Of a stretch of 64,000 nucleotides of DNA, positions 1-64,000 are shown piece after piece (the stretch's first letter is position 1; the number at the start of each line of letters is the position of its first letter). The notes below the pieces were generated by a model that worked only from the letters and a program-made list of their open reading frames with translations, did no database searches and had not been told where the DNA came from. The translations under genes and the position numbers were made by a program. This DNA comes from a virus: positions 1 to 64,000 of the IMG/VR virus record IMGVR_UViG_3300032229_000798; one strand, written 5' to 3'.

Positions 1-140
1 GCATTATGAAGCCGATAAACCTCATCGGAAGTAAACTTCAAAGACAAAACCTCCAAGAAATCAAATTTTTGGGGTAGATTAATTACAAGATTTGCACTAT
101 TACTGGTAAGGTCTGCTTTGACCCGTATAGATTTTTCCAT
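1..140 (-). CDS. Unknown protein, N-terminal part (runs off left edge)
   Basis: An open frame starts with ATG at 140 and is still open at base 1, giving 46 visible codons beginning MEKSIRVKADLTSNSANLVI. No family is recognisable from this fragment. It begins 29 nt after the stop of the gp6-like baseplate gene on the same strand, so it is probably co-transcribed with it. A tail or baseplate role is inference from position only. Confidence 0.6.
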   Translation of the reverse strand, partial: MEKSIRVKADLTSNSANLVINLPQKFDFLEVLSLKFTSDEVYRLHN

Positions 141-169
141 CAATCAAATATATGAATATGTTGTTTTTT

Positions 170-1987
170 TTAGAAAACAAAATTGATTTTTATGTCAACA
201 TTCGGGTTTTTAATTTCGTAGATTTCATCATAAGCAACAAAAATTGTTTGATGTGCGCTGGTATCAATTTGTTTTGTCGAAGCATCAATAAAAGGCATGG
301 TTGTTTGATTGACTGAATAATTTCCACCGACCTTGTTGAATATCTTTATTTGGGTTACGTTTAATACGTTACCGATATTATTTAATGACTCAATCAAGCT
401 GGCCATGTAGATGTTGTTTCCAAAATACATTTGCTCATTGAAGAAGTCTGTTATTTGTTGGACGGCGGATTTAAGAATTTCAACCCTGTCAGAAAGTTTG
501 TTAATATAGAGGGTAGCTTCAACTCCCACGTTAATAATTTTTCCATCACGAACCAATATGTAATCATTGATACTTTTAAATTTTGAAAGATATTCTGCTA
601 TGTTTGTTTTTAATGTACTGGTAGAGTTGTTTGTCAGTTTTGAGTTTTGGTCAACACCACAAATAACTATTTCGATTTTATTATCATTCTTTGCAACAGA
701 TGTGCGATAGGGAGAACCGTAGTTACCAGCCATCAGGCTAACCCTACTGTAATAATCCTGAAGAGTTATACATCTGTTTTGAGAAGCGAAATTATATTTG
801 ACAAGGTTTCTAAGTTCTGGTATCGAAAGTTCGTCTCTGCCACCGAGTGCTGGTAGTGGGTTATTTACTCTCAAAGAACCTTTTACTTGATTATTCTTGG
901 TAGCGTTGGTTCCCATGACGATAATATTGACCGTATTAACACTTGTCAATATGTTTGCACCAGCGTTCGTTCTAAGCCCGCCACCTGTTCGATACTTGAT
1001 AAAAAGTGTAGTGTTCGACCTCGGAATTTGACCTAAACTAAGATTGTTGATTTTATTGTCTAACTGTTCAAATAGCAAATCTGTGTCTGAAACATAATCA
1101 CTAAAAAAAGATGTGTCCTCGACACCGTTTCCAAAACGGACAATACAAAAACCTTTGTCTGTGTATTCAGTCATAAACTTTTTGTAGACCTTCTCCCATT
1201 TGCCGACCATAATGGAATCATTATCTGTCATCATTTGAGGTTTAGCCATAAAGACTTCCTTTTCTGCAAGGGAATCTACTTCATACCAAAGATTGGCTGG
1301 GTCAGTCCATTCAAGGATGGTAGGGAACTGATTGTAGTTCGTGCCATCCAAACTGATAATACTGTCAACACTTAATACGTCGTTGTCGGGTAAAACAATT
1401 TCCAAAAATGGTTTTACCTCTTCTGGTGTAACAACCTTTTTAAAATATTTTGTAACACCATTGACTACCAATTCCCTTTTCGTGATAGTATATGATAAAA
1501 TAGTGCCAGTGTTATCAATATTCGGAATAATTGTTCTGTTTGGAACGCCACTTTGTGAATAAGCAGAAGAAAAGTCTATATCATTCAATGATTCAAAAAG
1601 CAATCCACCCCCAGCAATTTGTGCGCCCCTTACAATCAAAGGACAATATGAAATATCAAAACTATCACCAAGCACTGGGACATCCACAGAAAAATCACAT
1701 ATTGTGATGGACGGCGATTTTGAGGGGATTTTTAAACCATAAGTCCTTGCGATTGCATATAATGACCTTCGTTCTTGTGCATAATCAATTTGTGTTTCTT
1801 GAAAAACCCTGTCAGTATTAAAAGACAACATATCTCCAACCGCAGCGTTCAACTCCAAAAGCATCATACCAATGCTTGCATCATTAAAGTCGACATAGTA
1901 ATCAGGGTAATTGGCTTTAACGAAGTTAATCAATTCACTACGAATTGAACGGAAGTCACGGCTATAATAATTTATCTTTTTTTCCAT
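170..1987 (-). CDS. Baseplate wedge protein, T4 gp6 / baseplate-J-like
   Basis: The 605-residue product has the typical start of gp6-like wedge proteins: a helix of the form FRSIRSELINFVKANYPDYY, then DFNDASIGMMLLELNAAVGDM and a segment ending in ERRSLYAIARTYG (roughly residues 10-85). A later block around residues 385-440 (NFASQNRCITLQDYYSRV, then an IEIVICG strand) matches the conserved core of baseplate J proteins. In T4, gp6 dimers tie the wedges into the inner baseplate ring and take part in sheath contraction. Length is close to T4 gp6. It is preceded by a late-type box. It carries one antisense copy of the TGGACGGCG word at 1708, read as SPS. Confidence 0.85.
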   Translation of the reverse strand: MEKKINYYSRDFRSIRSELINFVKANYPDYYVDFNDASIGMMLLELNAAVGDMLSFNTDRVFQETQIDYAQERRSLYAIARTYGLKIPSKSPSITICDFSVDVPVLGDSFDISYCPLIVRGAQIAGGGLLFESLNDIDFSSAYSQSGVPNRTIIPNIDNTGTILSYTITKRELVVNGVTKYFKKVVTPEEVKPFLEIVLPDNDVLSVDSIISLDGTNYNQFPTILEWTDPANLWYEVDSLAEKEVFMAKPQMMTDNDSIMVGKWEKVYKKFMTEYTDKGFCIVRFGNGVEDTSFFSDYVSDTDLLFEQLDNKINNLSLGQIPRSNTTLFIKYRTGGGLRTNAGANILTSVNTVNIIVMGTNATKNNQVKGSLRVNNPLPALGGRDELSIPELRNLVKYNFASQNRCITLQDYYSRVSLMAGNYGSPYRTSVAKNDNKIEIVICGVDQNSKLTNNSTSTLKTNIAEYLSKFKSINDYILVRDGKIINVGVEATLYINKLSDRVEILKSAVQQITDFFNEQMYFGNNIYMASLIESLNNIGNVLNVTQIKIFNKVGGNYSVNQTTMPFIDASTKQIDTSAHQTIFVAYDEIYEIKNPNVDIKINFVF

Positions 1988-2002
1988 TTCAGAATTTAAT
2001 CT

Positions 2003-2010
2003 ATAAATAT
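2003..2010 (-). promoter_or_regulatory. Late-type promoter candidate (ATATTTAT) for the gp6-like gene
   Basis: Read on the minus strand the box is ATATTTAT, 16 nt before the ATG at 1987. The same octamer at nearly the same distance precedes most virion operons in the window. Confidence 0.55.
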
Positions 2011-2033
2011 TTTATATAAAAATCGGATTTTAT

Positions 2034-2065
2034 TTTGTTTTTTAATCTCCGCAACATTACCTTTG
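2034..2065 (+). promoter_or_regulatory. Host-type (Bacteroidota sigma) promoter for the 2085 gene
   Basis: TTTG at 2034-2037 and TACCTTTG at 2058-2065 are separated by exactly 20 nt. This matches the known Bacteroidota -33 TTTG / -7 TAnnTTTG promoter. The start codon lies 19 nt downstream. Confidence 0.75.
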
Positions 2066-2084
2066 CAGCTAAAATTTTAAAACT

Positions 2085-2597
2085 ATGAGTAATTTTCGTT
2101 ACGAAGACTTTTTAATGGCTGGAAAAGAAGCCGAACAAAAAATTATCAACACGTTTGGAAGATTCATCGCTGGAACCAGAGACGAAGATTTTAGAGGGAT
2201 TGATTTGAAACTCACATTTAATTTTGACGTAAAAAAAGCAAAAAAAATTAGGCGCGGCGATGGTATGCCAAATTATTTTAAGACATGGATAGAGTACAGG
2301 AATGTTAATGGTGGTTTAGGGTCTATATGTAAAGAAGATATAGATTTCTTCTTGATGGAGGGGTTAGCAGATTGGTTGGTGAAAAGCAGAGTTGATACAC
2401 AGAATTTATACAAAATCAATGAAGTAGATTCGTTTGGAAATCCAAAACCGATTCTTTTTCTGGAAGATGCAACAAAAGTAGAGTTATATCAACCATATCA
2501 AAGGAAAGGCAGAAAAGATGTTATTATGCTGGTAGAGCTGAATAACCCGAATTGGCCCACAAAAATGTCTATTCCCAAACGGCTTTTTAACCAGTAA
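2085..2597 (+). CDS. Unknown protein, possible PD-(D/E)XK-type nuclease
   Basis: A 170-residue soluble protein, alone on the plus strand between two minus-strand baseplate genes. Visible features are an N-terminal helix with a conserved-looking Glu (AGKEAEQKIINTFG), then GTRDEDFRGIDLKLTFNFDVKKAKK and later KTWIEYRNVNGGLGS. The order E - D - DxK - TWIEY is what one expects of a PD-(D/E)XK fold (D near 41, D/K near 50-52), but this is pattern matching only. It has its own host-type promoter, so it is likely expressed early. Its 3' end overlaps the convergent baseplate gene by 11 bp. Alternatives: a host-takeover protein of unrelated fold. Confidence 0.4.
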   Translation: MSNFRYEDFLMAGKEAEQKIINTFGRFIAGTRDEDFRGIDLKLTFNFDVKKAKKIRRGDGMPNYFKTWIEYRNVNGGLGSICKEDIDFFLMEGLADWLVKSRVDTQNLYKINEVDSFGNPKPILFLEDATKVELYQPYQRKGRKDVIMLVELNNPNWPTKMSIPKRLFNQ

Positions 2598-3807
2598 GGA
2601 CATTTTTATTTAACAGCCTTTGTAAATCAAAATTCAAAAGTTTTAACATTTGGTCATCTGGAACTGCCCTCATGCCAGGGTAAGGATGGACGTGACTTGA
2701 AACAACTTGACGTAAAACATCAAGAAATTCAATTAATCTGTCTCCATAAGGGACAGGATGTGCTTTATCAGCAAGATTCAAGAAATCGGCATCATCAACC
2801 AAATCAGGTTGTTTTTTAACATTAAACTCTTTATTTAAATGGCTTACCAAAAATATTTTATCTGCTGCCATTAAAGAGGTAGAAAAATTCAAAGTTTTTT
2901 GAGTCAACTCCGTCACCTCTGTACTCACATTGGTTGTCTCATTTGAATAAATCTTTGGCAGGCCATTTAAAGAAGAATCAGTGTACACCAATTCCCAATA
3001 AACATAGACATTTTGAAGACCAAGCAATTCAGATTTTAACTGCGCAGTCAATTCACTTTTCGTAGGTTTATTGTAGATTTGAGTGGAAATAATTTTATTT
3101 TTCTCCTTATCTTTTATTTGTATTGTAGCCTTGGTATCTGCCAAAAAAGAGACAATAAACTGTGTCTTTGGGGCGATAAAAACAGGGGCCAACTTTGTTT
3201 TTACAGTTGCCTTTTTTTCAGACTCTACTGGAAACTTTAAAGTAATATAAGCTGGGTTGACCTTGTTAAAGGTTAACGGTTTATCATTTTCATGTGATCC
3301 TACCCTAAAAAGCAATTGGTTGGCTTTCAAAAATATACTGCTATTATTCCTGCTATTAATAGAAATATCTTCTTTGGAGGCGTACACGCCTTTAGATGCA
3401 GGTATGACAGAAGTTTTTTTCGGAGCCTTTATTGCCCCGTCAGGATAATGTGAATTGCTTTCAAGAGCAAACGGTTGATAATCGACATTGTATATATTAG
3501 AATGAACAACACTTACCCAATACCTCAAATCTTTGGTATTTGAATCAAGGCTGGTATATATGTTCCTGAACATCACCGTGACCCTTTCTCCAACCTTCGG
3601 CAAAGCCCTAAAAAAAGAGAAACTAAAAAGCGGTACGCAAACAGGTAAATCATCATTCGACACTGTTTTATCCAATTCAGGAATCCTGACCTTGATAACC
3701 CCATTTTCTTCGCCGTCCAACACACTAACAACCTCACCCTCCCAAATGACTTTGGAATAAGGTTTTTCAAATTTACTACTGCCATATTCAGTTCCGATTA
3801 ATCTCAT
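2587..3807 (-). CDS. Baseplate protein with gp5-type OB-fold N-terminus
   Basis: The 406-residue product starts with a segment typical of gp5/baseplate-V OB domains: VIWEGEVVSVLDGEENGVIKV, then DDLPVCVPLF and PKVGERVTVMF (residues about 19-85). The C-terminus contains SSHVHPYPGM, a His-rich element common in hub or spike-associated proteins. There is no lysozyme domain, so unlike T4 gp5 it would not digest cell wall itself. It is the last gene of the 5928-to-2587 transcription unit and likely sits in the central hub or spike. One sense copy of TGGACGGCG lies in the LDGE codons. Confidence 0.6.
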   Translation of the reverse strand: MRLIGTEYGSSKFEKPYSKVIWEGEVVSVLDGEENGVIKVRIPELDKTVSNDDLPVCVPLFSFSFFRALPKVGERVTVMFRNIYTSLDSNTKDLRYWVSVVHSNIYNVDYQPFALESNSHYPDGAIKAPKKTSVIPASKGVYASKEDISINSRNNSSIFLKANQLLFRVGSHENDKPLTFNKVNPAYITLKFPVESEKKATVKTKLAPVFIAPKTQFIVSFLADTKATIQIKDKEKNKIISTQIYNKPTKSELTAQLKSELLGLQNVYVYWELVYTDSSLNGLPKIYSNETTNVSTEVTELTQKTLNFSTSLMAADKIFLVSHLNKEFNVKKQPDLVDDADFLNLADKAHPVPYGDRLIEFLDVLRQVVSSHVHPYPGMRAVPDDQMLKLLNFDLQRLLNKNVLTG

Positions 3808-3813
3808 GTTAAT

Positions 3814-4221
3814 TTATTGAATAATGCCTTTTCCCGTTGCGTAATTAGATGTAACACCTTGACCCACAACAGGCAAAACACCACCAGCAAGGCCTGTTAC
3901 TGTTACAGGAACACCTGGGGGTATAACCACAGTCACTTTTGCGTTTTGTATTATATGTTCGACGACTGTCTCTACAATAGTATATATCATTTTTTCCATT
4001 ATAGATTCCGTGCCATCAGGTAATGGTCCGATTGGAACACCAACTTTTTGACTTTTAATTATTATCTCCTTGGTAATATCTCTTGCAGATAACCCTTTTT
4101 TATTTTCACTGCCAATCAATATAAGGGGAGAAGGGATATTGGGCGGACGACTGCTGCCACCATCCAAAATCGAGTTTAGGAAACTTATGAGGGTTTCTAT
4201 GTTCGTTAAATCTTCGTTCAT
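3814..4221 (-). CDS. Small structural protein candidate, unknown
   Basis: 135 residues with a Gly/Val/Pro-rich C-terminal half (IPPGVPVTVTGLAGGVLPVVG) that could be a beta-structured tail component. No family is recognised. Its start overlaps the stop of the upstream 437-residue gene by 4 bp, and its stop lies 6 bp before the gp5-OB-like gene. It is therefore translated as part of a baseplate operon. Confidence 0.65.
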   Translation of the reverse strand: MNEDLTNIETLISFLNSILDGGSSRPPNIPSPLILIGSENKKGLSARDITKEIIIKSQKVGVPIGPLPDGTESIMEKMIYTIVETVVEHIIQNAKVTVVIPPGVPVTVTGLAGGVLPVVGQGVTSNYATGKGIIQ

Positions 4222-5531
4222 CTGATAAATCCAGCCAAGGAGGTTATTTGTAAAACATAGAACTTTAATTGTTCCTGTTGCTTTTTTATATTACTTTCTG
4301 CAATCAATTTTGTCAACTCCCTTGTGATAATCGTGACCAAATATCTGACAACTGCACCCAGAATATGGTTTTTTACTATATCGAATATAAAGTTCTTATG
4401 TTCTTTGAAAAACCCGACAAAGCTGACATCCACATCAACTTTCTTAACCATTTTCCTAAACAACTTTATAAACAAGATTTGTTTGGGTGAAAATAATTTT
4501 AAAGTTATTGACTTGGTTATATTCCTGAAAAACTCCAAGAATATATTATTTTGATAAGAGCCTTTGTCGGACGGCGAAACTGTTGGGGAGGTCTGGTTTA
4601 TCAGGTAATCGAAATTGACATTATAAATATCTTCGTTATACTGACTGACATTTACGAGGTCGTCAACAAAACCTTGCAAGAGGTTATAATCGTATTTTAC
4701 ATAACTTAATTCACAGTCAACATATTCAAAATAACCTTCTTTCTTTTGTTTGATTCTTCTTTCAATTTCTTCATCGTCGAAGCTATAAAAAGAATCATCT
4801 ACCGTAACATCATCAAATATTTTATCAAGAAGGATGTTAAACTGCTCTCTATTTTTCAATCCCCTTTTTGAAATCGCATTTGAAGCTAAAGAACTTAGCG
4901 TACCAAAAATACCATCGACAAAATCAGAGATAATTGTAACATCATTGAAAAATTGAACTTTGCTGAAATAAGCATTGACAAAATCATAAACAGTTTTTCC
5001 CTGAAAACTTGGGTCCAGTTTTATGTAGAAATTTTGATTGGAATAACTAACCAAAAGAATATCGTTCCAATTATACTCAACACCTGGATTATTGATTGCC
5101 TGATAAAGCAATTTATTCAGGTTGTTTTCATAGTCTTCATAATAAAACTTTCCGAGTTCACTATCGGGGTCAATCTTCAAGACTTCAAAAAAATCAATTT
5201 CTTTGACACTAAAACTAACTCCTGTAAAAAACTCATCAGATATTTCAACGTCAACAGAACAGAATATATAATCGACAATATTCTGTTTGAAATATGAAAT
5301 CAAATCCGCAGATAAAGACTTTAATTCGGTTAAAAGAAAAAGTTTAAATTCATCTTTAACCTTTTGCCCCCCAAAGAAAATCCTGAATAAATCCAGAGTA
5401 AACTCTAAACTATTCCTCGGTTTAGAAATTGAGGGGAGAGAATTAGTAAACGAGATATTGGTGAAAGCCTCGTTTGTAATCTTCAACCCCTCAATTTTAC
5501 CCAATAAAATTTGTTTGGGGTCAATCGGCAT
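4218..5531 (-). CDS. Unknown virion-associated protein (437 aa)
   Basis: A 437-residue protein rich in Phe, Ile, Asp and Lys with no signal peptide and no motif I recognise. It is chained by short overlaps to its neighbours (11 bp with the 5928 gene, 4 bp with the 4221 gene) inside an operon ending in a baseplate OB protein. The operon starts at a late-type box, so a tail or baseplate role is likely but inferred. An antisense near-copy of the dispersed motif (CGGACGGCG, 4568) encodes SPS in VSPSDKG. Confidence 0.7.
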   Translation of the reverse strand: MPIDPKQILLGKIEGLKITNEAFTNISFTNSLPSISKPRNSLEFTLDLFRIFFGGQKVKDEFKLFLLTELKSLSADLISYFKQNIVDYIFCSVDVEISDEFFTGVSFSVKEIDFFEVLKIDPDSELGKFYYEDYENNLNKLLYQAINNPGVEYNWNDILLVSYSNQNFYIKLDPSFQGKTVYDFVNAYFSKVQFFNDVTIISDFVDGIFGTLSSLASNAISKRGLKNREQFNILLDKIFDDVTVDDSFYSFDDEEIERRIKQKKEGYFEYVDCELSYVKYDYNLLQGFVDDLVNVSQYNEDIYNVNFDYLINQTSPTVSPSDKGSYQNNIFLEFFRNITKSITLKLFSPKQILFIKLFRKMVKKVDVDVSFVGFFKEHKNFIFDIVKNHILGAVVRYLVTIITRELTKLIAESNIKKQQEQLKFYVLQITSLAGFIR

Positions 5532-5928
5532 TTAAAAGTAGATTGTTTTTCAGTGCTTGTCCTCTCAAGAACTCCAAATCTTTTTCTGTCAAAATTACAT
5601 CATCCGATGTTTCATTTTCCGAAACATCCTCCACAGCAGTTCTTTGTGACATTATGGTCGTACCATAGAACTTTACCAGTTCGATTTTGAGTTTGTTATT
5701 GGTGTTGATAATGTCAAGTGCTTTATTGTTAAGAGCGTCCAAAATCTCTGTTTCCTTCAATGTCCTGACAGTATCTTCTTCCCCTTCGACTTGTCGTCTT
5801 TCGGTTATTTCATCTTCTCTTTTACGGATAAATGAAAGTGCCCTTTTTTCCTGACGTTCAAGGTCAATAAAAGTTGTCTGAATTTTTTCTAAAACGCCGT
5901 CCAACGACGCAGGTATTTTGGATTTCAT
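5521..5928 (-). CDS. Small coiled-coil protein, unknown
   Basis: 135 residues, highly charged and predicted helical throughout (long runs such as LERQEKRALSFIRKREDEI). It is first in the operon that continues with the 437-residue gene and baseplate proteins. It could be an assembly chaperone or baseplate component; no family assignment is possible. A late-type box lies 18 nt upstream of the ATG. It contains one sense TGGACGGCG copy in SLDGV. Confidence 0.65.
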   Translation of the reverse strand: MKSKIPASLDGVLEKIQTTFIDLERQEKRALSFIRKREDEITERRQVEGEEDTVRTLKETEILDALNNKALDIINTNNKLKIELVKFYGTTIMSQRTAVEDVSENETSDDVILTEKDLEFLRGQALKNNLLLNAD

Positions 5929-5945
5929 TTTCTTGTTTTTTATTT

Positions 5946-5953
5946 ATAAATAT
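5946..5953 (-). promoter_or_regulatory. Late-type promoter candidate (ATATTTAT) for the 5928 operon
   Basis: The octamer read on the minus strand lies 18 nt before the ATG at 5928 and is followed by an A-rich leader without a Shine-Dalgarno sequence. Confidence 0.6.
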
Positions 5954-6718
5954 TCAAAAGTCATCTTCAAGGTCACTCAAATAATTTTGTTTCCTTGCGA
6001 CATAAAATTCTTTGTAGAATTTCAGACTCTGGCCTATTTGTGTCGTATTTAAAAGCGTCATGTTTCTGATACATTCAAGGACGAAGTTCTTGTTATACTT
6101 TTTAGTGTCGTCAACGTAAATTCGTTCCCAATTCTGGGTTATTTCCAATATCGCTACGCCGACCTTAACATCTGAATCCTTTAGACCGTATTTTAAAATA
6201 TTATCTTCCAATAAAAGGTCTTGTATTTCATCCACGATTATTTTAAAAAATTCATGTAGGAGATTATCTTCAGAATATTCTTTCTCTTCTATATCATCCC
6301 CTTGAGTAATGCTTTTGTAAACGTCTTCGTATAAGACTACTTTCTTTTTATCTTTCGTCTCTTTTTTCCTGTTATTTTGTAATCTCCGTTTTATAATCGT
6401 ACCAAAGTAAGAAAATGATTTTTTTCCTCTACTTGGGTCGAACATCGAGATTTTCATGTGCAAAAAAGATAAAGTATCGTCAAACAATTCTTTATAAGAC
6501 ATTTTCGCGCTATATAATTTATACCTGTTGATGATAGATTCAGTCATCTTCTCTAAAGGAAATTTCAGGTATTGATTATATATCTCGTTCCTTTCTGCTT
6601 CAGTGGCCGCTGTCAAATATCTAACAACTGCTTCCTCTTGCTCATTTGAAAAATATTCAGATGTTTTTACATTTTCATCTTGTTTCTCATTTTTTGATTT
6701 TCTACCTCTTTTTGCCAT
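5954..6718 (-). CDS. Phage sigma factor, T4 gp55-like (late transcription)
   Basis: A 254-residue basic protein. Residues 74-120 resemble sigma region 2: YKELFDDTLSFLHMKISMFD, then KSFSYFGTIIKRRLQNNRKK, where the F-x-Y-F-x-x-I-x-R-L core matches the core-binding and -10-recognition helices of small phage sigma factors such as T4 gp55. No region 4 is evident, as in gp55. It would redirect host RNA polymerase to late promoters. The ATATTTAT boxes found before virion genes are the natural candidate target (inference). It stands just upstream of the glycosyltransferase block's 3' end, separated by a hairpin terminator. Confidence 0.72.
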   Translation of the reverse strand: MAKRGRKSKNEKQDENVKTSEYFSNEQEEAVVRYLTAATEAERNEIYNQYLKFPLEKMTESIINRYKLYSAKMSYKELFDDTLSFLHMKISMFDPSRGKKSFSYFGTIIKRRLQNNRKKETKDKKKVVLYEDVYKSITQGDDIEEKEYSEDNLLHEFFKIIVDEIQDLLLEDNILKYGLKDSDVKVGVAILEITQNWERIYVDDTKKYNKNFVLECIRNMTLLNTTQIGQSLKFYKEFYVARKQNYLSDLEDDF

Positions 6719-6733
6719 AGATTAAAAGTTAAA

Positions 6734-6771
6734 TGAAGAGCAGGTTTTTTTAACCTTGGGCCTGCTCTTCA
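6734..6771 (-). terminator. Hairpin terminator after the glycosyltransferase unit
   Basis: An 11-bp perfect stem (TGAAGAGCAGG at 6734-6744 with its complement at 6761-6771) spans the last codons of the 6750 gene. On the minus strand it is followed by a T-rich stretch. It would end the glycosyltransferase transcript before the sigma gene. Confidence 0.6.
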
Positions 6772-7556
6772 TAAAGTAATTTACGGTCTTCCGTAAAATA
6801 ATATTCTTTCTTGGCAACATCCTGATAAAAGCGTTGTTCAAGAACTGGAAGAGCGGAATTAATGCTCGAAATGGAACCTTCCCTATTTACAGTATGGCGA
6901 ATAATGAAATGTGGAATTACCATAATCTCTGCTTGTTGGTATAATAATCGGAGAAAAAATTCAAATTCAAAATATTTCTTGATACTGTGCTTAAAGCCGA
7001 CATTTTTCACGAAAAGATCCGTATTGTAAACAGCGCCGACAAAAGAAGCTGTCATCAAATTTCTTAGGGATTCGAAATCGAAGTACCCTTGTTTTTCTGT
7101 GTAATTCAGATTCCAAACTGCCTCATTACACATACGGACAAAAGATTCACCGTCGAAATCAAGACTGATAGGTATGAATACTGAAACAGATGGATAAGAG
7201 ATATTATACCTCTTCACTAGCTCTACATAATTCTCATTCAATACATCATCGTATTGTACAATGCTGAAAAGTTTTGTTTCGATGGAGTGGACGGCGAAAT
7301 TAACAATCTCCGTATAATTTGGCAGAGGGATATTTCGGATTTCCTCTGGGAGGTCAACGAAAGAGATGTTCAAATCATAAATGTTCATATTATTGATTTG
7401 TCCCTTCAAATCCTCAAAGGTGGCAACAAGGATGTTAAAATCATTGTCTTTTTGTTTGGAAAGAGACTCAAACATATTTGTGATATACTTTCGGTCTATA
7501 TCCAAAGCATGAATAGGTACTAATATAGTCAGAAATTCTGAATTTTTATTCTTCAT
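6750..7556 (-). CDS. Glycosyltransferase, GT-A fold (family 2-like)
   Basis: 268 residues. The start FLTILVPIHALD is the first beta strand of GT2 enzymes. QYDD at 101-104 fits the metal-binding DXD-type site after the nucleotide-binding half. A later segment (FEFEFFLRLLYQ) matches the acceptor-side helix with a catalytic acidic pair. It would transfer a sugar from a nucleotide sugar; the acceptor is unknown (DNA base, virion protein or host glycan). It overlaps the upstream GT-B gene by 11 bp. Confidence 0.72.
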   Translation of the reverse strand: MKNKNSEFLTILVPIHALDIDRKYITNMFESLSKQKDNDFNILVATFEDLKGQINNMNIYDLNISFVDLPEEIRNIPLPNYTEIVNFAVHSIETKLFSIVQYDDVLNENYVELVKRYNISYPSVSVFIPISLDFDGESFVRMCNEAVWNLNYTEKQGYFDFESLRNLMTASFVGAVYNTDLFVKNVGFKHSIKKYFEFEFFLRLLYQQAEIMVIPHFIIRHTVNREGSISSINSALPVLEQRFYQDVAKKEYYFTEDRKLLYEEQAQG

Positions 7557-8649
7557 CTTGATATTTTTTTATTGTGTTATCAATTTTTGAAATTTTACTT
7601 TCAAATATTCCACTGAAAGCATTTTTTGTTTGGGTGACAAAATTATCTTCAGTGTAGAGGGTCGGAGTGGCCTGCATACTGTCATAGAGATTTTGTGGCA
7701 CATCACCCAAAAGCCAAGCCTCCATAAACTTCGCAATGTAATCTGGTAGACCCAAAACATTTGAAACATAGATTGCATTATCCGCAAGGTTGGCACCCTG
7801 TTCGGTGAAAACCTCTGCCCATTCTGGAATAAGGTCTGGTATCTTCATTATACAAGGGACACCAGAAGCCATTGATTCCAACGGGAATGTTCCGAATGTA
7901 GCAAAATCATCAATCCAAACAGAAAGACAAGTTTCTTTAAGTGCCTCTGCAAAGTCTTCTTTTTTCATACCTCCAAGTGTCCTGAATGTAATCCATGAAT
8001 ACATAGGATACTTTTGGTAGAACAATTTAACAGCTCTTTCAAGGTCATCTTGTGATCTTGAGATAATACTTATGATTGGTTTTTGGGGGAATGTGGACGG
8101 CGAAAAATAAGAGGGGATTGCTGGGTTTACCACAAAAATGTTTTTTACAGGTTGGTATTCCTGCAAGAAAACTTTCATTTTATTAGACGTAGTAATCACA
8201 TTATCCACACCATAATAACTCCAGTTCTCCCCAGCATTCAAGTACTTGAAAATAAAAGAATGCGATTGACAAATAACGACCGTATCAGAAGGGAGCTTCG
8301 TTTCATGTAGTTTTTTGATTAGGTCAGAGAAAAGCTCTGGTACAAAGAAAGTATCAGCACCAGTGATTTTATACTCTGTGTTGTCATTCATCGCGGAAAG
8401 AGGTATATGTTTAAGAGACGAATATCTCTCACCCATCCAAGATTCAACCCCCACGAATTTGTCTTTTTCATGTACTATAATGACAGGATAACCTTCGTCC
8501 TGCATAAGCACCGCCATTTTATATATCTGTTCTACAGACGACATAGGCGCTCCAGCAGTATCGGAAACGAAAAAGAATAATCTACCTTTTTTGTTTTCGA
8601 CCGCTGATTTAAGTTCTTCAAGTTTTTGTATTACTTCTTTATTGGTCAT
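7546..8649 (-). CDS. Glycosyltransferase, GT-B fold (GT4-like)
   Basis: 367 residues. The C-terminal half carries the GT4 signature region FGTFPLESMASGVPCIMKIP, with the Glu that binds the donor nucleotide, preceded by a Rossmann-like SIISRSQDDLERAVKLF segment. The N-terminal half begins with FFVSDTAGAPMSS, an acceptor-side glycine-rich turn. It is translationally coupled to both neighbours (4-bp overlap with the 9296 gene, 11 bp with the GT2 gene). One antisense TGGACGGCG copy is read as FSPST. Confidence 0.72.
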   Translation of the reverse strand: MTNKEVIQKLEELKSAVENKKGRLFFFVSDTAGAPMSSVEQIYKMAVLMQDEGYPVIIVHEKDKFVGVESWMGERYSSLKHIPLSAMNDNTEYKITGADTFFVPELFSDLIKKLHETKLPSDTVVICQSHSFIFKYLNAGENWSYYGVDNVITTSNKMKVFLQEYQPVKNIFVVNPAIPSYFSPSTFPQKPIISIISRSQDDLERAVKLFYQKYPMYSWITFRTLGGMKKEDFAEALKETCLSVWIDDFATFGTFPLESMASGVPCIMKIPDLIPEWAEVFTEQGANLADNAIYVSNVLGLPDYIAKFMEAWLLGDVPQNLYDSMQATPTLYTEDNFVTQTKNAFSGIFESKISKIDNTIKKYQDEE

Positions 8650-9296
8650 TTTTTAAATTTGTTTAAAACATCTTTTAAATTTTTACAAGCAATTCCTTGC
8701 TCCAAATGTCTGTTGGTGTCAGTTTCGATTTTGAAAAGTTTTCGCCTGTCCCTTTTATTCTCGATTAAATAATTTTCCGCTGTTATCACTATTTGGTAAT
8801 CATTCCATATTTTGGCGTAAGAATCCACAAATTTGATTGAAGTTGGTTTACACTTCTCTCTGGATAAAAAGAATAAGGTTGCTGGTTTGCTGTTACTTTT
8901 TTCCATAGAGACAATATCAACGTCCATATTTTTAGATGTAAAAAATGCAATCAACTCATGTAAGTCGTCAAATACTGTTTTGTAGGTGGCATTTGTTTTG
9001 GCAAAAATTTCAAACGCCATTTGCTGATATAGAAAGCTGTTAAATTCTTCAGCGTTTTCAAACTCGAAATTTGTTGTCAAATAGCTTGGATCAACAATAC
9101 CGTCCAAATTTAAGATTTTTCTTTCGATTTTAACTTTCTCAATTTCAATTACTTCCCCATCTTCATTCAACTCTCCGAATGTCAAATCTGGGTTTTCTTC
9201 CACTGAAAGCTCTTCTTCCAGATAGGTTTCATAGACTTCCTTAAATGTTTGATAATGCCTCCGAAGGACATCATTAATCGTTATACATACTTTCAT
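8646..9296 (-). CDS. Unknown protein within the glycosyltransferase operon
   Basis: 216 residues, start MKVCITINDVLRRHY, with an acidic middle and a segment KPATLFFLSREKCKPTSIKF followed by YQIVITAEN. The alternation of a short strand, an FFLS strand and a VITA strand gives a weak impression of a HAD-like Rossmann fold, but the usual DxDxT motif is absent. I do not assign a function. Overlaps of 4 bp on both sides place it firmly in the operon running from 10813 to 6750. Confidence 0.6.
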   Translation of the reverse strand: MKVCITINDVLRRHYQTFKEVYETYLEEELSVEENPDLTFGELNEDGEVIEIEKVKIERKILNLDGIVDPSYLTTNFEFENAEEFNSFLYQQMAFEIFAKTNATYKTVFDDLHELIAFFTSKNMDVDIVSMEKSNSKPATLFFLSREKCKPTSIKFVDSYAKIWNDYQIVITAENYLIENKRDRRKLFKIETDTNRHLEQGIACKNLKDVLNKFKK

Positions 9297-10813
9297 GGCG
9301 TAATTAATATGAATTTTTTTAATGCGTTTCTGTATTTTTCAATCTTGGGGCCGAGGACGTTATTAAAATCAGCTTGCAGCCTTTCCAATTGTTTTGGGTC
9401 TTCATTTCTGGTGAGAGATTCATAATGATAACAAACCGCGTCCCCTTGATAGTAATTGATTTTATTTAAGACTGCAATGGATTCGATATTGAGTACGACA
9501 TCTTCAAAGCATTCGGTTGTCTGCTCATTAAACCCTTTCAGTTTTTCAAATTCTGTTTTCTTCATCAAGAGGAATGCCCCTGTGCTACCAACAAAAGTTC
9601 CAGTGAGTTTACTTTTACCAGAGTAGTAACTTTTCAAACCAAAATGTGTGACACCGACAATACCAGCTTTTTTTCCGTAAATAACGATACCCGCGTGTTG
9701 GACCCTGTTATTAGGATACAAAAGTCTGCAACCAACGGTACCACAATGTTTTCTATTCTTTTGGTATGTCGATACCATCAAGTCCAAAGCATTGTTTATC
9801 AGTTCAATGTCGTTATTGCAGAACAACAAAAGTTCTTGGTCTGAAAAACAATCTTTTATAATATCGTTATTGTTCTTTGCGAAGTTATAATAAGGGAGTT
9901 TATATATCCTTAGTTTTACATTCTCTTTCGATACAGATGAGATGTATTCCCTTAACTCAATCAATGACTGTGAAGAGGAGCCTGTGTCACCTATAACAAT
10001 ATCAAGATTTAAAATCGGATTTGTTTTTTCTATAAGGGAAGAGACACATTTTTTTACATAGTCTATTTTGTCTTTAGTAAGAATAACAACACCTATGTTA
10101 GTTGGTTTGAGGTCGACTTTTGGTTGGACGGCGAAATAGGATAAATCAGGTGTACATGATGCTGGCAGATTTTCCCCATATTCCTGCAAGAAAATTGCTC
10201 TGTTGTTATGCCAAGATTGAGTGATTGGGCCGACACTTTTATGATGGACTTTAAAAGCAGTTGTTACGCCAACCTTTACACCATTTAAAAAGTTCTCAAG
10301 GCTAAAGCTCACATCGTAAAAGTGAAATCCTGTTATCTTCTCGTTGAAACGTGCCTTTATCCTGTCTTTTTTCAATGCGATAAAAACGCCGTCCACCACA
10401 CAAACATTCATAACAAAATCATGGTCGTCGGAAAAGAAAGAATCATATTTGATAAGTTTCCCATTATCCATTTTTTCATGTGAAACAATTCCCGCAAGAT
10501 CACCCCTGTTTTCCCACCAAACCCCACTGTTGTTCATACTAGCTGAACCAGCCGCACCAATGATACCGTAGTCAGTTGTTTCAAAAATGTTTATAAGTTT
10601 TTCATCCCAACCATAGGGGAGGACAATATCATCATGTGCAAGAACCAATATTTCGCCGTCCAAACACATATCCAAAGCCTTATTATAACTTTCAGTCAAA
10701 GAATATTGTCCGTCATTAATAAATTCATGTATTCTTACATCAGTTTTACAAGATTTTTTAACCTTATTTTGATATTCTGATGCAGTACTTCGTGTAGAAT
10801 AAAAATAGAGCAT
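9293..10813 (-). CDS. Two-domain glycosyltransferase (tandem GT2)
   Basis: 506 residues with two GT-A modules. Module one (about 1-220) has LDGEILVLAHDDIVLP with the DD metal site at 61-62. Module two (about 237-500) begins NIGVVILTKDKIDYVKKCV, has DTGSSSQS in the donor loop, LLLFCNNDIELI as the DXD-type site, and the GAFLLMKK / FNEQTTECFEDV helix typical of rhamnosyl- and related transferases. It is the first gene of the glycosyltransferase operon. It contains three TGGACGGCG copies (10125 antisense, 10387 and 10654 sense) in different frames. Confidence 0.75.
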   Translation of the reverse strand: MLYFYSTRSTASEYQNKVKKSCKTDVRIHEFINDGQYSLTESYNKALDMCLDGEILVLAHDDIVLPYGWDEKLINIFETTDYGIIGAAGSASMNNSGVWWENRGDLAGIVSHEKMDNGKLIKYDSFFSDDHDFVMNVCVVDGVFIALKKDRIKARFNEKITGFHFYDVSFSLENFLNGVKVGVTTAFKVHHKSVGPITQSWHNNRAIFLQEYGENLPASCTPDLSYFAVQPKVDLKPTNIGVVILTKDKIDYVKKCVSSLIEKTNPILNLDIVIGDTGSSSQSLIELREYISSVSKENVKLRIYKLPYYNFAKNNNDIIKDCFSDQELLLFCNNDIELINNALDLMVSTYQKNRKHCGTVGCRLLYPNNRVQHAGIVIYGKKAGIVGVTHFGLKSYYSGKSKLTGTFVGSTGAFLLMKKTEFEKLKGFNEQTTECFEDVVLNIESIAVLNKINYYQGDAVCYHYESLTRNEDPKQLERLQADFNNVLGPKIEKYRNALKKFILITP

Positions 10814-10819
10814 ATTTAT
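10812..10819 (+). promoter_or_regulatory. Late-type promoter candidate (ATATTTAT) for the holin-like gene
   Basis: A perfect octamer on the plus strand, 48 nt before the chosen ATG at 10868. This is a longer leader than for most late boxes, similar to the tail tube gene (40 nt). It overlaps the start codon of the divergent glycosyltransferase gene. Confidence 0.45.
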
Positions 10820-10867
10820 ATAGTGAAGATTTTTTTTTCACACAAATATAAAACATTTTTATCAATT

Positions 10868-11086
10868 ATGAATTGGTTAACACTCGACGTTCTCCGTCAA
10901 ATTCTTATGGTGGCAGGTGCCATCGCAGTTGGTATGGGTTGGAAAGATGAAGGTACCGTACAAACACTCATCGGTATTGTCATGTCTATTGCAGGTGCTG
11001 CTTGGCAAATATTCGACCACAGCAATGTCCAAAAAGAGGTTAAAACTCTCCGCACAGAAGTAAAATCCCTCAAGGGTTTGAAATAA
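10868..11086 (+). CDS. Small membrane protein, holin candidate
   Basis: 72 residues from the ATG at 10868. An upstream in-frame ATG at 10823 would add an unlikely N-terminus, so I prefer the internal start. Residues about 7-45 contain two hydrophobic stretches (LRQILMVAGAIAVGMGW and QTLIGIVMSIAGAAWQIF), separated by a short charged turn. A charged helix follows (QKEVKTLRTEVKSLKG). Size, two membrane segments and a charged tail fit small phage holins. The M15 endolysin candidate is 15 kb away. Function is inferred from topology only. Confidence 0.55.
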   Translation: MNWLTLDVLRQILMVAGAIAVGMGWKDEGTVQTLIGIVMSIAGAAWQIFDHSNVQKEVKTLRTEVKSLKGLK

Positions 11087-11107
11087 GCGGGATGACCCCA
11101 AAAAAAT

Positions 11108-11137
11108 ATGGCCAACAGATTAAGTTCTGCTGGCCAT
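11108..11137. terminator. Bidirectional terminator between convergent genes
   Basis: An 11-bp stem (ATGGCCAACAG with CTGCTGGCCAT, one A-C mismatch on the plus transcript, a G-U pair on the minus transcript) is flanked by an A-run on the left and a T-run on the right. It sits between the stops of the holin-like gene and the 11144 gene and can act on both. Confidence 0.8.
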
Positions 11138-11143
11138 TTTTAT

Positions 11144-11728
11144 TTAGAAAAAGTTTTCAAAAGCGTCGAGTACAATGAGGTAAAAAATCAATAGAAAGAC
11201 TGATTCTTTATTCGGCCCGACTTTCTTGATGTTATATAAACTGTTATCAATCAACGCTTTTATCCTGACTGTTTGACTTTTTGTAGAAAACAATTCAAAC
11301 TCCCCAGAAATAAGGTCTGCGAAAAATTCTTTGAACGTATTTTCATATAATGTCAAAAGAAGTTCTTTGGGTGTTATTTTTCTTTCTTCTGCCACAAAGA
11401 CTATCAAATGAAAAAGTAAAAGACCGAGAACATCTTTTTTCTCAACTTCAATATCTGTTTTTGTATATTCTGTAAAAATATTCAGTTTCTTGCCAGTGTA
11501 AAAAACAAGAAGGTTTTCGATTTTATTCAATCTATCATCTTGAGAAGCATACTCATACGCTACGCTATTGAAATATTCATAGATTTTATTGAATGTTTGT
11601 TCGATGTCGGGGTGGACGGCGAAATCAGGGGAGTTTGCTGCAAATTCATTCAGATTTTCAAAATACTCCTGCAAAAGAACAGGGTCTGAAATATTTGCGT
11701 TTTTCAAGATTTGATATTCGTAGTTCAT
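11144..11728 (-). CDS. Unknown protein (194 aa)
   Basis: 194 residues, acidic N-terminal half and a more hydrophobic C-terminus (SVFLLIFYLIVLDAFENFF), with another hydrophobic stretch near LGLLLFHLIVFVAEER. It may be an all-helical soluble protein; true membrane segments are not certain. Its start overlaps the stop of the 299/287-residue gene by 4 bp, making it the last gene of the exonuclease-dUTPase operon, closed by the bidirectional hairpin. One antisense TGGACGGCG copy at 11613 encodes FAVH. Confidence 0.65.
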   Translation of the reverse strand: MNYEYQILKNANISDPVLLQEYFENLNEFAANSPDFAVHPDIEQTFNKIYEYFNSVAYEYASQDDRLNKIENLLVFYTGKKLNIFTEYTKTDIEVEKKDVLGLLLFHLIVFVAEERKITPKELLLTLYENTFKEFFADLISGEFELFSTKSQTVRIKALIDNSLYNIKKVGPNKESVFLLIFYLIVLDAFENFF

Positions 11729-12588
11729 AGTCTGCCTTCTTTTGCAATGAGATAATTTGAGAATGTTCTGACAATATAATAGACAATATAGTGCGGGTCA
11801 TCAATCTGTCTATTTTCCTTAAACCAAACCCTCAAAGGTGCGTCCTTATAGAACATATACCAACTGGAAAACAAAACTGACCCAACATTGCTAAAAAGAT
11901 AGGAGGAGAATACATCCACTGAATCGTTTTGGTCAAAGTCGACATTAATATTCTTGCTATTTTGACTTACCAGTTTGACAAGATAATCAACTGCTTCCTG
12001 TACATTCTTCGGGCAAACTTTTAAAAGAAGAAGGTCATCTTCTGTGGGTTCAAAGTCTTCTTGGGTATAAGAACCTTGAGGGTATTTTTCTTTTAGTTTC
12101 TTGGAAATCTCTGACATGATAGCGTAAGTTATTTCAGACATATCAGAAAGCCCAAGTTCTTTTTTGAGATTGTCGAAAAGTGGGTTCTTTTCATAATTCA
12201 ATAGAAATTCATCTTGTATAAAAAGATTTGTTGCAGGGTATAAATAAGCAGTTATTACCTCTGGGGTAGTACTGGAGAATACTTCTTCAGCCCCTTCGTC
12301 AATAGAAAGCAAATCTTCTTCAACAAAAAAATCAACAACCTCTTTTAAGTTTTTTGGTAATTCACTGACGATAGCATCCAAAAAATCTTTTAAAATTTGT
12401 GCCTTTTCATACGACTTTGTATCTTCAGCAACTTCAATGAAATGATTGAAAAAATGAATCATGTTAAAGTTAGTATCAAACTGAAACATATTCTTTTCTT
12501 TTTTTACACTATACTTAACTGTTTCAACCACTTGATCCAAGTCGTAATTGTAAAGCAAACTGTCTGTTGTAAATTTAATCTTTTTCAT
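11725..12588 (-). CDS. Unknown protein (287 aa)
   Basis: I place the start at the ATG at 12588 (MKKIKFTTDSLLYN) and not at the TTG at 12624. The ATG gives a 14-bp overlap with the upstream gene instead of 50 bp and has GGAGAG a few bases ahead. The product is acidic and helical with no recognisable motif. It lies in an operon with DNA-metabolism genes, so an accessory role there is possible but unproven. Confidence 0.65.
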   Translation of the reverse strand: MKKIKFTTDSLLYNYDLDQVVETVKYSVKKEKNMFQFDTNFNMIHFFNHFIEVAEDTKSYEKAQILKDFLDAIVSELPKNLKEVVDFFVEEDLLSIDEGAEEVFSSTTPEVITAYLYPATNLFIQDEFLLNYEKNPLFDNLKKELGLSDMSEITYAIMSEISKKLKEKYPQGSYTQEDFEPTEDDLLLLKVCPKNVQEAVDYLVKLVSQNSKNINVDFDQNDSVDVFSSYLFSNVGSVLFSSWYMFYKDAPLRVWFKENRQIDDPHYIVYYIVRTFSNYLIAKEGRL

Positions 12589-13198
12589 TTTCAAACTCTC
12601 CTTTAATGATTTTTTCGTAGCCAATCGTGTAAGAATCTTTGTCTTTTAAAGATTTGATTTGTTTTTTTGACCGCTCCGAGTGAACAATAATTTTTTCTAT
12701 AAGTTCTGTATCTGGTGCATAAAAGATACTGTCTTCTGTGTCATAGGTAGATACAATCCCGATTTTAGAGGAAGAAGGAATAAAATCCAAAAGATAATAA
12801 TTCATAACGTCGTTGTTGATATGTTTGTCAATATAAACACAATCCAGTTTCAAATCACTACCTTCGGAATCTACAACCACTTGCTCCATTTCACTGTCTA
12901 TAACAACCCCAACGTAATTATTATAAACATATAAAACATTTTTTTCATAATTGAAAAATGTTTCATAACCATAATTATCGAAAAGAAATTTAGTTATAGT
13001 GTCAGCTATAAAGATTTTATCTCGAATATCACCTGTGACAACGAATAACGAAAAACTTTCATCAAAGAAAAGTTTCTTTGCAAAGTAATGGCAAAGCTCT
13101 GTTGTGAGGCCAACTCCTTTGGGTTGGCCCACAATCAACAGCTTTTTATCAAATTCGTCTATGACTGCACCGACTTCTTGAACGTGAATCTTTTTCAT
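12575..13198 (-). CDS. P-loop-like protein with deviant Walker A, unknown role
   Basis: 207 residues. Residues 20-40 read LLIVGQPKGVGLTTELCHYF, which looks like the strand-loop-helix of a P-loop NTPase. The usual GK[ST] lysine is replaced by Leu (G30-L31-T32), and a Lys sits earlier at 27, a layout that recalls the deviant Walker A of some terminases. A following strand (FSLFVVTGD) fits the fold. No clear Walker B acidic pair was seen, though VYIDKH is possible. Coupled by 4 bp to dut. Activity is uncertain. Confidence 0.5.
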   Translation of the reverse strand: MKKIHVQEVGAVIDEFDKKLLIVGQPKGVGLTTELCHYFAKKLFFDESFSLFVVTGDIRDKIFIADTITKFLFDNYGYETFFNYEKNVLYVYNNYVGVVIDSEMEQVVVDSEGSDLKLDCVYIDKHINNDVMNYYLLDFIPSSSKIGIVSTYDTEDSIFYAPDTELIEKIIVHSERSKKQIKSLKDKDSYTIGYEKIIKGEFENEKD

Positions 13199-13647
13199 AC
13201 GCCAGTAGAACCAAAGCCTCCTCCACGATTGTTTTCTTCATCAAGACTGTTTACAAGAACAAATTGCGTAGATGGTAGCCTGTAAAACATAATTTGGCAT
13301 ACTCTGTCATTGACGTTGTAAATGTTACCGAAACCAAGTTTTGTAAATACTGCTTTCACTTCACCTCGATAACCAGAATCTATAACACCCACACAATTCG
13401 CCAAACTAAGTCCATACTTCATAATAGAACTCCTTGGGAAAATAAGTGCGCACCAACCTTGAGGGATTTCAAGTGCAAAACCAAGGTTGTAGGTAACATG
13501 GGTGTCTGTTTCTTCCATTTCAGCAGCATAACAATCGTAACAAGCGTCTGTTTCGTTTGCCTTCTGTGGAAGTTGTGTGTTTTCACGAACCTTCATTATC
13601 TTAATGTCGGTTGTGACTTCAGTTAGATTACATAAAATGTTGCTCAT
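13195..13647 (-). CDS. dut: dUTP diphosphatase
   Basis: 150 residues with the trimeric dUTPase motifs in order: ACYDCYA (motif I), PRSSI (II), GVIDSGYRGEV (III, with the catalytic Asp), QIMFYRLP (IV) and NRGGGFGSTG (V). It hydrolyses dUTP to dUMP and PPi, keeping uracil out of phage DNA and feeding dTMP synthesis. Overlaps the exonuclease gene by 4 bp upstream and the P-loop-like gene by 4 bp downstream. Length is normal for the family. Confidence 0.96.
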   Translation of the reverse strand: MSNILCNLTEVTTDIKIMKVRENTQLPQKANETDACYDCYAAEMEETDTHVTYNLGFALEIPQGWCALIFPRSSIMKYGLSLANCVGVIDSGYRGEVKAVFTKLGFGNIYNVNDRVCQIMFYRLPSTQFVLVNSLDEENNRGGGFGSTGV

Positions 13648-14525
13648 ATTTTTACAGATTTAAGATTTTGAAGATGTTTGAAGAGTTCATATTGGCAACG
13701 AACATCGTCCTCACAATATGAAACTATTTCATTGATGTCGCAAGCAGCAGAGTAATAATATGATGCCATAGTGCTGCCATTTACAACATGGTCTTTAGAT
13801 GTAGGGATGCCAATTGAAAGTGCAATGGTTTCGAGTGTCGCATCGCCAGTAGTGTTACCGACGCGCCACTCGGTTGCGGTGTCAATAATTTTCTTGTTCC
13901 AAGGCTGCTGGAATGCTTTGTGGAGGAAATCGGGTGTACTAAAGCCGTTGATATTGAGGCGTTTGACCATGTAAGGGATGTCGAAAAATCCAACATTATG
14001 ACCAACAACCCAAATATCAGAATATCTGGCTGAAAGACGCTTGTAAGTCATTTGAACACCGAAAAGGAAGTCTGTCAAAAGTTTTTGCTCTTCTCCCACA
14101 AAAGAAATAGTATTCAATTCGCCATCTTTAATAGAAGCTATTGAAATACAAATGATTTTACCGTATTCAGGATAAAGGGAAGCAGACTCCAAGTACAAGT
14201 CTTTCGGCTTTGTTTCCATGTTTTTACTGTAGATTTCGTAAATAACATTGTCTGGAATAACATTTTTATTAGAGTTATCAAACTCTTTGAAAACAGCGTC
14301 AATTATTTTTGACTTGGAAGATTCAGAATATTTAATCCATTTTTCTACCTTTTCATCCCAACGGGTCTGCATTTCTTTACTCATACCCTCATAAGAGGAA
14401 TATGCAGGGGCAGTTTCAATATCCAGGAAAATACACTGCTCCGCTTTAATCGGAACATTATTTTTCGGATCCCGAAAATAAGGTGAGGTTTCAAACTCGA
14501 TTTGTTTTGTGTGTTTGTAAATCAT
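13644..14525 (-). CDS. DnaQ/PolB-type 3'-5' exonuclease (DEDD)
   Basis: 293 residues with the DEDD exonuclease motifs: FLDIETAP (D35, E37), VVGHNVGFFDIPYM and SYCEDDVRCQYELF. The spacing and wording resemble stand-alone exonucleases related to family B polymerase proofreading domains. It likely degrades DNA or edits replication intermediates. It is first in an operon with dut and three unknowns, under a canonical host-type promoter, so expressed early. The separate family B polymerase in this window has its own exonuclease motifs, so this is an additional nuclease. Confidence 0.85.
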   Translation of the reverse strand: MIYKHTKQIEFETSPYFRDPKNNVPIKAEQCIFLDIETAPAYSSYEGMSKEMQTRWDEKVEKWIKYSESSKSKIIDAVFKEFDNSNKNVIPDNVIYEIYSKNMETKPKDLYLESASLYPEYGKIICISIASIKDGELNTISFVGEEQKLLTDFLFGVQMTYKRLSARYSDIWVVGHNVGFFDIPYMVKRLNINGFSTPDFLHKAFQQPWNKKIIDTATEWRVGNTTGDATLETIALSIGIPTSKDHVVNGSTMASYYYSAACDINEIVSYCEDDVRCQYELFKHLQNLKSVKI

Positions 14526-14550
14526 AGTAACAAAAGTTTAAAAGTTTCCG

Positions 14551-14582
14551 CAAAGGTAAGAACCCTAACGGAAACTTTCAAA
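14551..14582 (-). promoter_or_regulatory. Host-type promoter for the exonuclease-dut operon
   Basis: On the minus strand TTTG (14582-14579) is followed after exactly 20 nt by TACCTTTG (14558-14551), the Bacteroidota -33/-7 arrangement. The start codon is 26 nt further. Confidence 0.78.
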
Positions 14583-14596
14583 CATTTTTCAGAAAA

Positions 14597-15727
14597 TTAT
14601 TGTAAAAGTTTTCTGTAAACTTCTGCGCGGATAATCGTACTATAATCCAAATTGAATTTGGCTGTAACATATTCATATAGGCTTTCACCCAAGTCCAAGC
14701 GCATTTGTGGGGAATCAATAAGTTGATTCACATATTTTACCCAAAGTTTATGTTCTTTTTTTGGTTCGACCACCAAACAATTTTTACCATGAACGCCGTC
14801 CAAATAAGGCGCAACACCGCTCACAATAATAGGCTTTTTCTTTGAACCAGCCTCAAGCATCTTCAAATTACTTTTACAAGTATTGAACTCGAAACTTTGA
14901 AGTGGTGCAAGACAAACATCAAGTGGGTCGTACAGGTGCATATATGTATGAATAGATTTTGTCCACACCCGTTGATATTCCATATCGTTTTGGAAAGGAT
15001 AAGGAATCTTGTCTTCAAATTCATAAAGATACTCAATAAACTTCTTGTCCCTAAGATTATGATTATCTGTAAACTCCAATTCCATTTTAAGCCATGTAGA
15101 ATTTGGACCAGTCTCTTTGGTTACGTTAAAACCACAGAGTTGCATTTGGACGGCTTTTTTGGAAACAGAGGTAAGGGTTCCACGAAGGAGTTTAATATCC
15201 TCAAGGTGTGACACACCCGCTACATATCCGACATTGACTTTTTCATGCTCATGTTTGATTATCTCAAACTGCTTTTCTTTTACATTAACGGAGTTGGGAA
15301 CAACGTAAACATTTTGGTTGAGCTTCCTGATTTTATCTGCGAAGTAATCAGTCGTAGTAATTACCATATCAGCCTTCCTGACACCCTTAACTGTCTTCTC
15401 CTTTAACTTAATCTGTTTTGCCAAGTGAAAGTATGGATGGCTTGGATGGTAGTCCCAGAAGTCATCTATATCCAAAATAAGTTTTACACCGAGGGTTTTG
15501 AGAAATTCGGTTTGGACGGCGATTTGGTCTGCCTGTTCAAGTGAGGCGTGATAAAATAGTGCATCGAATGATTTTACCTTTGCAGTATTAAGAATATCAA
15601 CATCATTTCCAAATTCGATATAATAATCTTTGGGAAAAAGATTCTGGAGATGAACGTGTGGATCAATAAGGCGATATTTGTTAATACCTGAATCAATGTC
15701 CCGTACAGGGATTACTAAAATTCTCAT
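14597..15727 (-). CDS. Glycosyltransferase, GT-B fold (GT4-like)
   Basis: 376 residues. The N-terminal domain has DALFYHASLEQADQIA and the strand LKLILDIDDFWDYHP typical of GT4 enzymes acting in polysaccharide synthesis, then MVITTTDYFADKIRKL and VYVVPNSVN at the domain linker. The C-terminal domain has VNVGYVAGVSHLEDI and NLKMLEAGSKKKPIIVSG, where the Glu is the donor-binding residue. Donor and acceptor cannot be read from sequence. It stands apart from the 6.7-10.8 kb cluster. Contains motif copies at 14794 (sense, LDGV) and 15513 (antisense, IAVQ). Confidence 0.8.
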   Translation of the reverse strand: MRILVIPVRDIDSGINKYRLIDPHVHLQNLFPKDYYIEFGNDVDILNTAKVKSFDALFYHASLEQADQIAVQTEFLKTLGVKLILDIDDFWDYHPSHPYFHLAKQIKLKEKTVKGVRKADMVITTTDYFADKIRKLNQNVYVVPNSVNVKEKQFEIIKHEHEKVNVGYVAGVSHLEDIKLLRGTLTSVSKKAVQMQLCGFNVTKETGPNSTWLKMELEFTDNHNLRDKKFIEYLYEFEDKIPYPFQNDMEYQRVWTKSIHTYMHLYDPLDVCLAPLQSFEFNTCKSNLKMLEAGSKKKPIIVSGVAPYLDGVHGKNCLVVEPKKEHKLWVKYVNQLIDSPQMRLDLGESLYEYVTAKFNLDYSTIIRAEVYRKLLQ

Positions 15728-15765
15728 TATCTTTTATATTTTCAACAAATATAAAAAATAATTGA

Positions 15766-16179
15766 TTAATTTGTTTTTACCAAACTCATATTCCCCTTGA
15801 ATAAACTGTTACCTACCTTAAAATAAATCACCTGATTGTCCTTAGATTCTTTAAGGATTGTCTTGTCTTTAAGGAATGATGAAAGCTCTTCCCTAAATAT
15901 CTGCCTTATCTGTGCTTCGGTTAAGGAACTTGTAGTATTACTGGAAATCGGTTCTTTTGAAATACTTGCAAACGGGTCTTGATTTTCACTTAAAAATGAA
16001 TCGAAATAGTCGTTTGTTGCGCTGAAAGATTCTTTCGCTGCCCGAAAATCTTGTACTTCATTTTCACCTACTGTCACACCAATATCATCGAGGAAGGAAG
16101 ATGAATCACTGGAAAAATCATTTAATAGCGCAGAAGCATCCATTACGAAGTCTTCTGTTTTTGATTTAGTTTTTGCCAT
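15766..16179 (-). CDS. Unknown small protein, Ser/Asp-rich
   Basis: 137 residues. The N-terminal two thirds is rich in Ser, Asp and Phe (LLNDFSSDSSSFLDDIG) and probably flexible. A helix follows (EAQIRQIFREELSSFLKDK), then a short beta-like tail (VIYFKVGNSLFKGNM). No family recognised. It overlaps the 16510 gene by 14 bp and belongs to a unit of three overlapping small genes with the WYL-like gene. Confidence 0.6.
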   Translation of the reverse strand: MAKTKSKTEDFVMDASALLNDFSSDSSSFLDDIGVTVGENEVQDFRAAKESFSATNDYFDSFLSENQDPFASISKEPISSNTTSSLTEAQIRQIFREELSSFLKDKTILKESKDNQVIYFKVGNSLFKGNMSLVKTN

Positions 16180-16510
16180 AATTGTTATTTGTTTTTAATT
16201 TAGCTTCCAAGATAGGAAGAAATTCTTTTACCATCACATCAAGAATAAGTTTCCTGAAATAGTCATCCATAGGATGTGTGCTATCTGATTTAGGTTTTTT
16301 ATTTTCTTTCACCAAATCAATCTGGGATTGGATATTAAGTAAATAATCCATTTCGACAGGCTGATCCGAAATTATTTCAGAGTCAATATCTTCTTCAATT
16401 CTTTCCAATTCCTCATATTCTTCATCGTCTAAATTTGTCAAATAGACTGGTGGTTCGAGTTCTATCTCATTTAATTTGGTTCGTGATTTTTTTGAATAAT
16501 TGGTCTCCAT
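16166..16510 (-). CDS. Unknown small acidic protein
   Basis: 114 residues dominated by Glu and Asp in the middle (LDDEEYEELERIEEDIDSE) and a C-terminal helix (FRKLILDVMVKEFLPILEAK). The C-terminal helix is similar in style to that of the next gene product, suggesting an interacting pair. It overlaps the WYL-like gene by 44 bp, which is unusually long here, and starts with ATG at 16510. Confidence 0.55.
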   Translation of the reverse strand: METNYSKKSRTKLNEIELEPPVYLTNLDDEEYEELERIEEDIDSEIISDQPVEMDYLLNIQSQIDLVKENKKPKSDSTHPMDDYFRKLILDVMVKEFLPILEAKLKTNNNYGKN

Positions 16511-16832
16511 ATTTCCTATAATCGTTTCTTATCGTGAAAGGTTCATCCAAAACCTCCCAAGATACAATCTTGTTCACCAAAAATATCTTCCACCCTGGTT
16601 GGATGGTTTGGGTAACTCCACTGACCTGATAAGCCCTGATACCAGCATTATCGGCAATGGTTCTACCCAAAAGATAAGGTTCAATTATCCTTTCTCCTTT
16701 GGGTATATTGTCGTCTCCAAGATAGTTTATTTTGACAAGACTCTTTTGGCCTGTTTTTAATTGTTTCAGAATCTGGCTAAAGGTGATACCCTCATTCAGT
16801 ATCGAAACAACTGTTTGTTCAAAATTTATCAC
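16467..16832 (-). CDS. WYL-like domain protein
   Basis: 121 residues. Residues about 34-105 resemble a WYL/SH3-like beta-barrel: KSLVKINYLGDD, RIIEPYLLGRT, AGIRAYQVSG and GWKIFLVNKIVSWEVLDEPF. The RIIEPY-LG and IRAYQ elements are the usual ligand-binding arginine positions of WYL domains, which sense nucleic acid or nucleotide ligands in transcription and defence regulators. There is no DNA-binding domain. The longest frame uses GTG at 16832, overlapping a TATATTTG sequence, so start and promoter assignments conflict. LNE at residues 12-14 resembles a T4-type prohead protease site. Confidence 0.6.
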   Translation of the reverse strand: MINFEQTVVSILNEGITFSQILKQLKTGQKSLVKINYLGDDNIPKGERIIEPYLLGRTIADNAGIRAYQVSGVTQTIQPGWKIFLVNKIVSWEVLDEPFTIRNDYRKYGDQLFKKITNQIK

Positions 16833-16859
16833 AAATATAGGATTTTTTTTGTTTTTTGT

Positions 16860-17168
16860 TTACATGAAGCATTCGTATTTGTTGTTTGGGTTATACTCGT
16901 TGACACTGTAGATAGCATTACGGCCACTACCAATCAACGAAGGTACCCCATTAATATCAACAATACTTCCACCGTTGTTGGTATCAAAAGAACCACCAGT
17001 ACCCTTGCCTTTGTAGTTAAGGGGGTCATCAATTCCGCCTTGTGCCTGTGTAGCGTTAGGGTGTGTAGAATTGTATTGAAGTCCTGATTGGTCAATATAG
17101 ACATTTTGAGCAACCATTTGTTGCCTTGCCTGATTGGCAATTTCTTCGAGTTTAGTGCAAGATGCCAT
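16860..17168 (-). CDS. Unknown small Gly/Asn-rich protein
   Basis: 102 residues. A short N-terminal helix (KLEEIANQARQQMVAQN) is followed by a Gly/Asn/Ser-rich stretch (GKGTGGSFDTNNGGSIVDI) that looks disordered or beta-structured. Two Cys residues, near each end. No family recognised. It overlaps the upstream gene by 17 bp and is the second gene after the duplicated upstream element, so probably a virion or assembly protein (inference). Confidence 0.55.
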   Translation of the reverse strand: MASCTKLEEIANQARQQMVAQNVYIDQSGLQYNSTHPNATQAQGGIDDPLNYKGKGTGGSFDTNNGGSIVDINGVPSLIGSGRNAIYSVNEYNPNNKYECFM

Positions 17169-17553
17169 TTTCTGTTAATTTTTTAAATGTGTTTTCTGTT
17201 ATCTTTACCCTTGTTGGGTTTTTGTTAGTGTCTTTTCCGTGTGCTTTCAAATATTGATTGCCCAATCCAGCAGCAGTCTTAAACGCTTTATCTTTTTCAA
17301 CACGCTTTCTAAGCATATTCAATTGGCCGTCCACCCACCTATAAAATAAATCCCCCCCGTGCATAAGTTTTTCGCCGTCCAACATCGAAGGATAATTCTT
17401 TTTAAAGTTCTTCAGGTCATCGTATTCCAAATATCCACGCTCAATAAAGTTCTTCAATTGCTGTGAAAATTGCCCTTTGGAAACCTCCCGAAGACGTGGT
17501 AAAAGTGCCTTTGGGAATACAACTTTTACCCCTATTAGATTACTGTTAGCCAT
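17152..17553 (-). CDS. Unknown basic protein (133 aa)
   Basis: 133 residues, basic, helical, with motifs LLPRLREVSKGQFSQQLKNF and LFYRWVDGQLNMLRKRVEKD. No family recognised. The start codon follows the 96-bp element that is also found before the 1656-residue baseplate protein gene; both genes begin ATGGCTAA. One exact TGGACGGCG copy (17373, LDGE) and one near-copy (17335, VDGQ) lie 38 bp apart. Confidence 0.65.
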   Translation of the reverse strand: MANSNLIGVKVVFPKALLPRLREVSKGQFSQQLKNFIERGYLEYDDLKNFKKNYPSMLDGEKLMHGGDLFYRWVDGQLNMLRKRVEKDKAFKTAAGLGNQYLKAHGKDTNKNPTRVKITENTFKKLTENGILH

Positions 17554-17567
17554 TTTATTTAAAAATC

Positions 17568-17663
17568 GTTACAAGTTATTGATTGTCAATGTGTTACAAA
17601 GGTTTTTTTGTATTCTGGAGGTGCTAAAAATATATATCTTTAAACTCCCGTAGATTACATTCT
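17568..17663 (-). repeat. Copy A of a duplicated 96-bp non-coding element
   Basis: This stretch aligns without gaps to 43943-44038. Over 17576-17663 I count 79 of 88 identical bases, and the distal 64 bp differ at only 2. The first 8 bp (GTTACAAG) are the exact reverse complement of the matching 8 bp in the other copy (CTTGTAAC). Both copies lie directly upstream of a minus-strand gene starting ATGGCTAA. Likely a shared promoter/leader or regulatory element; no known riboswitch fold is recognised. Confidence 0.85.
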
Positions 17664-17683
17664 AAAAGCGTTCTTTACTCCTT

Positions 17684-18127
17684 TTAAATCTTATTCTTTA
17701 TCTCTTCTTTCATAGCGTTGAAATTGGAGTTATCAGTCTTTGTAATGCCTGTGTCAAGGATGCTGTCCAATACAATAAATGCAGCTTCTGTTCTTTGATC
17801 TTCGTCTTGGATTGCAAGCAGTTTTTGAATTAAATCTTTCAAGGTTATCCTTATGCTATCCAAATTAAGCGGGTCTGAAAGTGCTTCTGAATTTGCAATT
17901 TCATCTTCATGTATAATCCAGCCGTTTGACGGGTATGGAAAGTAAGAGGATGCTCTGGCAGCTTGTGCAACGTGTGTATCTGTATCCAAAGTCTTTTCTC
18001 CATTCGCTCTCGACCTTGAAATCCCGACCTGCAAACCCATAGAACCAGGAGTATCGTCTGATGCTATTGTCATATCAGCAGACAAGATAGAGGAAAGCAT
18101 ATATTCTGGTATTAACACTTTTTTCAT
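17684..18127 (-). CDS. Unknown protein (147 aa)
   Basis: I start at the ATG at 18127 (MKKVLIPEYMLSSILSADM) because a late-type box lies 18 nt upstream. A longer frame to 18178 would contain that box and cross into the divergent gene. The product has Ser/Arg-rich and Asp-rich middle parts and an acidic C-terminal helix (LKDLIQKLLAIQDEDQRTEA). No family recognised. Late expression suggests a virion or morphogenesis role. Confidence 0.6.
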   Translation of the reverse strand: MKKVLIPEYMLSSILSADMTIASDDTPGSMGLQVGISRSRANGEKTLDTDTHVAQAARASSYFPYPSNGWIIHEDEIANSEALSDPLNLDSIRITLKDLIQKLLAIQDEDQRTEAAFIVLDSILDTGITKTDNSNFNAMKEEIKNKI

Positions 18128-18144
18128 TTTCAATTTATTTATTA

Positions 18145-18152
18145 ATAAATAT
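18145..18152 (-). promoter_or_regulatory. Late-type promoter candidate (ATATTTAT) for the 18127 gene
   Basis: Perfect octamer on the minus strand, 18 nt before the chosen ATG. It is part of a near-palindromic AT tract that could also serve the divergent 18159 gene. Confidence 0.55.
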
Positions 18153-18158
18153 AAGCAG

Positions 18159-19802
18159 TTGGCATATATAAACAGCAATTATCATAAGCAACTGGATATT
18201 AAGTTGTCCAGCATAGATTATTACGATTTGACCTTGTCAGATTATGATTTACTCTGTGGTTGTAACACTCCAGTATTACCCATTGTCTGCATAAATTTCA
18301 CTGGAACTACTTTTAACTACGGTGATGAAGTATGGAGTGGGAGTGTTAATGGGTTGGACGGCGAAATAACAGATTTTGGTATAACTGGTTATGATAACAG
18401 GAGGGTAGCTACATTGGAGTCTGCTTTAGGGGGGTTGGACGGCGATTTTCGGTTCATATTAAAAGCAGTTAGCGGAGATACTTTTGATTACACAATCCAA
18501 AGCGGAAGTCCAATACAATTATGTGGGGGATTTTATCAAGGATTTTATAAACTCGAAGGTCTTGAATATCAAACACTTCCAGACTTTTATAAGGACGGAT
18601 GGACAATAGAACTTTATTTGTCAAGCGGTGGATGCACTGCTTCGGGCAATACATTAAACAATCAATACCCCAATAACAGCGGTATTTTTTATTACTATGG
18701 TACAAGAGCGGAAAATAAATTCTGTTCATTAAAAGAACATTTACTTGGATATGAGGTAGCAAGCGGTGTTACATTTTTGGATGAATCAATACCCTTGACA
18801 TCTCACATCACACCCCCAGAAGGAGAAAGCTCCTTTTTGTTTTTTAATAGTTCGGGTCTCACCGATTTCTACGAAAACGCAACTGGTGTTACATTTGAAT
18901 TGCCGAACTGTTGTGACGGCTTAAAATACAATGCACTGGCTTTCAGATTAAAAGACAATGGAACAATCGGGTATAGATACCTTGGCACTTCTGGAACTTG
19001 TGTGGATGGCAAATTTGAAGAAGGTTTTCAAGTCTTTGAAAGATACACCACAGAAGCCGTAATAAAAGATGCCAATTACCATTTGGTAAGCATAACATTC
19101 AGAAGCAACGAACACCACACCTGCAAACCAAATAAACAAACATTTGGTATGTTGAGTATATATGTGGATGGATTTTTGAAAATCAGGGATTACAATTTCC
19201 CAAATATCATCCCATACGCCTTCGATGATCTACCAACGAAAGAATATGGAGTGCCGTATAATATCAGTATCGGCGGTGGAACACAAGGGCTTTTGGAAAT
19301 GCAACAAGACCCTCCTGTAACATACAACGTCTGCGATTATAGTTTCTTTATAGACCAATCACAAGGTATAAGCGGTGTCAGATATGATGGAGTAGATTAT
19401 TATACCCCAACAACATACGGTTTCAATGATGAATTATTGATATTGGATTTCTTGAAATCTGTAATCCCCGAAACAATTGTGTCATTTAGTTACACAAAAA
19501 CAGATTTTTATTTGGAATTTAATATGAGATTTGTTGAGGGCGACTTCGAACAAGTCTTTTATGAATTAGTTTTGGATGTAGGTAAGATTCACAATGTTTG
19601 TTCTCCAAACCTGCCACAATATTCACAAGCATACCCCAACAAACAAAATTGTTTTTCTTTCACTACCGACAACAATACTTGTGGGATTTTAGAAGAAAAT
19701 TTTGCTGGTAGCTTTATCGGTAAAATTTCCAAATTCTGTTTGTATGACAAGCCATTAGACATAGAAACAATTCGCTGTAATAATAACATCTATCAAAATT
19801 AA
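18159..19802 (+). CDS. Appendage protein with LamG/concanavalin-like fold
   Basis: 547 residues, Cys-rich for a phage protein (for example CCDGLKYN, CGGFYQ, CCD). Blocks such as DANYHLVSITFRSNEHH, GMLSIYVDGFLKIRDYNF, PYNISIGGGTQGLLE and FIGKISKFCLYDKPLDIETI match strands of the LamG sandwich, including the terminal Y-D-x-x-L motif. It probably binds glycans as a fibre or surface protein. The only usable start is TTG at 18159; no in-frame ATG occurs near it. Two sense motif copies (18355, 18436) lie 81 bp apart, both reading GLDG. Confidence 0.6.
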   Translation: MAYINSNYHKQLDIKLSSIDYYDLTLSDYDLLCGCNTPVLPIVCINFTGTTFNYGDEVWSGSVNGLDGEITDFGITGYDNRRVATLESALGGLDGDFRFILKAVSGDTFDYTIQSGSPIQLCGGFYQGFYKLEGLEYQTLPDFYKDGWTIELYLSSGGCTASGNTLNNQYPNNSGIFYYYGTRAENKFCSLKEHLLGYEVASGVTFLDESIPLTSHITPPEGESSFLFFNSSGLTDFYENATGVTFELPNCCDGLKYNALAFRLKDNGTIGYRYLGTSGTCVDGKFEEGFQVFERYTTEAVIKDANYHLVSITFRSNEHHTCKPNKQTFGMLSIYVDGFLKIRDYNFPNIIPYAFDDLPTKEYGVPYNISIGGGTQGLLEMQQDPPVTYNVCDYSFFIDQSQGISGVRYDGVDYYTPTTYGFNDELLILDFLKSVIPETIVSFSYTKTDFYLEFNMRFVEGDFEQVFYELVLDVGKIHNVCSPNLPQYSQAYPNKQNCFSFTTDNNTCGILEENFAGSFIGKISKFCLYDKPLDIETIRCNNNIYQN

Positions 19803-19805
19803 AAA

Positions 19806-20543
19806 ATGAAAAATTTGAGATTTATTAAAGATGCTGTAATAAAATCTTTGAATGAAGAGAAAACATCAAAAGATTTTGATATAAGACTAAAATGTTTACA
19901 GACGGCATTGGAACAAGAAATTGATAGATATAATAACGAAAATCTGGATGATAGATGGTCTGATATTAGACAAGAGTTGCGTAGAATTAACAACTATTTT
20001 GAAGACGGATATTTTCATGCAAACAAATATGATGTAGAAAAACAAATGTTTGATTTTTTAAAAAACTTGGATTATAGTAATCAATATAGTTATAAAAAAG
20101 GTACAAAAATTAGGTTATTGCCGAAGACAGACAGTGATGTACCTGTTTACAAAGCAATTGGAGACAAGGTTTTATTCAGAGGTGTTTCTTTGGAAGATTG
20201 GAACAGGATTAAAAGTCAAGGCTATATTGACAGTGATATGAGAGGTGCGATATTGGAAACAGAAGGAATTAATTTAGGGCAGATTCCAAGCACTGCTTTA
20301 TACTATCTTCCAGCTAATAAAGAAGGGGTTATACTTGCAATATCCCCAAAAAATTTGGATTTATATATGTTAGCAGATGAATATATTAGGGTTTTTGAAC
20401 CTATCCCAATAAAAAATGTTTTGAAAGTTTCTGATGTTTTTATAAAAAATGCAACAGGTGGACTTTTAACAACAAACACAGAAGAAAAAGTTAACGAGAT
20501 ATTTGAAACATTAAAAAAATTGAATGTTCGTATCAGTTGTTAA
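19806..20543 (+). CDS. ADP-ribosyltransferase-like protein with virion-leader-like N-terminus
   Basis: 245 residues. VLFRGVSLEDWNRIKSQGYI (about 122-141, R125) resembles the first strand of ART-fold enzymes, and PSTALYYLPANKEGVILAIS resembles the S-T-x strand. The third catalytic acidic residue is not obvious. Residues 14-20 (SLNEEKT) are identical in sequence and position to the second ART-like protein at 28284-28979. LNE|E fits the [LI]xE rule of T4 prohead protease sites. T4 Alt is an ART packed in the head and processed this way. An analogous injected effector is inference. No TGGACGGCG copy is present. Confidence 0.45.
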   Translation: MKNLRFIKDAVIKSLNEEKTSKDFDIRLKCLQTALEQEIDRYNNENLDDRWSDIRQELRRINNYFEDGYFHANKYDVEKQMFDFLKNLDYSNQYSYKKGTKIRLLPKTDSDVPVYKAIGDKVLFRGVSLEDWNRIKSQGYIDSDMRGAILETEGINLGQIPSTALYYLPANKEGVILAISPKNLDLYMLADEYIRVFEPIPIKNVLKVSDVFIKNATGGLLTTNTEEKVNEIFETLKKLNVRISC

Positions 20544-20559
20544 TAAAAAAATTTAATAT

Positions 20560-20916
20560 ATGAACTTCGCAATCAGAAAAGACAGTATGCTTCCAGTGTT
20601 AACTGTTGAAGTTTCCCAAGACGGATTCCATTCCAGTCGGACAATAAATGAACGATTGCAGAATGCCACCATTTCTTTTTTTATGGAGGAAATTGGTTCA
20701 TGTATCCCTATGATACAATGTGGGGAGTGTTGTTTATTTACTACACAACCTTGCAATGAATGCCCAGAGAAGGTTTATATACAATATAAGTGGGGTGCAA
20801 ATGACACAAAAAAAGCTGGAAAATATCGTGGATGGTTTGAGATAACATTCCTTGATGATAACAGCACCTTCATCGCACCTGTTAAAGATTCCTTACTGAT
20901 AACAATAATTCCATAA
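20560..20916 (+). CDS. Unknown small protein with Cys cluster
   Basis: 118 residues, beta-rich in appearance (VLTVEVSQDGFHSSRTINER, GKYRGWFEITFLDDNSTFIA). Five cysteines lie in a compact segment (CIPMIQCGECCLFTTQPCNE, plus one shortly after) that could bind zinc or iron or form disulfides. Family not recognised. It follows the ART-like gene by 16 bp on the plus strand and precedes the polymerase promoter. It could be a structural decoration or adaptor protein. Confidence 0.6.
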   Translation: MNFAIRKDSMLPVLTVEVSQDGFHSSRTINERLQNATISFFMEEIGSCIPMIQCGECCLFTTQPCNECPEKVYIQYKWGANDTKKAGKYRGWFEITFLDDNSTFIAPVKDSLLITIIP

Positions 20917-20920
20917 AAAG

Positions 20921-20952
20921 TTTGTCCACCTGAATTATTCTTCTTACCTTTG
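20921..20952 (+). promoter_or_regulatory. Host-type promoter for DNA polymerase
   Basis: TTTG at 20921-20924, a 20-nt spacer, then TACCTTTG at 20945-20952; the polymerase ATG follows 26 nt later. Same spacing as the promoters at 2034 and 14551. Confidence 0.8.
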
Positions 20953-20978
20953 CGCTGAACATTAAAAATGATACAGAT

Positions 20979-23900
20979 ATGCTTGGTAATAAAATTAATT
21001 TGAGGCTCGAAGACATTGAAAATCTTCTTCATGGTAAAGACCCAGAAGAAGGTATTCGATATATTGATGCCAATAACTTCTCCCCAGAAGTTAAGGTTTT
21101 TATCAGGAGACCAGAAGATGAAAAGGTATCAATCAAAAAAGATACCTTTAGACCCTTTCTTTGGTTCAAAGGTTTTGATTTTGAAAAAGATTTTGCTTGG
21201 GAATATTTTGCAATACCCGAATCTGATTACAATGAATTGGATCACTGTATTTTATACAAAGGCACTGTTCATTTTCTTGACGAGAACTTGAAGGTTGTAT
21301 GTCAGACTTATGACGGTACGGAAGTGATTGTAAAAAGATTTTTGTCTGATGTAGAAGACAGGAGGAGGCTTTGTTATTCCAAAATGAAGGAATATAACAT
21401 CGAGATTGAAGAGAAGACAACGAAGATAGACAAGAACAAGAATATTGCGCGTCTTGAAAATGGTTTCAAGTATCTGGTTCATATAAATCCGCCAGATGAA
21501 CCCAGACCATATACCAACCCTTTTATTGGCTATACAAAAACAGGTTATGTTAAAAACATAAACGGTTCATATAATAACCTCCTTGATTTTTTCATGGAAG
21601 GTGGTTTGGATATATGGAAGAAGTCTGGAGTGTTTTTGGACGGCGAAAAGTTTGAAAATTTTTGGTCAGAGGGTACACCATTCCAAAAGCTCATGTTTTT
21701 CTTTGGCTTCCCGATGAAAAGCAATCTTTTCACTTTGGTTGATGAAGAGGATGCAGACGATGATATTTTCAACACATACGACGATGACAGGAAACAATAT
21801 CTTTCGATTGTAAACTTCGACGAATTTTTAGACCTCACATTCAAGATTTTCAATGAGAAGTTGAAAATGACAAATGTGTTTGAGTTTTATGAAAAGAAGA
21901 TAAAAGATAAAGATTTAGATTTTCTTAGGAAGCATTCAAAAGAGTTATATTCAGCTCTTAACTTGAAAATAGATAAAATCAAGTTCCAAGACCTTATTGA
22001 TAACGAATATACATTCGACTCAAGAAAAGGATTCAAGAACCTGAATAACACTTTTATTGAACACGGTATTGATGTCTTTTACGGTGAAGAACGTCTTTTC
22101 TTTGCAAATACTGCTCTTGAGCAGTATATGATCCAGTCTGGTAAAAGGCTTTTCAAAGGATTTGAAGAATACACTGAACTTCGTATTATGACTATGGACA
22201 TAGAAACGAAGGCACAGGAGGCTTTTGCATATCGAAATGACGCTGCACTTCACGCCACTATGGGTAGGATATTCAAAATCGGTATCTATTGTAACAATGG
22301 ATTGGAAGTGGTTTTGAATGCCAGCAATGATAAAGAGGAAAAAGAAATTATTGAAAAGTTCTTTGAAATTATGATGGAAACAGACCCAGACCTGTTTCTT
22401 ACCTACAATGGAGAAGGTTTTGATTTTCCTTTCATTATCAAAAGATATGAACTGTTAAATCGTTTGAGGGATGAAGATGCTGCATTAAATGCTTTGAGGC
22501 ATTTGCTAAAAGATTACTATTCCAAATTCGAAGGTGTTTATATTTCCAACAAAAACACCCTGACAAGAAGGAATGGAAACTTAAAGGTTGGTGGAAGCAG
22601 TGAGAAATATACACAAACAAATATCCTCGGCATAAATCTGTGTGATACCATGTTCGCTGTAAAGCGTGCTTCTGCTATCAACAAACAAATACCTAACTTT
22701 AAATTAAAAGATAATGTTAAGTTTGCTGGTTTGGCTAAACCGAATAGGGTTTATGTGGACGGCGGAAAAATCGGGGAAATAGAAAATTCGCCGTCCACCT
22801 TCTACCTAAACCCATCAAACGGACATTACATAAAATACCACAAAGAAATAATTTTTGAGAGAGATGAATACAAAGAAACCAATATCAAGAAAAAAGCTGC
22901 AACAACTTTTATTTACGGCGATGAAAATGTATTATACACATTCGATGCAAAGTCTGATGGGAGATTTATGCAGACCTGCGAAAATACGATTGAATTTAAA
23001 GCAGACGAAGATGTAGAAATATTCTTTGAGAGGCTTTACAGTAGATTTAAACAATATGATAAAGTCTGCTTTCAACATCAAAATTATGTCGGTAAGTGGC
23101 TTGAAAAAGAAGACCCACAAAAGTTTTCTACCCTTAAATTCCTTTTGAAAGATTTAAGGGAAAATCTGGATAATAAGTCTTTCTTCTACCCTGAAATCAA
23201 TTTTGAAGAATATATTGAAACAACAGGTGCCGACATCATAAAAAGGTATCTGATAGACGACCTTTGGGAGACAGCCAAACTTGATGAGCATTACAGTCAA
23301 GCTACATTCCTGATTTCAAAGTGGCTCCCGACATCATATCAAAGGGCCGCTACTATGGGAGGTGCTACCGTTTGGAAATTGCTTTTGACCACGTACTCTT
23401 ACGAATACGGACTCGCTATTCCAGAGTTCGATGAACCAAGGGAGTTTAGTGGAGGTCTTGTGGCGTTAATATCTTGTGGGTATCATGGAAAGTCTTTTAA
23501 AGCAGACTTCTCCTCACTCTACCCTGCGGAGTTCTATGTCCATGTGGATAGCCCTGAAATAGATTTATTAGGGGTTTACAAGCTCTTCATGTACTATGGT
23601 TGGTCGACACGTATCAAGTACAAACAGTTGATGAATGAACACAAGGAAAAAGGTGAAATGTCACTTAGTAAAAAATACGAAGTAAGACAATTACCTATCA
23701 AAATTCTTATCAACAGTTTCTACGGTATGATGGGTGCAGCAGGTGTTACACCATTTGCTGATCTCGTTGTTGCGCAAGCGGTAACTTGCTCTGGAAGGCA
23801 ACACCTTCGACACCTTATCAAATGGTTTACAAAGAAAGGGTTTTACGCTACCATCGCACATACAGACGGTGTATTCTTTTCTATTAACAAAGCAGACTTG

Positions 23901-25082
23901 TCCTACAAATATATTGGCAAGGCAATCAACTGGCTTGTTAAAAAAGACAAGGAATATGAAGGTATCGCAGCTTATGTGGCAGAATACAATGACACCTTTA
24001 TGAAAGGTATCATGGGTCTTGATATTGATGAAATCGTGGAATCAGTAATCAATTTCTCCAAAGGAAACTATATCTACCTCAAGAAAGCCAAAAACAAAAA
24101 GACTGGTGTGGAGGAAGACAAATTAGAGATTATTGGAGGCGCAATCATTAAAAAAACGCAGTCTGAATATATCACGGAGTTTGTGGAAAAAGAAGTTGTG
24201 AAATTGATGAGAGGTGATGCACTCGGTTTTCTCAATGCTTACTGGGATTATATCAGCCTGATACAAGACAAGAAGCTAAATGTCAATCTTATTACATCGA
24301 AAGCTAAAATCAAGAAGAGCAAGAATGAATATCTGGAACATATCAAAGGTGTTAACAAAAACGGACAGCCATTGAATAGGCAGGTGCACATGGAAATGCT
24401 TATAAATGCTGGTGTAGATTTTGATATGGGTGATACAGTCTATTATGTCAACACTGGAACGAATGAGAAAGATAAAGATAGTATGAGTGTAAATACTACT
24501 TTTGCTACCTGTGACATTTCAGATGTTAATATTAACGACATTACAAAAGTTATGGCTACTAATGACAGGAACCGTATCAAAAGTTATCTTGTCAGGATTT
24601 ATGAGCAAGGTTATTTGACTGTCAATAGTAAGTGTATGGACGGCGATTTGATTGCATTTTTGGATGATATTGCGACTTGGAAAAACATCAAATTCAAAAC
24701 AAAGACCTTGAAGAAAGGCGTGTTTGTAGAATTTATCAAAACAGAGTTTATCATAAATTGTACGTTGGTTGACACCTACAAGTCAGACAACTTTATCAAC
24801 TACAATAGTGTTCTTTATATAGATAAATTCAATAAAGCCGTCCACCCACTATTCGTAGTCTTTAAACCCGAATTAAGGGAGAAATTAATGATTAAGGATA
24901 AGAGAGACAGACCCTTTGTGTTGGAATCTGATTTGGAACTCATCAACAGTATTCCATTTGCAGGTAAAGAAAAGAAGACACAAATGAGCTATGAAGAAGT
25001 GATGGAGATAACAAAAGAAGAAGATGAATATTGGAGCTTTGTTAAAATAAGCCCAGACGATTTCAACGTCGAAAGAGCCTAA
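20979..25082 (+). CDS. Family B DNA polymerase, long form with unusual motif C
   Basis: 1367 residues, about half again as long as T4 gp43. Exonuclease motifs: MTMDIETK (D407, E409), TYNGEGFDFPFIIKRY (ExoII) and YLIDDLWET (ExoIII). Polymerase motifs: KADFSSLYPAEF (motif A, D843), LPIKILINSFYGMMGA (motif B, N912) and TIAHTDGVFFS (motif C, D963). Motif C reads HTDG where most enzymes have DTDS; the Asp equivalent to the essential second acid is kept. Extra length lies before ExoI (about 300 residues) and between ExoII and motif A. No intein junctions seen. Its 3' end overlaps the convergent phosphatase gene by 4 bp. Confidence 0.93.
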   Translation: MLGNKINLRLEDIENLLHGKDPEEGIRYIDANNFSPEVKVFIRRPEDEKVSIKKDTFRPFLWFKGFDFEKDFAWEYFAIPESDYNELDHCILYKGTVHFLDENLKVVCQTYDGTEVIVKRFLSDVEDRRRLCYSKMKEYNIEIEEKTTKIDKNKNIARLENGFKYLVHINPPDEPRPYTNPFIGYTKTGYVKNINGSYNNLLDFFMEGGLDIWKKSGVFLDGEKFENFWSEGTPFQKLMFFFGFPMKSNLFTLVDEEDADDDIFNTYDDDRKQYLSIVNFDEFLDLTFKIFNEKLKMTNVFEFYEKKIKDKDLDFLRKHSKELYSALNLKIDKIKFQDLIDNEYTFDSRKGFKNLNNTFIEHGIDVFYGEERLFFANTALEQYMIQSGKRLFKGFEEYTELRIMTMDIETKAQEAFAYRNDAALHATMGRIFKIGIYCNNGLEVVLNASNDKEEKEIIEKFFEIMMETDPDLFLTYNGEGFDFPFIIKRYELLNRLRDEDAALNALRHLLKDYYSKFEGVYISNKNTLTRRNGNLKVGGSSEKYTQTNILGINLCDTMFAVKRASAINKQIPNFKLKDNVKFAGLAKPNRVYVDGGKIGEIENSPSTFYLNPSNGHYIKYHKEIIFERDEYKETNIKKKAATTFIYGDENVLYTFDAKSDGRFMQTCENTIEFKADEDVEIFFERLYSRFKQYDKVCFQHQNYVGKWLEKEDPQKFSTLKFLLKDLRENLDNKSFFYPEINFEEYIETTGADIIKRYLIDDLWETAKLDEHYSQATFLISKWLPTSYQRAATMGGATVWKLLLTTYSYEYGLAIPEFDEPREFSGGLVALISCGYHGKSFKADFSSLYPAEFYVHVDSPEIDLLGVYKLFMYYGWSTRIKYKQLMNEHKEKGEMSLSKKYEVRQLPIKILINSFYGMMGAAGVTPFADLVVAQAVTCSGRQHLRHLIKWFTKKGFYATIAHTDGVFFSINKADLSYKYIGKAINWLVKKDKEYEGIAAYVAEYNDTFMKGIMGLDIDEIVESVINFSKGNYIYLKKAKNKKTGVEEDKLEIIGGAIIKKTQSEYITEFVEKEVVKLMRGDALGFLNAYWDYISLIQDKKLNVNLITSKAKIKKSKNEYLEHIKGVNKNGQPLNRQVHMEMLINAGVDFDMGDTVYYVNTGTNEKDKDSMSVNTTFATCDISDVNINDITKVMATNDRNRIKSYLVRIYEQGYLTVNSKCMDGDLIAFLDDIATWKNIKFKTKTLKKGVFVEFIKTEFIINCTLVDTYKSDNFINYNSVLYIDKFNKAVHPLFVVFKPELREKLMIKDKRDRPFVLESDLELINSIPFAGKEKKTQMSYEEVMEITKEEDEYWSFVKISPDDFNVERA
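22755..22798. repeat. Inverted pair of the TGGACGGCG word inside the polymerase gene
   Basis: GTGGACGGCG at 22755-22764 and its exact complement at 22789-22798 are separated by 24 nt. This gives a perfect 10-bp inverted repeat inside coding sequence, read as VDGG on one side and NSPST on the other. Confidence 0.85.
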
Positions 25083-25774
25083 AGTTTATAAAGTTTCTTT
25101 GTTAGTTGGCTCTGATGATATTCCATAGATTCCAAATTCATAATCGTTAACTTCCCACCATTACCAGAACCCGTATCAATGTTTAATACATTCGATGCGG
25201 TTTCTGGTCTATGGGAAATAGTTGGAGTATGACCTATTATTACTTTCGAGAAAGTAAAATCCATGTTTGTGAAGTTGTACTTTAAAAGTCTGTCTTGGGA
25301 AGCAGACACCAAAGCCTTTTGCCAAAGCGTCCTGTTGATTGCAAAGTTTATTGCTTTTTGATTGATTACAGATTTCCTTGTGTCGAAACCTGCATGACAA
25401 ATGAAGAAGTCTCCGTGATGATACCAATAATTGACTTTATTGAAATAGTCTTGTAGATGTTCTTTTACGTCTTTATTTTTCTGGAGTATTTCTATTGTCT
25501 TCTCACCACCAGATTTAAGCCATGTTTTATTTATCTTACCTTGTTCGACCCAATACTTAACCCAAAGGTCATGGTTCCCCATACAGGCTTTTAAATGCTT
25601 TATTTTCAATAGCTCATTCAGACATTCGTTTGGGGAGTTTGCATGGCCGTCGAAAAGATCCCCGACAAAATACAATATATCTTTTTTGTAATCAAAATTT
25701 ACCTTCTCAAAAAGTTGCATCAAACCTTTATAGTTGCTATGCAAATCCCCCAAAACAAATGCTCGATTATTCAA
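25079..25774 (-). CDS. Calcineurin-like metallophosphatase
   Basis: 231 residues with the complete set of PPP/lambda-phosphatase metal motifs: GDLHSN, GDLFDG, GNHD, ICHAGF and IIGHTPT. It would hydrolyse phosphomonoesters (phosphoprotein or nucleotide) using two metals. The start is TTG at 25774; no ATG is near, and the frame fits the first strand NRAFVLGDLH. It is close behind the 25785-26117 gene and converges on the polymerase gene. Substrate unknown. Confidence 0.93.
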   Translation of the reverse strand: MNNRAFVLGDLHSNYKGLMQLFEKVNFDYKKDILYFVGDLFDGHANSPNECLNELLKIKHLKACMGNHDLWVKYWVEQGKINKTWLKSGGEKTIEILQKNKDVKEHLQDYFNKVNYWYHHGDFFICHAGFDTRKSVINQKAINFAINRTLWQKALVSASQDRLLKYNFTNMDFTFSKVIIGHTPTISHRPETASNVLNIDTGSGNGGKLTIMNLESMEYHQSQLTKKLYKL

Positions 25775-25784
25775 GAGTTATTCT

Positions 25785-26117
25785 TTATTTTTCGCCGTCC
25801 AACTCAAAAGTCTCTGGATTCCTGCCTTCCTTATTGGCAGTAGCATAATAAACTGCTTTGCCTCTCTTTTCTCCATATTGTTTTTTCATGCTTGCCATAA
25901 CTTCTTTGTTATATTCATTCAAAGGATATTGCAATGCTTTTTTTGCCATGTGTGCAAGGTAAATCACATCTTCAAACTTATTTTCTTTCATCGCGAGATA
26001 AATCTTTTCTTTAATAATGTCCAATTCCACTGGATTCATTTCTTTCTTGCCAAAATTCCCCATATTTTCTTGTATTTCATTATAAAGCATTTCACTAATT
26101 TTTATCTTCTTGTTCAT
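25785..26117 (-). CDS. Conserved-type phage protein of unknown function
   Basis: 110 residues. The C-terminus (MKKQYGEKRGKAVYYATANK, then EGRNPETF) is a motif I associate with many small phage proteins of unknown role (YGxKKGxxVFYAxxNK). The N-terminal part is helical and Met/Lys-rich. A perfect late-type box lies 20 nt upstream, so it is probably expressed late. A sense TGGACGGCG copy at 25793 forms the last codons (ELDGEK). Confidence 0.65.
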   Translation of the reverse strand: MNKKIKISEMLYNEIQENMGNFGKKEMNPVELDIIKEKIYLAMKENKFEDVIYLAHMAKKALQYPLNEYNKEVMASMKKQYGEKRGKAVYYATANKEGRNPETFELDGEK

Positions 26118-26125
26118 AATTCCTT

Positions 26126-26133
26126 ATATTTAT
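26126..26133 (+). promoter_or_regulatory. Late-type promoter candidate (ATATTTAT) for the endolysin
   Basis: Perfect octamer on the plus strand, 20 nt before the ATG at 26153. It faces a second copy in the opposite direction at 26137-26144 in the same 35-bp intergenic gap. Confidence 0.65.
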
Positions 26134-26136
26134 CAT

Positions 26137-26144
26137 ATAAATAT
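26137..26144 (-). promoter_or_regulatory. Late-type promoter candidate (ATATTTAT) for the 26117 gene
   Basis: Perfect octamer on the minus strand, 20 nt before the ATG at 26117; divergent partner of the box at 26126-26133. Confidence 0.65.
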
Positions 26145-26152
26145 AATGCGCT

Positions 26153-26656
26153 ATGGAAAATGAAAACGAAAAGAGTGTGCAGTATGTGGACGGCGAAATG
26201 CAACTTTCAAAATATTTGAAGGTAAAGGATTTCACATACTCACCAACAGCAGTGACAAATAATATTGATAACAGGTTGCCAGTTTCTTTACTGGAAGATG
26301 CAAAGAAAATCGCGGCAATCTATGACCGAATTTACGACCAATTTAAAGGCAAGGTTAAATTGAACTCTGGATATAGAAGTCTTGCACTCAATAGGAGGGT
26401 AGGAGGCTCCACCACATCCCAACACGTCAGGGCACAAGCTATTGATGTGGACGGCATAAACGGTGTTAAAAACTCCCAGATTTTAAGTTGGGTATTGAGA
26501 AACATAACCTACAACCAAGTCATCCATGAATACGGGACTGCAACAGAACCTGCTTGGGTTCATATCGGATTTGGAACCAAAATGCAGTTTTTGAAAATCG
26601 GTGTTAAGGGAACGAAAGCGTTAACTAATATGCTTGGGGAGGAAGTTGATATTTAA
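26153..26656 (+). CDS. Peptidase M15 endolysin (peptidoglycan peptidase)
   Basis: 167 residues with the M15_3 zinc-peptidase signature: LNSGYRSLALNRRVGGSTTSQH, then AQAIDVD and AWVHIGF. Likely metal ligands are H91, D98 and H137. Such enzymes cut peptide bonds in peptidoglycan stem peptides and act as lysins. No signal peptide is present, so it would need a holin; the small membrane protein at 10868 is a candidate. It has its own late-type box. Its stop overlaps that of the gp25-like gene by 4 bp. Two motif copies: exact at 26187, near at 26448. Confidence 0.87.
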   Translation: MENENEKSVQYVDGEMQLSKYLKVKDFTYSPTAVTNNIDNRLPVSLLEDAKKIAAIYDRIYDQFKGKVKLNSGYRSLALNRRVGGSTTSQHVRAQAIDVDGINGVKNSQILSWVLRNITYNQVIHEYGTATEPAWVHIGFGTKMQFLKIGVKGTKALTNMLGEEVDI

Positions 26657-27030
26657 ATGTTTATATTCAAAATATCCTTAACCAAAAAAATCCCGTCATT
26701 GTAACTGTAATAAACGGTCAGATTAACAGTTTGGTCAAAAGATTCTACTGTGATATTGTCTATGTTTATGCCTTGAATATTTGACTGCACTGTTTGTGTT
26801 ATGTCATCTTTCAAAAGATTAAATGTTTGCTCATCCATAGGCTCAAACAAATAATCATAAATGTTTGATCCGAAATCTGGTCTGTATAATCTCGTACCTT
26901 TTTTCGTTACGAGAAGGTGTTTAAGGTTTGACTTCACTGCATCCTTTGATGTTTTAGTTAAATCGAAATAGAACCCATCTGGACTCGTTCTGAATGGGAA
27001 GTTTATACCTATATATTTTCTTTGTGCCAT
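26653..27030 (-). CDS. Baseplate wedge protein, gp25 / GPW family
   Basis: 125 residues with the gp25 layout: DLTKTSKDAVKSNLKHLLVT, then KKGTRLYRPDFGSNIYDYLFEP (the conserved R-x-x-x-P-x-F-G turn) and a C-terminal strand pair. gp25 anchors sheath initiation at the baseplate in contractile injection machines. It is the last gene of a short unit (27854 to 26653) that also holds the Nudix gene. Confidence 0.9.
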   Translation of the reverse strand: MAQRKYIGINFPFRTSPDGFYFDLTKTSKDAVKSNLKHLLVTKKGTRLYRPDFGSNIYDYLFEPMDEQTFNLLKDDITQTVQSNIQGINIDNITVESFDQTVNLTVYYSYNDGIFLVKDILNINI

Positions 27031-27031
27031 C

Positions 27032-27493
27032 TTAACCTATTAATTTCTTTAAATGCTCTTCGGCTTCTTTTCTGAAATGTGCAACTCCTGTATGAATCAA
27101 TGACTTCTTTATATCCATAAATTGTTTGAATGATAACCACTTATAATCGGTTATTTCAATTTCCATATCAACTGTTAACTTGTTTATAAGTGGGGTAAAC
27201 TCATCTTCAACAAGTCCTATGAAATTATAGAAAGTAAAATTACCTTTTTTATCCACCACAGAAGGAATTAATTTTATCGGGACATATACTCCACCTTCCT
27301 CATAAAACTCTCTCACAGCCGTTTCATAGGGCTTTTCACCTATGTTGGCCTTGCCTCCAAGATTTGCAAAAACATTTGGTTCGTTTTCCAATTTTGGACC
27401 GCGTTTGCAAAGCAAAATCCTTTTGGTTTTTAAACAGACTGCATATATTCCAGCGGCATAATTTTCTGGTCTCAACGATAAATCAAGTTTCAT
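27032..27493 (-). CDS. Nudix hydrolase
   Basis: 153 residues from the ATG at 27493 (a TTG two codons earlier is a weaker start). The Nudix box is complete: GKANIGEKPYETAVREFYEE followed by GGV, matching GX5EX7REUXEEXGU. Substrate is a nucleoside diphosphate linked to another group; sanitising oxidised dNTPs, mRNA decapping or NAD-related roles cannot be separated from sequence. It overlaps the 27854 gene by 11 bp and is 1 bp from gp25. Confidence 0.92.
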   Translation of the reverse strand: MKLDLSLRPENYAAGIYAVCLKTKRILLCKRGPKLENEPNVFANLGGKANIGEKPYETAVREFYEEGGVYVPIKLIPSVVDKKGNFTFYNFIGLVEDEFTPLINKLTVDMEIEITDYKWLSFKQFMDIKKSLIHTGVAHFRKEAEEHLKKLIG

Positions 27494-27854
27494 GTTCAAA
27501 TTCTATTTTGTTTTTCTTTTTCAAGATGGAAGAACATTTTTCGTATTCTTCTGTCTTTTCAAAGAAACGAAGCATTTTATCCAAGAAGTCTGTCGACAGG
27601 TTGCTATCAAAATCAAGACGATAATATGCCATGTTATAGTATAAGTCCATCGTCTCTGGGAACGGCAAACTCTTTTTAAAATTAAAATAATCTATCGCCT
27701 CAATATCTTTTATGTTTTTAAAACCTTCAGATGAAAGATTTTTCATTATGTCGAAAGCTATCTCATCTGCTTCATCTATATTGTTAGCAATTATTGAACC
27801 CCCATAAAATCTATTTTCGGCGGTTTTTACTTCCAAAATATAGTTGCTGCTCAT
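27483..27854 (-). CDS. Unknown protein (123 aa)
   Basis: 123 residues, acidic, with alternating strands and helices (YILEVKTAENRFYGGSIIAN, then LDKMLRFFEKTEEYEKCSS). No family recognised. First gene of the Nudix-gp25 unit, preceded by a 7-of-8 late-type box at 27874-27881. Confidence 0.6.
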   Translation of the reverse strand: MSSNYILEVKTAENRFYGGSIIANNIDEADEIAFDIMKNLSSEGFKNIKDIEAIDYFNFKKSLPFPETMDLYYNMAYYRLDFDSNLSTDFLDKMLRFFEKTEEYEKCSSILKKKNKIEFEHET

Positions 27855-27873
27855 AGTCCATCAATTATATAAA

Positions 27874-27881
27874 ATAAATAG
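27874..27881 (-). promoter_or_regulatory. Late-type promoter candidate (7 of 8) for the Nudix-gp25 unit
   Basis: Minus-strand CTATTTAT, one base off the ATATTTAT box, 20 nt before the ATG at 27854, the same spacing as the perfect boxes. Confidence 0.4.
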
Positions 27882-27900
27882 TTCTGGTGTTAAAACAAAA

Positions 27901-27924
27901 AACGCCAACCAATTGGTCGGCGTT
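27901..27924 (-). terminator. Hairpin terminator after the 27929-28228 gene
   Basis: AACGCC-A-ACC paired with GGT-C-GGCGTT around an AATT loop; on the minus strand the mismatch becomes a G-U pair and a run of T follows. It lies just downstream of the membrane protein gene. Confidence 0.8.
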
Positions 27925-27928
27925 AATT

Positions 27929-28228
27929 TCACTGTTCTTCTTTCTTTTTTCGAGACTTTCTTGCTGGCTTAGATTTTTCATTTTCCGTCGGGGCAGGTGC
28001 CTGTTCATCGGAGGCATCTGGAAAACCTTCCGTAAAAAATTCTTGCTCAACCTCGCTGGTTTCTCCTTCTTGTTCACGGTCTATGAAAATGAAGTAAACC
28101 AGTGAAGTAACGACTGCGGAGATAGCAAAAAGTCCAAACAAGGGCATTGTTGGGAAAAGAACTTTTGCAATAAAAAAAGTGCAAAAAGCAACTAAGAGAG
28201 AAACAACAACATTTGAATTAATAATCAT
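27929..28228 (-). CDS. Small membrane protein with long charged tail
   Basis: 99 residues. Two transmembrane stretches in the first half (VVVSLLVAFCTFFIAKVLF and LFGLFAISAVVTSLVYFIFI). An acidic then Lys/Arg-rich cytoplasmic-type tail follows (ending SKPARKSRKKKEEQ). Possible roles are superinfection exclusion, membrane anchoring of replication, or antiholin; none can be chosen. It has its own host-type promoter and its own terminator, an isolated early-type transcription unit. Confidence 0.65.
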   Translation of the reverse strand: MIINSNVVVSLLVAFCTFFIAKVLFPTMPLFGLFAISAVVTSLVYFIFIDREQEGETSEVEQEFFTEGFPDASDEQAPAPTENEKSKPARKSRKKKEEQ

Positions 28229-28244
28229 ACTGTAATTTTTTTTG

Positions 28245-28252
28245 CAAAGGTA
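28245..28252 (-). promoter_or_regulatory. Host-type promoter -7 box for the 28228 membrane gene
   Basis: Minus-strand TACCTTTG followed by C, 17 nt before the ATG at 28228. The -33 region is T-rich but lacks a clean TTTG at 20 nt. Confidence 0.6.
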
Positions 28253-28283
28253 AGGATAATTTTTGGATTTCGAAAATTTTAAA

Positions 28284-28979
28284 TCATTTATTTTTAATTT
28301 TTACATTTAAAGGATTTAAAACCATTCTAACCGTTGACTTTATTTTACCACCTTCATAAGAATCCAAAACACCAATAACATCTATGCAATCAAAACCTAA
28401 AAAGCTACCTATCGCGGCAATTACATTAGTTTTAATGCCAGTATTTCCTTGAACATAATAATTAAACATAGCTATTAATTTATCAATCTGTTCTTCGCTT
28501 ACTCCTGCATTAATAAAACCTCTTTTAACTTTTTCTACTGGTATAAACCTGAATCTATCACCAGTCGCATCTATCCTAACTAATTTATCACATTTGACAT
28601 CCACTTCATAAACTTTTTGGACGGCGTTTTGGTAATCAAAAGCTATTTTAGGATTGGCGTAAGTTTTTGCGACAGCATATTTGTCAGTTAAAAAAAGAGG
28701 TTTCTTATATGTAAATTTATTTTTTAAATCGAAAACCAAATTAATAACTCTATGATATTCTTTATTATCTCCATTTTCTGATGCAATTCTTATTTGCTCT
28801 TGATAGTCCATTAATTTATTCGGGTCGGTAACATAATCAACTGTTACAGTATTATCAAAAAAACCTCCATTTTTTTCGATTTCTCTGGAATCGGCAGTTC
28901 CATGATACCAAGTCTTTGTAGTTTTTTCCTCATTCAAAGACTGGAGAACATTACTTGTTATAAATTCTTGTGGTTTCAT
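28284..28979 (-). CDS. ADP-ribosyltransferase-like protein, second copy of leader SLNEEKT
   Basis: 231 residues. TKTWYHGTADSREI (Y25-H26-G27-T28) followed by KPLFLTDKYAVAKTYA (about 93-108) is the H-G-T ... L-T-x-x-x-x-A-x-x-Y-A pattern of ART-fold toxins and PARP-like enzymes. The N-terminus MKPQEFITSNVLQ then SLNEEKT (14-20) matches the leader of the 19806 protein at identical positions and resembles T4 capsid-targeting peptides. It likely modifies a host target if active. It is downstream of thioredoxin, sharing one base with it. A single antisense motif copy (28618) encodes NAVQ. Confidence 0.55.
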   Translation of the reverse strand: MKPQEFITSNVLQSLNEEKTTKTWYHGTADSREIEKNGGFFDNTVTVDYVTDPNKLMDYQEQIRIASENGDNKEYHRVINLVFDLKNKFTYKKPLFLTDKYAVAKTYANPKIAFDYQNAVQKVYEVDVKCDKLVRIDATGDRFRFIPVEKVKRGFINAGVSEEQIDKLIAMFNYYVQGNTGIKTNVIAAIGSFLGFDCIDVIGVLDSYEGGKIKSTVRMVLNPLNVKIKNK

Positions 28980-29242
28980 TACGATAAAAGACTATTAATA
29001 TTTTCAACATATTTTTGTTTCGATTGGAGGCCAACTATTTTATTGACTACCACACCATCCTTTTCAAAAACAACCATAGGAACACTTCTAACTGAATATT
29101 TTAAAGCGAAGTCAACATCTTGATCCACGTCAACATCCACAAATTCTACGTTTGGAAATGTCTGTTTCAATTCATCAAAGATTGGAGAAAGTAGTTTGCA
29201 AGGTCCGCACCATTCTGCGTAAGCTCTTAAAATTTTAATCAT
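28979..29242 (-). CDS. Thioredoxin
   Basis: 87 residues with the active site AEWCGPCKLLSPIFDEL, cis-Pro region VRSVPMVVF and the expected terminal helix. A compact thioredoxin, probably the electron donor for the phage ribonucleotide reductase encoded upstream on the same strand. It lies after the hairpin at 29271-29303. Confidence 0.96.
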   Translation of the reverse strand: MIKILRAYAEWCGPCKLLSPIFDELKQTFPNVEFVDVDVDQDVDFALKYSVRSVPMVVFEKDGVVVNKIVGLQSKQKYVENINSLLS

Positions 29243-29270
29243 ATTAAATAAAGTTTTGTTGTAAAATTAA

Positions 29271-29303
29271 ATATGGCCGTCAAGAAAACCCCAACGGCCA
29301 TAT
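29271..29303. terminator. Hairpin terminator after nrdA
   Basis: A 10-bp perfect stem (ATATGGCCGT / ACGGCCATAT) with a 13-nt loop lies 28 bp beyond the nrdA stop on the minus strand. It is followed by a T-rich but interrupted tail, so read-through to thioredoxin is likely. Confidence 0.65.
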
Positions 29304-29330
29304 CTTTTTGTTTATTAATTCAATTTTTAA

Positions 29331-31724
29331 TTAAGACCCACAGGCTTCACATCCTTCAGGATTATCCAAACTGCAAGATATTCCCTCTTCTGAAGTATAT
29401 TCTTTTATCGCAGTTGGTTTTTGCACACTGCTAAGGTCTATACCAAGACCTGCAATAGCTTCAACAGCAGCCTTAGTTCTTAAATAATACATCCCTGTTT
29501 TCAAACCTTTTTTCCAACCATGAAAATGTGCGGCTGTAAGTTTTGCGGAATTTACACCTTCGATAAACAAATTCATTGATTGTGATTGGTCAACAAAAGC
29601 ACCTCTATCTGCTGCCATATCTAATAAATCTCTTTGTCTAAGTTCCCAAACAGTCAAATACAATTGTTTCAAATCTGCTGGTATTTCCATTATACTTTGA
29701 ACAGAACCTTTTGCTGCAATCAAATTTAATCTCATTTTTTCATTCCATAACCCGCGTTCTTGCAAGTCTTGAACCAAATGCTTATTAACTACGGTATATT
29801 CTCCAGATAAAGTCCTTCTCTTATATAAGTTACTTGTAAATGGTTCAAATGCTTCATTATTGCCTAATATCTGTGCAGTAGAAGCAGTTGGCATAGGAGC
29901 TACCAAAAGAGAATTTCTGACCCCGTGTACAGATATATCTTTTCTAAGTGAATCCCAATCCCACCTTTCAGAAGGTGTTTCTCCCCACATATCAAATTGC
30001 AGTATTCCTTGTGACATAGGTGATCCTTCATAAGAAGAATAAATACCTTCAACTTTAGCAATATCACAAGATGCTTTTAATGCAGCATAATAGATTGTTT
30101 CAAAAATTTCTCTATTAAGTTTTTTTGCTTCTTGTGAAGTAAATGGCAGTCCCAACATGGCAAAAGCATCTGCCAACCCTTGTATTCCTATTCCAATTGG
30201 CCTATGTCTAAGATTAGAAGTTTTTGCTTCCTTTACTGGATAGTAATTCACATCTATCACACGATTAAGATTTTTTGTAACTTGATAAGTTACTTCATAT
30301 AATTTCTCATGGTTAAATGTTTTTTTACTTTTTTCGTTCCTTTTTGCTCCATTATTTTCCAAATATTTTGGAAGCGCAATAGATGCCAGATTACATACTG
30401 CAATTTCATCTGCACTTGTATATTCCATTATTTCAGTACACAAATTGCTGCCATGCAAAACACCAAGGTTCTTTTGATTATTCTTTCTATTTGCATGGTC
30501 TTTGTATAACATATAAGGGGTGCCTGTCTCTATTTGTGATTCTATAATCTTTTCCCAAAGTTCACGTGCCCTTATTTTCCTTCGACCTCTTCCTTCTTTC
30601 TCATAAGTCTCGTAAAGTGCTTCAAACTTTTCTCCATAATTGTTATGCAATTCAGGTGCTTCATCTGGTGAAAAAAGCGTCCAATCTCTGTCCTCTTCTA
30701 CTCTTTTCATAAACAAGTCAGGAACCCACAACGCGAGAAAAAGGTCTCTTGCTCTTAATTCTTCTTTACCATGATTTTTGCGCAAATCTATAAAGTCAAA
30801 TATATCAGAGTGCCAAGGCTCCACGTAGACTGCTATGGAACCTTTTCTCTTTCCTCCGCCTTGATCCACATATCTTGCAGTCTCATTGAATACTTTCAAC
30901 ATAGGAATTATTCCATTTGAAGTACCATTTGTACCTTTTATATATGCGCCTTTTCCTCGTATGTGATGTGCATGGACTCCAATACCACCAGCATTTTTAG
31001 AAATCATTGCACAATCTGATAATGTTTTGTATATTCCTTCTAAAGAATCATCCATTATATTGAGGAGAAAGCAAGATGAAAGCTGTGGTTTTTTTGTTCC
31101 AGCATTATACAATGTCGGAGTAGCGTGCGTAAAAAATCCTTGAGAAAGAAGATTATATGTTTTAATCGTTTCTTCTATGTTTCCTTGCCATATTCCACAG
31201 GCTACTCTCATCCACAAGTGTTGAGGCCGCTCCACGACTTTAGAATCAATCTTTAACAGGTAAGATTTCTCTAAAGTTTTGAAACCAAAAAAATCAAAAT
31301 TAAAATCTCTATCGTAATTTATCGCTTCTTCTAATTTTTCTTTATTCTCCTCTATGAAAGAAAAAACCTTATCGTCTATAAGAGATGCAGATTTTTGTGT
31401 CCGTTTATCAAAATATTCGTGAAGATCCTTCATCGTTTCATAAAAAGATTTCTTAGTGCTTTTATGTAACGAAGTAATAGCAATTCTGCTTGCAAGAGTA
31501 GAATAATCTGGGTGATAAGAAGTCATAGATGCAGCGGTTTCTGCTGCCAAAGCATCAAGCTCTACACTTGTAACTCCATCATAAACTCCTTGTATTACTT
31601 TTTTTGCTATCTCTAAAGCATCTACATAGTCAGTATTTAAACCATAAGTTTGTTTCTTTATTCTCATGGTTATCTTATCGTACTTAACTGGTTCTTTTGA
31701 GCCGTTTCTTTTTTGTACTTGCAT
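29331..31724 (-). CDS. nrdA: Ribonucleoside-diphosphate reductase, large subunit (class I)
   Basis: 797 residues. An N-terminal ATP cone ([20 protein letters not shown]) is followed by the ten-stranded barrel with [23 protein letters not shown] and [13 protein letters not shown] carrying the active-site cysteines and the N-x-C-x-E finger loop, then [19 protein letters not shown]. The C-terminus ends CEACGS, the mobile Cys pair reduced by thioredoxin. It reduces NDPs to dNDPs for phage DNA synthesis. Follows nrdB by 20 bp. No TGGACGGCG copy occurs anywhere in nrdA, nrdB or thioredoxin. Confidence 0.98.
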
Positions 31725-31744
31725 ATTTTGTTATTTTTTTTAAG

Positions 31745-32752
31745 TTAAAAATCTGTATCTAATGTGAAAGAATCAAAAGAATTTGAGTTTCCATTTTTTA
31801 CACCAGCTTTTTGGTATTCACCTACTCTTTTTTCAAAGAAATTGGTTTTTCCTTCCAATGCAATGTTTTCCATAAAGTCAAATGGATTTTTAGCGAAATA
31901 TTCCTTTTCGTACCCAAGAGAAACTAATAATCTATCCGTTACAAATTCAAGATATTGTTTCATCATATCAGCATTCATACCAATAAGACGGACAGGTAGA
32001 GCCTCTGTTATGAAATCTTTTTCTATCTCTAATGCAGAACCAAGGATTTCTACAATCTTTTCCCTTGAGAGTTTATTCTCTATATGGTTTCTGTAAAGAA
32101 GACAGGCGAAATCTGTATGCAAGCCCTCGTCGCGAGATATAAGTTCATTGGAAAAAGAAAGCCCAGGCATTAAACCTCTTTTTTTAAGCCAGAATATAGA
32201 ACAGAAAGAACCCGAAAAGAAAATACCCTCTACAGCAGCAAAAGCTATAAGCCTTTCCACAAAATTTGGACTGTTTATCCATTTAAGTGCCCACTCCGCT
32301 TTCAATTTAACTGCTGGGACTGTTTCTATTGCATTAAAAAGATAATCTTTCTCTTTTTCATCCGTTATATAAGTATCAATAAGGAGAGAGTAGACTTCAG
32401 AGTGAATATTCTCTATCATAATTTGAAATCCATAAAAACACCTTGCTTCAGCATATTGGATTTCTTGTAGAAAATTAACACCCAAGTTTTCATTAACTAT
32501 TCCATCAGATGCTGCAAAAAAAGCCAGCACGTGTTTGATATAGTGTTTTTCATCTTCAGTTAACTTTTCTCTCCAATCTGTGAGGTCTTGAGCAAGGTCT
32601 ATTTCTTCAGCAGTCCAAAATGCAGCTTCATGTGTTTTATATGCTTGCCAAATATCATTATGTTTTATAGGAAATAAAACAAATCTGTTTGGGTCTTCTT
32701 GAAGAATTTTTTCGTTAAAATTTTGATTATTCAAAGTATTTTTGTTTGTCAT
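31745..32752 (-). CDS. nrdB: Ribonucleoside-diphosphate reductase, small subunit (class I)
   Basis: 335 residues with the ferritin-like di-iron motifs: [40 protein letters not shown] (E114, H117, radical-type Y121) and [15 protein letters not shown]. It provides the tyrosyl radical for NrdA. First gene of the nrdB-nrdA-thioredoxin series; the 75-bp gap upstream contains only AT-rich sequence with no clear promoter box. Confidence 0.97.
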
Positions 32753-32827
32753 TTTTTAAAAAATTTAATGCGTGAATTTATTTTTTATTGTGTCATTTTA
32801 GATATTATAAATAACCCGAAAACAAAA

Positions 32828-34213
32828 TTATTGCTTTGGGTTCTTTTCATAAGCAGAAGTTACATTGTGGTCTTCGACCTTAATCTTTACCCTGCTATTA
32901 TCAAATTTGACATCATCGAATTTTACACGTCCAGAACCGAGGCGATTTTTCCAAATATTGATATTTGCTTTTCCACTCAATATCTGCTCCTCATCCTTTC
33001 CAATCGTCATCATAACGTGTGTTATTTTTTGAAGGTCTCCAGAACCAGAAAGCATACTTGGTTCAAGATCGCGGATACCGTGTGTACCCTTTTTACCTTG
33101 GAGTAATACCCAAGCAGCGCAATTGAAATTCGTCTCTGAAATAGCGTCTTCAATCTTTCTTAAAACTTCTGGTCCAGCAAGATAATCTTTGTCACCGTAA
33201 TCGTTCTTGTCACCCTTGATACATTCAAGATAATCAATAATGATTAAATCCAATTTATACCCTTGCACCTTTTCGACGTGAAACAACGCTTGCTCGATAT
33301 TAGACCAGTGTGTGTCGATTGCATCGAACTTTTTCACAATAAATTTGCCACCAACTTCTTCACCTTTACGCAAAATACTCTTGCAGTGGGTTTCAATGAT
33401 ATGTTTGTTTTTAACATTCATTGATTCATCAATTGAAAATCCACTCCAGTTGGCTTGCAATTTTGAGAAAAGGTCGTTTTGTGTTCCCTCAAAGAACACA
33501 TAAAAAACTGTTTTACCCTCAAGAAATGCTGTGGTAGCGATGACAGCAGAAAAGGTTGTCTTACCTACACCTGTACCAGCACCAACTAAAATAAGGTCTC
33601 CACGTGAAGGCCCACCCTTGATAGCATCGTCAAAAGACTTTCCAAGCCCTGTCGGTATCGGAATGCGGGTTGTATCATCAACCAACTTAAAAGTCTCGCT
33701 ACTGATAAGCAATGGCTTTTTGGAGGTATCATTAATCTCGATTGCCTTTCTTACTTTTTCTACCGCAGAATCACCGTCTTTAATTTTTCCTTTTTTCCAT
33801 TCGTTTTTAACACTCTCAACAATATGGATAAAATTCTGTTGCTGAATGAAGTTCCTCGCATTATCTTTTACGTGGTCTGCATTCTCTATTACAACGTGTT
33901 CAATATCGTTGAGGAACTGAAAAAACACTTCTCTGTCTGTACCATACTTGGCAGAATATATTTCCCTGATGGTGTCATAAAAGGGGATACTACGATATTC
34001 CACGTAGTATCCCTTGATAATCTCAAGAAGTGTTTTTGAAAATGGAAGGGAAAAGTGTTTCGGATTTAGAATGCCTATCATAGAGACACCATATTCAACG
34101 TCCCTATATAGTTCTTTCCCCTTCAACAAACGCCGTCCAATCAACTGGTTAAAAAACTTGATTTCAAATTTTTCACCAAATACCCCCAAATCTAATGTCT
34201 CATTCAAATCCAT
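32828..34213 (-). CDS. Replicative DNA helicase, DnaB/T4 gp41-like
   Basis: 461 residues. Walker A at 211-219 (GAGTGVGKT), Walker B LDLIIIDYLE (321-330), and the C-terminal RecA core with LQGKKGTHGIRDLEPS and SGSGDLQKITHVMMT, as in hexameric DnaB helicases. The N-terminal domain is divergent, as in T4 gp41. It unwinds the fork ahead of the polymerase. Last gene of the unit UvsX - 5' nuclease - 184-aa protein - helicase. One sense motif copy at 34131 falls in the rare frame IGRRLL. Confidence 0.9.
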   Translation of the reverse strand: MDLNETLDLGVFGEKFEIKFFNQLIGRRLLKGKELYRDVEYGVSMIGILNPKHFSLPFSKTLLEIIKGYYVEYRSIPFYDTIREIYSAKYGTDREVFFQFLNDIEHVVIENADHVKDNARNFIQQQNFIHIVESVKNEWKKGKIKDGDSAVEKVRKAIEINDTSKKPLLISSETFKLVDDTTRIPIPTGLGKSFDDAIKGGPSRGDLILVGAGTGVGKTTFSAVIATTAFLEGKTVFYVFFEGTQNDLFSKLQANWSGFSIDESMNVKNKHIIETHCKSILRKGEEVGGKFIVKKFDAIDTHWSNIEQALFHVEKVQGYKLDLIIIDYLECIKGDKNDYGDKDYLAGPEVLRKIEDAISETNFNCAAWVLLQGKKGTHGIRDLEPSMLSGSGDLQKITHVMMTIGKDEEQILSGKANINIWKNRLGSGRVKFDDVKFDNSRVKIKVEDHNVTSAYEKNPKQ

Positions 34214-34233
34214 GTCATAAATACTTTTAAATG

Positions 34234-34788
34234 TTAACGATAAAGTTCTTTACTATTAACAGAAAAAGTATTTACAGGTTGGAAACGCTTTTTGAACCTG
34301 TTATAGTACTTGTTCATAGAAAGCGTTTCTTTGAGTGTCGTCCGAATACCTGCATTGATTTCATTGTCTTTCCATATAGGGATGATGGAGAGGTTTTGGA
34401 CGGCGAAAAAATCGTTGGCGTAGATTTCGTGCTCATACAATACACGGACTTCTTTGTTCTGGGAAATTGCACCATTTTCCCGAACAGCAGCCTCATGGTC
34501 TACAAGTTTGAAAATGTAACGGGAATTTGGGTCTTGCTTGGGAATCGGCTCGTCAGAATGCTTGTAAAGCATATCCTCCGTGATTCGACGCATATAGTCT
34601 TGAAAAATGTCGGTAATCTTACCAAAACATTCGACTATCTGTGTAGAATTTTCAACTGCCAAGTCTTCATTACCAAATTCTTTAAGAGGGGTAAAAAAGT
34701 TAAGATTGGTTAATTCTTGGGCCGTCCTTCCGTTGTGATAAATCACATGGAAGGTAAACCTTGCCTTAAAATCTTTTTGTTCAGTCAT
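34234..34788 (-). CDS. Unknown protein in replication operon (184 aa)
   Basis: 184 residues, mixed alpha/beta, no motif recognised. Position between the 5' nuclease (8-bp overlap) and the helicase (20 bp away) suggests a replisome accessory such as a helicase loader. This is positional inference only; sequence features of known loaders were not seen. An antisense motif copy at 34397 encodes FAVQ. Confidence 0.6.
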   Translation of the reverse strand: MTEQKDFKARFTFHVIYHNGRTAQELTNLNFFTPLKEFGNEDLAVENSTQIVECFGKITDIFQDYMRRITEDMLYKHSDEPIPKQDPNSRYIFKLVDHEAAVRENGAISQNKEVRVLYEHEIYANDFFAVQNLSIIPIWKDNEINAGIRTTLKETLSMNKYYNRFKKRFQPVNTFSVNSKELYR

Positions 34789-35800
34789 TTTTTTTAATTT
34801 TGTTTGTTAATAAAAAAGGTGAAGTGAAATTTCTAACATCCCCATCAAAATCAAGGTCTGTTCTTATTTGTTTGTAGATTTCTGTGCCTTTTAATTTAGC
34901 ATAAAACTCTTTCAAATCCACGGGCAAAGATATGATGTTTTTTATTTCTTCAATACAATCTGGTGAAATAAATTTTTTATTATTCAAATTAATCAAAGTC
35001 TCCGCCAAATTATATCTCTCATCATCTTCCAAGAAATCTACCAAAATCTGAAGCCTCTTGCCTTTTTTTCCTTTGGATTGTTGTTCAAGACAATATTCCA
35101 AAAGGCTCCCCCTTTCATACGGACGTTTTATAAACATCGGGATTTCATTCAAGATAGATTTTTCAGAAAATCCTTTGGCACCATAGATGTTATCTGATTC
35201 ATCTCCGATAATAACCTTTCTCAAAAGAATGTTCTTGTGGGTCTGCTCGAAATAATATTCAAAGTTTTCACTGTTAATAAGCAGATTCTTTGGGTAGATG
35301 TGGTCTTTAACCTGTATCCTGTTGAGATAGTAGATAAAAACATTTTTGTCAATCAACTGAAAATAATCATTGTCATTCGACAGTATCAATATATTTTCCT
35401 TGTCTTTATTCTGCCTTACATATTCAGCAATACAATCATCCGCTTCGACAAAAGGATGCTCATAAGAATTGATTCCCAACATTTTCATAATGGAAATTAT
35501 CATATCTTTCTGCTGATAATACGGGTCAATTCCATTAAAAAATCTGTTTCTCTTTTCTTTGTACGGTTCATAAATCTCCTTTCTCAATTTACCGCTTTCT
35601 GGGCCATCCCAAAAGAGAATGGTTTTATAAATCTGGTAAGTATGATTGTTTACATTCTCATTCAACAATCCCCTTAACTTCTTCATAAATCCCCAAACGG
35701 CATGGATATTATGCTTGTGGAGGGCGTAGGATTTTACGCCCTCGAAGCATATTTTATAGAGATTCATTGCATCAACAATTAATACTGCCCTATTCTTCAT
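34781..35800 (-). CDS. 5'-3' exonuclease / RNase H, FEN1-like (T4 Rnh-like)
   Basis: 339 residues with the FEN/5'-nuclease acidic motifs: LIVDAMNLYK, ILFWDGPESGKLRKEIY, FVEADDCIAEYVRQ, ILSNDNDYFQLI and VIIGDESDNIYGAKGFS (helix-hairpin-helix region follows). It would remove RNA primers from lagging-strand fragments. Overlaps UvsX by 11 bp and the 184-residue gene by 8 bp. Confidence 0.92.
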   Translation of the reverse strand: MKNRAVLIVDAMNLYKICFEGVKSYALHKHNIHAVWGFMKKLRGLLNENVNNHTYQIYKTILFWDGPESGKLRKEIYEPYKEKRNRFFNGIDPYYQQKDMIISIMKMLGINSYEHPFVEADDCIAEYVRQNKDKENILILSNDNDYFQLIDKNVFIYYLNRIQVKDHIYPKNLLINSENFEYYFEQTHKNILLRKVIIGDESDNIYGAKGFSEKSILNEIPMFIKRPYERGSLLEYCLEQQSKGKKGKRLQILVDFLEDDERYNLAETLINLNNKKFISPDCIEEIKNIISLPVDLKEFYAKLKGTEIYKQIRTDLDFDGDVRNFTSPFLLTNKIKKND

Positions 35801-36872
35801 TCGTCACAATTTCTTCAAATTCAACATTTTCAATATCAACGACATCAATTTCTCTGGTTATATTTGCAAAATATTCAATTATACCATCTTTATTATCTTT
35901 CTTATATTGTTCGAAAACAGATTTATCGGTAGCTGAAATAAAGCCATGTGGGGTAATGATAAGTTCACCTTCAGTGGAAATACCAGTAAAGTGGTTTTTT
36001 GTTACCCTGATTTTGGTTACTTTAGCAAGATCAATCGTCTTTCCATTGACTTTAAACGGCAACTTCTTCACAGCAGCTTCCAACATACCACCAAAATGAA
36101 GTTTGACAGCCATATCATACACAAAAGCCAAACCACCAGTCTCTTTAGGGTTTACACTATTGCTGCCAGCGTGAAGCCTCATAATTGAAACAAAGGTGAT
36201 ATTGATTGGATATTCTTTGTACCTCGTCCTCGTAACAAGTGGTTCAATATAATTGCTAAAATTGTTCTTGTGTACTTTTGCGTTGTGCATCGGAAGGTCC
36301 ATTTTATCTTCCTTGATTTTATCCATAGCTGGAGCACATTTGAGTTTATTCTGACTATCAACAAAAACACAAATGTCTTGCGGGAATTTCGTATCTATTT
36401 TAGATGCAGGTACCAAGACATCTGCGATGATGTAGTCATACATCTCTTCAAGATTTTCAAAACCGTCTCTGAAAAGGAAATTACCTTTATCCCATACCTT
36501 AACAAGTTCACCAGTGTCTTCATCTACTACTTCTCGGTAATCACAATCCATACCCATGAATTTCGCGTGTTCAAAAGAAAATTTACCTTCAGTTGAGACA
36601 ATAATTGGATAGATGTTATTCTTTTGACATTCGATAATAGAATGCAAAAGTAAAGTGGTTTTTCCTGTATCAGAATAACCTGTAATAGAAGAACAGTTAT
36701 TTACTGGAAATCCTTTAAAACCTACTGCATCTGCCACACATGGTGGGAAATTAATATAACTAAGTGGTTTTTGTTTTCTTGATTGATTTGCAGGTGATTT
36801 TTTATAAGACGTCCAAAAGTCCATTTTGTCATCAACATCGTTTGATGTTGGTTTATTAGTTTTTTTTGCCAT
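35790..36872 (-). CDS. uvsX: RecA/UvsX-like recombinase
   Basis: 360 residues. Walker A at 65-72 (GYSDTGKT), a Walker B-like strand DICVFVDSQNKL, and the L2-like region SIMRLHAGSNSVNPKETGG followed by FVYDMAVKLHFGG, as in UvsX. It would catalyse strand exchange in recombination-dependent replication and repair. It follows the SSB gene, with a hairpin between them, and leads the nuclease-helicase unit. Confidence 0.88.
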   Translation of the reverse strand: MAKKTNKPTSNDVDDKMDFWTSYKKSPANQSRKQKPLSYINFPPCVADAVGFKGFPVNNCSSITGYSDTGKTTLLLHSIIECQKNNIYPIIVSTEGKFSFEHAKFMGMDCDYREVVDEDTGELVKVWDKGNFLFRDGFENLEEMYDYIIADVLVPASKIDTKFPQDICVFVDSQNKLKCAPAMDKIKEDKMDLPMHNAKVHKNNFSNYIEPLVTRTRYKEYPINITFVSIMRLHAGSNSVNPKETGGLAFVYDMAVKLHFGGMLEAAVKKLPFKVNGKTIDLAKVTKIRVTKNHFTGISTEGELIITPHGFISATDKSVFEQYKKDNKDGIIEYFANITREIDVVDIENVEFEEIVTNEE

Positions 36873-36899
36873 AGTTTAATTTTTTAGACGGTTTAAAAT

Positions 36900-36928
36900 G
36901 GGGATTACGAACTTACATCGCAATCCCC
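36900..36928 (-). terminator. Hairpin terminator after the SSB gene
   Basis: GGGGATTACGA (36900-36910) pairs with TCGCAATCCCC (36918-36928), with one G-U pair on the minus transcript, followed by a short T run. Possibly an attenuator, since no separate promoter for uvsX was seen. Confidence 0.65.
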
Positions 36929-36967
36929 AAAAAACCTAAATGAAACAGATTTACTTATTACATTAAC

Positions 36968-37960
36968 TTAAAATGGAAGGTCTTCATCATCGCTGACAAC
37001 AAATTCATCGTCATCTGGTGAAGAAGATGCACCTTTCGATGCAGGAACGGATGCAGGAGCCGTTGCGGGTGCATAATTGGTGACGTTTGCAATATCGACA
37101 TCTTGGCCGATAGAAACGTACTTGAACTTAACCACACCGTCTTTGTCAACACCGTTTTCAACAAGGTCATATCCCATTTGGTTGAGAACCTTCAGGAACA
37201 TATTTTTTGAAAAATTGACCATGTGATTTTTGATGAACTTGATGTAGAAAGAGTCCATAGAAGCCCTCAAAAGTTCTTTGTCGTCTGCATTGTCTTCCAG
37301 CAACTTGAGGTAGGTCTCATTCCAGTTGTCATTAACGACCTTGCTGGATTTTGAAGGGTCTCCAAAACGTGAGCCAATAGACTCTTCTCCTTGACGAACA
37401 TAGATGTTGAAAACCTGCTTGCCATTGATTACAAGAAGTTCTTTGTAGTCAGGTGGGCAATATGCCTTACCAACACTGATAGTTATTGGCTCAAGCACAT
37501 TCGGGTCTACATTAGCCAGTTTCTGAAGCATTTCCTTACCCTTAAGGGTAAAGGCAGTCTTGATGATGTAAACAGCTCCGATAGCCTTATTGTTCTTCGG
37601 ATTGTTTTGGTCAACCGCTTCGAAGGGGTTGATGTAGGTTTGGTTCGGATCAAACAGGGTGATTTGGATTTTCTTGGTAACTTTACCCTTAATTGTCTCT
37701 TCAATAACCGAAGCAGACTTCAAGAATCCAGAGACCTTCGTTTCTGAAGGGAGTGTCCAGTATTCCTTACCATCGCTGTGGCGTTTTTGGTTGTCATCAA
37801 GCCTTAGCGTGACCCTGAAATGTGCGGTGTCGTTAACACCTTTTTGGTAATTTTCCTCGTTTGGAGCGAGGACATTGGTGAACAGTGATAAGTAAGCTGT
37901 TTGAAACCCGACGAACGGGTTTTCTGATTGATTGGTACCATTGTTTTGGTTTCCTAACAT
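36968..37960 (-). CDS. Single-stranded DNA-binding protein candidate (gp32-like role)
   Basis: 330 residues. The core has OB-like strands (AHFRVTLRLDDNQKRHSDGK, KKIQITLFDPN). The C-terminus is Ala/Pro/Ser-rich, then strongly acidic, ending SDDEDLPF, which matches the acidic tip of bacterial SSB proteins used to recruit partners. Position next to uvsX and a host-type promoter support a replication SSB. The family was assigned from the tail and context, not from the core. Confidence 0.72.
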   Translation of the reverse strand: MLGNQNNGTNQSENPFVGFQTAYLSLFTNVLAPNEENYQKGVNDTAHFRVTLRLDDNQKRHSDGKEYWTLPSETKVSGFLKSASVIEETIKGKVTKKIQITLFDPNQTYINPFEAVDQNNPKNNKAIGAVYIIKTAFTLKGKEMLQKLANVDPNVLEPITISVGKAYCPPDYKELLVINGKQVFNIYVRQGEESIGSRFGDPSKSSKVVNDNWNETYLKLLEDNADDKELLRASMDSFYIKFIKNHMVNFSKNMFLKVLNQMGYDLVENGVDKDGVVKFKYVSIGQDVDIANVTNYAPATAPASVPASKGASSSPDDDEFVVSDDEDLPF

Positions 37961-37999
37961 AACATTGAAAGTTTAAAGTGTGTGAAAAAAATTGTGCTG

Positions 38000-38007
38000 C
38001 AAAGATA
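38000..38007 (-). promoter_or_regulatory. Host-type promoter -7 box for the SSB gene
   Basis: Minus-strand TATCTTTG followed by CAGC, 40 nt before the ATG at 37960. The -33 region has TTTTC in place of TTTG at the expected distance. Confidence 0.6.
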
Positions 38008-38047
38008 CGATGTTATTTGGTAACTGAAAAGTTTTTTTCAAATTTTT

Positions 38048-38725
38048 TTAGAAACTATTTTTTACGTAGTTTTCATCGTAGCCTTTCATTACATCAGAAG
38101 ATTTTAAAATATACTCCTCTGGCGCCTTTTCGACATCTGGGAGATTTTTTACATCGACCCTGAAAGTAGGGTCATCGTGCATATTCGTTTTTGCGTTAGC
38201 TACCATGTACTTATACTTGTCCTCCTGTGTCGGTTGCCAATAGTCAGTCAACTTGACATTGTAGGGGAAGCTGTGCAAGGATTGTAATTGCAATTTCTCT
38301 GTCGGTGTAGGAACGCGCATTTCCAATTCTCGTTTGACACGTTGTGCAGTTTCAGCAGATTTATTTTCCAAATCCTCGAATTTTTGGTTCAACTCTGATT
38401 TAAAGGATTCATTTCCTTTCAGTAGTTCACCTATCTTTCCAAGAACGTCTTGTACTGTTTTATTTATTTCGTCTTGTTTTAGTACTAATTGGGTTACGTC
38501 GAGTTGGACGGCGTTATCTGAAACTTCTGCGGGTTGGGTACCAGTAGCATCAGCTGGGGCTGCATCCTGTGGGGCATTTGTGTCCTGTGGAACATCGCCT
38601 CCCTGTTGCTGTGCAGCGGCTGCTTGTGCAACATCTCCCAAACCAAAGGCATCATCAATCTCGTCTTCGTTCAATGGCCTTCTGCCGTAGTATTTGTAAT
38701 TGGTTATAAAATCAAAGTTATTCAT
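38048..38725 (-). CDS. Virion protein candidate with Ala/Gln-rich linker and coiled coil
   Basis: 225 residues. The N-terminus has LNE at 18-20, then an Ala/Gln/Pro/Asp-rich linker (about 30-75), a coiled coil (about 80-135, LVLKQDEINKTVQDVLGKIG) and a Pro/Tyr-containing C-terminal domain. It may be a scaffold, core or neck protein, cleaved after LNE if a T4-like prohead protease exists; unproven. It follows a 57-residue small gene that has a late-type box. Antisense motif copy at 38505 (NAVQ). Confidence 0.6.
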   Translation of the reverse strand: MNNFDFITNYKYYGRRPLNEDEIDDAFGLGDVAQAAAAQQQGGDVPQDTNAPQDAAPADATGTQPAEVSDNAVQLDVTQLVLKQDEINKTVQDVLGKIGELLKGNESFKSELNQKFEDLENKSAETAQRVKRELEMRVPTPTEKLQLQSLHSFPYNVKLTDYWQPTQEDKYKYMVANAKTNMHDDPTFRVDVKNLPDVEKAPEEYILKSSDVMKGYDENYVKNSF

Positions 38726-38742
38726 CTTATCTGTTTTTAGGG

Positions 38743-38916
38743 TCAGTCTTTTAATAGTTGTCTTCCATCTTCAACAAGAAAGGTCTTATCCACGACTTCT
38801 AACATACCATTAGACTCTTTCATTTTTACACTTTTCCTTTTTACAGTCTTCTCTTTTGTTTCAACTGCTTCAAATTTTTCAGTTTTATTCAGGTACTGAT
38901 TCAAAATGTTTTTCAT
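38743..38916 (-). CDS. Small basic protein (57 aa), unknown
   Basis: ATG at 38916 and TGA at 38743 give a 57-residue frame, MKNILNQYLNKTEKF... ending EDGRQLLKD, Lys/Glu-rich. It is supported by a perfect ATATTTAT box 21 nt upstream and by its place 17 bp before the 225-residue gene. Function unknown. Confidence 0.6.
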   Translation of the reverse strand: MKNILNQYLNKTEKFEAVETKEKTVKRKSVKMKESNGMLEVVDKTFLVEDGRQLLKD

Positions 38917-38936
38917 TTTTAAAAATTGTTTTTTAA

Positions 38937-38944
38937 ATAAATAT
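38937..38944 (-). promoter_or_regulatory. Late-type promoter candidate (ATATTTAT) for the 38916-38048 unit
   Basis: Perfect octamer on the minus strand, 21 nt before the ATG at 38916. It overlaps nothing coding; the preceding 1656-residue gene ends at 38952. Confidence 0.6.
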
Positions 38945-38951
38945 TCAACTT

Positions 38952-41900
38952 TTATCTTTTCGATGCAATGTTTATGGCTGTCGGCATAAATTGGTATGCC
39001 ATGACAGGTATGAAGTTGGCCGCTGGTTTCATATTCGAGATTTTATTGTTACTATGGAAATTATAAAAAATACCATTATAAAAAATACCAATATGTGTTA
39101 TAATAGAAAAAGGATATTCGTTTGTTTTTGGTTTTAGATTGTCTGGAACCCGTCTGTTTATTGTCAATTGGTTTATTCTTGCTCGATTATTACTATTTTT
39201 AATAACTTCAAAAGATTCATCAATATATTTAGACCCAATTGTTAAACCAAAAAGAAAAGAACCATTTTTAAGCCCTGCATCTATAAGATCCTGATTACTC
39301 CAATTAGTTAATTTTTGATTTGGAGAGAAATATTGAACATTACCATTTTCTGGTAATCCAACAGCCCATTCCCAAGCATCTCCTAAAATATTTTGGTTTT
39401 TATATATACCGAGTTCTGAAAGTGCAAGTTTAACCCATTTTGCACAGTTTGCACCAACGACACCGTAACTATTAAAATTGTTTGGATTAAATACAGATGC
39501 TAAGTTACTACTAAACGTAGCTGAATTAATATTACTGCCCAATAAATACGAAGCAACTTTTCCATCTGAACCGACGACTCTAAAGACTTCGTTGGGGTTA
39601 TTTACAGCAGTTGTTCCGATATTCAAGCCTCCAGATAAGATAGCATCTGCTTCTGCGGTAGTAAACCCGACATTTATAAGACCATCTCTACTATAATATT
39701 CACTATCTTTTCCATCAACGATTATGCTGTAATCTTGAGCTGCTGTAACATCTGTCTGCAATTTATCATTCACTCCGATATTAAAGTAACTGGTAATCTT
39801 GTCAACAAGTGGGTACACAAATTTTGAAATTCGCCGTCCACCAAACTCCGTGACCATATCATGTGGAGTAATAGTGTGCTTAACATTAGTAATCATGTGT
39901 GCACCATGAAACAAAGGTATGTTATCCAACTGAAAATACATGGTCGGAAAAATCTGTGTATTTCCCATACATTCTACATCGGTTCTGTAACTTCTCACAG
40001 CATAGGCATTATAAAGGTCTGCACCCATATAAATCCTTTTTGTGCCGCCCTTGCCTCCAGCCAATTGATCCTGAATAGTCATGCTTTCAGCAGTCTCCCT
40101 GTGGTCTTCCTGTGTAACATTTACCTTTTTAAAAATGCTTTGATTTTGGTCGGCATAAGAGACCCTGAAGATGCAGAGATTAAACTTGTCAAGATATTCT
40201 TTCGAGTATGGTGTAACACTGTTTACATAATAAGAAGGGACATTTTTTTGATTAAATCCAGGTGGCACAAACGTCTTGCTTCTTGCATTAAAATCAAAAC
40301 CGTCGTTTAAGTAATAAGCACTTTCTGCATTAAGGTCAAGTACTTTGCTGTTACCCGCAACATACTGGAAAATCATACATGAACCACCTTCGGTATTTTC
40401 GACGTTGGTGTAGGGTCTAAAGATATTAGACACCTCATTTTTATTTCCAAATTGAACGAAAGCTGGGATATTATAGAAGTTGAAATTGTTATCTTTTATT
40501 ATCCTCGAAATGAAAAAATAAATATTCCCATCTATCTGACCCGAATACGTCAAAAGTGGTGTGGGATTAAGAACAACCTTATCTCCAATATCAGACCAAG
40601 TCCTGTCAATAAAATAACAATGCTCAATTAATTTTGTGGGCCGATTACCTTTCCTTAGATACCTTGAGAAGTTATAAACCTTACCATCGCTCGTATTATA
40701 CGAAAGCCATTTATCGTAAATGTTTTTTAAGTGTTTGTAAATGACAATTTTTAAGTTCTTGTCAACCACCAAATTGTTTTCCTCTGCATTCTGTTCGGTA
40801 TTTGCGTTGGGTGTAGCATTTTGTTTTGGGGGCAATAGATAAACAAAAGTCTCTGCAAATGTTTTAGCGTAAGCAGTAACCCTGTTGGTATCTGTCATAT
40901 ATACCATCTGGTTATCAGAAGGTACAGAGGGTATTATGACTTTGTTGACTCTCTTGAATAATTGTAATAATAAATCTTTTGCTTGGTTAAAATCATTTTT
41001 CGTAACAAATGAACTTTTACCATAATATAAATAAAAACCAACATATATATGAAAAAGAGAATTAGAAACTTCTATAACAAATTCTTTAAAAACATTTAGA
41101 AAATAATTGTTGTTGTCTTCGAAGGGTTGAAAAGGTTTAAATATGTTTTCATTTGCAATCAAAGAAAAATTTGGGTTATTTTTTATATCCTTTGTTAAAA
41201 AATCTGGATTGGTTTTTTGGTAAGATATTCCACCCAAATATGCAGCATAAAGATATGGTATATTCGATAGATTTGCAGAAGTTCTGTTTTTTAAGTTAGT
41301 ATAATAAGTTGCATCTTTAAAACCAATAGAATATAAAAACATGAAAGTCAGCGCTTCGTTATTATTTTCACTATAATAAAATTGACGCCAAAGATCAGCA
41401 CCTTTGTTATAGTTCGTAAAACTTAATCCCATGCCACTAAACAATGTCACATCATCCAAAAAAGTAATTAACGGTTCTGTCGTATCCAAAGTCCTGCTAC
41501 CGACCAATGTATTATATCTTAACAAAAGATGCTGGTAGATAGTCGGATTTGTGAAACAATCAGAATAATCGAGTATATTCAAAGCGATAGGTTCACTTAT
41601 AAAGAAGTTTTCATTTTTTAACCCTTCTGATAATACAGTAGATATATTTTTCCTGATTCTATTCGTTAGAACGTCTGTTATATTGGCAGCAAAAGTCTTT
41701 GGTGCAAAGCCTTTAAGACTTGTTTCAAGACTGTTTAAATCAGATAAAGGTATTTCATATAACGGATTTAGATTGGTTGTAGCAGTGGATGTATTATATG
41801 ATTGGTAATAATTTGTAAGATCACCTCTAACCTTTAGTCTTATGTTATCTACGTTGTTTTGGGCGTATTGGACGGCGGAATTTACAAAATCCGTTATGTT

Positions 41901-43922
41901 GGTATTTTTTAAAGTCTCTTTGACATTCGAATTAAACACCTTGGAGGTGAAGTATGCTGCCTCAAGTTGTGCAAATGAAAGGATTTTGCCGTCTGTCTTT
42001 CCACTGGAAGATAACGAATAATCACTTAGAAGATGCAATCTCGAAAACATTACCTCAAATAATTCATCGAAATTGTTCCCACTATAATTAAAACTGTCCG
42101 CTGTGTCGTAACCGTTGGCACTGTAATCAAATGGATGTATCGGAACCCATTTTTCACCCAAAGAGGTTGAATAGGACTGTATGCTTCCCTGAAGAATATC
42201 TGTAAGTTGTTCAGATAAAGAATTGTTTAAAAGTTGATTGACAATATCTATTTCTGGATAATAAGGATTCGTTTCTCCCACTATATCTCCAAGCCAAACA
42301 TCCACACCCGCTTCATTGTAAACACCTGGAAATGGATAGATTTTGTCGTGTGTATGTGGTATATCCGTACTCTTCAACGAGTTTGTAGTCCTGAAATAGT
42401 CTGCAAGCAAGCCAACACGTTCCTGACCGTAGCTTTCTGCCTTTTGACAGACACTATAAAGCTGGTCCAAGAAGACATCAACATTACCCATAATAACCTC
42501 TAAAACATTCCTGATTGTGGGGTTAAAACCTATTTCCTGTATAAACCCTGCATTCAAATCATTTACGATTTTCTCTTGGGTATTTGTCCTAAGCTCATTT
42601 ACTTTAGTATTTACTGAATCGACATTACTGCGGATTTCGTAAAACGAATAATAGTAAACAGGTGTATAAGCACCCATTTTATTTTCCACATCGCTTAGAA
42701 CATAATATGCTTTATAGTCGATAGATTCTTGTTCGAATATGGCATCGGAAATATCAGTTATTAATTCATCATTAATCTCTGTATAACCCTTTGATTTACT
42801 CGGTGTGAAATATTCAAGTTTATAACTGCTTAAAGAAGGATAACCCTCCAAGATAGTGTTTATTTCTGTAATCCTGTTATTGATATTGGACTGAAGTTCC
42901 TCAACATTTCCTATCAACTTTTCACCGAATAAACCAATGTCCCTGAAGAACATATAACCTTGCAGACTATTAAAGGTTTCATAGTTTATATTGTTACCAT
43001 AAACCCTGTCTTCCCTTTTCGTACAAGGCAACCCAAGGATAGTTATTAGTTCGTTTATCTTTTCGGAGACAGTATTCAGAGCAGTTATAATGGCTATGTC
43101 TGGATTATCCTTCTTCTGATTCTCGATATACGTTGATATTTTAGTATATCTCTGCAAAAGGTCTGGTATAGACATCAATCCAACATCGCCGTTCAACAAC
43201 TCGTATTTTGACAGAAGGTCTTTACCAACAGCTGTATTATTCAAATCTATCACATATTTCGTAATAATATCTGCCAAAAACGCATAATCATACCCGATAA
43301 ATTTTGTTTTTATTGAAAAATCCCCTGTTTCGCCGTCCAACGTCGCCTTAAAATCAATCAAATTCAAATAATACGTTGTAGCTTTACCATAGTATCCTTT
43401 TACTGTCAATTCAAAAATAGGATACGGCATTGTAAAGAAGGCATTATACTTTGAGGTATTATAATAATCCTTTCCAACCTGTCTTTCATAGTCATTGAAA
43501 ATGGCTGCACCTCTTACATCTACGAAGTCTATTTCGACGGTGGACGGCGTAAACATATTCATGTTGATTCTTATATTCGTTATTCCCAACCCCTCCTCTG
43601 TTTTTCCACCGTCCACCCCTCCAATGTTACTATAATCAGTAGTAAGGTATCCATCACTCTTTTTATTCCTGCCTATAAAATAAATCCCGTCTTCGTCTTG
43701 AGACTTGCTACTATAAGTGTTATTGGAAACAATGGTACTCCTGTTTTGGGGGAAAGCGCGTAATCTCGCAAAAATAAAAAGGTCTTCCGTTGGAACAGAA
43801 ATGTTTCCAATAGGGTTCGGATCAACCACACAAGTGAAGTAAGAATCAGTGTTAACATTACCATTTGAAGTAGAATCAAACAGTTCTTCTACTACATATT
43901 TCAGGTCATTTAGATTAGCCAT
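38952..43922 (-). CDS. Giant tail/baseplate hub protein with C-terminal Cys/His peptidase-like domain
   Basis: 1656 residues. The N-terminal 250 residues (for example STVEIDFVDVRGAAIF, YPIFELTVKGYYG, FSIKTKFIGYDYAF) look like hub-type beta domains. The long middle is unassigned. The last about 165 residues resemble a CHAP/NlpC-type hydrolase: GANCAKWVKLALSELGI with C1493, GDAWEW, and THIGIFYNGIFYNFHS with H1610 and H1623. It may puncture or locally digest peptidoglycan during injection. The duplicated 96-bp element lies just upstream. Exact motif copies at 39832, 41869, 43331 and 43541 use four different reading contexts. Confidence 0.7.
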   Translation of the reverse strand: MANLNDLKYVVEELFDSTSNGNVNTDSYFTCVVDPNPIGNISVPTEDLFIFARLRAFPQNRSTIVSNNTYSSKSQDEDGIYFIGRNKKSDGYLTTDYSNIGGVDGGKTEEGLGITNIRINMNMFTPSTVEIDFVDVRGAAIFNDYERQVGKDYYNTSKYNAFFTMPYPIFELTVKGYYGKATTYYLNLIDFKATLDGETGDFSIKTKFIGYDYAFLADIITKYVIDLNNTAVGKDLLSKYELLNGDVGLMSIPDLLQRYTKISTYIENQKKDNPDIAIITALNTVSEKINELITILGLPCTKREDRVYGNNINYETFNSLQGYMFFRDIGLFGEKLIGNVEELQSNINNRITEINTILEGYPSLSSYKLEYFTPSKSKGYTEINDELITDISDAIFEQESIDYKAYYVLSDVENKMGAYTPVYYYSFYEIRSNVDSVNTKVNELRTNTQEKIVNDLNAGFIQEIGFNPTIRNVLEVIMGNVDVFLDQLYSVCQKAESYGQERVGLLADYFRTTNSLKSTDIPHTHDKIYPFPGVYNEAGVDVWLGDIVGETNPYYPEIDIVNQLLNNSLSEQLTDILQGSIQSYSTSLGEKWVPIHPFDYSANGYDTADSFNYSGNNFDELFEVMFSRLHLLSDYSLSSSGKTDGKILSFAQLEAAYFTSKVFNSNVKETLKNTNITDFVNSAVQYAQNNVDNIRLKVRGDLTNYYQSYNTSTATTNLNPLYEIPLSDLNSLETSLKGFAPKTFAANITDVLTNRIRKNISTVLSEGLKNENFFISEPIALNILDYSDCFTNPTIYQHLLLRYNTLVGSRTLDTTEPLITFLDDVTLFSGMGLSFTNYNKGADLWRQFYYSENNNEALTFMFLYSIGFKDATYYTNLKNRTSANLSNIPYLYAAYLGGISYQKTNPDFLTKDIKNNPNFSLIANENIFKPFQPFEDNNNYFLNVFKEFVIEVSNSLFHIYVGFYLYYGKSSFVTKNDFNQAKDLLLQLFKRVNKVIIPSVPSDNQMVYMTDTNRVTAYAKTFAETFVYLLPPKQNATPNANTEQNAEENNLVVDKNLKIVIYKHLKNIYDKWLSYNTSDGKVYNFSRYLRKGNRPTKLIEHCYFIDRTWSDIGDKVVLNPTPLLTYSGQIDGNIYFFISRIIKDNNFNFYNIPAFVQFGNKNEVSNIFRPYTNVENTEGGSCMIFQYVAGNSKVLDLNAESAYYLNDGFDFNARSKTFVPPGFNQKNVPSYYVNSVTPYSKEYLDKFNLCIFRVSYADQNQSIFKKVNVTQEDHRETAESMTIQDQLAGGKGGTKRIYMGADLYNAYAVRSYRTDVECMGNTQIFPTMYFQLDNIPLFHGAHMITNVKHTITPHDMVTEFGGRRISKFVYPLVDKITSYFNIGVNDKLQTDVTAAQDYSIIVDGKDSEYYSRDGLINVGFTTAEADAILSGGLNIGTTAVNNPNEVFRVVGSDGKVASYLLGSNINSATFSSNLASVFNPNNFNSYGVVGANCAKWVKLALSELGIYKNQNILGDAWEWAVGLPENGNVQYFSPNQKLTNWSNQDLIDAGLKNGSFLFGLTIGSKYIDESFEVIKNSNNRARINQLTINRRVPDNLKPKTNEYPFSIITHIGIFYNGIFYNFHSNNKISNMKPAANFIPVMAYQFMPTAINIASKR

Positions 43923-43942
43923 ATCTGTTTTTTAAAAAAATG

Positions 43943-44038
43943 CTTGTAACTTATTGGTTGTCAAGCAGTTGTAGAGGTTTTTTTGTATTCTGGCGGTGCT
44001 AAAAATATATATCTTTAAACCCCCGTAGATTACATTCT
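43943..44038 (-). repeat. Copy B of the duplicated 96-bp non-coding element
   Basis: Counterpart of 17568-17663; see that entry. It fills most of the 162-bp gap between the gp53-like gene and the 1656-residue gene. The rest of the gap has a short ATGTTC/GAACAT hairpin near 44064-44079. The inverted octamer here is CTTGTAAC at 43943-43950. Confidence 0.85.
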
Positions 44039-44084
44039 TCTTTCGAACCTATATCTTATGAACCATGTTCTTTTGAACATATCA

Positions 44085-44393
44085 TTAATAATAGCTTTTA
44101 AATTTTTCCATAATGTCAATGTAGCGTTGGACGGCGGATTTGTAGGGGAAGGGAATTAAGATTATGGAGCCATCAGGTATTTCATCTTCGTTTGTCCCCA
44201 GTGTAGCATTCGCAAACATTATCAAGGTTCCCCCATAGGGTGTCCCATAATACTTCTGCGAAATAACATCCATCCTATCCCTGTCCTTATTCCAAAGATA
44301 AGTTTTATCACCACTTTCTGTTGGAAAGTCAACGTGTGGCACAATGGTTATTTTTTCGTTTTCTATAAACGGGTCGTATATGTTATAATACAT
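44085..44393 (-). CDS. Baseplate wedge protein, gp53/LysM-like
   Basis: 102 residues. TYLWNKDRDRMDVISQKYYG, then TLIMFANATLGTNEDEIPDGSIILIPFPY, has the LysM-like alpha/beta layout seen in gp53-type wedge proteins: low-angle helix with D-x-I-S-x-K-Y-Y, then P-x-G-x-x-I-x-I-P. In T4 gp53 bridges wedges. It overlaps the 1188-residue gene by one base. Antisense motif copy at 44128 (SAVQ). Confidence 0.7.
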   Translation of the reverse strand: MYYNIYDPFIENEKITIVPHVDFPTESGDKTYLWNKDRDRMDVISQKYYGTPYGGTLIMFANATLGTNEDEIPDGSIILIPFPYKSAVQRYIDIMEKFKSYY

Positions 44394-47300
44394 TATTCAA
44401 AATTTTCTGCTCTTTCTTGATTTGTTAATGGTAAATTAAACCTTGTTTTAAAATCTATAATCGTATTGGGGGTTGATTCCAAAGACTCTACCACACTATT
44501 AAGGTTCGGTAACGGCACTGGATCTAACGGCCTTATAACTTTATTTAAAGGGTCTCCTATTCTTTTCATTCTGGTGTCATCTAAAGTCAGAGGGTCAATA
44601 GAAATTTGATTCGGGTCAATTACTCTATTTAATCTCACACCTTCTTCAACATACCAATATTTTTGATCGTCTGGTTTAGCATCTTTATTTTTTGAACCAT
44701 ATTGGACTGTATCAGCCCTTGGTTCAAACATATTCATAGAAGCATAGAAGTTATAAGAAAGTGCGTTCTGGAGCCTGTTTAGAGGCGCTACAAGCGATTG
44801 TCCACCAATCAACGATATGTTTAATGTTATGTTCGCTATCATCGGTGCAACAAATCCTTCTGGGTTTAAATCCCATTTTATTTGTGCATCTGACTTATAA
44901 TCAATATTCATGGATTTTATTACCATCTTGGTATGGAAAAAGTCGCCTATTCTTAGGATACATACAGGCGGACGGCCAAATGCAAGGTTGGTGGTAAAAT
45001 CTATATTCTCTACACCGATATTTCTTCCCTGTCTTGTACATTGATGCAAGAAGTTCAACCTTCCATTAAATCCCTCTGGGGTCATGGAATGGAATGCAGG
45101 ATGGAAATATCTGATTTTTTCTGATATTGACCTGTATGAGTGTGGGTCATATACTTCCAAATACTCGAACATATCACATTCAGTGATGGCAAATAACTTA
45201 TCTAAAATCGTAGGTGAAATGTCATCTACAATAGCTTGGTTGGAATCTGCATCACCTTGGTTCAAATTATCGTCTGCTGCAATATCATCTGCTGTTGAAT
45301 CTGGTGGTGTTGTGTCTTCTGGGACATCGAAATCATATTTTATATCAACTCTTCTTGCCTTCACAGATTCAATTCCACCCCTATTTACATTATCTCCAGT
45401 GAGTGCTGGAGTTGAAAGAGTATCGGATAAAGCAAGTGCAGTAAACGTAAAGTCTACGTCATTAATATTTTTTAGATAAGTAGCAAAATAATCTACAAAC
45501 CATTGTTTTACAGCCTCACTTCTATCTTCAGATAGTTTTAAGTTTGTTGTATCCAAAGGCACTGCATTACTTGCGGATCCAACAAAATAAAATGTAACTG
45601 ATTTGTATTGATTAACACTTATTTGATTTAATACTTCTATGATTTTAGTTTCTAAAAAAATATCACTAAAAAAATCGTTGTTTAATTCATAATTTCTCCT
45701 ATTATCATAAGGTGGATCAAAATTTTTATCCCTTTTAACTCCTTTATAATAAGTGTAATCCAATTCAATCGGTTGAAAAGCAGATTGATAACCTGGATTT
45801 TCGTTTATAGTTCCATTCCGTACAGGCACTATTGAAACATTATTTGGAAAATACACTGAAACAAAATCAAAAGCAGCATCTACAGTAGCTCTGGCAGCTT
45901 TTTCTATATCTTTATCATTTTTTTGTTCTGGTGTCAGTGCTGGGTCATTTGATTTTTTTGAAGGTGGTTTAACACTTTTTGCCTTTTTAATTTCTTGTAT
46001 TTCATCTCCAGTTAATCTTTCATAAAGTGTGTTTTCGATGATGTCAAAAACAGATTTATCTCCCTTAAAATATCTTTCCCAAATTTCAGTCCTCTGCCCC
46101 CTGATTTTATTAACGACCATTGGATGGTCAACAATCATTGAAAAAGTCAACGTACCATCTCTTGAAGTATTATTGTATGTATATATCGGTTCACCTCTTC
46201 CAATAAATTTATGTTCATTCCAGTCAACAGTAACAGATTCAGTGAAATCCAAATTATACGGAGGGAACCACATAATTCTGCCAGCCTTTCCAGTCAATAC
46301 ATCGCCTGCACCTATTTCACAGTCTGGTAATTCTGCCAAATGGTCACTCCATGCAAGGTTTTCAATCGAGAACATATATTTTTTCATCAAAACTCCATTC
46401 GACCTCCTAAAAGTCGGAGCGAAGTTAAGAAGTCCGTTGGATTTTAAAACACTTGGTATTTTCCTGTCAAGACCTCTGTGGGATATAGCCCTGTTAAGTT
46501 TTGAATATTGTCTATCTTTTGTCCATACGCGAAAGAAATCACCAGCCTTGACATCGTATTCCAACCTGTCTTCATCTACTGGCCAATCCCCAAAAGCAGT
46601 TACAGAATCACCTTTTGAAATAATGATTTCCTCACCTCCGTCTGTTACTTTAAATTCCTTTAGGGTTGAATCAAGGAATTGTCCACTTCCATTTGGTCTA
46701 TCCCCTGCATCATTTACAATATCCTTTGTTTTTCCTAAAAGGGAATAAGGGCTTAATCTGTTTTCTTGGTTTGCATCTTTTACCCAATATACATCATTTG
46801 GATTTCTGTCTTCTCCTATTGTGAAGTCGGTGGACGGCGAAAAAACATCCACTCCCTTTCCACCTTTTTTGTGTTGGGTGATGTTGTATTCTGTGTTATA
46901 ATATAATCCACGTTCATCTGAAAAACTCCAATCTATACCACCACTTTTATTCAAAACAATGGTTGCATCTCTAAAATTTATTATCTCGGCATTAAATTGA
47001 CCAGTGAAAGGTTTTGGTGCATTTGGTCCGACATAAAGATATTCATTACTCTTTACAGGGTAATCGTCATCTGGGATACTCGGCCTAAATGTATTCCTGT
47101 CTAAATGGTCTTGCAACGCCTGCTTTTGACCTGCACCAGTATAGTCAAGGATGTTCTTGTAATAAGCATCCCTGCTTATTATACCTTCACCTACCTCATA
47201 ATTTATATTGAAAACATCATTTGGGAGATAGCTTAAAGGAAATTGACCGCCAGATAATTTTTGCAGAAATGTAGCGGCTTTACCAATAGTCGTTCTTGGA

Positions 47301-47959
47301 ACAGATATATCATAAGGGACACGCCGTAATGTACCGTTGGATACTAATTTAAACGGGTCTGTTTGCAGATATTCACTGACTGTTTGAACGACATTCGATT
47401 CTATGTTGAGTCTATACTGGTCGTTCAAGGCTTCTGCACCAACCAAACCAATAGGTGTATCACTTAATTTTTGACCAGTTAAAATGGCAAAAGTGTCGAA
47501 TATATTTTGATTATTTTGGAGTTTTCTTACATATTCCAAATAACTTTCCTCCTGTTTTTCAAAAGGAGGGCATGGTTCCATACCAATAAATTCATAATCT
47601 TGATTCGCATAGAAATTACAACCGATAATATCCCTGTAAAAACCTTCAGAGACATCGGATATGGACGGCATATCAATAACATTAATATCACCTATGTCAA
47701 CGGATTGGACGGCGAATTGTTGGGGGATATGAACATTAAGGTCAAATTTGTCCTCCAAATATGTTGCACCAATATCCAGTGGGTTAGGAGAATATGTTAC
47801 TGGATTTCCATTGAATGGAATTTCAGCTTGCTCATAAAACCCGCCTAAAGCATATTGACTATCTGTATCTATTTTTGCTTCCGAAAGAGGGAAGAGGATT
47901 TTTGTTTTATCATCTTCCCTTTTATTGGTCGCAATCAAATCAAGCAATGACTTGCACAT
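44393..47959 (-). CDS. Large baseplate/tail protein with inserted OmpA-like domain
   Basis: 1188 residues. The flanking parts look like baseplate structural protein (for example GRGEPIYTYNNTSRDGTLTF, FSMIVDHPMVVNKIRG and near the end ICRL-type strands). Around 775-880 there is an OmpA-like module: SVTFYFVGSASNAVP, then NLKLSEDRSEAVKQWFVDYF and SVKARRVDIKYDF, bordered by a Pro/Asp-rich linker (DVPEDTTPPDSTADDIAADD). OmpA-like domains bind peptidoglycan non-covalently, so it could hold the baseplate to the wall. Two exact motif copies (46831, 47706) and one near (47662), all antisense. Confidence 0.65.
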   Translation of the reverse strand: MCKSLLDLIATNKREDDKTKILFPLSEAKIDTDSQYALGGFYEQAEIPFNGNPVTYSPNPLDIGATYLEDKFDLNVHIPQQFAVQSVDIGDINVIDMPSISDVSEGFYRDIIGCNFYANQDYEFIGMEPCPPFEKQEESYLEYVRKLQNNQNIFDTFAILTGQKLSDTPIGLVGAEALNDQYRLNIESNVVQTVSEYLQTDPFKLVSNGTLRRVPYDISVPRTTIGKAATFLQKLSGGQFPLSYLPNDVFNINYEVGEGIISRDAYYKNILDYTGAGQKQALQDHLDRNTFRPSIPDDDYPVKSNEYLYVGPNAPKPFTGQFNAEIINFRDATIVLNKSGGIDWSFSDERGLYYNTEYNITQHKKGGKGVDVFSPSTDFTIGEDRNPNDVYWVKDANQENRLSPYSLLGKTKDIVNDAGDRPNGSGQFLDSTLKEFKVTDGGEEIIISKGDSVTAFGDWPVDEDRLEYDVKAGDFFRVWTKDRQYSKLNRAISHRGLDRKIPSVLKSNGLLNFAPTFRRSNGVLMKKYMFSIENLAWSDHLAELPDCEIGAGDVLTGKAGRIMWFPPYNLDFTESVTVDWNEHKFIGRGEPIYTYNNTSRDGTLTFSMIVDHPMVVNKIRGQRTEIWERYFKGDKSVFDIIENTLYERLTGDEIQEIKKAKSVKPPSKKSNDPALTPEQKNDKDIEKAARATVDAAFDFVSVYFPNNVSIVPVRNGTINENPGYQSAFQPIELDYTYYKGVKRDKNFDPPYDNRRNYELNNDFFSDIFLETKIIEVLNQISVNQYKSVTFYFVGSASNAVPLDTTNLKLSEDRSEAVKQWFVDYFATYLKNINDVDFTFTALALSDTLSTPALTGDNVNRGGIESVKARRVDIKYDFDVPEDTTPPDSTADDIAADDNLNQGDADSNQAIVDDISPTILDKLFAITECDMFEYLEVYDPHSYRSISEKIRYFHPAFHSMTPEGFNGRLNFLHQCTRQGRNIGVENIDFTTNLAFGRPPVCILRIGDFFHTKMVIKSMNIDYKSDAQIKWDLNPEGFVAPMIANITLNISLIGGQSLVAPLNRLQNALSYNFYASMNMFEPRADTVQYGSKNKDAKPDDQKYWYVEEGVRLNRVIDPNQISIDPLTLDDTRMKRIGDPLNKVIRPLDPVPLPNLNSVVESLESTPNTIIDFKTRFNLPLTNQERAENFE

Positions 47960-47977
47960 AAATTATGTTCTTTTAAC

Positions 47978-47985
47978 ATAAATAA
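47978..47985 (-). promoter_or_regulatory. Late-type promoter candidate (7 of 8) for the 47959 unit
   Basis: Minus-strand TTATTTAT, 19 nt before the ATG at 47959; one mismatch to ATATTTAT. A small TATGTT/AACATA hairpin overlaps the leader. Confidence 0.4.
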
Positions 47986-47997
47986 AGTCAAAATAAA

Positions 47998-49923
47998 TTA
48001 ATATAATGATTTACTTGGGGTAGTATTCTTTCCGCCATTGTCGTTTGTGGATTTTAAGCTGCTTTCAATCTCTTGGTTAAATTCTTGTTTATAAGCATTT
48101 CTGAAATTTGGGTCGTTCTTTAAATCTAAGACTTTGTAAGTTTTCCCATTCATGTCTAATTTTATTACCGCTTCTCCACTTAAAAATAGTTTTGCTTCAC
48201 TAGTGTTAGGTCGGTTTTTAGCATATCTTTCATAATTAAAATAAGATTTTACTAATTCTTTAGTGGCATTTTCATCATCTTTTATATCTTTAAAACTGCT
48301 AACAGATGTGGTTTTAATATTACCTTTATTAAAAGTAGTATCTTTGGATTCTGATGAAAAAGTTGGGAATGGAAGCTGCCCTGTTATAACCTTTGGAATC
48401 ATTGATGCTAACATACCTACAAATGAACGACCTTCATCCATTTTTTTAAATACTTCTCCTGATTGATTTGCAGCACTTAATTTAGCCTGTTTTTCTAATT
48501 CTTGCCCAGTTCTAATTAAACCTGCACCGCTTTCCATACTAGCTTTATCTAAAGCAGCCCTCTTTGCAATTGATAATTGTTCTGCATTTAAAATTTCAAA
48601 ATCGTTAGATAAAATTACAATTTGTTGATATATTTTCTGCAATTCTTCAGTTGCAGTTCTGTTAACCATAATAAGATTTTCTAATGGATCTTTTAAGGGG
48701 TCCATACCAATAGTTGATAATTTCTCCAAATCTTGTGGGGAAATTTGACTAACAAGTTTTTGTTCATTCCCTATTGTTATTTTTGGAGTACCACCTTTAA
48801 ATTCAGCCAACATTGCAATTTTATTGATGTACTCATCCAAATTTTCTTTTGAACCTGCTGCAAATTCTGGTGAAACATATCTCCTAACAATTTCTTCTTG
48901 TTTTTGTACCCTCCTTGTTCTCATCATCTCCTCCACAGGTATTCCAGAAATAGTTTCAAAATATTTTAATTGTCTTCTCTCCAAAGAAGAAAATTCTATT
49001 TCCCCTGTTGTTTTATTCAACATACCCATCCCCTTTGTCAAATCTGCCACCTTGTCTATCAAAGAACCGACGTCGTTATTAGCATCATACATTAATTGAA
49101 AAACGTCACCAAATTGTGCAAACTCACCTCCCATCATTTGCAATGAAGCTGCCATTTCAATTGCGTCTTCTGCGTCATAAAACCTGTCAGAAAACTGCAC
49201 GACCTTATCCATGCTAAGATTTAATCTATTGGCCTCAATTGCCATTTTCTTTAAGCCTTCTAATCCGTTTTTGAATGTATATCTATCAACGTCTGCAATA
49301 TTTTTTTGAATGTCATTCAAAACCTTTTTAACTGAAATACCGTATTTATCAGACTTTACCATTGCATCATTCAAAAAAGTTCTTGTATCTTGTATCGTTC
49401 GACCATACAATTTTGCAATAGGAATAAGACTATCAAATTGACCATCAAATGCTTTGTTTATCATGGCCATATTTTTTATATCTTCATCTGATGGCGCAAA
49501 AGGTCTTCCATATTCTTCGACAAAAGTAGAATAAGCACTCGAAAAATTTTCAATATCTACGTTATAACCAAGTAATGCGCTTTTACCTTTAATCAAATTA
49601 TCTCGTAAATCTTTGGCTACTTGGCCGCCGATACCTAACTGGAGATTGGTTTTATTTATAGCCCTTTGTATATCTTCCCAATATTTTGTCGTACCAAAAG
49701 GTGTAGAATATTCAGACCCTAAACTTAATCCAAGTTGTTGGGCCATAACAGACCCTTCAAAATATTGCTTAACTGCTTTACTGGCCTCAAGCGCATAATA
49801 TGCTGGACCATACGTTGCAAAGTTTTCAATATTCCTTGCTATTTTTTTTATAACTTCTCCTATTTCCCCAACGGCACTTAAAATACCTTCAGCTTTTGAT
49901 AAAAAACTTAATAATGCTACCAT
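47998..49923 (-). CDS. Tape measure-like tail protein
   Basis: 641 residues, helical throughout. The N-terminus has alternating hydrophobic segments (ALLSFLSKAEGILSAVGEIG), then a central domain (FSSAYSTFVEEYGRPFAPSD, ALDKASMESGAGL) resembling the conserved part of myophage tape measure or tail-length proteins. It would set tail length and fill the tube. 641 residues would specify a rather short tail if it is the only tape measure. It has its own late-type box and a strong terminator just upstream. It contains no TGGACGGCG copy. Confidence 0.55.
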   Translation of the reverse strand: MVALLSFLSKAEGILSAVGEIGEVIKKIARNIENFATYGPAYYALEASKAVKQYFEGSVMAQQLGLSLGSEYSTPFGTTKYWEDIQRAINKTNLQLGIGGQVAKDLRDNLIKGKSALLGYNVDIENFSSAYSTFVEEYGRPFAPSDEDIKNMAMINKAFDGQFDSLIPIAKLYGRTIQDTRTFLNDAMVKSDKYGISVKKVLNDIQKNIADVDRYTFKNGLEGLKKMAIEANRLNLSMDKVVQFSDRFYDAEDAIEMAASLQMMGGEFAQFGDVFQLMYDANNDVGSLIDKVADLTKGMGMLNKTTGEIEFSSLERRQLKYFETISGIPVEEMMRTRRVQKQEEIVRRYVSPEFAAGSKENLDEYINKIAMLAEFKGGTPKITIGNEQKLVSQISPQDLEKLSTIGMDPLKDPLENLIMVNRTATEELQKIYQQIVILSNDFEILNAEQLSIAKRAALDKASMESGAGLIRTGQELEKQAKLSAANQSGEVFKKMDEGRSFVGMLASMIPKVITGQLPFPTFSSESKDTTFNKGNIKTTSVSSFKDIKDDENATKELVKSYFNYERYAKNRPNTSEAKLFLSGEAVIKLDMNGKTYKVLDLKNDPNFRNAYKQEFNQEIESSLKSTNDNGGKNTTPSKSLY

Positions 49924-49937
49924 AATTTTATTTTATT

Positions 49938-49945
49938 ATAAATAT
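49938..49945 (-). promoter_or_regulatory. Late-type promoter candidate (ATATTTAT) for the tape measure-like gene
   Basis: Perfect octamer on the minus strand, 15 nt before the ATG at 49923 and immediately after the hairpin at 49952-49979, so terminator and promoter are back to back. Confidence 0.65.
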
Positions 49946-49951
49946 GAAAAA

Positions 49952-49979
49952 AATGGTTCAGGAGTGCTCCCGAACCATT
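49952..49979 (-). terminator. Hairpin terminator after the gp26-like unit
   Basis: AATGGTTC-A-GGAG pairs with CTCC-C-GAACCATT around a 2-nt turn; the mismatch becomes G-U on the minus transcript and seven T follow. A very strong intrinsic terminator 4 bp after the 49983 stop. Confidence 0.88.
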
Positions 49980-49982
49980 TTT

Positions 49983-50189
49983 TTATTGTTTTACAAAATC
50001 GTCTATTTTTTTTAGTAATTTTTGGTAAGTTTCTTCAAATTCCTCTTTGGTAGAATCCTGCCAACCAAATAATTTTCCTTTACTGTAAGATATGTTTTTG
50101 TTAGTAACTTGTACCATTAAATCTGTATTTGAATCGTACATAATATAGGTTCTGTTATCGTCCGATATTATTTTGTAAAATTCTTTCAT
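49983..50189 (-). CDS. Unknown small protein (68 aa)
   Basis: 68 residues (MKEFYKIISDDNRTYIMYDS... ending KKIDDFVKQ), beta-rich start and helical end. It overlaps the 60-residue gene by 4 bp, is last in the gp26-like unit and is closed by the strong terminator. Possibly a tail assembly factor by position; no family recognised. Confidence 0.55.
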   Translation of the reverse strand: MKEFYKIISDDNRTYIMYDSNTDLMVQVTNKNISYSKGKLFGWQDSTKEEFEETYQKLLKKIDDFVKQ

Positions 50190-50368
50190 TGTTCTTGTTG
50201 TTTTTGGTTATATTCAATTAATTTGTTTATATAAAACTTCCTTTCGTAAACTGGCATCATTTTAACATCGGCCCAACTGAAATTACCGTGCTTTACTAAT
50301 ATTAAAAGTTCTTCCAATATCATTTCCAAATAACCTTCTGGTAATCTGAAAATTCTATCAACCATCAT
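50186..50368 (-). CDS. Small tail-assembly protein candidate (60 aa)
   Basis: 60 residues. WADVKMMPVYERKFYINKLI followed by an Asn/Gln/Glu tail is a wording I associate with small proteins encoded next to gp26-like genes in T4-related phages. It overlaps gp26-like and the 68-residue gene by 4 bp each. No slippery sequence is needed, so it is not a frameshifted chaperone. Role in hub or tape-measure assembly is inferred. Confidence 0.6.
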   Translation of the reverse strand: MMVDRIFRLPEGYLEMILEELLILVKHGNFSWADVKMMPVYERKFYINKLIEYNQKQQEQ

Positions 50369-51093
50369 TCTATACTGGGAAAAAAAAACTCCGACGTCAT
50401 TTCAAGATATTGGTCTTTCATTTTACCTGTTTTAGGGCTTACAACAGAAATGTTAAGGTCCATAGCAGGCATTACTTCCCCCATATAGAAAAGAAGTTTA
50501 TTTGCGTCCACAATATTCATCTGCTTAACAAACGTGGCAATCATTATCCTATCTGTTTCGCCGTCCACCGAAGTAATCAACTTCTCCAACCTGATAGACT
50601 TTGAAGATATTATACTTTGATTACCCAAGCGCATTTGTTCTCTCCTCACCTCTTTTTCATCTTCTCCATTCATCAACCTGAATGTTACTTTATGGTTGCT
50701 TTTCGGTAAAACAAATTCAAACTCTCCTTTCGTATTTGGTTTTATTTTCGGTTCTTTAACCAGTAGTGTTGTTAAATCAAAATCATAAGATTCGCCGTCC
50801 ACCTCAATCCTGTAAATCGGATCCATAGTAACACGAAGATAAATCAATATAGCCAACCTGTCTCCAATCAACATTTTTTGGGGATGAATAAACGGAGTGC
50901 TTTCATCTTTGAATGTCACCTTCCTTTCAAGCAATTTGTCAATCATATCCCCAGAGTTCAACAGATTCGGGGAGGTCATTATTTCCTCGTCAGCCAACGT
51001 CAAGTGATATACTTTCACTTCACTACATTTATTTTCATAGAATAAGCCTTTGGAAGGCAAAGAGATTATGTCGTATTTAGGTTCGAAATTCAT
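50365..51093 (-). CDS. Baseplate hub assembly protein, T4 gp26-like
   Basis: 242 residues. The start FEPKYDIISLPSKGLFYENK followed by VKVYHLTLADEEIMTSPNLL and DKLLERKVTF is characteristic of the gp26 baseplate family (LPSxG-x-Y and LTxxDEE-xLxSPN). It participates in hub assembly. First gene of a unit that ends at the 49952 hairpin, under a 7-of-8 late-type box. Two sense motif copies (50559, 50793) read SVDGE and EVDGE. Confidence 0.85.
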   Translation of the reverse strand: MNFEPKYDIISLPSKGLFYENKCSEVKVYHLTLADEEIMTSPNLLNSGDMIDKLLERKVTFKDESTPFIHPQKMLIGDRLAILIYLRVTMDPIYRIEVDGESYDFDLTTLLVKEPKIKPNTKGEFEFVLPKSNHKVTFRLMNGEDEKEVRREQMRLGNQSIISSKSIRLEKLITSVDGETDRIMIATFVKQMNIVDANKLLFYMGEVMPAMDLNISVVSPKTGKMKDQYLEMTSEFFFPSIE

Positions 51094-51112
51094 ATTTCAA
51101 TTCTGTTTTTTT

Positions 51113-51120
51113 GTAAATAT
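51113..51120 (-). promoter_or_regulatory. Late-type promoter candidate (7 of 8) for the gp26-like unit
   Basis: Minus-strand ATATTTAC, 20 nt before the ATG at 51093; one mismatch. It directly follows the terminator at 51139-51174. Confidence 0.5.
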
Positions 51121-51138
51121 ATAACATATAAAAAAAAA

Positions 51139-51174
51139 GTGCTGCTTGGAACGAACTTCGCCGTCCAACAGCAC
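51139..51174 (-). terminator. Terminator after the tail tube gene, with TGGACGGCG in its hairpin
   Basis: On the minus strand GTGCTGTTGGA pairs with TCCAAGCAGCAC (one bulged base), closing a loop of about 13 nt, followed by nine T. The exact word TGGACGGCG begins in the stem and runs into the loop (51167-51159). It is the only exact copy outside a protein-coding gene. Confidence 0.85.
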
Positions 51175-51198
51175 AAACAATAAAAATGTTTTTGATAG

Positions 51199-51690
51199 TT
51201 AATATAAAAGGACGCAATACTGCGGTTGGATAGTAAAACCTAATTCAACTACTTCATCACTTGCATAGTCAAAAGTGCTACCAAAATCAATAGTACCACT
51301 TAGAATACAGTTTACAAGAAGCCATTCTGAAATACGCACACCTGTCGGATCAAGCATTTCTAAAGTAATAGATTTTGAAGAACCGACATTATATCCCATA
51401 CGACCTGTTACTGATTCTGCGTGAAGCCTTAGCCATTCTATTAGACCTTGGGAGGTGGACGGCGCAATGAAATCACGTACTTTGATGTTCATAGAACTCC
51501 ATTTATATGAACCATTTACGAATGTGGAAGTGTTGATAAACTTCATTTCGTTCGTGGTGATTTCCATTTTAGGTGCATCTACCGACTTACAAGCCCACGT
51601 TTGAATACCAATATCTGTTGGAAAACGAAGCAACCATCGGTTCTGCTTTTTGGGTTCTGATTTTAACGGAGATTGCAAAAGAAGATCCAT
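51199..51690 (-). CDS. Tail tube protein, T4 gp19-like
   Basis: 163 residues, the size of T4 gp19. NRWLLRFPTDIGIQTWACKS, then VDAPKMEI, WLRLHAESVTGRMGY and KSITLEMLDPTGVRISEWLL are strands and helix of the tube protein fold. It polymerises into the inner tail tube inside the sheath. It has its own late-type box and strong terminator, giving a single-gene transcript suited to high expression. Antisense motif copy at 51456 (IAPST). Confidence 0.87.
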   Translation of the reverse strand: MDLLLQSPLKSEPKKQNRWLLRFPTDIGIQTWACKSVDAPKMEITTNEMKFINTSTFVNGSYKWSSMNIKVRDFIAPSTSQGLIEWLRLHAESVTGRMGYNVGSSKSITLEMLDPTGVRISEWLLVNCILSGTIDFGSTFDYASDEVVELGFTIQPQYCVLLY

Positions 51691-51729
51691 GTTATTATAT
51701 TTGGGTGTTTTTTTTCTTTGTGTTAATTA

Positions 51730-51737
51730 ATAAATAT
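51730..51737 (-). promoter_or_regulatory. Late-type promoter candidate (ATATTTAT) for the tail tube gene
   Basis: Perfect octamer on the minus strand, 40 nt before the ATG at 51690, a longer leader than for other late genes. Confidence 0.55.
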
Positions 51738-51749
51738 CATTTCAAAAAT

Positions 51750-52904
51750 TTATATTTTTGAAAGCTCTTGACGTATCAATGACATTGTTTCTCTATTGAA
51801 ACCAAAAACTGCTTGGATTAAAGAACCACCAGAGCCTAAGAGGTTATTATCTGCAAGCAAACCGACAATATTACTTAAAGCTAATTTTCCATTTTTTAAT
51901 CTGTCGACTTTAGCTTGCACTTCTCTGGCTATTATGTTAGTTAATGTTTCATTGAGGTCTGTATTTTTTCTGATTAACATATTAGCAATCAAATCCAATA
52001 TCTCATCTAATACCTTATCGTTTGGTTTTAAACCGCTGAAAACAATTTGCGCTCTTTTAATAATAGCGGTCGCTGTTAAAACAGCCTTTCTGTTTTTGGT
52101 CTTATCTTTATTGTTTTCTAATTCCTGCTCAAAAATATTTTCTTCTTCAGATTCATCAGAAAAAAAACCTTTAGCCAAGTTTATTGCGGTGTTTCCCTTA
52201 GAATAATTTAAAACCTCTTTTTTTATGAATAAAGGTATTTCTTCAAACCATTTAGGTATATCGTTGTTTCTTAAATCGCTTAATAACCTTTTCTTTATCT
52301 CTTTTAAAATAAATGTATCAATCTGTTTATTACCAGTTATGCTTAATGGTTTTTTCCCAGAAAAATAATATGTTATGATAGTGTCCAAATAAATATCAAA
52401 AACATAATTCAAAATCTTACCCAAAGTTCTGTTTGTTTTATCGCCAGCGACAAACAACAAAATCTCCAAAGCAAGTTTTTGATTGTTTTGATTTTTTATA
52501 AAAGCCATTCTTGCAAAATCACCACCTCTTTCAAAAATGAAAGGTATAAAAGACCTTATTATTTCTTTTGTTAATTCTTGCCTTTCGTTTTCTGGTAAAT
52601 TCCTGAAATTTCTAAAGGCTTTATTTGGTGGAATTTCAGATTTCTCAAATCTACTTTTATTTTTTTCGTATTCTTTTTCAGTGTCTTTTAAACTCGGCTT
52701 ATCAAACTTTCTTTTCTTTTTCTTTTTTTCTTCTTGATTTTCAGGGTTTTCAATCCTTTCGCCATCCATTGAAACCATAAGCTCATTCAAACCCCGCAAA
52801 ACCTTTTCACCAACTGTTTCAAAAATAACATGAAACCCCCCAACGCTTTCACGCTGGGGAATTTCATGTCTAACAGCTTCACTTATTAATTTATTAATAT
52901 TCAT
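51750..52904 (-). CDS. Unknown protein between sheath and tube genes (384 aa)
   Basis: 384 residues. It begins MNINKLISEAVRHEIPQRES, where ISE|A at 7-9/10 could be a prohead protease site. A Lys/Glu-rich segment (about 60-90) and a helical domain follow, then an acidic stretch (SDESEEENIFEQELENNKDK) and a hydrophobic C-terminus. No family recognised. It starts 2 bp after the sheath stop, so it is co-expressed with the sheath. Only a near-copy of the motif (TGGATGGCG, 52760-52768) is present. Confidence 0.65.
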   Translation of the reverse strand: MNINKLISEAVRHEIPQRESVGGFHVIFETVGEKVLRGLNELMVSMDGERIENPENQEEKKKKKRKFDKPSLKDTEKEYEKNKSRFEKSEIPPNKAFRNFRNLPENERQELTKEIIRSFIPFIFERGGDFARMAFIKNQNNQKLALEILLFVAGDKTNRTLGKILNYVFDIYLDTIITYYFSGKKPLSITGNKQIDTFILKEIKKRLLSDLRNNDIPKWFEEIPLFIKKEVLNYSKGNTAINLAKGFFSDESEEENIFEQELENNKDKTKNRKAVLTATAIIKRAQIVFSGLKPNDKVLDEILDLIANMLIRKNTDLNETLTNIIAREVQAKVDRLKNGKLALSNIVGLLADNNLLGSGGSLIQAVFGFNRETMSLIRQELSKI

Positions 52905-52906
52905 TA

Positions 52907-55900
52907 TTAGATATTATCGAAAGTTGCACTATCGTTAGTAAGTGTAAAACCAATATTAATCTCTTCCAGTGCCAGTGTAGGTTGAATCAAAATCTTGCCG
53001 TTCAATTGGTTTGTTTCGTAAGCACTTTGACTGTAATCCAACTGGATTCTGAAGTTGATAATACCCCTATCGTTACGAATATTTGCCAAAATCGGGTTTA
53101 CAAGTTGTTCAAACTGTCTGCGAACGGTTTCATCATTCTGCTCAAAGAGAAGATTCACAGATACGTCTGCGATAAGCTGACGCACATAAATCATTAGCCT
53201 GCGGACATTGATTCTGTCAAGAACCGTCTCTTCAATCTGGAGGGTTTTATTACCCCAGTTTGTAACGACGCCTGCATCCCTCCACATACTGTTAATACGG
53301 CCTCCGTATAATGTATCCCTTTCGTCTGCTGTCGGATTCTTAACGACATCCACAAATACGCTGCCACCACGCTTTTTACCGCTTGGGGCAAACCATACAC
53401 GCGAAACCCTGTCACTTACAGCATACACCCTTGGAAGGTCAACACTTGCTGGCACATAAACGTAGGTGTTGTTTTCAGTGTCATTGTAAATACAATCGTA
53501 TGCGTAAGTTGCAGCATAAGATGTAGAATAAAGACCGTCCAACCTGTCAGAAATCGTTTTTGCGCTGAATGGAATACCGTCTGCATCCCTTGTAGGAGTA
53601 TCAGTGATATAGAAGGCATCGCAACGAACTTCTTCCAACATCTCTACCATTTCTTCAATCAGATTTGAATTGTCGAAAGTATTGATATTTGGTGTTACAA
53701 CGAGGTTATATTTAACCAGTTCTGGGTTGGCAATAACCCTGATTCCTTTCAGGTACGCATAGTAATCTGAATTTATAACCGTTGAAAATTCGCCGTCGAA
53801 ATCCTCCAAAACATAACTGTCAAAAGCTCCTGACTGAAGACCAAGGATACCGTTTGTACCGTTCATGGTATATTGATCCCCGATACTTCTGTTACCTGTT
53901 GTAAGACGGTGAATATCCCAACCATCGAATCCACCAAAGAATGCCATTGTGAATTTACGGGAGTTCAGTTTTTCGTATGTGGTTCCAACAAGGTCAGCAT
54001 CATTTCTAAACTCATTCACACCCACCTCAAACAGAATACTGCCAACGCCGTCCACCAAAGCACTTGAAGCATCTTTGTCCATGTGGAAGCCTTTTGTCTT
54101 TCCAGTGAAAGACAATGTGTTAACAGAAGGTGCGCCATGCCAATCGAAGAGGTCTTGGTCGTACCCGTCATTACTGTTGAATCCGAGATATTCATAACGG
54201 ACTTTATCTGTGGTCGCATAAGCGGTTTTATATTGGGCGATAGGTGATTTTGCACAATCACCATAATCTACTACAGGATAACCCTCGAAACCAGCAGGGA
54301 AAGCATCATAAACACAAGTAGCAGCTACATCAACACTGATATAAAGCGATTTTTGTGGGTAAATGTCATTCAATGCCTTACCACCAATCACACGTGCGAT
54401 ATAGTTGTTACTCTGCACATCCAGTGAACAATTCACAAACTGCTCCAAAATAACTGGATTTTTGTCTGTGTCGTTATAGCTGCGAATCAAAACATCAAAC
54501 AAACGACGGTCTGGGCGAATATTCACAAGACTTACCTTCACATAACGGTTAGATGAATCACCGTCACCGAGTGTCAGGAATTTAAACAAACGCACGACCT
54601 TGTTTCCACGAAGTTCTGATACAACATAAGGTGTTTCTGCACCCTGATATTGTTGCTTGTAATTGAAAAGGGTTGTGTTATGGCAAATAGTGGGCTTAAT
54701 GCAATAGATTTTATCTTGTGCAACGAGATTATCAAACATCGTCTGATACAATTCGGAAATATAAAGCGGAGAATCATTCTCACAGCAATTTGCACGAACA
54801 CCGAAGACTTTGTTAATGTAATTCTTTTTGCGCTTGTCAAGTGATACGATGTAAGAAAACTCGACACCATCTGTACCAGTACCAGTCAACTTGAAATCAT
54901 CATAAGGTTTGATTGTCTGTCCTGCTACAAGCGGCTCAATAAGAATATTTGTATTTTTAACCCTGAAATTGAGTTCTTCGTTTCCGTTATATGAACCCAC
55001 ACTGCGAAGTCCGCAAACAATCATGTCCTCATAAGAAGTGATTCCGCTTGCTGTAAGTTGTCTGGCATTTCCACTCAATTGAATAGTGACAATACCTGAA
55101 GGTATTTGAATTTCTGTTGACGTAGAACCAGACTGGAAAACAGGTGTGCTGATAACAGTTGTGCCTGTTACAATAGTGTATCCTGTTCCGTTGATTCCTT
55201 CACAATCATAAACGACACTGTTTGAACCGAGTTCACAGATTTTGTATTGTGCCCCGTTGAGAATATCTCCGTTCGGAAGGGTAATAGTACCGTTCAAAAT
55301 GGTGATACTATCATCCATGTTGTGGGTAATTGTACCGCCTTTTACTACAATGATTCCTGCACTTACTGGCTCTACTTCACTCGAATTTACGTCAACGATT
55401 ACAATAGGTGTCGCTACTGTGATATTGAGCGTAGAACCGATTGTTTGAGTTCCAGCACTGAATTGAACGTAACAAGTAGTTGTGGTTGCGGTTTGTGTCA
55501 CATATCCACCAGAAATAGAAGTTCCTGTCAAGCAGATGTATTGATCGTCACGCTGGGTTACATTGGCTGTAAAACGCGCACTTGAAAACAAGCCGTCACA
55601 ATCTGAAACGAAAGCATCGAGGCTGTTGAAATTCAGTGTCGTTCCAGTAGCGACATTATATCCACCCAAATCTTCAGCGGTCAAGACACCAGAATCAAAC
55701 ATATCCTGAATCGTAGTGTTGCTAAAGCTACCAGAAGTCAAAACACCGTTTGCATACTGAATTTCACCAGTAAAAGAGCCTGTTGCTCCTTGGACGATAG
55801 TGTTGGTATCTACATTCGAACCGATAGTAATTGACCAAAGGTCGCCAGCATCGTAACCAGAAAGACCAAGTACACGGCAAATATATGCCTCATTCGACTC

Positions 55901-56158
55901 CTGAAGGAATTGCTTGGCTGTATATGCACCCTGGAATTTAAGTTGGTTGGTGTTTTTATATTTGCATGGGTTCAGTGAACCGAACTTAGCTGAAAATTCG
56001 TTGTAATTTGACACCCTTGTTACATCGAAAGCCGAACCGTATTCAAATTCACCCATAATCATCAGTTTGGTTAAGGCAAATTGACGTTGGGGGGTGAATG
56101 ATAAATCGCGTTCAGAAAAGTTTACAGAGGGAGCTACCCTTATTCTATTATTCGCCAT
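52907..56158 (-). CDS. Tail sheath protein, T4 gp18-like, enlarged
   Basis: 1083 residues against about 660 in T4. The N-terminus (VAPSVNFSERDLSF, LMIMGEFEYGSAFDVTRV, AKFG, AYTAKQFL) and C-terminus (DAGVVTNWGNKTLQ, RINVRRLMIYVRQLIADVSV, QLDYSQSAYETNQLNGKILI) are clear sheath signatures. Extra length lies mainly at about 118-370, a Thr/Gly/Val-rich beta region likely forming one or more surface domains. It contracts to drive the tube through the envelope. One exact motif copy (54046, LVDGV) and variants at 53533 and 53791. Confidence 0.92.
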   Translation of the reverse strand: MANNRIRVAPSVNFSERDLSFTPQRQFALTKLMIMGEFEYGSAFDVTRVSNYNEFSAKFGSLNPCKYKNTNQLKFQGAYTAKQFLQESNEAYICRVLGLSGYDAGDLWSITIGSNVDTNTIVQGATGSFTGEIQYANGVLTSGSFSNTTIQDMFDSGVLTAEDLGGYNVATGTTLNFNSLDAFVSDCDGLFSSARFTANVTQRDDQYICLTGTSISGGYVTQTATTTTCYVQFSAGTQTIGSTLNITVATPIVIVDVNSSEVEPVSAGIIVVKGGTITHNMDDSITILNGTITLPNGDILNGAQYKICELGSNSVVYDCEGINGTGYTIVTGTTVISTPVFQSGSTSTEIQIPSGIVTIQLSGNARQLTASGITSYEDMIVCGLRSVGSYNGNEELNFRVKNTNILIEPLVAGQTIKPYDDFKLTGTGTDGVEFSYIVSLDKRKKNYINKVFGVRANCCENDSPLYISELYQTMFDNLVAQDKIYCIKPTICHNTTLFNYKQQYQGAETPYVVSELRGNKVVRLFKFLTLGDGDSSNRYVKVSLVNIRPDRRLFDVLIRSYNDTDKNPVILEQFVNCSLDVQSNNYIARVIGGKALNDIYPQKSLYISVDVAATCVYDAFPAGFEGYPVVDYGDCAKSPIAQYKTAYATTDKVRYEYLGFNSNDGYDQDLFDWHGAPSVNTLSFTGKTKGFHMDKDASSALVDGVGSILFEVGVNEFRNDADLVGTTYEKLNSRKFTMAFFGGFDGWDIHRLTTGNRSIGDQYTMNGTNGILGLQSGAFDSYVLEDFDGEFSTVINSDYYAYLKGIRVIANPELVKYNLVVTPNINTFDNSNLIEEMVEMLEEVRCDAFYITDTPTRDADGIPFSAKTISDRLDGLYSTSYAATYAYDCIYNDTENNTYVYVPASVDLPRVYAVSDRVSRVWFAPSGKKRGGSVFVDVVKNPTADERDTLYGGRINSMWRDAGVVTNWGNKTLQIEETVLDRINVRRLMIYVRQLIADVSVNLLFEQNDETVRRQFEQLVNPILANIRNDRGIINFRIQLDYSQSAYETNQLNGKILIQPTLALEEINIGFTLTNDSATFDNI

Positions 56159-56176
56159 TTAGTTTCAATTTTTTAT

Positions 56177-56184
56177 ATAAATAT
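56177..56184 (-). promoter_or_regulatory. Late-type promoter candidate (ATATTTAT) for the sheath gene
   Basis: Perfect octamer on the minus strand, 19 nt before the ATG at 56158, with an A-rich leader lacking a Shine-Dalgarno sequence. Confidence 0.65.
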
Positions 56185-56201
56185 GCGAATAGTTGGAAAT
56201 A

Positions 56202-57281
56202 TTAGGATGCTATTCCGTAGAGCTTTATTTGCACTGGTTTTGTTACTGTTTTATTATATACCAGTTTTAATATATCACCTCTGTTTATATTGAATGGGAG
56301 GGTGGACGGCGAATTGTTTACAAAATAATCCACGTTATTATCTGTGGTGGATTGGTTGTCGAATTGGACGGCGAAATTGGTGGTCAGCCTATATTCAATA
56401 GTCGTAGATGACTTTTTGTTTAGGTTGAATGTCAATGATTGGTTGCAATCATTGGAATTGGTTATTTCTTCTATACTGCAAACTTCTGGGGTGGACGGCG
56501 AAAGAGGTTCTGTGGACATTTTTATGTTGTTCACACTGCGCTTTATTTTGAAATCCTTTTCATCGAATATAAAGGCTTTCAGGTTTATCACATAATTGGT
56601 TCTATAAAAGCGTCTCTCTTCTATTTCCTTTTTATTATTCTCCGTAATATCATCCAAAACCAATTCCATATTATGCCCAAAAATGTTGATTGAGTTTTGG
56701 GGTTTTTTGAACTCCTGTAAAATCAATTCATTAAATTTGTTGGTCGTATGGATGTGGTTTGCAAATAAATTGATTTTATATTGCAAGTCCACAAAAGTCG
56801 GTTGGGGGATTTCAATATATTCAAATATTGTTTTTCCATTAACGACTTTAGGGATTCTATATAATGGAAAAGATTCTCCCGAAGGAAGTGTCGAAGAGAA
56901 TCCCCCAAGATAAGTTCCTTTTTTTCCAGCGGTTTCTTTCGTCACAGTTATAAGTGGCAGTTTCGGGTGACTGGATTCATCCGTTTGGTTCCACGTCTGC
57001 ATAAATTCTGAAAATCTTTGCAGGTTTATTTGGAACACTGGCACCAAAGAACCCTCTACTTCAAACTGCAATGCCTTCACCCACTCGATAAAAGCATTGT
57101 CAAGGTCTTCCAAATGAATTGCCCTTGGAAACAAGGTCTCTCCATCTGTCACCTCTTTCATGCTCATTTCAGTAACCAAGTCGTTGTTTTCAACCAATTG
57201 TTGGACTGGCAAATCCAACAAATCAGTTGTTTTATTTGCTATTCCAGGTTTTTTAATTATTATTGACTTGGGTGGTTGCAT
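56202..57281 (-). CDS. Neck or tail-completion protein candidate (359 aa)
   Basis: 359 residues. The middle part (FVDLQYKINLFANHIHTTNK, FNELILQEFK, INIFGHNMELVLDDI, RRFYRTNYVINLKAFIF) has the feel of a tail terminator or completion protein. The C-terminal 120 residues are Asn/Ser/Thr-rich. Assignment is tentative. Located just upstream of the sheath gene in the unit starting at 59703. Three exact motif copies (56303, 56365, 56492), all antisense, fall within 198 bp of the C-terminal part and use two frames (SPST and FAVQ). Confidence 0.5.
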   Translation of the reverse strand: MQPPKSIIIKKPGIANKTTDLLDLPVQQLVENNDLVTEMSMKEVTDGETLFPRAIHLEDLDNAFIEWVKALQFEVEGSLVPVFQINLQRFSEFMQTWNQTDESSHPKLPLITVTKETAGKKGTYLGGFSSTLPSGESFPLYRIPKVVNGKTIFEYIEIPQPTFVDLQYKINLFANHIHTTNKFNELILQEFKKPQNSINIFGHNMELVLDDITENNKKEIEERRFYRTNYVINLKAFIFDEKDFKIKRSVNNIKMSTEPLSPSTPEVCSIEEITNSNDCNQSLTFNLNKKSSTTIEYRLTTNFAVQFDNQSTTDNNVDYFVNNSPSTLPFNINRGDILKLVYNKTVTKPVQIKLYGIAS

Positions 57282-57902
57282 TTAAACGTCTAACATTTTT
57301 AAATTACCATTTTTATCGTATCCGAAATTAGTTGCACTAATATCAATTTCAAATAATCTTAGTTTTTCGATTTCTTCTACCAATTTGGTAAATTTTTTAT
57401 ATGCTTTTAATAAACTTTGGTCCAAATTTTTTAACAGCCAATTATGTGCATTCAAATAATATTCATCCATTTTTTTCACATTTCCGTCCACTGATTTATA
57501 TTCAAAAAGTAAATCTTTGAATGAAATATCAAACTTATCTCTTAAAATATTTAAAATCTTAATATATTCTTCTTTAGATTTCAAAGAATTTAATTTTTCA
57601 GTTACAACATAATTTTTTGATATTTTTAAAATCTTTACGAATAAATTGGGATGCTTTTGCATTTCTTCAAACTGATATAATTCATCGTAGTTATATTTTC
57701 TTTTTACATAGTCGGTTACAATGTTTTTATTATCAACAACTTCTTCTCTATCTGCTCTGTGATTTCTGCCAAACTTTATTATTTTATTTGGATCACTTGA
57801 GCTAAAAGCATATTGATAACCACCGTGGCCAATATATTTGTCACGATTTTTTTGAGATAATTCTAATTCTTTTAAAAATTTTTCAGATAAGATAACTTTC
57901 AT
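57282..57902 (-). CDS. Protein-kinase-like protein, truncated
   Basis: 206 residues. IGHGGYQYAF (about 24-33) resembles the glycine-rich loop, NKIIKFG supplies a lysine at 43, NYVVTEKL resembles the hinge, and FEIDISATNFGYDKNGNLKM with LDV at the end matches the catalytic loop (D187, N192) and DFG-like acid (D205). The protein stops right after that acid, so there is no C-terminal lobe helix set. Either a minimal kinase or a pseudo-enzyme. It lies among late virion genes, so could be packaged. No TGGACGGCG copy. Confidence 0.5.
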   Translation of the reverse strand: MKVILSEKFLKELELSQKNRDKYIGHGGYQYAFSSSDPNKIIKFGRNHRADREEVVDNKNIVTDYVKRKYNYDELYQFEEMQKHPNLFVKILKISKNYVVTEKLNSLKSKEEYIKILNILRDKFDISFKDLLFEYKSVDGNVKKMDEYYLNAHNWLLKNLDQSLLKAYKKFTKLVEEIEKLRLFEIDISATNFGYDKNGNLKMLDV

Positions 57903-57905
57903 GTT

Positions 57906-58313
57906 TTAATCAGCACTTTTACCATATTTATAAACCTGTCCCATGATATAGCTTTTCATAAAATCATCAAGATATTTAACATCTTCGTCTGAAAGGCTTT
58001 CCAATGAAATTATTTTTGTTTTATCGTAAAAAAAATTTTCGCTTCTTTTTTCTTGTTGATTTGGATATATTTTGGATGGTACATAAGCATCTTCGACTCT
58101 GAAATCACCATCTTTTAAAAAATATAAATCATCTCCTAAATCAGGGTCTTTCATTACGATTTTAAATCCAAACTTGTTATCTGGTATTTTTTGGTATGTT
58201 AATGTTTTTTTGCTTCCAAATAAAAGATTAGAGATAATCATGTTTTTTAAAGATTCTTTCAGTGTAAACCCGAAAACACTTTCTACTATATTAGAGAATG
58301 ATATTTTTTTCAT
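57906..58313 (-). CDS. Unknown protein (135 aa)
   Basis: 135 residues, begins MKKISFSNIVESVFGFTLKE, with a possible LKE site at 18-20, then beta-rich sequence (FGFKIVMKDPDLGDDLYFLK) and a C-terminal helix. No family recognised. It is 3 bp from the kinase-like gene and 1 bp from the next upstream gene. The pair may be functionally linked, for example as toxin and partner or two virion-associated effectors. Confidence 0.55.
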   Translation of the reverse strand: MKKISFSNIVESVFGFTLKESLKNMIISNLLFGSKKTLTYQKIPDNKFGFKIVMKDPDLGDDLYFLKDGDFRVEDAYVPSKIYPNQQEKRSENFFYDKTKIISLESLSDEDVKYLDDFMKSYIMGQVYKYGKSAD

Positions 58314-58314
58314 A

Positions 58315-59703
58315 TTAGTGGAATATCGGTTTTGTAATTATGTTGAATTTTACTTGTTCTGGATATGTTTTGACTGTTCCTTTGTTTAATATCTTGAAAT
58401 CAAGCATATATGTTTGAGGAATCATCCAACTCGTATCCAAAAAGAACCAATTTTCACATACACCTCTATTCATCGGCATCCAGTCAATTATTGTTAATTC
58501 ATCGTATGGCCCTTGCTTTATATATATGCGATAATAGATATTATCCACAGCAATTGTCTTGTGGGGGTTGGACGGCGATTTCACATCAATAAAAATTTTG
58601 CGAATATCACCCTGTCTGATAATCTCATCCCTCTTTATCCCCCTGAAACCGAAATTAAAATTTGTTTCTGGGGTCGGTGTATTATAACTGAAATCGTAAT
58701 AGTTTTCAGCAGGGACAAGATTGAATTTAAAAGATTGGTCTGGAAGGCTTTTTCCGTTTATATTAATGTCCGTCCACTTGTCCGTCCAAGCATAACATTT
58801 TTGAATACTGGCAGAAGGTATTTCAAATTCTATATAATATATCCCCTTGTCTTGACATTGACCTGTTAAAGTAAATTGTAATTGGTTTAGCTCATTATAC
58901 ACCTCTACAACAGGGTCATTATCCAAAGCCACATTTTCGCCGTCCACCCTCGCATACAAATACAACCTGTTAATCTTATCAAGATAGAAATTTGCTCTAT
59001 CATCCATTATAGGATTGACATACTCTGTTTCCAGGAACGGTTCAAAAAATGTTTCAGTTTCCTTTCCAAAGAACACAACGTGATTTTCAATATCAGAAAA
59101 TTCTCTTTCGGATTCATAATGGAATGCAAGTCCAAAACCTTCGTTACTTCCACCAGTCAAAAGCATATTGTTTACAATCGTGGTAACATCAAATTCCAAA
59201 TCTGGGCTACTGCAACTGATATTTTTGCACATCAGATATTGTGGCGTCTGATACAATGAATCATACACCCCCTCTGTAGCCCAAGTATCTCCGCTCTGGG
59301 CGAAGTACCAGTTGGACGGCGATTTGCTCACAGCACAGTTTAACCTCGCAAAAGAAGTACAAAGTTCTGCACAAGATGTATCCGTTCCGCAACCTTCCTC
59401 CCAAAACTCGTTTATTTTAAAAAGACAGACAGTATAACTTGTCGGCATACAGGCATAAGGTGTCTCATTGAACCCCGCGTGTTTGAATTTCAGTTTGTGT
59501 TTGACATTTGACAAATCCCCCAACTCACAATCCAAAAACTTTTGTTCAAGGTTTTCCAATGGAAATTGAAATAAATATCGAGAAAAGTTTGGTTTATCTC
59601 TGCCTCCACCATAGAATAAATCAATAGTAGGCATACTACCAAAGTTAAACTCTGATTTATACATGATGGTGTTATCTTTGGTAAAGTACGTTCTAAAGTA
59701 CAT
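58315..59703 (-). CDS. Virion appendage protein with DNRLRE-like N-terminal sandwich
   Basis: 462 residues. The first 230 residues (YFTKDNTIMYKSEF, NFSRYLFQFPLENLEQKFLD, CMPTSYTVCLFKINEFW, WYFAQSGDTWATEG, LEFDVTTIVNNMLL, GFGLAFHYESERE) follow the DNRLRE-type pattern of surface proteins: metal-rich beta sandwich ending in D-V-T-x-I-V. The C-terminal half adds Ig-like strands. Probably a fibre or collar component. First gene of the unit that runs down to 56202. Motif copies at 58569, 58938 and 59313. Confidence 0.5.
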   Translation of the reverse strand: MYFRTYFTKDNTIMYKSEFNFGSMPTIDLFYGGGRDKPNFSRYLFQFPLENLEQKFLDCELGDLSNVKHKLKFKHAGFNETPYACMPTSYTVCLFKINEFWEEGCGTDTSCAELCTSFARLNCAVSKSPSNWYFAQSGDTWATEGVYDSLYQTPQYLMCKNISCSSPDLEFDVTTIVNNMLLTGGSNEGFGLAFHYESEREFSDIENHVVFFGKETETFFEPFLETEYVNPIMDDRANFYLDKINRLYLYARVDGENVALDNDPVVEVYNELNQLQFTLTGQCQDKGIYYIEFEIPSASIQKCYAWTDKWTDININGKSLPDQSFKFNLVPAENYYDFSYNTPTPETNFNFGFRGIKRDEIIRQGDIRKIFIDVKSPSNPHKTIAVDNIYYRIYIKQGPYDELTIIDWMPMNRGVCENWFFLDTSWMIPQTYMLDFKILNKGTVKTYPEQVKFNIITKPIFH

Positions 59704-59723
59704 CGAATTTTTTTTTGTTAAAA

Positions 59724-59731
59724 ATAAATAT
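59724..59731 (-). promoter_or_regulatory. Late-type promoter candidate (ATATTTAT) for the 59703 unit
   Basis: Perfect octamer on the minus strand, 21 nt before the ATG at 59703. Confidence 0.6.
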
Positions 59732-59759
59732 TTTTGTTTTCAGTTTCCGAAATAGTTCT

Positions 59760-59767
59760 TATCTTTG
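59760..59767 (+). promoter_or_regulatory. Host-type promoter -7 box for the primase-helicase gene
   Basis: TATCTTTG followed by CAGC, 32 nt before the ATG at 59800. A TTTG lies at 59733-59736 but the spacing is 23 nt, longer than the 20 nt of the best examples. Confidence 0.6.
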
Positions 59768-59799
59768 CAGCACTGTTTAACAATCTAAAACACGGTAAC

Positions 59800-62700
59800 A
59801 TGAAGCAGATAAGTTTATTTACACATATTGACAGAACTTCTTCACCTCAAAAGTCGGTCGGTATCGAAGAAACCCTCGACTTAATCAAGAATCCCAAACA
59901 CAAGGATTTAATTCTTCTAGCCAGATCAGCTGGGAAAACAGCCACCACCGACTTTGAAAATGGCGGTAGGTACTATATTGACTATGACCAGTATAACAGC
60001 GTATTCAGAAATGACTATGTCGTTAAAGAATTGAATGAAATCTTTGACAGTACACTAAACGACATTATTTTTTACAGTGAGAAGTTTGTTCCCTCCGAAA
60101 TCAAATCAAGGCTTGATTATTATGGCGTGAAATATTCCAAAATCATCAAGATAGATGACTTTGTGGAATATTTTCAAAACAACACAAATAACAACGCCTT
60201 TATCTCTTTTGTCTGGGGTGGATATGATACCATCAAACAGGAGAAGACCGAACAGAAAGGCAGATTTAAAATCACTGTAAGAAACTTTTACACTTTCATC
60301 AAATCCACAAAAGTTCCAGTAGTAACATGGAATGCGCAGTTTGAATCCAAACGCGCAATCAAAAACATTGTAAATCTTTCTTCTTACATCTATATGGATG
60401 TGGATGACTTCGCTGAAACGTCAGAGGACAGGGTTTATAAAATCCTTACAGATAATGGCTTGTCTTTTGTCAAAGCCGTTTGGAAATCTTTCGGTGGAAC
60501 TGGTTTTGGTTTTTTGGTTGAAGTGGACGGCCTTACAATGGATAACTTTAAATGGACGTGGATGTCTATTGCCAAGAAATTCAATGAACTGGGCGTTAAA
60601 GTGGATAAAGCGACTAAAGACATGACACGTATTAATGTCCTGTCTTATGACGAAAACATTTTCATACGTGAAAAATGCAGCCCCCTCGCAGCCACAGATT
60701 CACTCCCAGAAAATCAGATTGAAATAAAAGTAGAACCCTTGAAAGACGAGGCGAAAATTGAAATCCTCGAACAAGTGGTTTCTGGTCTTTATTACAACGA
60801 CGATAATTTCAACAAAGATGAAGGCAGACTTTCTTACAGGTTCTACCAAATCCTTTTCTCGAAGTTAAACCACATTGGGATAACTTTGGAAGACACTATG
60901 ACATTTTTAAGTCAGAACCACAGTGTCTATCCTGATATTCTCAATAACAAGAAATATAGTATTTATGAAATCGAATATATTGGAAAGAACCAATATAGCG
61001 CCTATTCACATCAATTCGGGACGGTAACGGTTGAAAAGAACCTGCACGTTTCAGATGATTTTATTGTCTTGGGAATATACAAACCCTTCAAAGGCGACAT
61101 TGACCTGAAACTTAACGACCTTTTTGAAAAGGCCGTCCAAAAAGAATCAGACGCAAAAGCAGTGGTAGTATATTTGGCTTTGATTGCGAAACGTGCTGGA
61201 ATATCCGCCAACGATGTGATTTTTTATGTTGAGAAGAAGTATGGATATAACCCAGACGACAAATTCAAAATCAAGAAATTATATTCCAACCCAAAATATC
61301 CTTTTGGTTTGCAGGTCAAGTTAAAATCAAACATCGCAGAAAAAAGGCGGCAATATTTTATAGAAAAGCTGACCAGCGAAGGAAAGATTGTAAATATTGT
61401 CGATGGAGTTGATGGTGAAAAGTATCTGCCAAATATTGTTAAAAAACATTTTGGTTTCACCAAAGTCACTGACAAGAACGCTACTGGATTATGTCGAAAT
61501 TATTTTAAGGAATGTAACTCTTACAACATCCCCTTATTGGATGCAATAAAGTTTCTTGTAAAAAATTCAGAGTTTCATTCTATTTCTCGATATGCAAATC
61601 ATTACGGAGTAGAAGTTTATGAATCTTACGCCCCCTACGCAGGTATCAATGTGAGCCGACCCGTAGAGGAGAAAAAAAAAATCAACCGCATAGATTATCT
61701 TCCAGCCAACAAGAAGTTATCTGACCTTGGTTTAGAGATAGAGGACAATACTATTCTTTGGGCTGATACTGGAATGGGTAAGACCACTTGGGCTTGTACT
61801 CAATCCGATGACAAACGTATTATGCTTGTACCTACTGTGGGAGCATTGAAGAATATCGAAAGCAAGTATGGTGCAGCGACCTACTATGAGGGAAACAAGA
61901 ATGTCTGTGCAGATGATTATTTGATTGTCTGCACATATTCTTCTGCACCAAAACTGTTCTCCCTTATTCAAAATTGGGATGGAGGTTTAGGTAATTATAC
62001 TTTGATTGTAGATGAACAACACAACTTCGCTGTATCTTCTGCAAAGGATTACAGAAACAGTGAGTTAAACTTTGTAATGGACCACATTCACTTCTTTAAG
62101 AAGCGTGTTTTTATGACAGGCACATTGTTCCCTGTCGAACACCCTTCAATCAAGGATTTGAAAATCCACAGGGTGAAATGGGAAGAGCAGACAACAAAAA
62201 ATGCTTTTTTTGTTTGGTGTGAAGACAAGTATAAGGCAGTTGAAAAAAATCTTGTCAAAGGTAAAAAGAATATCATTTATCTTCAGGACAAGCGGATGAA
62301 CAAACAACTTGGAAAACTGGTTGACTATCTCAAAGGAAAGGGATGGAACTCAATTTATTTGCTTAATGCGAATGAAAAAAATGAACCACACTTCAAGAGC
62401 TTGGTCACGACTGAATACCTTGAAAAAGACGCGGAAGTGGTTATAACTACGTCTGTGACTGTTGAAGCAATCAATATTTTGGATACTGATGTCGAAACAG
62501 TTCAATTTCTGACATTCGAGAATCCAAGGCTCATGGAGCAGATGGTAAACCGTATGCGCAAAAAATTGCCGTCCAAAATCTTTATTTACAAAAAAACAAA
62601 ATCTGACACTGTAAATGACACTATAAATGAAAGTTGGTTTAATCCAGTTTCAAATCAGGTAGATTTGGTTTCCAATGCAGAAAGTTTGCTTGGCTTTTTA

Positions 62701-63942
62701 TCGAAGCCAAAACAAAAGAAAAATGATACGTATGACACTGTCTCTGCTCAAAAACTGTTTGCCAATCATATTTTTGAGAAGTCTATGCTTTTCAGAGTAA
62801 AGAGTGATGAATCTGCTTGGGATGTTGATTATCTTTCGATTGCCAATAAAGTCTTTAATGATGAAACCAACTATGCCAAGAACAATCTGGAATATCTTAA
62901 AAGTATTTTGAGTGAATATGGTTGGTCTTTTGGGGAGGATTTGGTGGACGGCGAAAAGTTGACAAAAGAGGAGAAAGATTCTTTTACAGAAAAGAAAAAG
63001 GCTATTGAAGAAGAGATGAAAGAATATTCTTTGAATGTACTGGAGAAGGTTTCTAAAAAGACTTTATCTGAATTAAAACAAGAGGTTGAAAACAAGACAG
63101 TGTTTGATAATACACAGTACCCAGACATTGAATGGGATGTCAGGATAAAGGTTTTGAAACTTTCAAAGTATATGGAGCATTCCGAAGCCTGTAGAATGGT
63201 TTTGGAACTGATTGATGTACATAACAATTCAGATGAGAAGTTTAATAAAGTCATGCGAGAAATAGCGGTTAAAATTGCAAGGGAAAGCGGTGTATTTGAT
63301 AACAGTATTTCTTTGAATAATAAGTTTTCTCAATCGGTTGTTTCTCTTTATTTTGAGCAAAAGAAGAAAAGTACCAACGGTATTTTGTTTACCAAACAGG
63401 AAATTGTTGAATGGTTTAATAGGAGAAAAAGGTTTAATATTGTTTTGAAGGATTTGGACGGCGAAAAATATGCTATCGAAATTTTCAGCAAATACTTTGA
63501 GATAATTCCAGTTTTGAAGGGCACAGAAGTTCAATTTAAGCTCGGAGGTATTAACTCGATGAACGATGTTTCGGAGTTTACACGGAAGTTTTATGAGTGG
63601 GCAGAGATTTCTGCTGAATGTGAACTTTCATTCAATAGTGATGAATTGGCCAATATATTAAATTCTTTCAGGAAGGACTTGCCTTTTCTATCCAAGTTCA
63701 AGTTGGATAATAAGCAAGCATTAAAACTTCTTGAGGATTATGTTACGGTTAAGAAAACAAGTAAGCGTGAAAACAAGAATGTGAAAACCTGTTACAAAAT
63801 CACTGAACTTGAACCAAAGTTAACTAAAGGATACGAAGTCAAAATTAATCAGGAAGTTAAAAAAAGTGAAACAACCCTTTCGGATTTTAATGATGTCTTC
63901 ATCAAACAAATTTTTGAAAAAACTTCTAAAAAATTTAAATAA
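59800..63942 (+). CDS. Primase-polymerase (AEP, BT4734/VirE-like) fused to SF2 helicase
   Basis: 1380 residues from the ATG at 59800; the -7 box at 59760 rules out an upstream start at 59734. About 150-300: archaeo-eukaryotic primase-like block with YIYMDVDDF (D200, D202), VWKSFGGTGFGFLVEVDGL and DKATKDMTRINVLSYDEN. About 645-960: SF2 helicase with ADTGMGKTTW (K661), IVDEQHNF (DEQH, 738-741), KKRVFMTGTL and PRLMEQMVNRMRKK. Then an unassigned helical C-terminus. It probably primes and unwinds at replication start or forks. Exact motif copies at 62945 and 63455. Confidence 0.82.
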   Translation: MKQISLFTHIDRTSSPQKSVGIEETLDLIKNPKHKDLILLARSAGKTATTDFENGGRYYIDYDQYNSVFRNDYVVKELNEIFDSTLNDIIFYSEKFVPSEIKSRLDYYGVKYSKIIKIDDFVEYFQNNTNNNAFISFVWGGYDTIKQEKTEQKGRFKITVRNFYTFIKSTKVPVVTWNAQFESKRAIKNIVNLSSYIYMDVDDFAETSEDRVYKILTDNGLSFVKAVWKSFGGTGFGFLVEVDGLTMDNFKWTWMSIAKKFNELGVKVDKATKDMTRINVLSYDENIFIREKCSPLAATDSLPENQIEIKVEPLKDEAKIEILEQVVSGLYYNDDNFNKDEGRLSYRFYQILFSKLNHIGITLEDTMTFLSQNHSVYPDILNNKKYSIYEIEYIGKNQYSAYSHQFGTVTVEKNLHVSDDFIVLGIYKPFKGDIDLKLNDLFEKAVQKESDAKAVVVYLALIAKRAGISANDVIFYVEKKYGYNPDDKFKIKKLYSNPKYPFGLQVKLKSNIAEKRRQYFIEKLTSEGKIVNIVDGVDGEKYLPNIVKKHFGFTKVTDKNATGLCRNYFKECNSYNIPLLDAIKFLVKNSEFHSISRYANHYGVEVYESYAPYAGINVSRPVEEKKKINRIDYLPANKKLSDLGLEIEDNTILWADTGMGKTTWACTQSDDKRIMLVPTVGALKNIESKYGAATYYEGNKNVCADDYLIVCTYSSAPKLFSLIQNWDGGLGNYTLIVDEQHNFAVSSAKDYRNSELNFVMDHIHFFKKRVFMTGTLFPVEHPSIKDLKIHRVKWEEQTTKNAFFVWCEDKYKAVEKNLVKGKKNIIYLQDKRMNKQLGKLVDYLKGKGWNSIYLLNANEKNEPHFKSLVTTEYLEKDAEVVITTSVTVEAINILDTDVETVQFLTFENPRLMEQMVNRMRKKLPSKIFIYKKTKSDTVNDTINESWFNPVSNQVDLVSNAESLLGFLSKPKQKKNDTYDTVSAQKLFANHIFEKSMLFRVKSDESAWDVDYLSIANKVFNDETNYAKNNLEYLKSILSEYGWSFGEDLVDGEKLTKEEKDSFTEKKKAIEEEMKEYSLNVLEKVSKKTLSELKQEVENKTVFDNTQYPDIEWDVRIKVLKLSKYMEHSEACRMVLELIDVHNNSDEKFNKVMREIAVKIARESGVFDNSISLNNKFSQSVVSLYFEQKKKSTNGILFTKQEIVEWFNRRKRFNIVLKDLDGEKYAIEIFSKYFEIIPVLKGTEVQFKLGGINSMNDVSEFTRKFYEWAEISAECELSFNSDELANILNSFRKDLPFLSKFKLDNKQALKLLEDYVTVKKTSKRENKNVKTCYKITELEPKLTKGYEVKINQEVKKSETTLSDFNDVFIKQIFEKTSKKFK

Positions 63943-63955
63943 AAATCATAAAATT

Positions 63956-64000
63956 ATGAAAGACATTTTAAAATATATTGAAACAGGTGTTTCAATTGAA
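63956..64000 (+). CDS. Unknown protein, N-terminus only (runs off right edge)
   Basis: ATG at 63956 opens 15 codons (MKDILKYIETGVSIE) to the window end, 13 bp after the primase-helicase stop on the same strand. It is likely co-transcribed with it. Too short to identify. Confidence 0.45.
   Translation, partial: MKDILKYIETGVSIE

Follow-up and report, generated by a model that had tools for sequence, protein, structure and literature searches.

In a 64,000-nt stretch of viral DNA (the window; positions 1 to 64,000 of IMG/VR record IMGVR_UViG_3300032229_000798), we found that the 35-bp gap between an M15-type endolysin gene and its divergent neighbour is probably a bidirectional late promoter, a reading to which we give a probability of about 0.7. 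Its two ATATTTAT boxes, which face each other from opposite strands, would be read by a gp55-type holoenzyme in one orientation at a time. The phage itself is a T4-like myovirus, probably with a Bacteroidetes host, the host being suggested by a promoter signal described below. None of 50,697 phage records was matched when 25,000 window bases were searched as nucleotides, and the naming therefore rests on proteins. The gene calls were mechanical (long ORFs, mostly with ATG starts), and the gene denominators given below are approximate.

The gap between the endolysin gene and its neighbour

The intergenic gap (26118-26152) is exactly 35 bp long and reads AATTCCTTATATTTATCATATAAATATAATGCGCT. It is bounded on the left by the ATG of a minus-strand gene for a 110-aa protein of unknown function (25785-26117), which has no PHROG or Pfam family, and on the right by the ATG of the plus-strand endolysin gene (26153-26656; phrog_894 endolysin, 1.4e-24; Peptidase_M15_3, 2.6e-17). 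Each strand carries one late-type -10 box, TATTTAT, at 26127-26133 on the plus strand for the endolysin gene side (within TTATATTTAT, 26124-26133) and at 26143-26137 on the minus strand for the side of the 110-aa gene (within TTATATTTAT, 26146-26137). The two boxes are carried by the arms of a perfect 23-bp dyad (26124-26146), the inverted repeat TTATATTTAT-CAT-ATAAATATAA, with 10-bp arms, a 3-bp centre and its centre at 26135, the midpoint of the gap. Counted from the last base of each TATTTAT, the A of the ATG is reached after 20 nt (26153 on the plus strand, 26117 on the minus strand), as the initial annotation had noted for one box on each strand. Its observation of paired boxes is thus confirmed, and in a somewhat stronger form than stated. 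It had also placed each box over the upstream side of the other, which is wrong, as each lies on the downstream, start-site side of its partner. It had further taken the symmetry as support for both the box and its spacing. The box is indeed genuine and strand-specific, but the equal spacing follows from the dyad being centred in the gap, so that spacing and symmetry are a single fact and not two.

Shuffling the gap with its dinucleotides preserved gave at least one box in 10,037 of 50,000 sequences, both boxes in 616 and both at an equal distance in 23, while a 10-bp perfect dyad with a loop of 3-8 nt arose in 64 of the 50,000. In the related record G001 the dyad is identical, and the sole changes in the gap are three, at 26148-26150. 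Because the endolysin genes of the two records are 97% identical (487/504), that side of the gap is little informative, and only the side of the 110-aa gene, where 229 of 339 aligned columns are identical (68%), informs on conservation. A search with the endolysin, which picks up only close relatives, returned a single viral locus, so that the exact gap could be traced to G001 alone. In L127-L131, viewed without alignment, the stretch next to the phosphoesterase gene appears different. The 110-aa protein has relatives in 44 viral loci, which match mostly its residues 65-96 (the C-terminal part, ...KQYGEKRGKAVYYATANK...), and these loci were left out of the promoter comparison. Beyond the endolysin gene, G001 carries about 570 bases (29418-29985) before a gp25-like gene that are absent from the window, where the corresponding point adjoins 26656.

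A self-complementary sequence of this kind might also act as RNA, as a hairpin or terminator in read-through transcripts, which we regard as the least probable of the explanations considered. The transcript can form a 10-pair A-U stem, with -7.7 kcal/mol for 51 nt. Against this, the z-score is only -1.71, 14 of 200 shuffles fold as well, and the stem is made purely of A-U pairs. The gap hairpin had no Rfam match up to E 0.1, and no terminator-like site was found in 26000-26300.

The TATTTAT box and its candidate reader

By its distribution over the genome, the box is a real, strand-specific, promoter-like element tied to late-type genes. Ten of the 60 window genes have a sense TATTTAT whose end lies 15-21 nt ahead of them, compared with a mean of 0.17 and a maximum of 2 in 500 shuffles, and the antisense word occurs at this distance before none of the 60. 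The same placement was found before 13 of 119 genes in G002 (shuffle mean 0.77) and 4 of 74 in G004 (mean 0.45). A count of upstream words that presupposed no motif ranked ATATTTAT first among 8-mers in the window (8/60 genes against 0.29 expected), G001, G002 (18/119 against 1.50), G003 (6/31 against 0.23) and a piece of phage Mel-JY01 (9/41 against 0.45). The word is enriched in G004 as well (5/74 against 0.68), though not as the top word. As a control of method and strand, a T4 piece gave TATAAATA as its top 8-mer (10/57 against 0.48). When the sense ATATTTAT and TATAAATA were compared 8-60 nt upstream, they preceded 9 and 3 of 60 genes in the window and 3 and 10 of 57 in the T4 piece. In Flavobacterium phage immuto, TATTTATA precedes 19 of 189 genes (1.40 expected), beside another, stronger word class; the most enriched upstream words there (L151-L154) are TTTAGGTATC-like or TATTTAGGTATC-like and form a second class beside the late box.

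Single boxes stand before structural genes of the window, such as the tail sheath gene (52907-56158, minus strand; phrog_23, 3.4e-42), with a box 19 nt before its ATG, and the gp6-like baseplate wedge gene (170-1987, minus strand; phrog_6, 1.2e-19), with a box 16 nt before its ATG. For the sheath gene we entered 62 of 79 loci, those with a match starting near residue 1, and dropped 2 with fewer than 60 bases upstream; the remaining 60 gave 25 distinct upstream regions, or 22 groups at 80% identity. The results showed that all 25 regions contain ATATTTAT, in relatives with 36-100% protein identity, and that the box lies 18-19 nt from the ATG in the three nearest relatives and 28-48 nt from it in the others. 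Of the 14 upstream boxes in the window, 10 fall at 15-21 nt and the others at 4, 40, 49 and 55 nt. The 20-nt spacing stressed by the initial annotation is therefore typical and not fixed. A 44-row box-aligned profile, with rows chosen by TATTTA[TC], has no strongly conserved upstream column except an A preceding the box (36/44), and it contains no conserved -35 element. The window sheath protein is 1083 aa long (659 in T4), with its best sheath-family stretch at residues 792-1080. We found no description of a TATTTAT phage late promoter in the literature, in a search that covered published work only partly.

A second upstream signal in these genomes, TAHHTTTG, bears on who reads the box. It equals the -7 element of F. 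johnsoniae promoters, whose final G is described as nearly invariant (PMC6847099), and from this identity we infer a Bacteroidetes host. The gap word TATATTTA fits TAHHTTTG at every position but that last G, so the boxes might be ordinary host promoters, read by the host primary sigma factor as a variant of the -7 element, and the two genes would then not be late-specific. This is improbable on several grounds. The missing base is the nearly invariant one. The two signals mark disjoint genes in the window, 11 with the late box, 11 with TAHHTTTG and none of the 60 with both; in G002 the counts are 22, 17 and 1 of 120, and in G004 they are 6, 12 and 1 of 74, the scored ranges being 13-30 nt upstream for the late box and 8-80 nt for TAHHTTTG. 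The late-box genes lean to structure and include those for the gp6-like wedge, the sheath, a weak hub match and the endolysin, with several of no known family, whereas the TAHHTTTG genes lean to replication and include those for DNA polymerase, a 3'-5' exonuclease and a glycosyltransferase. Furthermore, the box has no conserved -35 region and is also found in Mel-JY01, a phage of Microcystis, which does not belong to the Bacteroidetes. In two further divergent gaps of the window (1988-2084 and 59704-59799) one strand carries a late box and the other TAHHTTTG, and there late and early genes apparently stand back to back.

The reader proposed for the box is a gp55-like late sigma factor of 254 aa, encoded on the minus strand at 5954-6718, previously unannotated and recognised by profile matches and its predicted fold. 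It was found through a single-genome search and a family profile. In the single-genome search, the ORF matched phrog_234 (late sigma factor) weakly, at 2.9e-4; scanned alone against PHROG, it matched no family at E 0.001 and no sigma family up to E 1. The phrog_234 model reached E 1 or better in 7 of 12 records and also matched in 7 of 14 control genomes. The family profile was built from eight sequences (window, G002, G004, G008, L170, immuto, LR756508 and Mel-JY01), four of which reach phrog_234, at best with 9.2e-4. When this family was aligned to six gp55 sequences by hhalign, the probability was 93 and E was 3.5e-7; its best PDB sequence match was T4 gp55 (E 0.0058), and the reverse search with the family profile in T4 found gene 55 (E 1.8e-4). 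These results indicate that the protein is a homologue of gp55, remote at 13-18% identity.

The predicted fold (mean pLDDT 73) has sigma factors as its nearest structures. T4 gp55 (7d7c_F) was the second structural match, with Z 10.5 over 132 residues and rmsd 7.3, a score below the caution line of about 13 for helical models. Foldseek with the whole model gave mostly sigma factors in its top rows, at a best E of 0.079 and with 0 of 199 at E 0.001 or better. Another family, phrog_12791, was rejected as the sigma identity: its only matches were in T4 and in two weak, stop-containing frames, and 5954-6718 was not among them. Both immuto and Mel-JY01 have the sigma homologue together with the box; their counterparts are annotated as hypothetical proteins. 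Of the T4 models for the sliding clamp and the coactivator, phrog_223 (clamp, gp45) matched only in T4 (1 of 12 records), PF02916 passed its cut-off in no record but T4 (1 of 10) and gave a 13-bit match in G008, and phrog_254 (coactivator, gp33) matched only in T4 (1 of 10), in sets where most records are fragments and the gp45 and gp33 proteins diverge. Next to the sigma gene, between it and 5521-5928, the window has TATTTATAAATA at 5941-5952, in which opposed boxes overlap.

Face-to-face boxes in relatives and in T4

The whole record of the window phage (66,198 bases) contains two exact pairs of the form TATTTAT N0-10 ATAAATA, and 20 shuffles of the record contained none. The second pair (18136-18151; plus-strand box 18136-18142, minus-strand box 18145-18151) lies in the divergent gap 18128-18158, with its boxes 17 nt from the TTG start of a 547-aa gene (plus strand) and 18 nt from the ATG of a 147-aa gene (minus strand). 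The rightward gene apparently starts with TTG (LAYINSN...), and likewise its counterparts in G002 and G004. Across the five closest records (two pairs each in the window, G001 and G002, and one each in G003 and G004), all eight exact pairs are flanked on both sides by ORFs of 100 aa or more that begin 17-23 nt from the respective box, in a count that accepts ATG, TTG or GTG starts and carries no shuffle control of its own. The eight pairs represent three divergent loci that are unrelated by blastp: the endolysin gap 26118-26152 (window, G001), the 18128 gap (window, G001, G002, G004; larger protein 59-80% identical), and an orthologous gap at G003 32104 and G002 113199 (flanking proteins 88% and 55% identical). 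At the latter two loci, diverged relatives retain both boxes, with inter-box distances of 2-5 bp and 4-6 bp respectively.

This variation bears on what the dyad is. A perfect 10-bp dyad in a divergent gap has the usual look of an operator, and the present one resembles such a site, where a dimeric phage protein that represses or activates both genes would bind instead of a polymerase. We consider this very improbable. A single arm precedes many genes at a similar spacing with no second exact arm, the arms elsewhere are 2-6 bp apart at a distance that differs between orthologous gaps, and the 110-aa neighbour matches no regulator family. A varying inter-box distance is expected of two promoters rather than of one dimer site.

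It is also conceivable, although unlikely, that the gap is a one-way late promoter with a fortuitous mirror box, in which the second arm is just the A-rich stretch that lies downstream of any late box and melts. Half-partners with one mismatch are indeed common downstream of single boxes in some genomes (11 of 22 in G002 and 10 of 19 in immuto, with 2 of 10 in the window and 0 of 5 in G004), because that segment is A-rich. In the more distant immuto, G006 and G007, moreover, none of six exact pairs has genes on both sides. Every exact partner in the five closest records, however, sits between genes that begin 17-23 nt from the two boxes. Neither gene flanking the endolysin gap has TAHHTTTG within 80 nt upstream, and G001 retains an intact dyad despite only 68% identity in the 110-aa gene. 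We read the A-rich half-partners as raw material, from which exact pairs have been selected where two genes diverge.

The same layout was found in T4 itself. In the 165,000 bases examined, the T4 box forms two face-to-face pairs (0.1 expected from shuffles), at genes 4/53 and at inh/segE, both divergent. We found no published description of these pairs, which were identified here by sequence. Their gaps are 47 or 49 bp long, and their boxes have near-equal spacings of 29/27 and 29/28 nt, compared with 20/20 here. They differ from the endolysin gap in the box itself, which is that of T4, in the distance between the 7-base boxes (7 and 6 bp, against 3 here), in their longer leaders and, for the 4/53 gap, in a Shine-Dalgarno-like sequence on both sides. 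Box words arranged back to back, 13 bp apart, were seen in three other divergent gaps, G002 122594-122664 (23/23 nt to the called starts) and G008 95098-95143 and 116174-116226 (7/14 and 16/12 nt).

Predicted initiation and its meaning

According to the sources cited here, T4 late promoters lack a -35 element and are read by gp55 through an 8-bp box that precedes the start by about one turn (PMC2988020, PMC7892883). In the present phage, the host core RNA polymerase with the phage gp55-type sigma factor would, late in infection, recognise the -10 box ATATTTAT with no -35 element. As far as its sequence goes, the element can be read in both orientations on overlapping DNA, and the face-to-face boxes in a perfect dyad would let the holoenzyme bind in either. 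When TATTTATA is aligned to TATAAATA at -13 to -6, following T4 geometry, the predicted starts fall at about 26140 (plus strand) and 26130 (minus strand), with an uncertainty of 1-2 bases. They would be about 10 bp apart, each within the other's box, and the transcripts would diverge without overlap, with leaders of about 13 nt. T4 gp55 complexes are reported to open -12 to +2 (PMC7892883, PMC2988020), and the corresponding melted regions, predicted at 26128-26141 and 26129-26142, would be practically one bubble. Two polymerases could not open nearly the same DNA together, and mutual exclusion at any instant is thus a reasonable inference, separate from any effect on output. Coupled firing, the other possibility named in the initial annotation, found no support in the analysis. 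Summed over repeated firings and many genome copies, the gap would yield both the endolysin and the 110-aa protein.

In several respects the box resembles a T4 late promoter as described in the sources: it is a single AT-only 8-bp -10 box with no -35 element, standing before structural genes (PMC2988020, PMC7892883, PMC1524935). A gp55-related sigma factor is encoded in the genome, and the segment downstream of the box is AT-rich, as in T4. Unlike in T4, the box is (A)TATTTAT and not TATAAATA, with two central positions differing if TATTTATA is aligned; the sigma factor has about 250 aa and not 185, with an extra C-terminal part; and gp33 and gp45 were not found by T4 models in records that are mostly fragments. 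We take the box to work like a T4 late promoter and not as the T4 consensus promoter. A precedent for a diverged gp55 together with a shifted box is Aeh1, an Aeromonas phage, in which late promoters read CTAAATA and gp55 is reported to be strongly diverged (PMC1524935), although the shift there is a different one.

Bacterial bidirectional promoters offer a second comparison. As these are described, -10 symmetry allows two orientations, and one binding event blocks the other (PMC10268837, PMC12825309). Usually, a single near-symmetric sigma70 -10 element acts for both strands there, and the starts are separated by 18 bp (PMC10268837, PMC12825309), whereas the endolysin gap has two complete phage late boxes, both before protein genes, and predicted starts about 10 bp apart. 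Bacterial bidirectional promoters are defined by opposite starts 7-25 bp apart, a distance that T4 geometry would put at about 10 bp here. For five E. coli bidirectional promoters, basal activity was reported to be insufficient for competition, and one side could be repressed once the other was substantially activated (PMC12825309). On replicating phage DNA, a late promoter may reach the strength needed for such competition.

Judged from the sequences compared, the layout and its logic are known from T4, and what is new is the different box with its diverged sigma factor. Tentatively, and at somewhat less than even odds, we propose that a T4-like branch comprising this phage, immuto, Mel-JY01 and many metagenomic relatives has exchanged TATAAATA for TATTTAT as its late-promoter word, together with a gp55 that is larger and diverged, and possibly with no recognisable gp33 or gp45. 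Part of this branch would build two-way dyad promoters that melt about the same 14 bp, tying lysis to a neighbouring gene by either-or initiation. If so, the diverged gp55 and the shifted box would be a test pair for how a small sigma factor reads -10 DNA, taken from phages whose hosts' promoters differ from those of E. coli, and the motif could be used for marking late genes in many unannotated phages. The face-to-face pairs of this phage and of T4 offer small natural systems in which to ask whether polymerases in opposite orientations compete for a single melted region.
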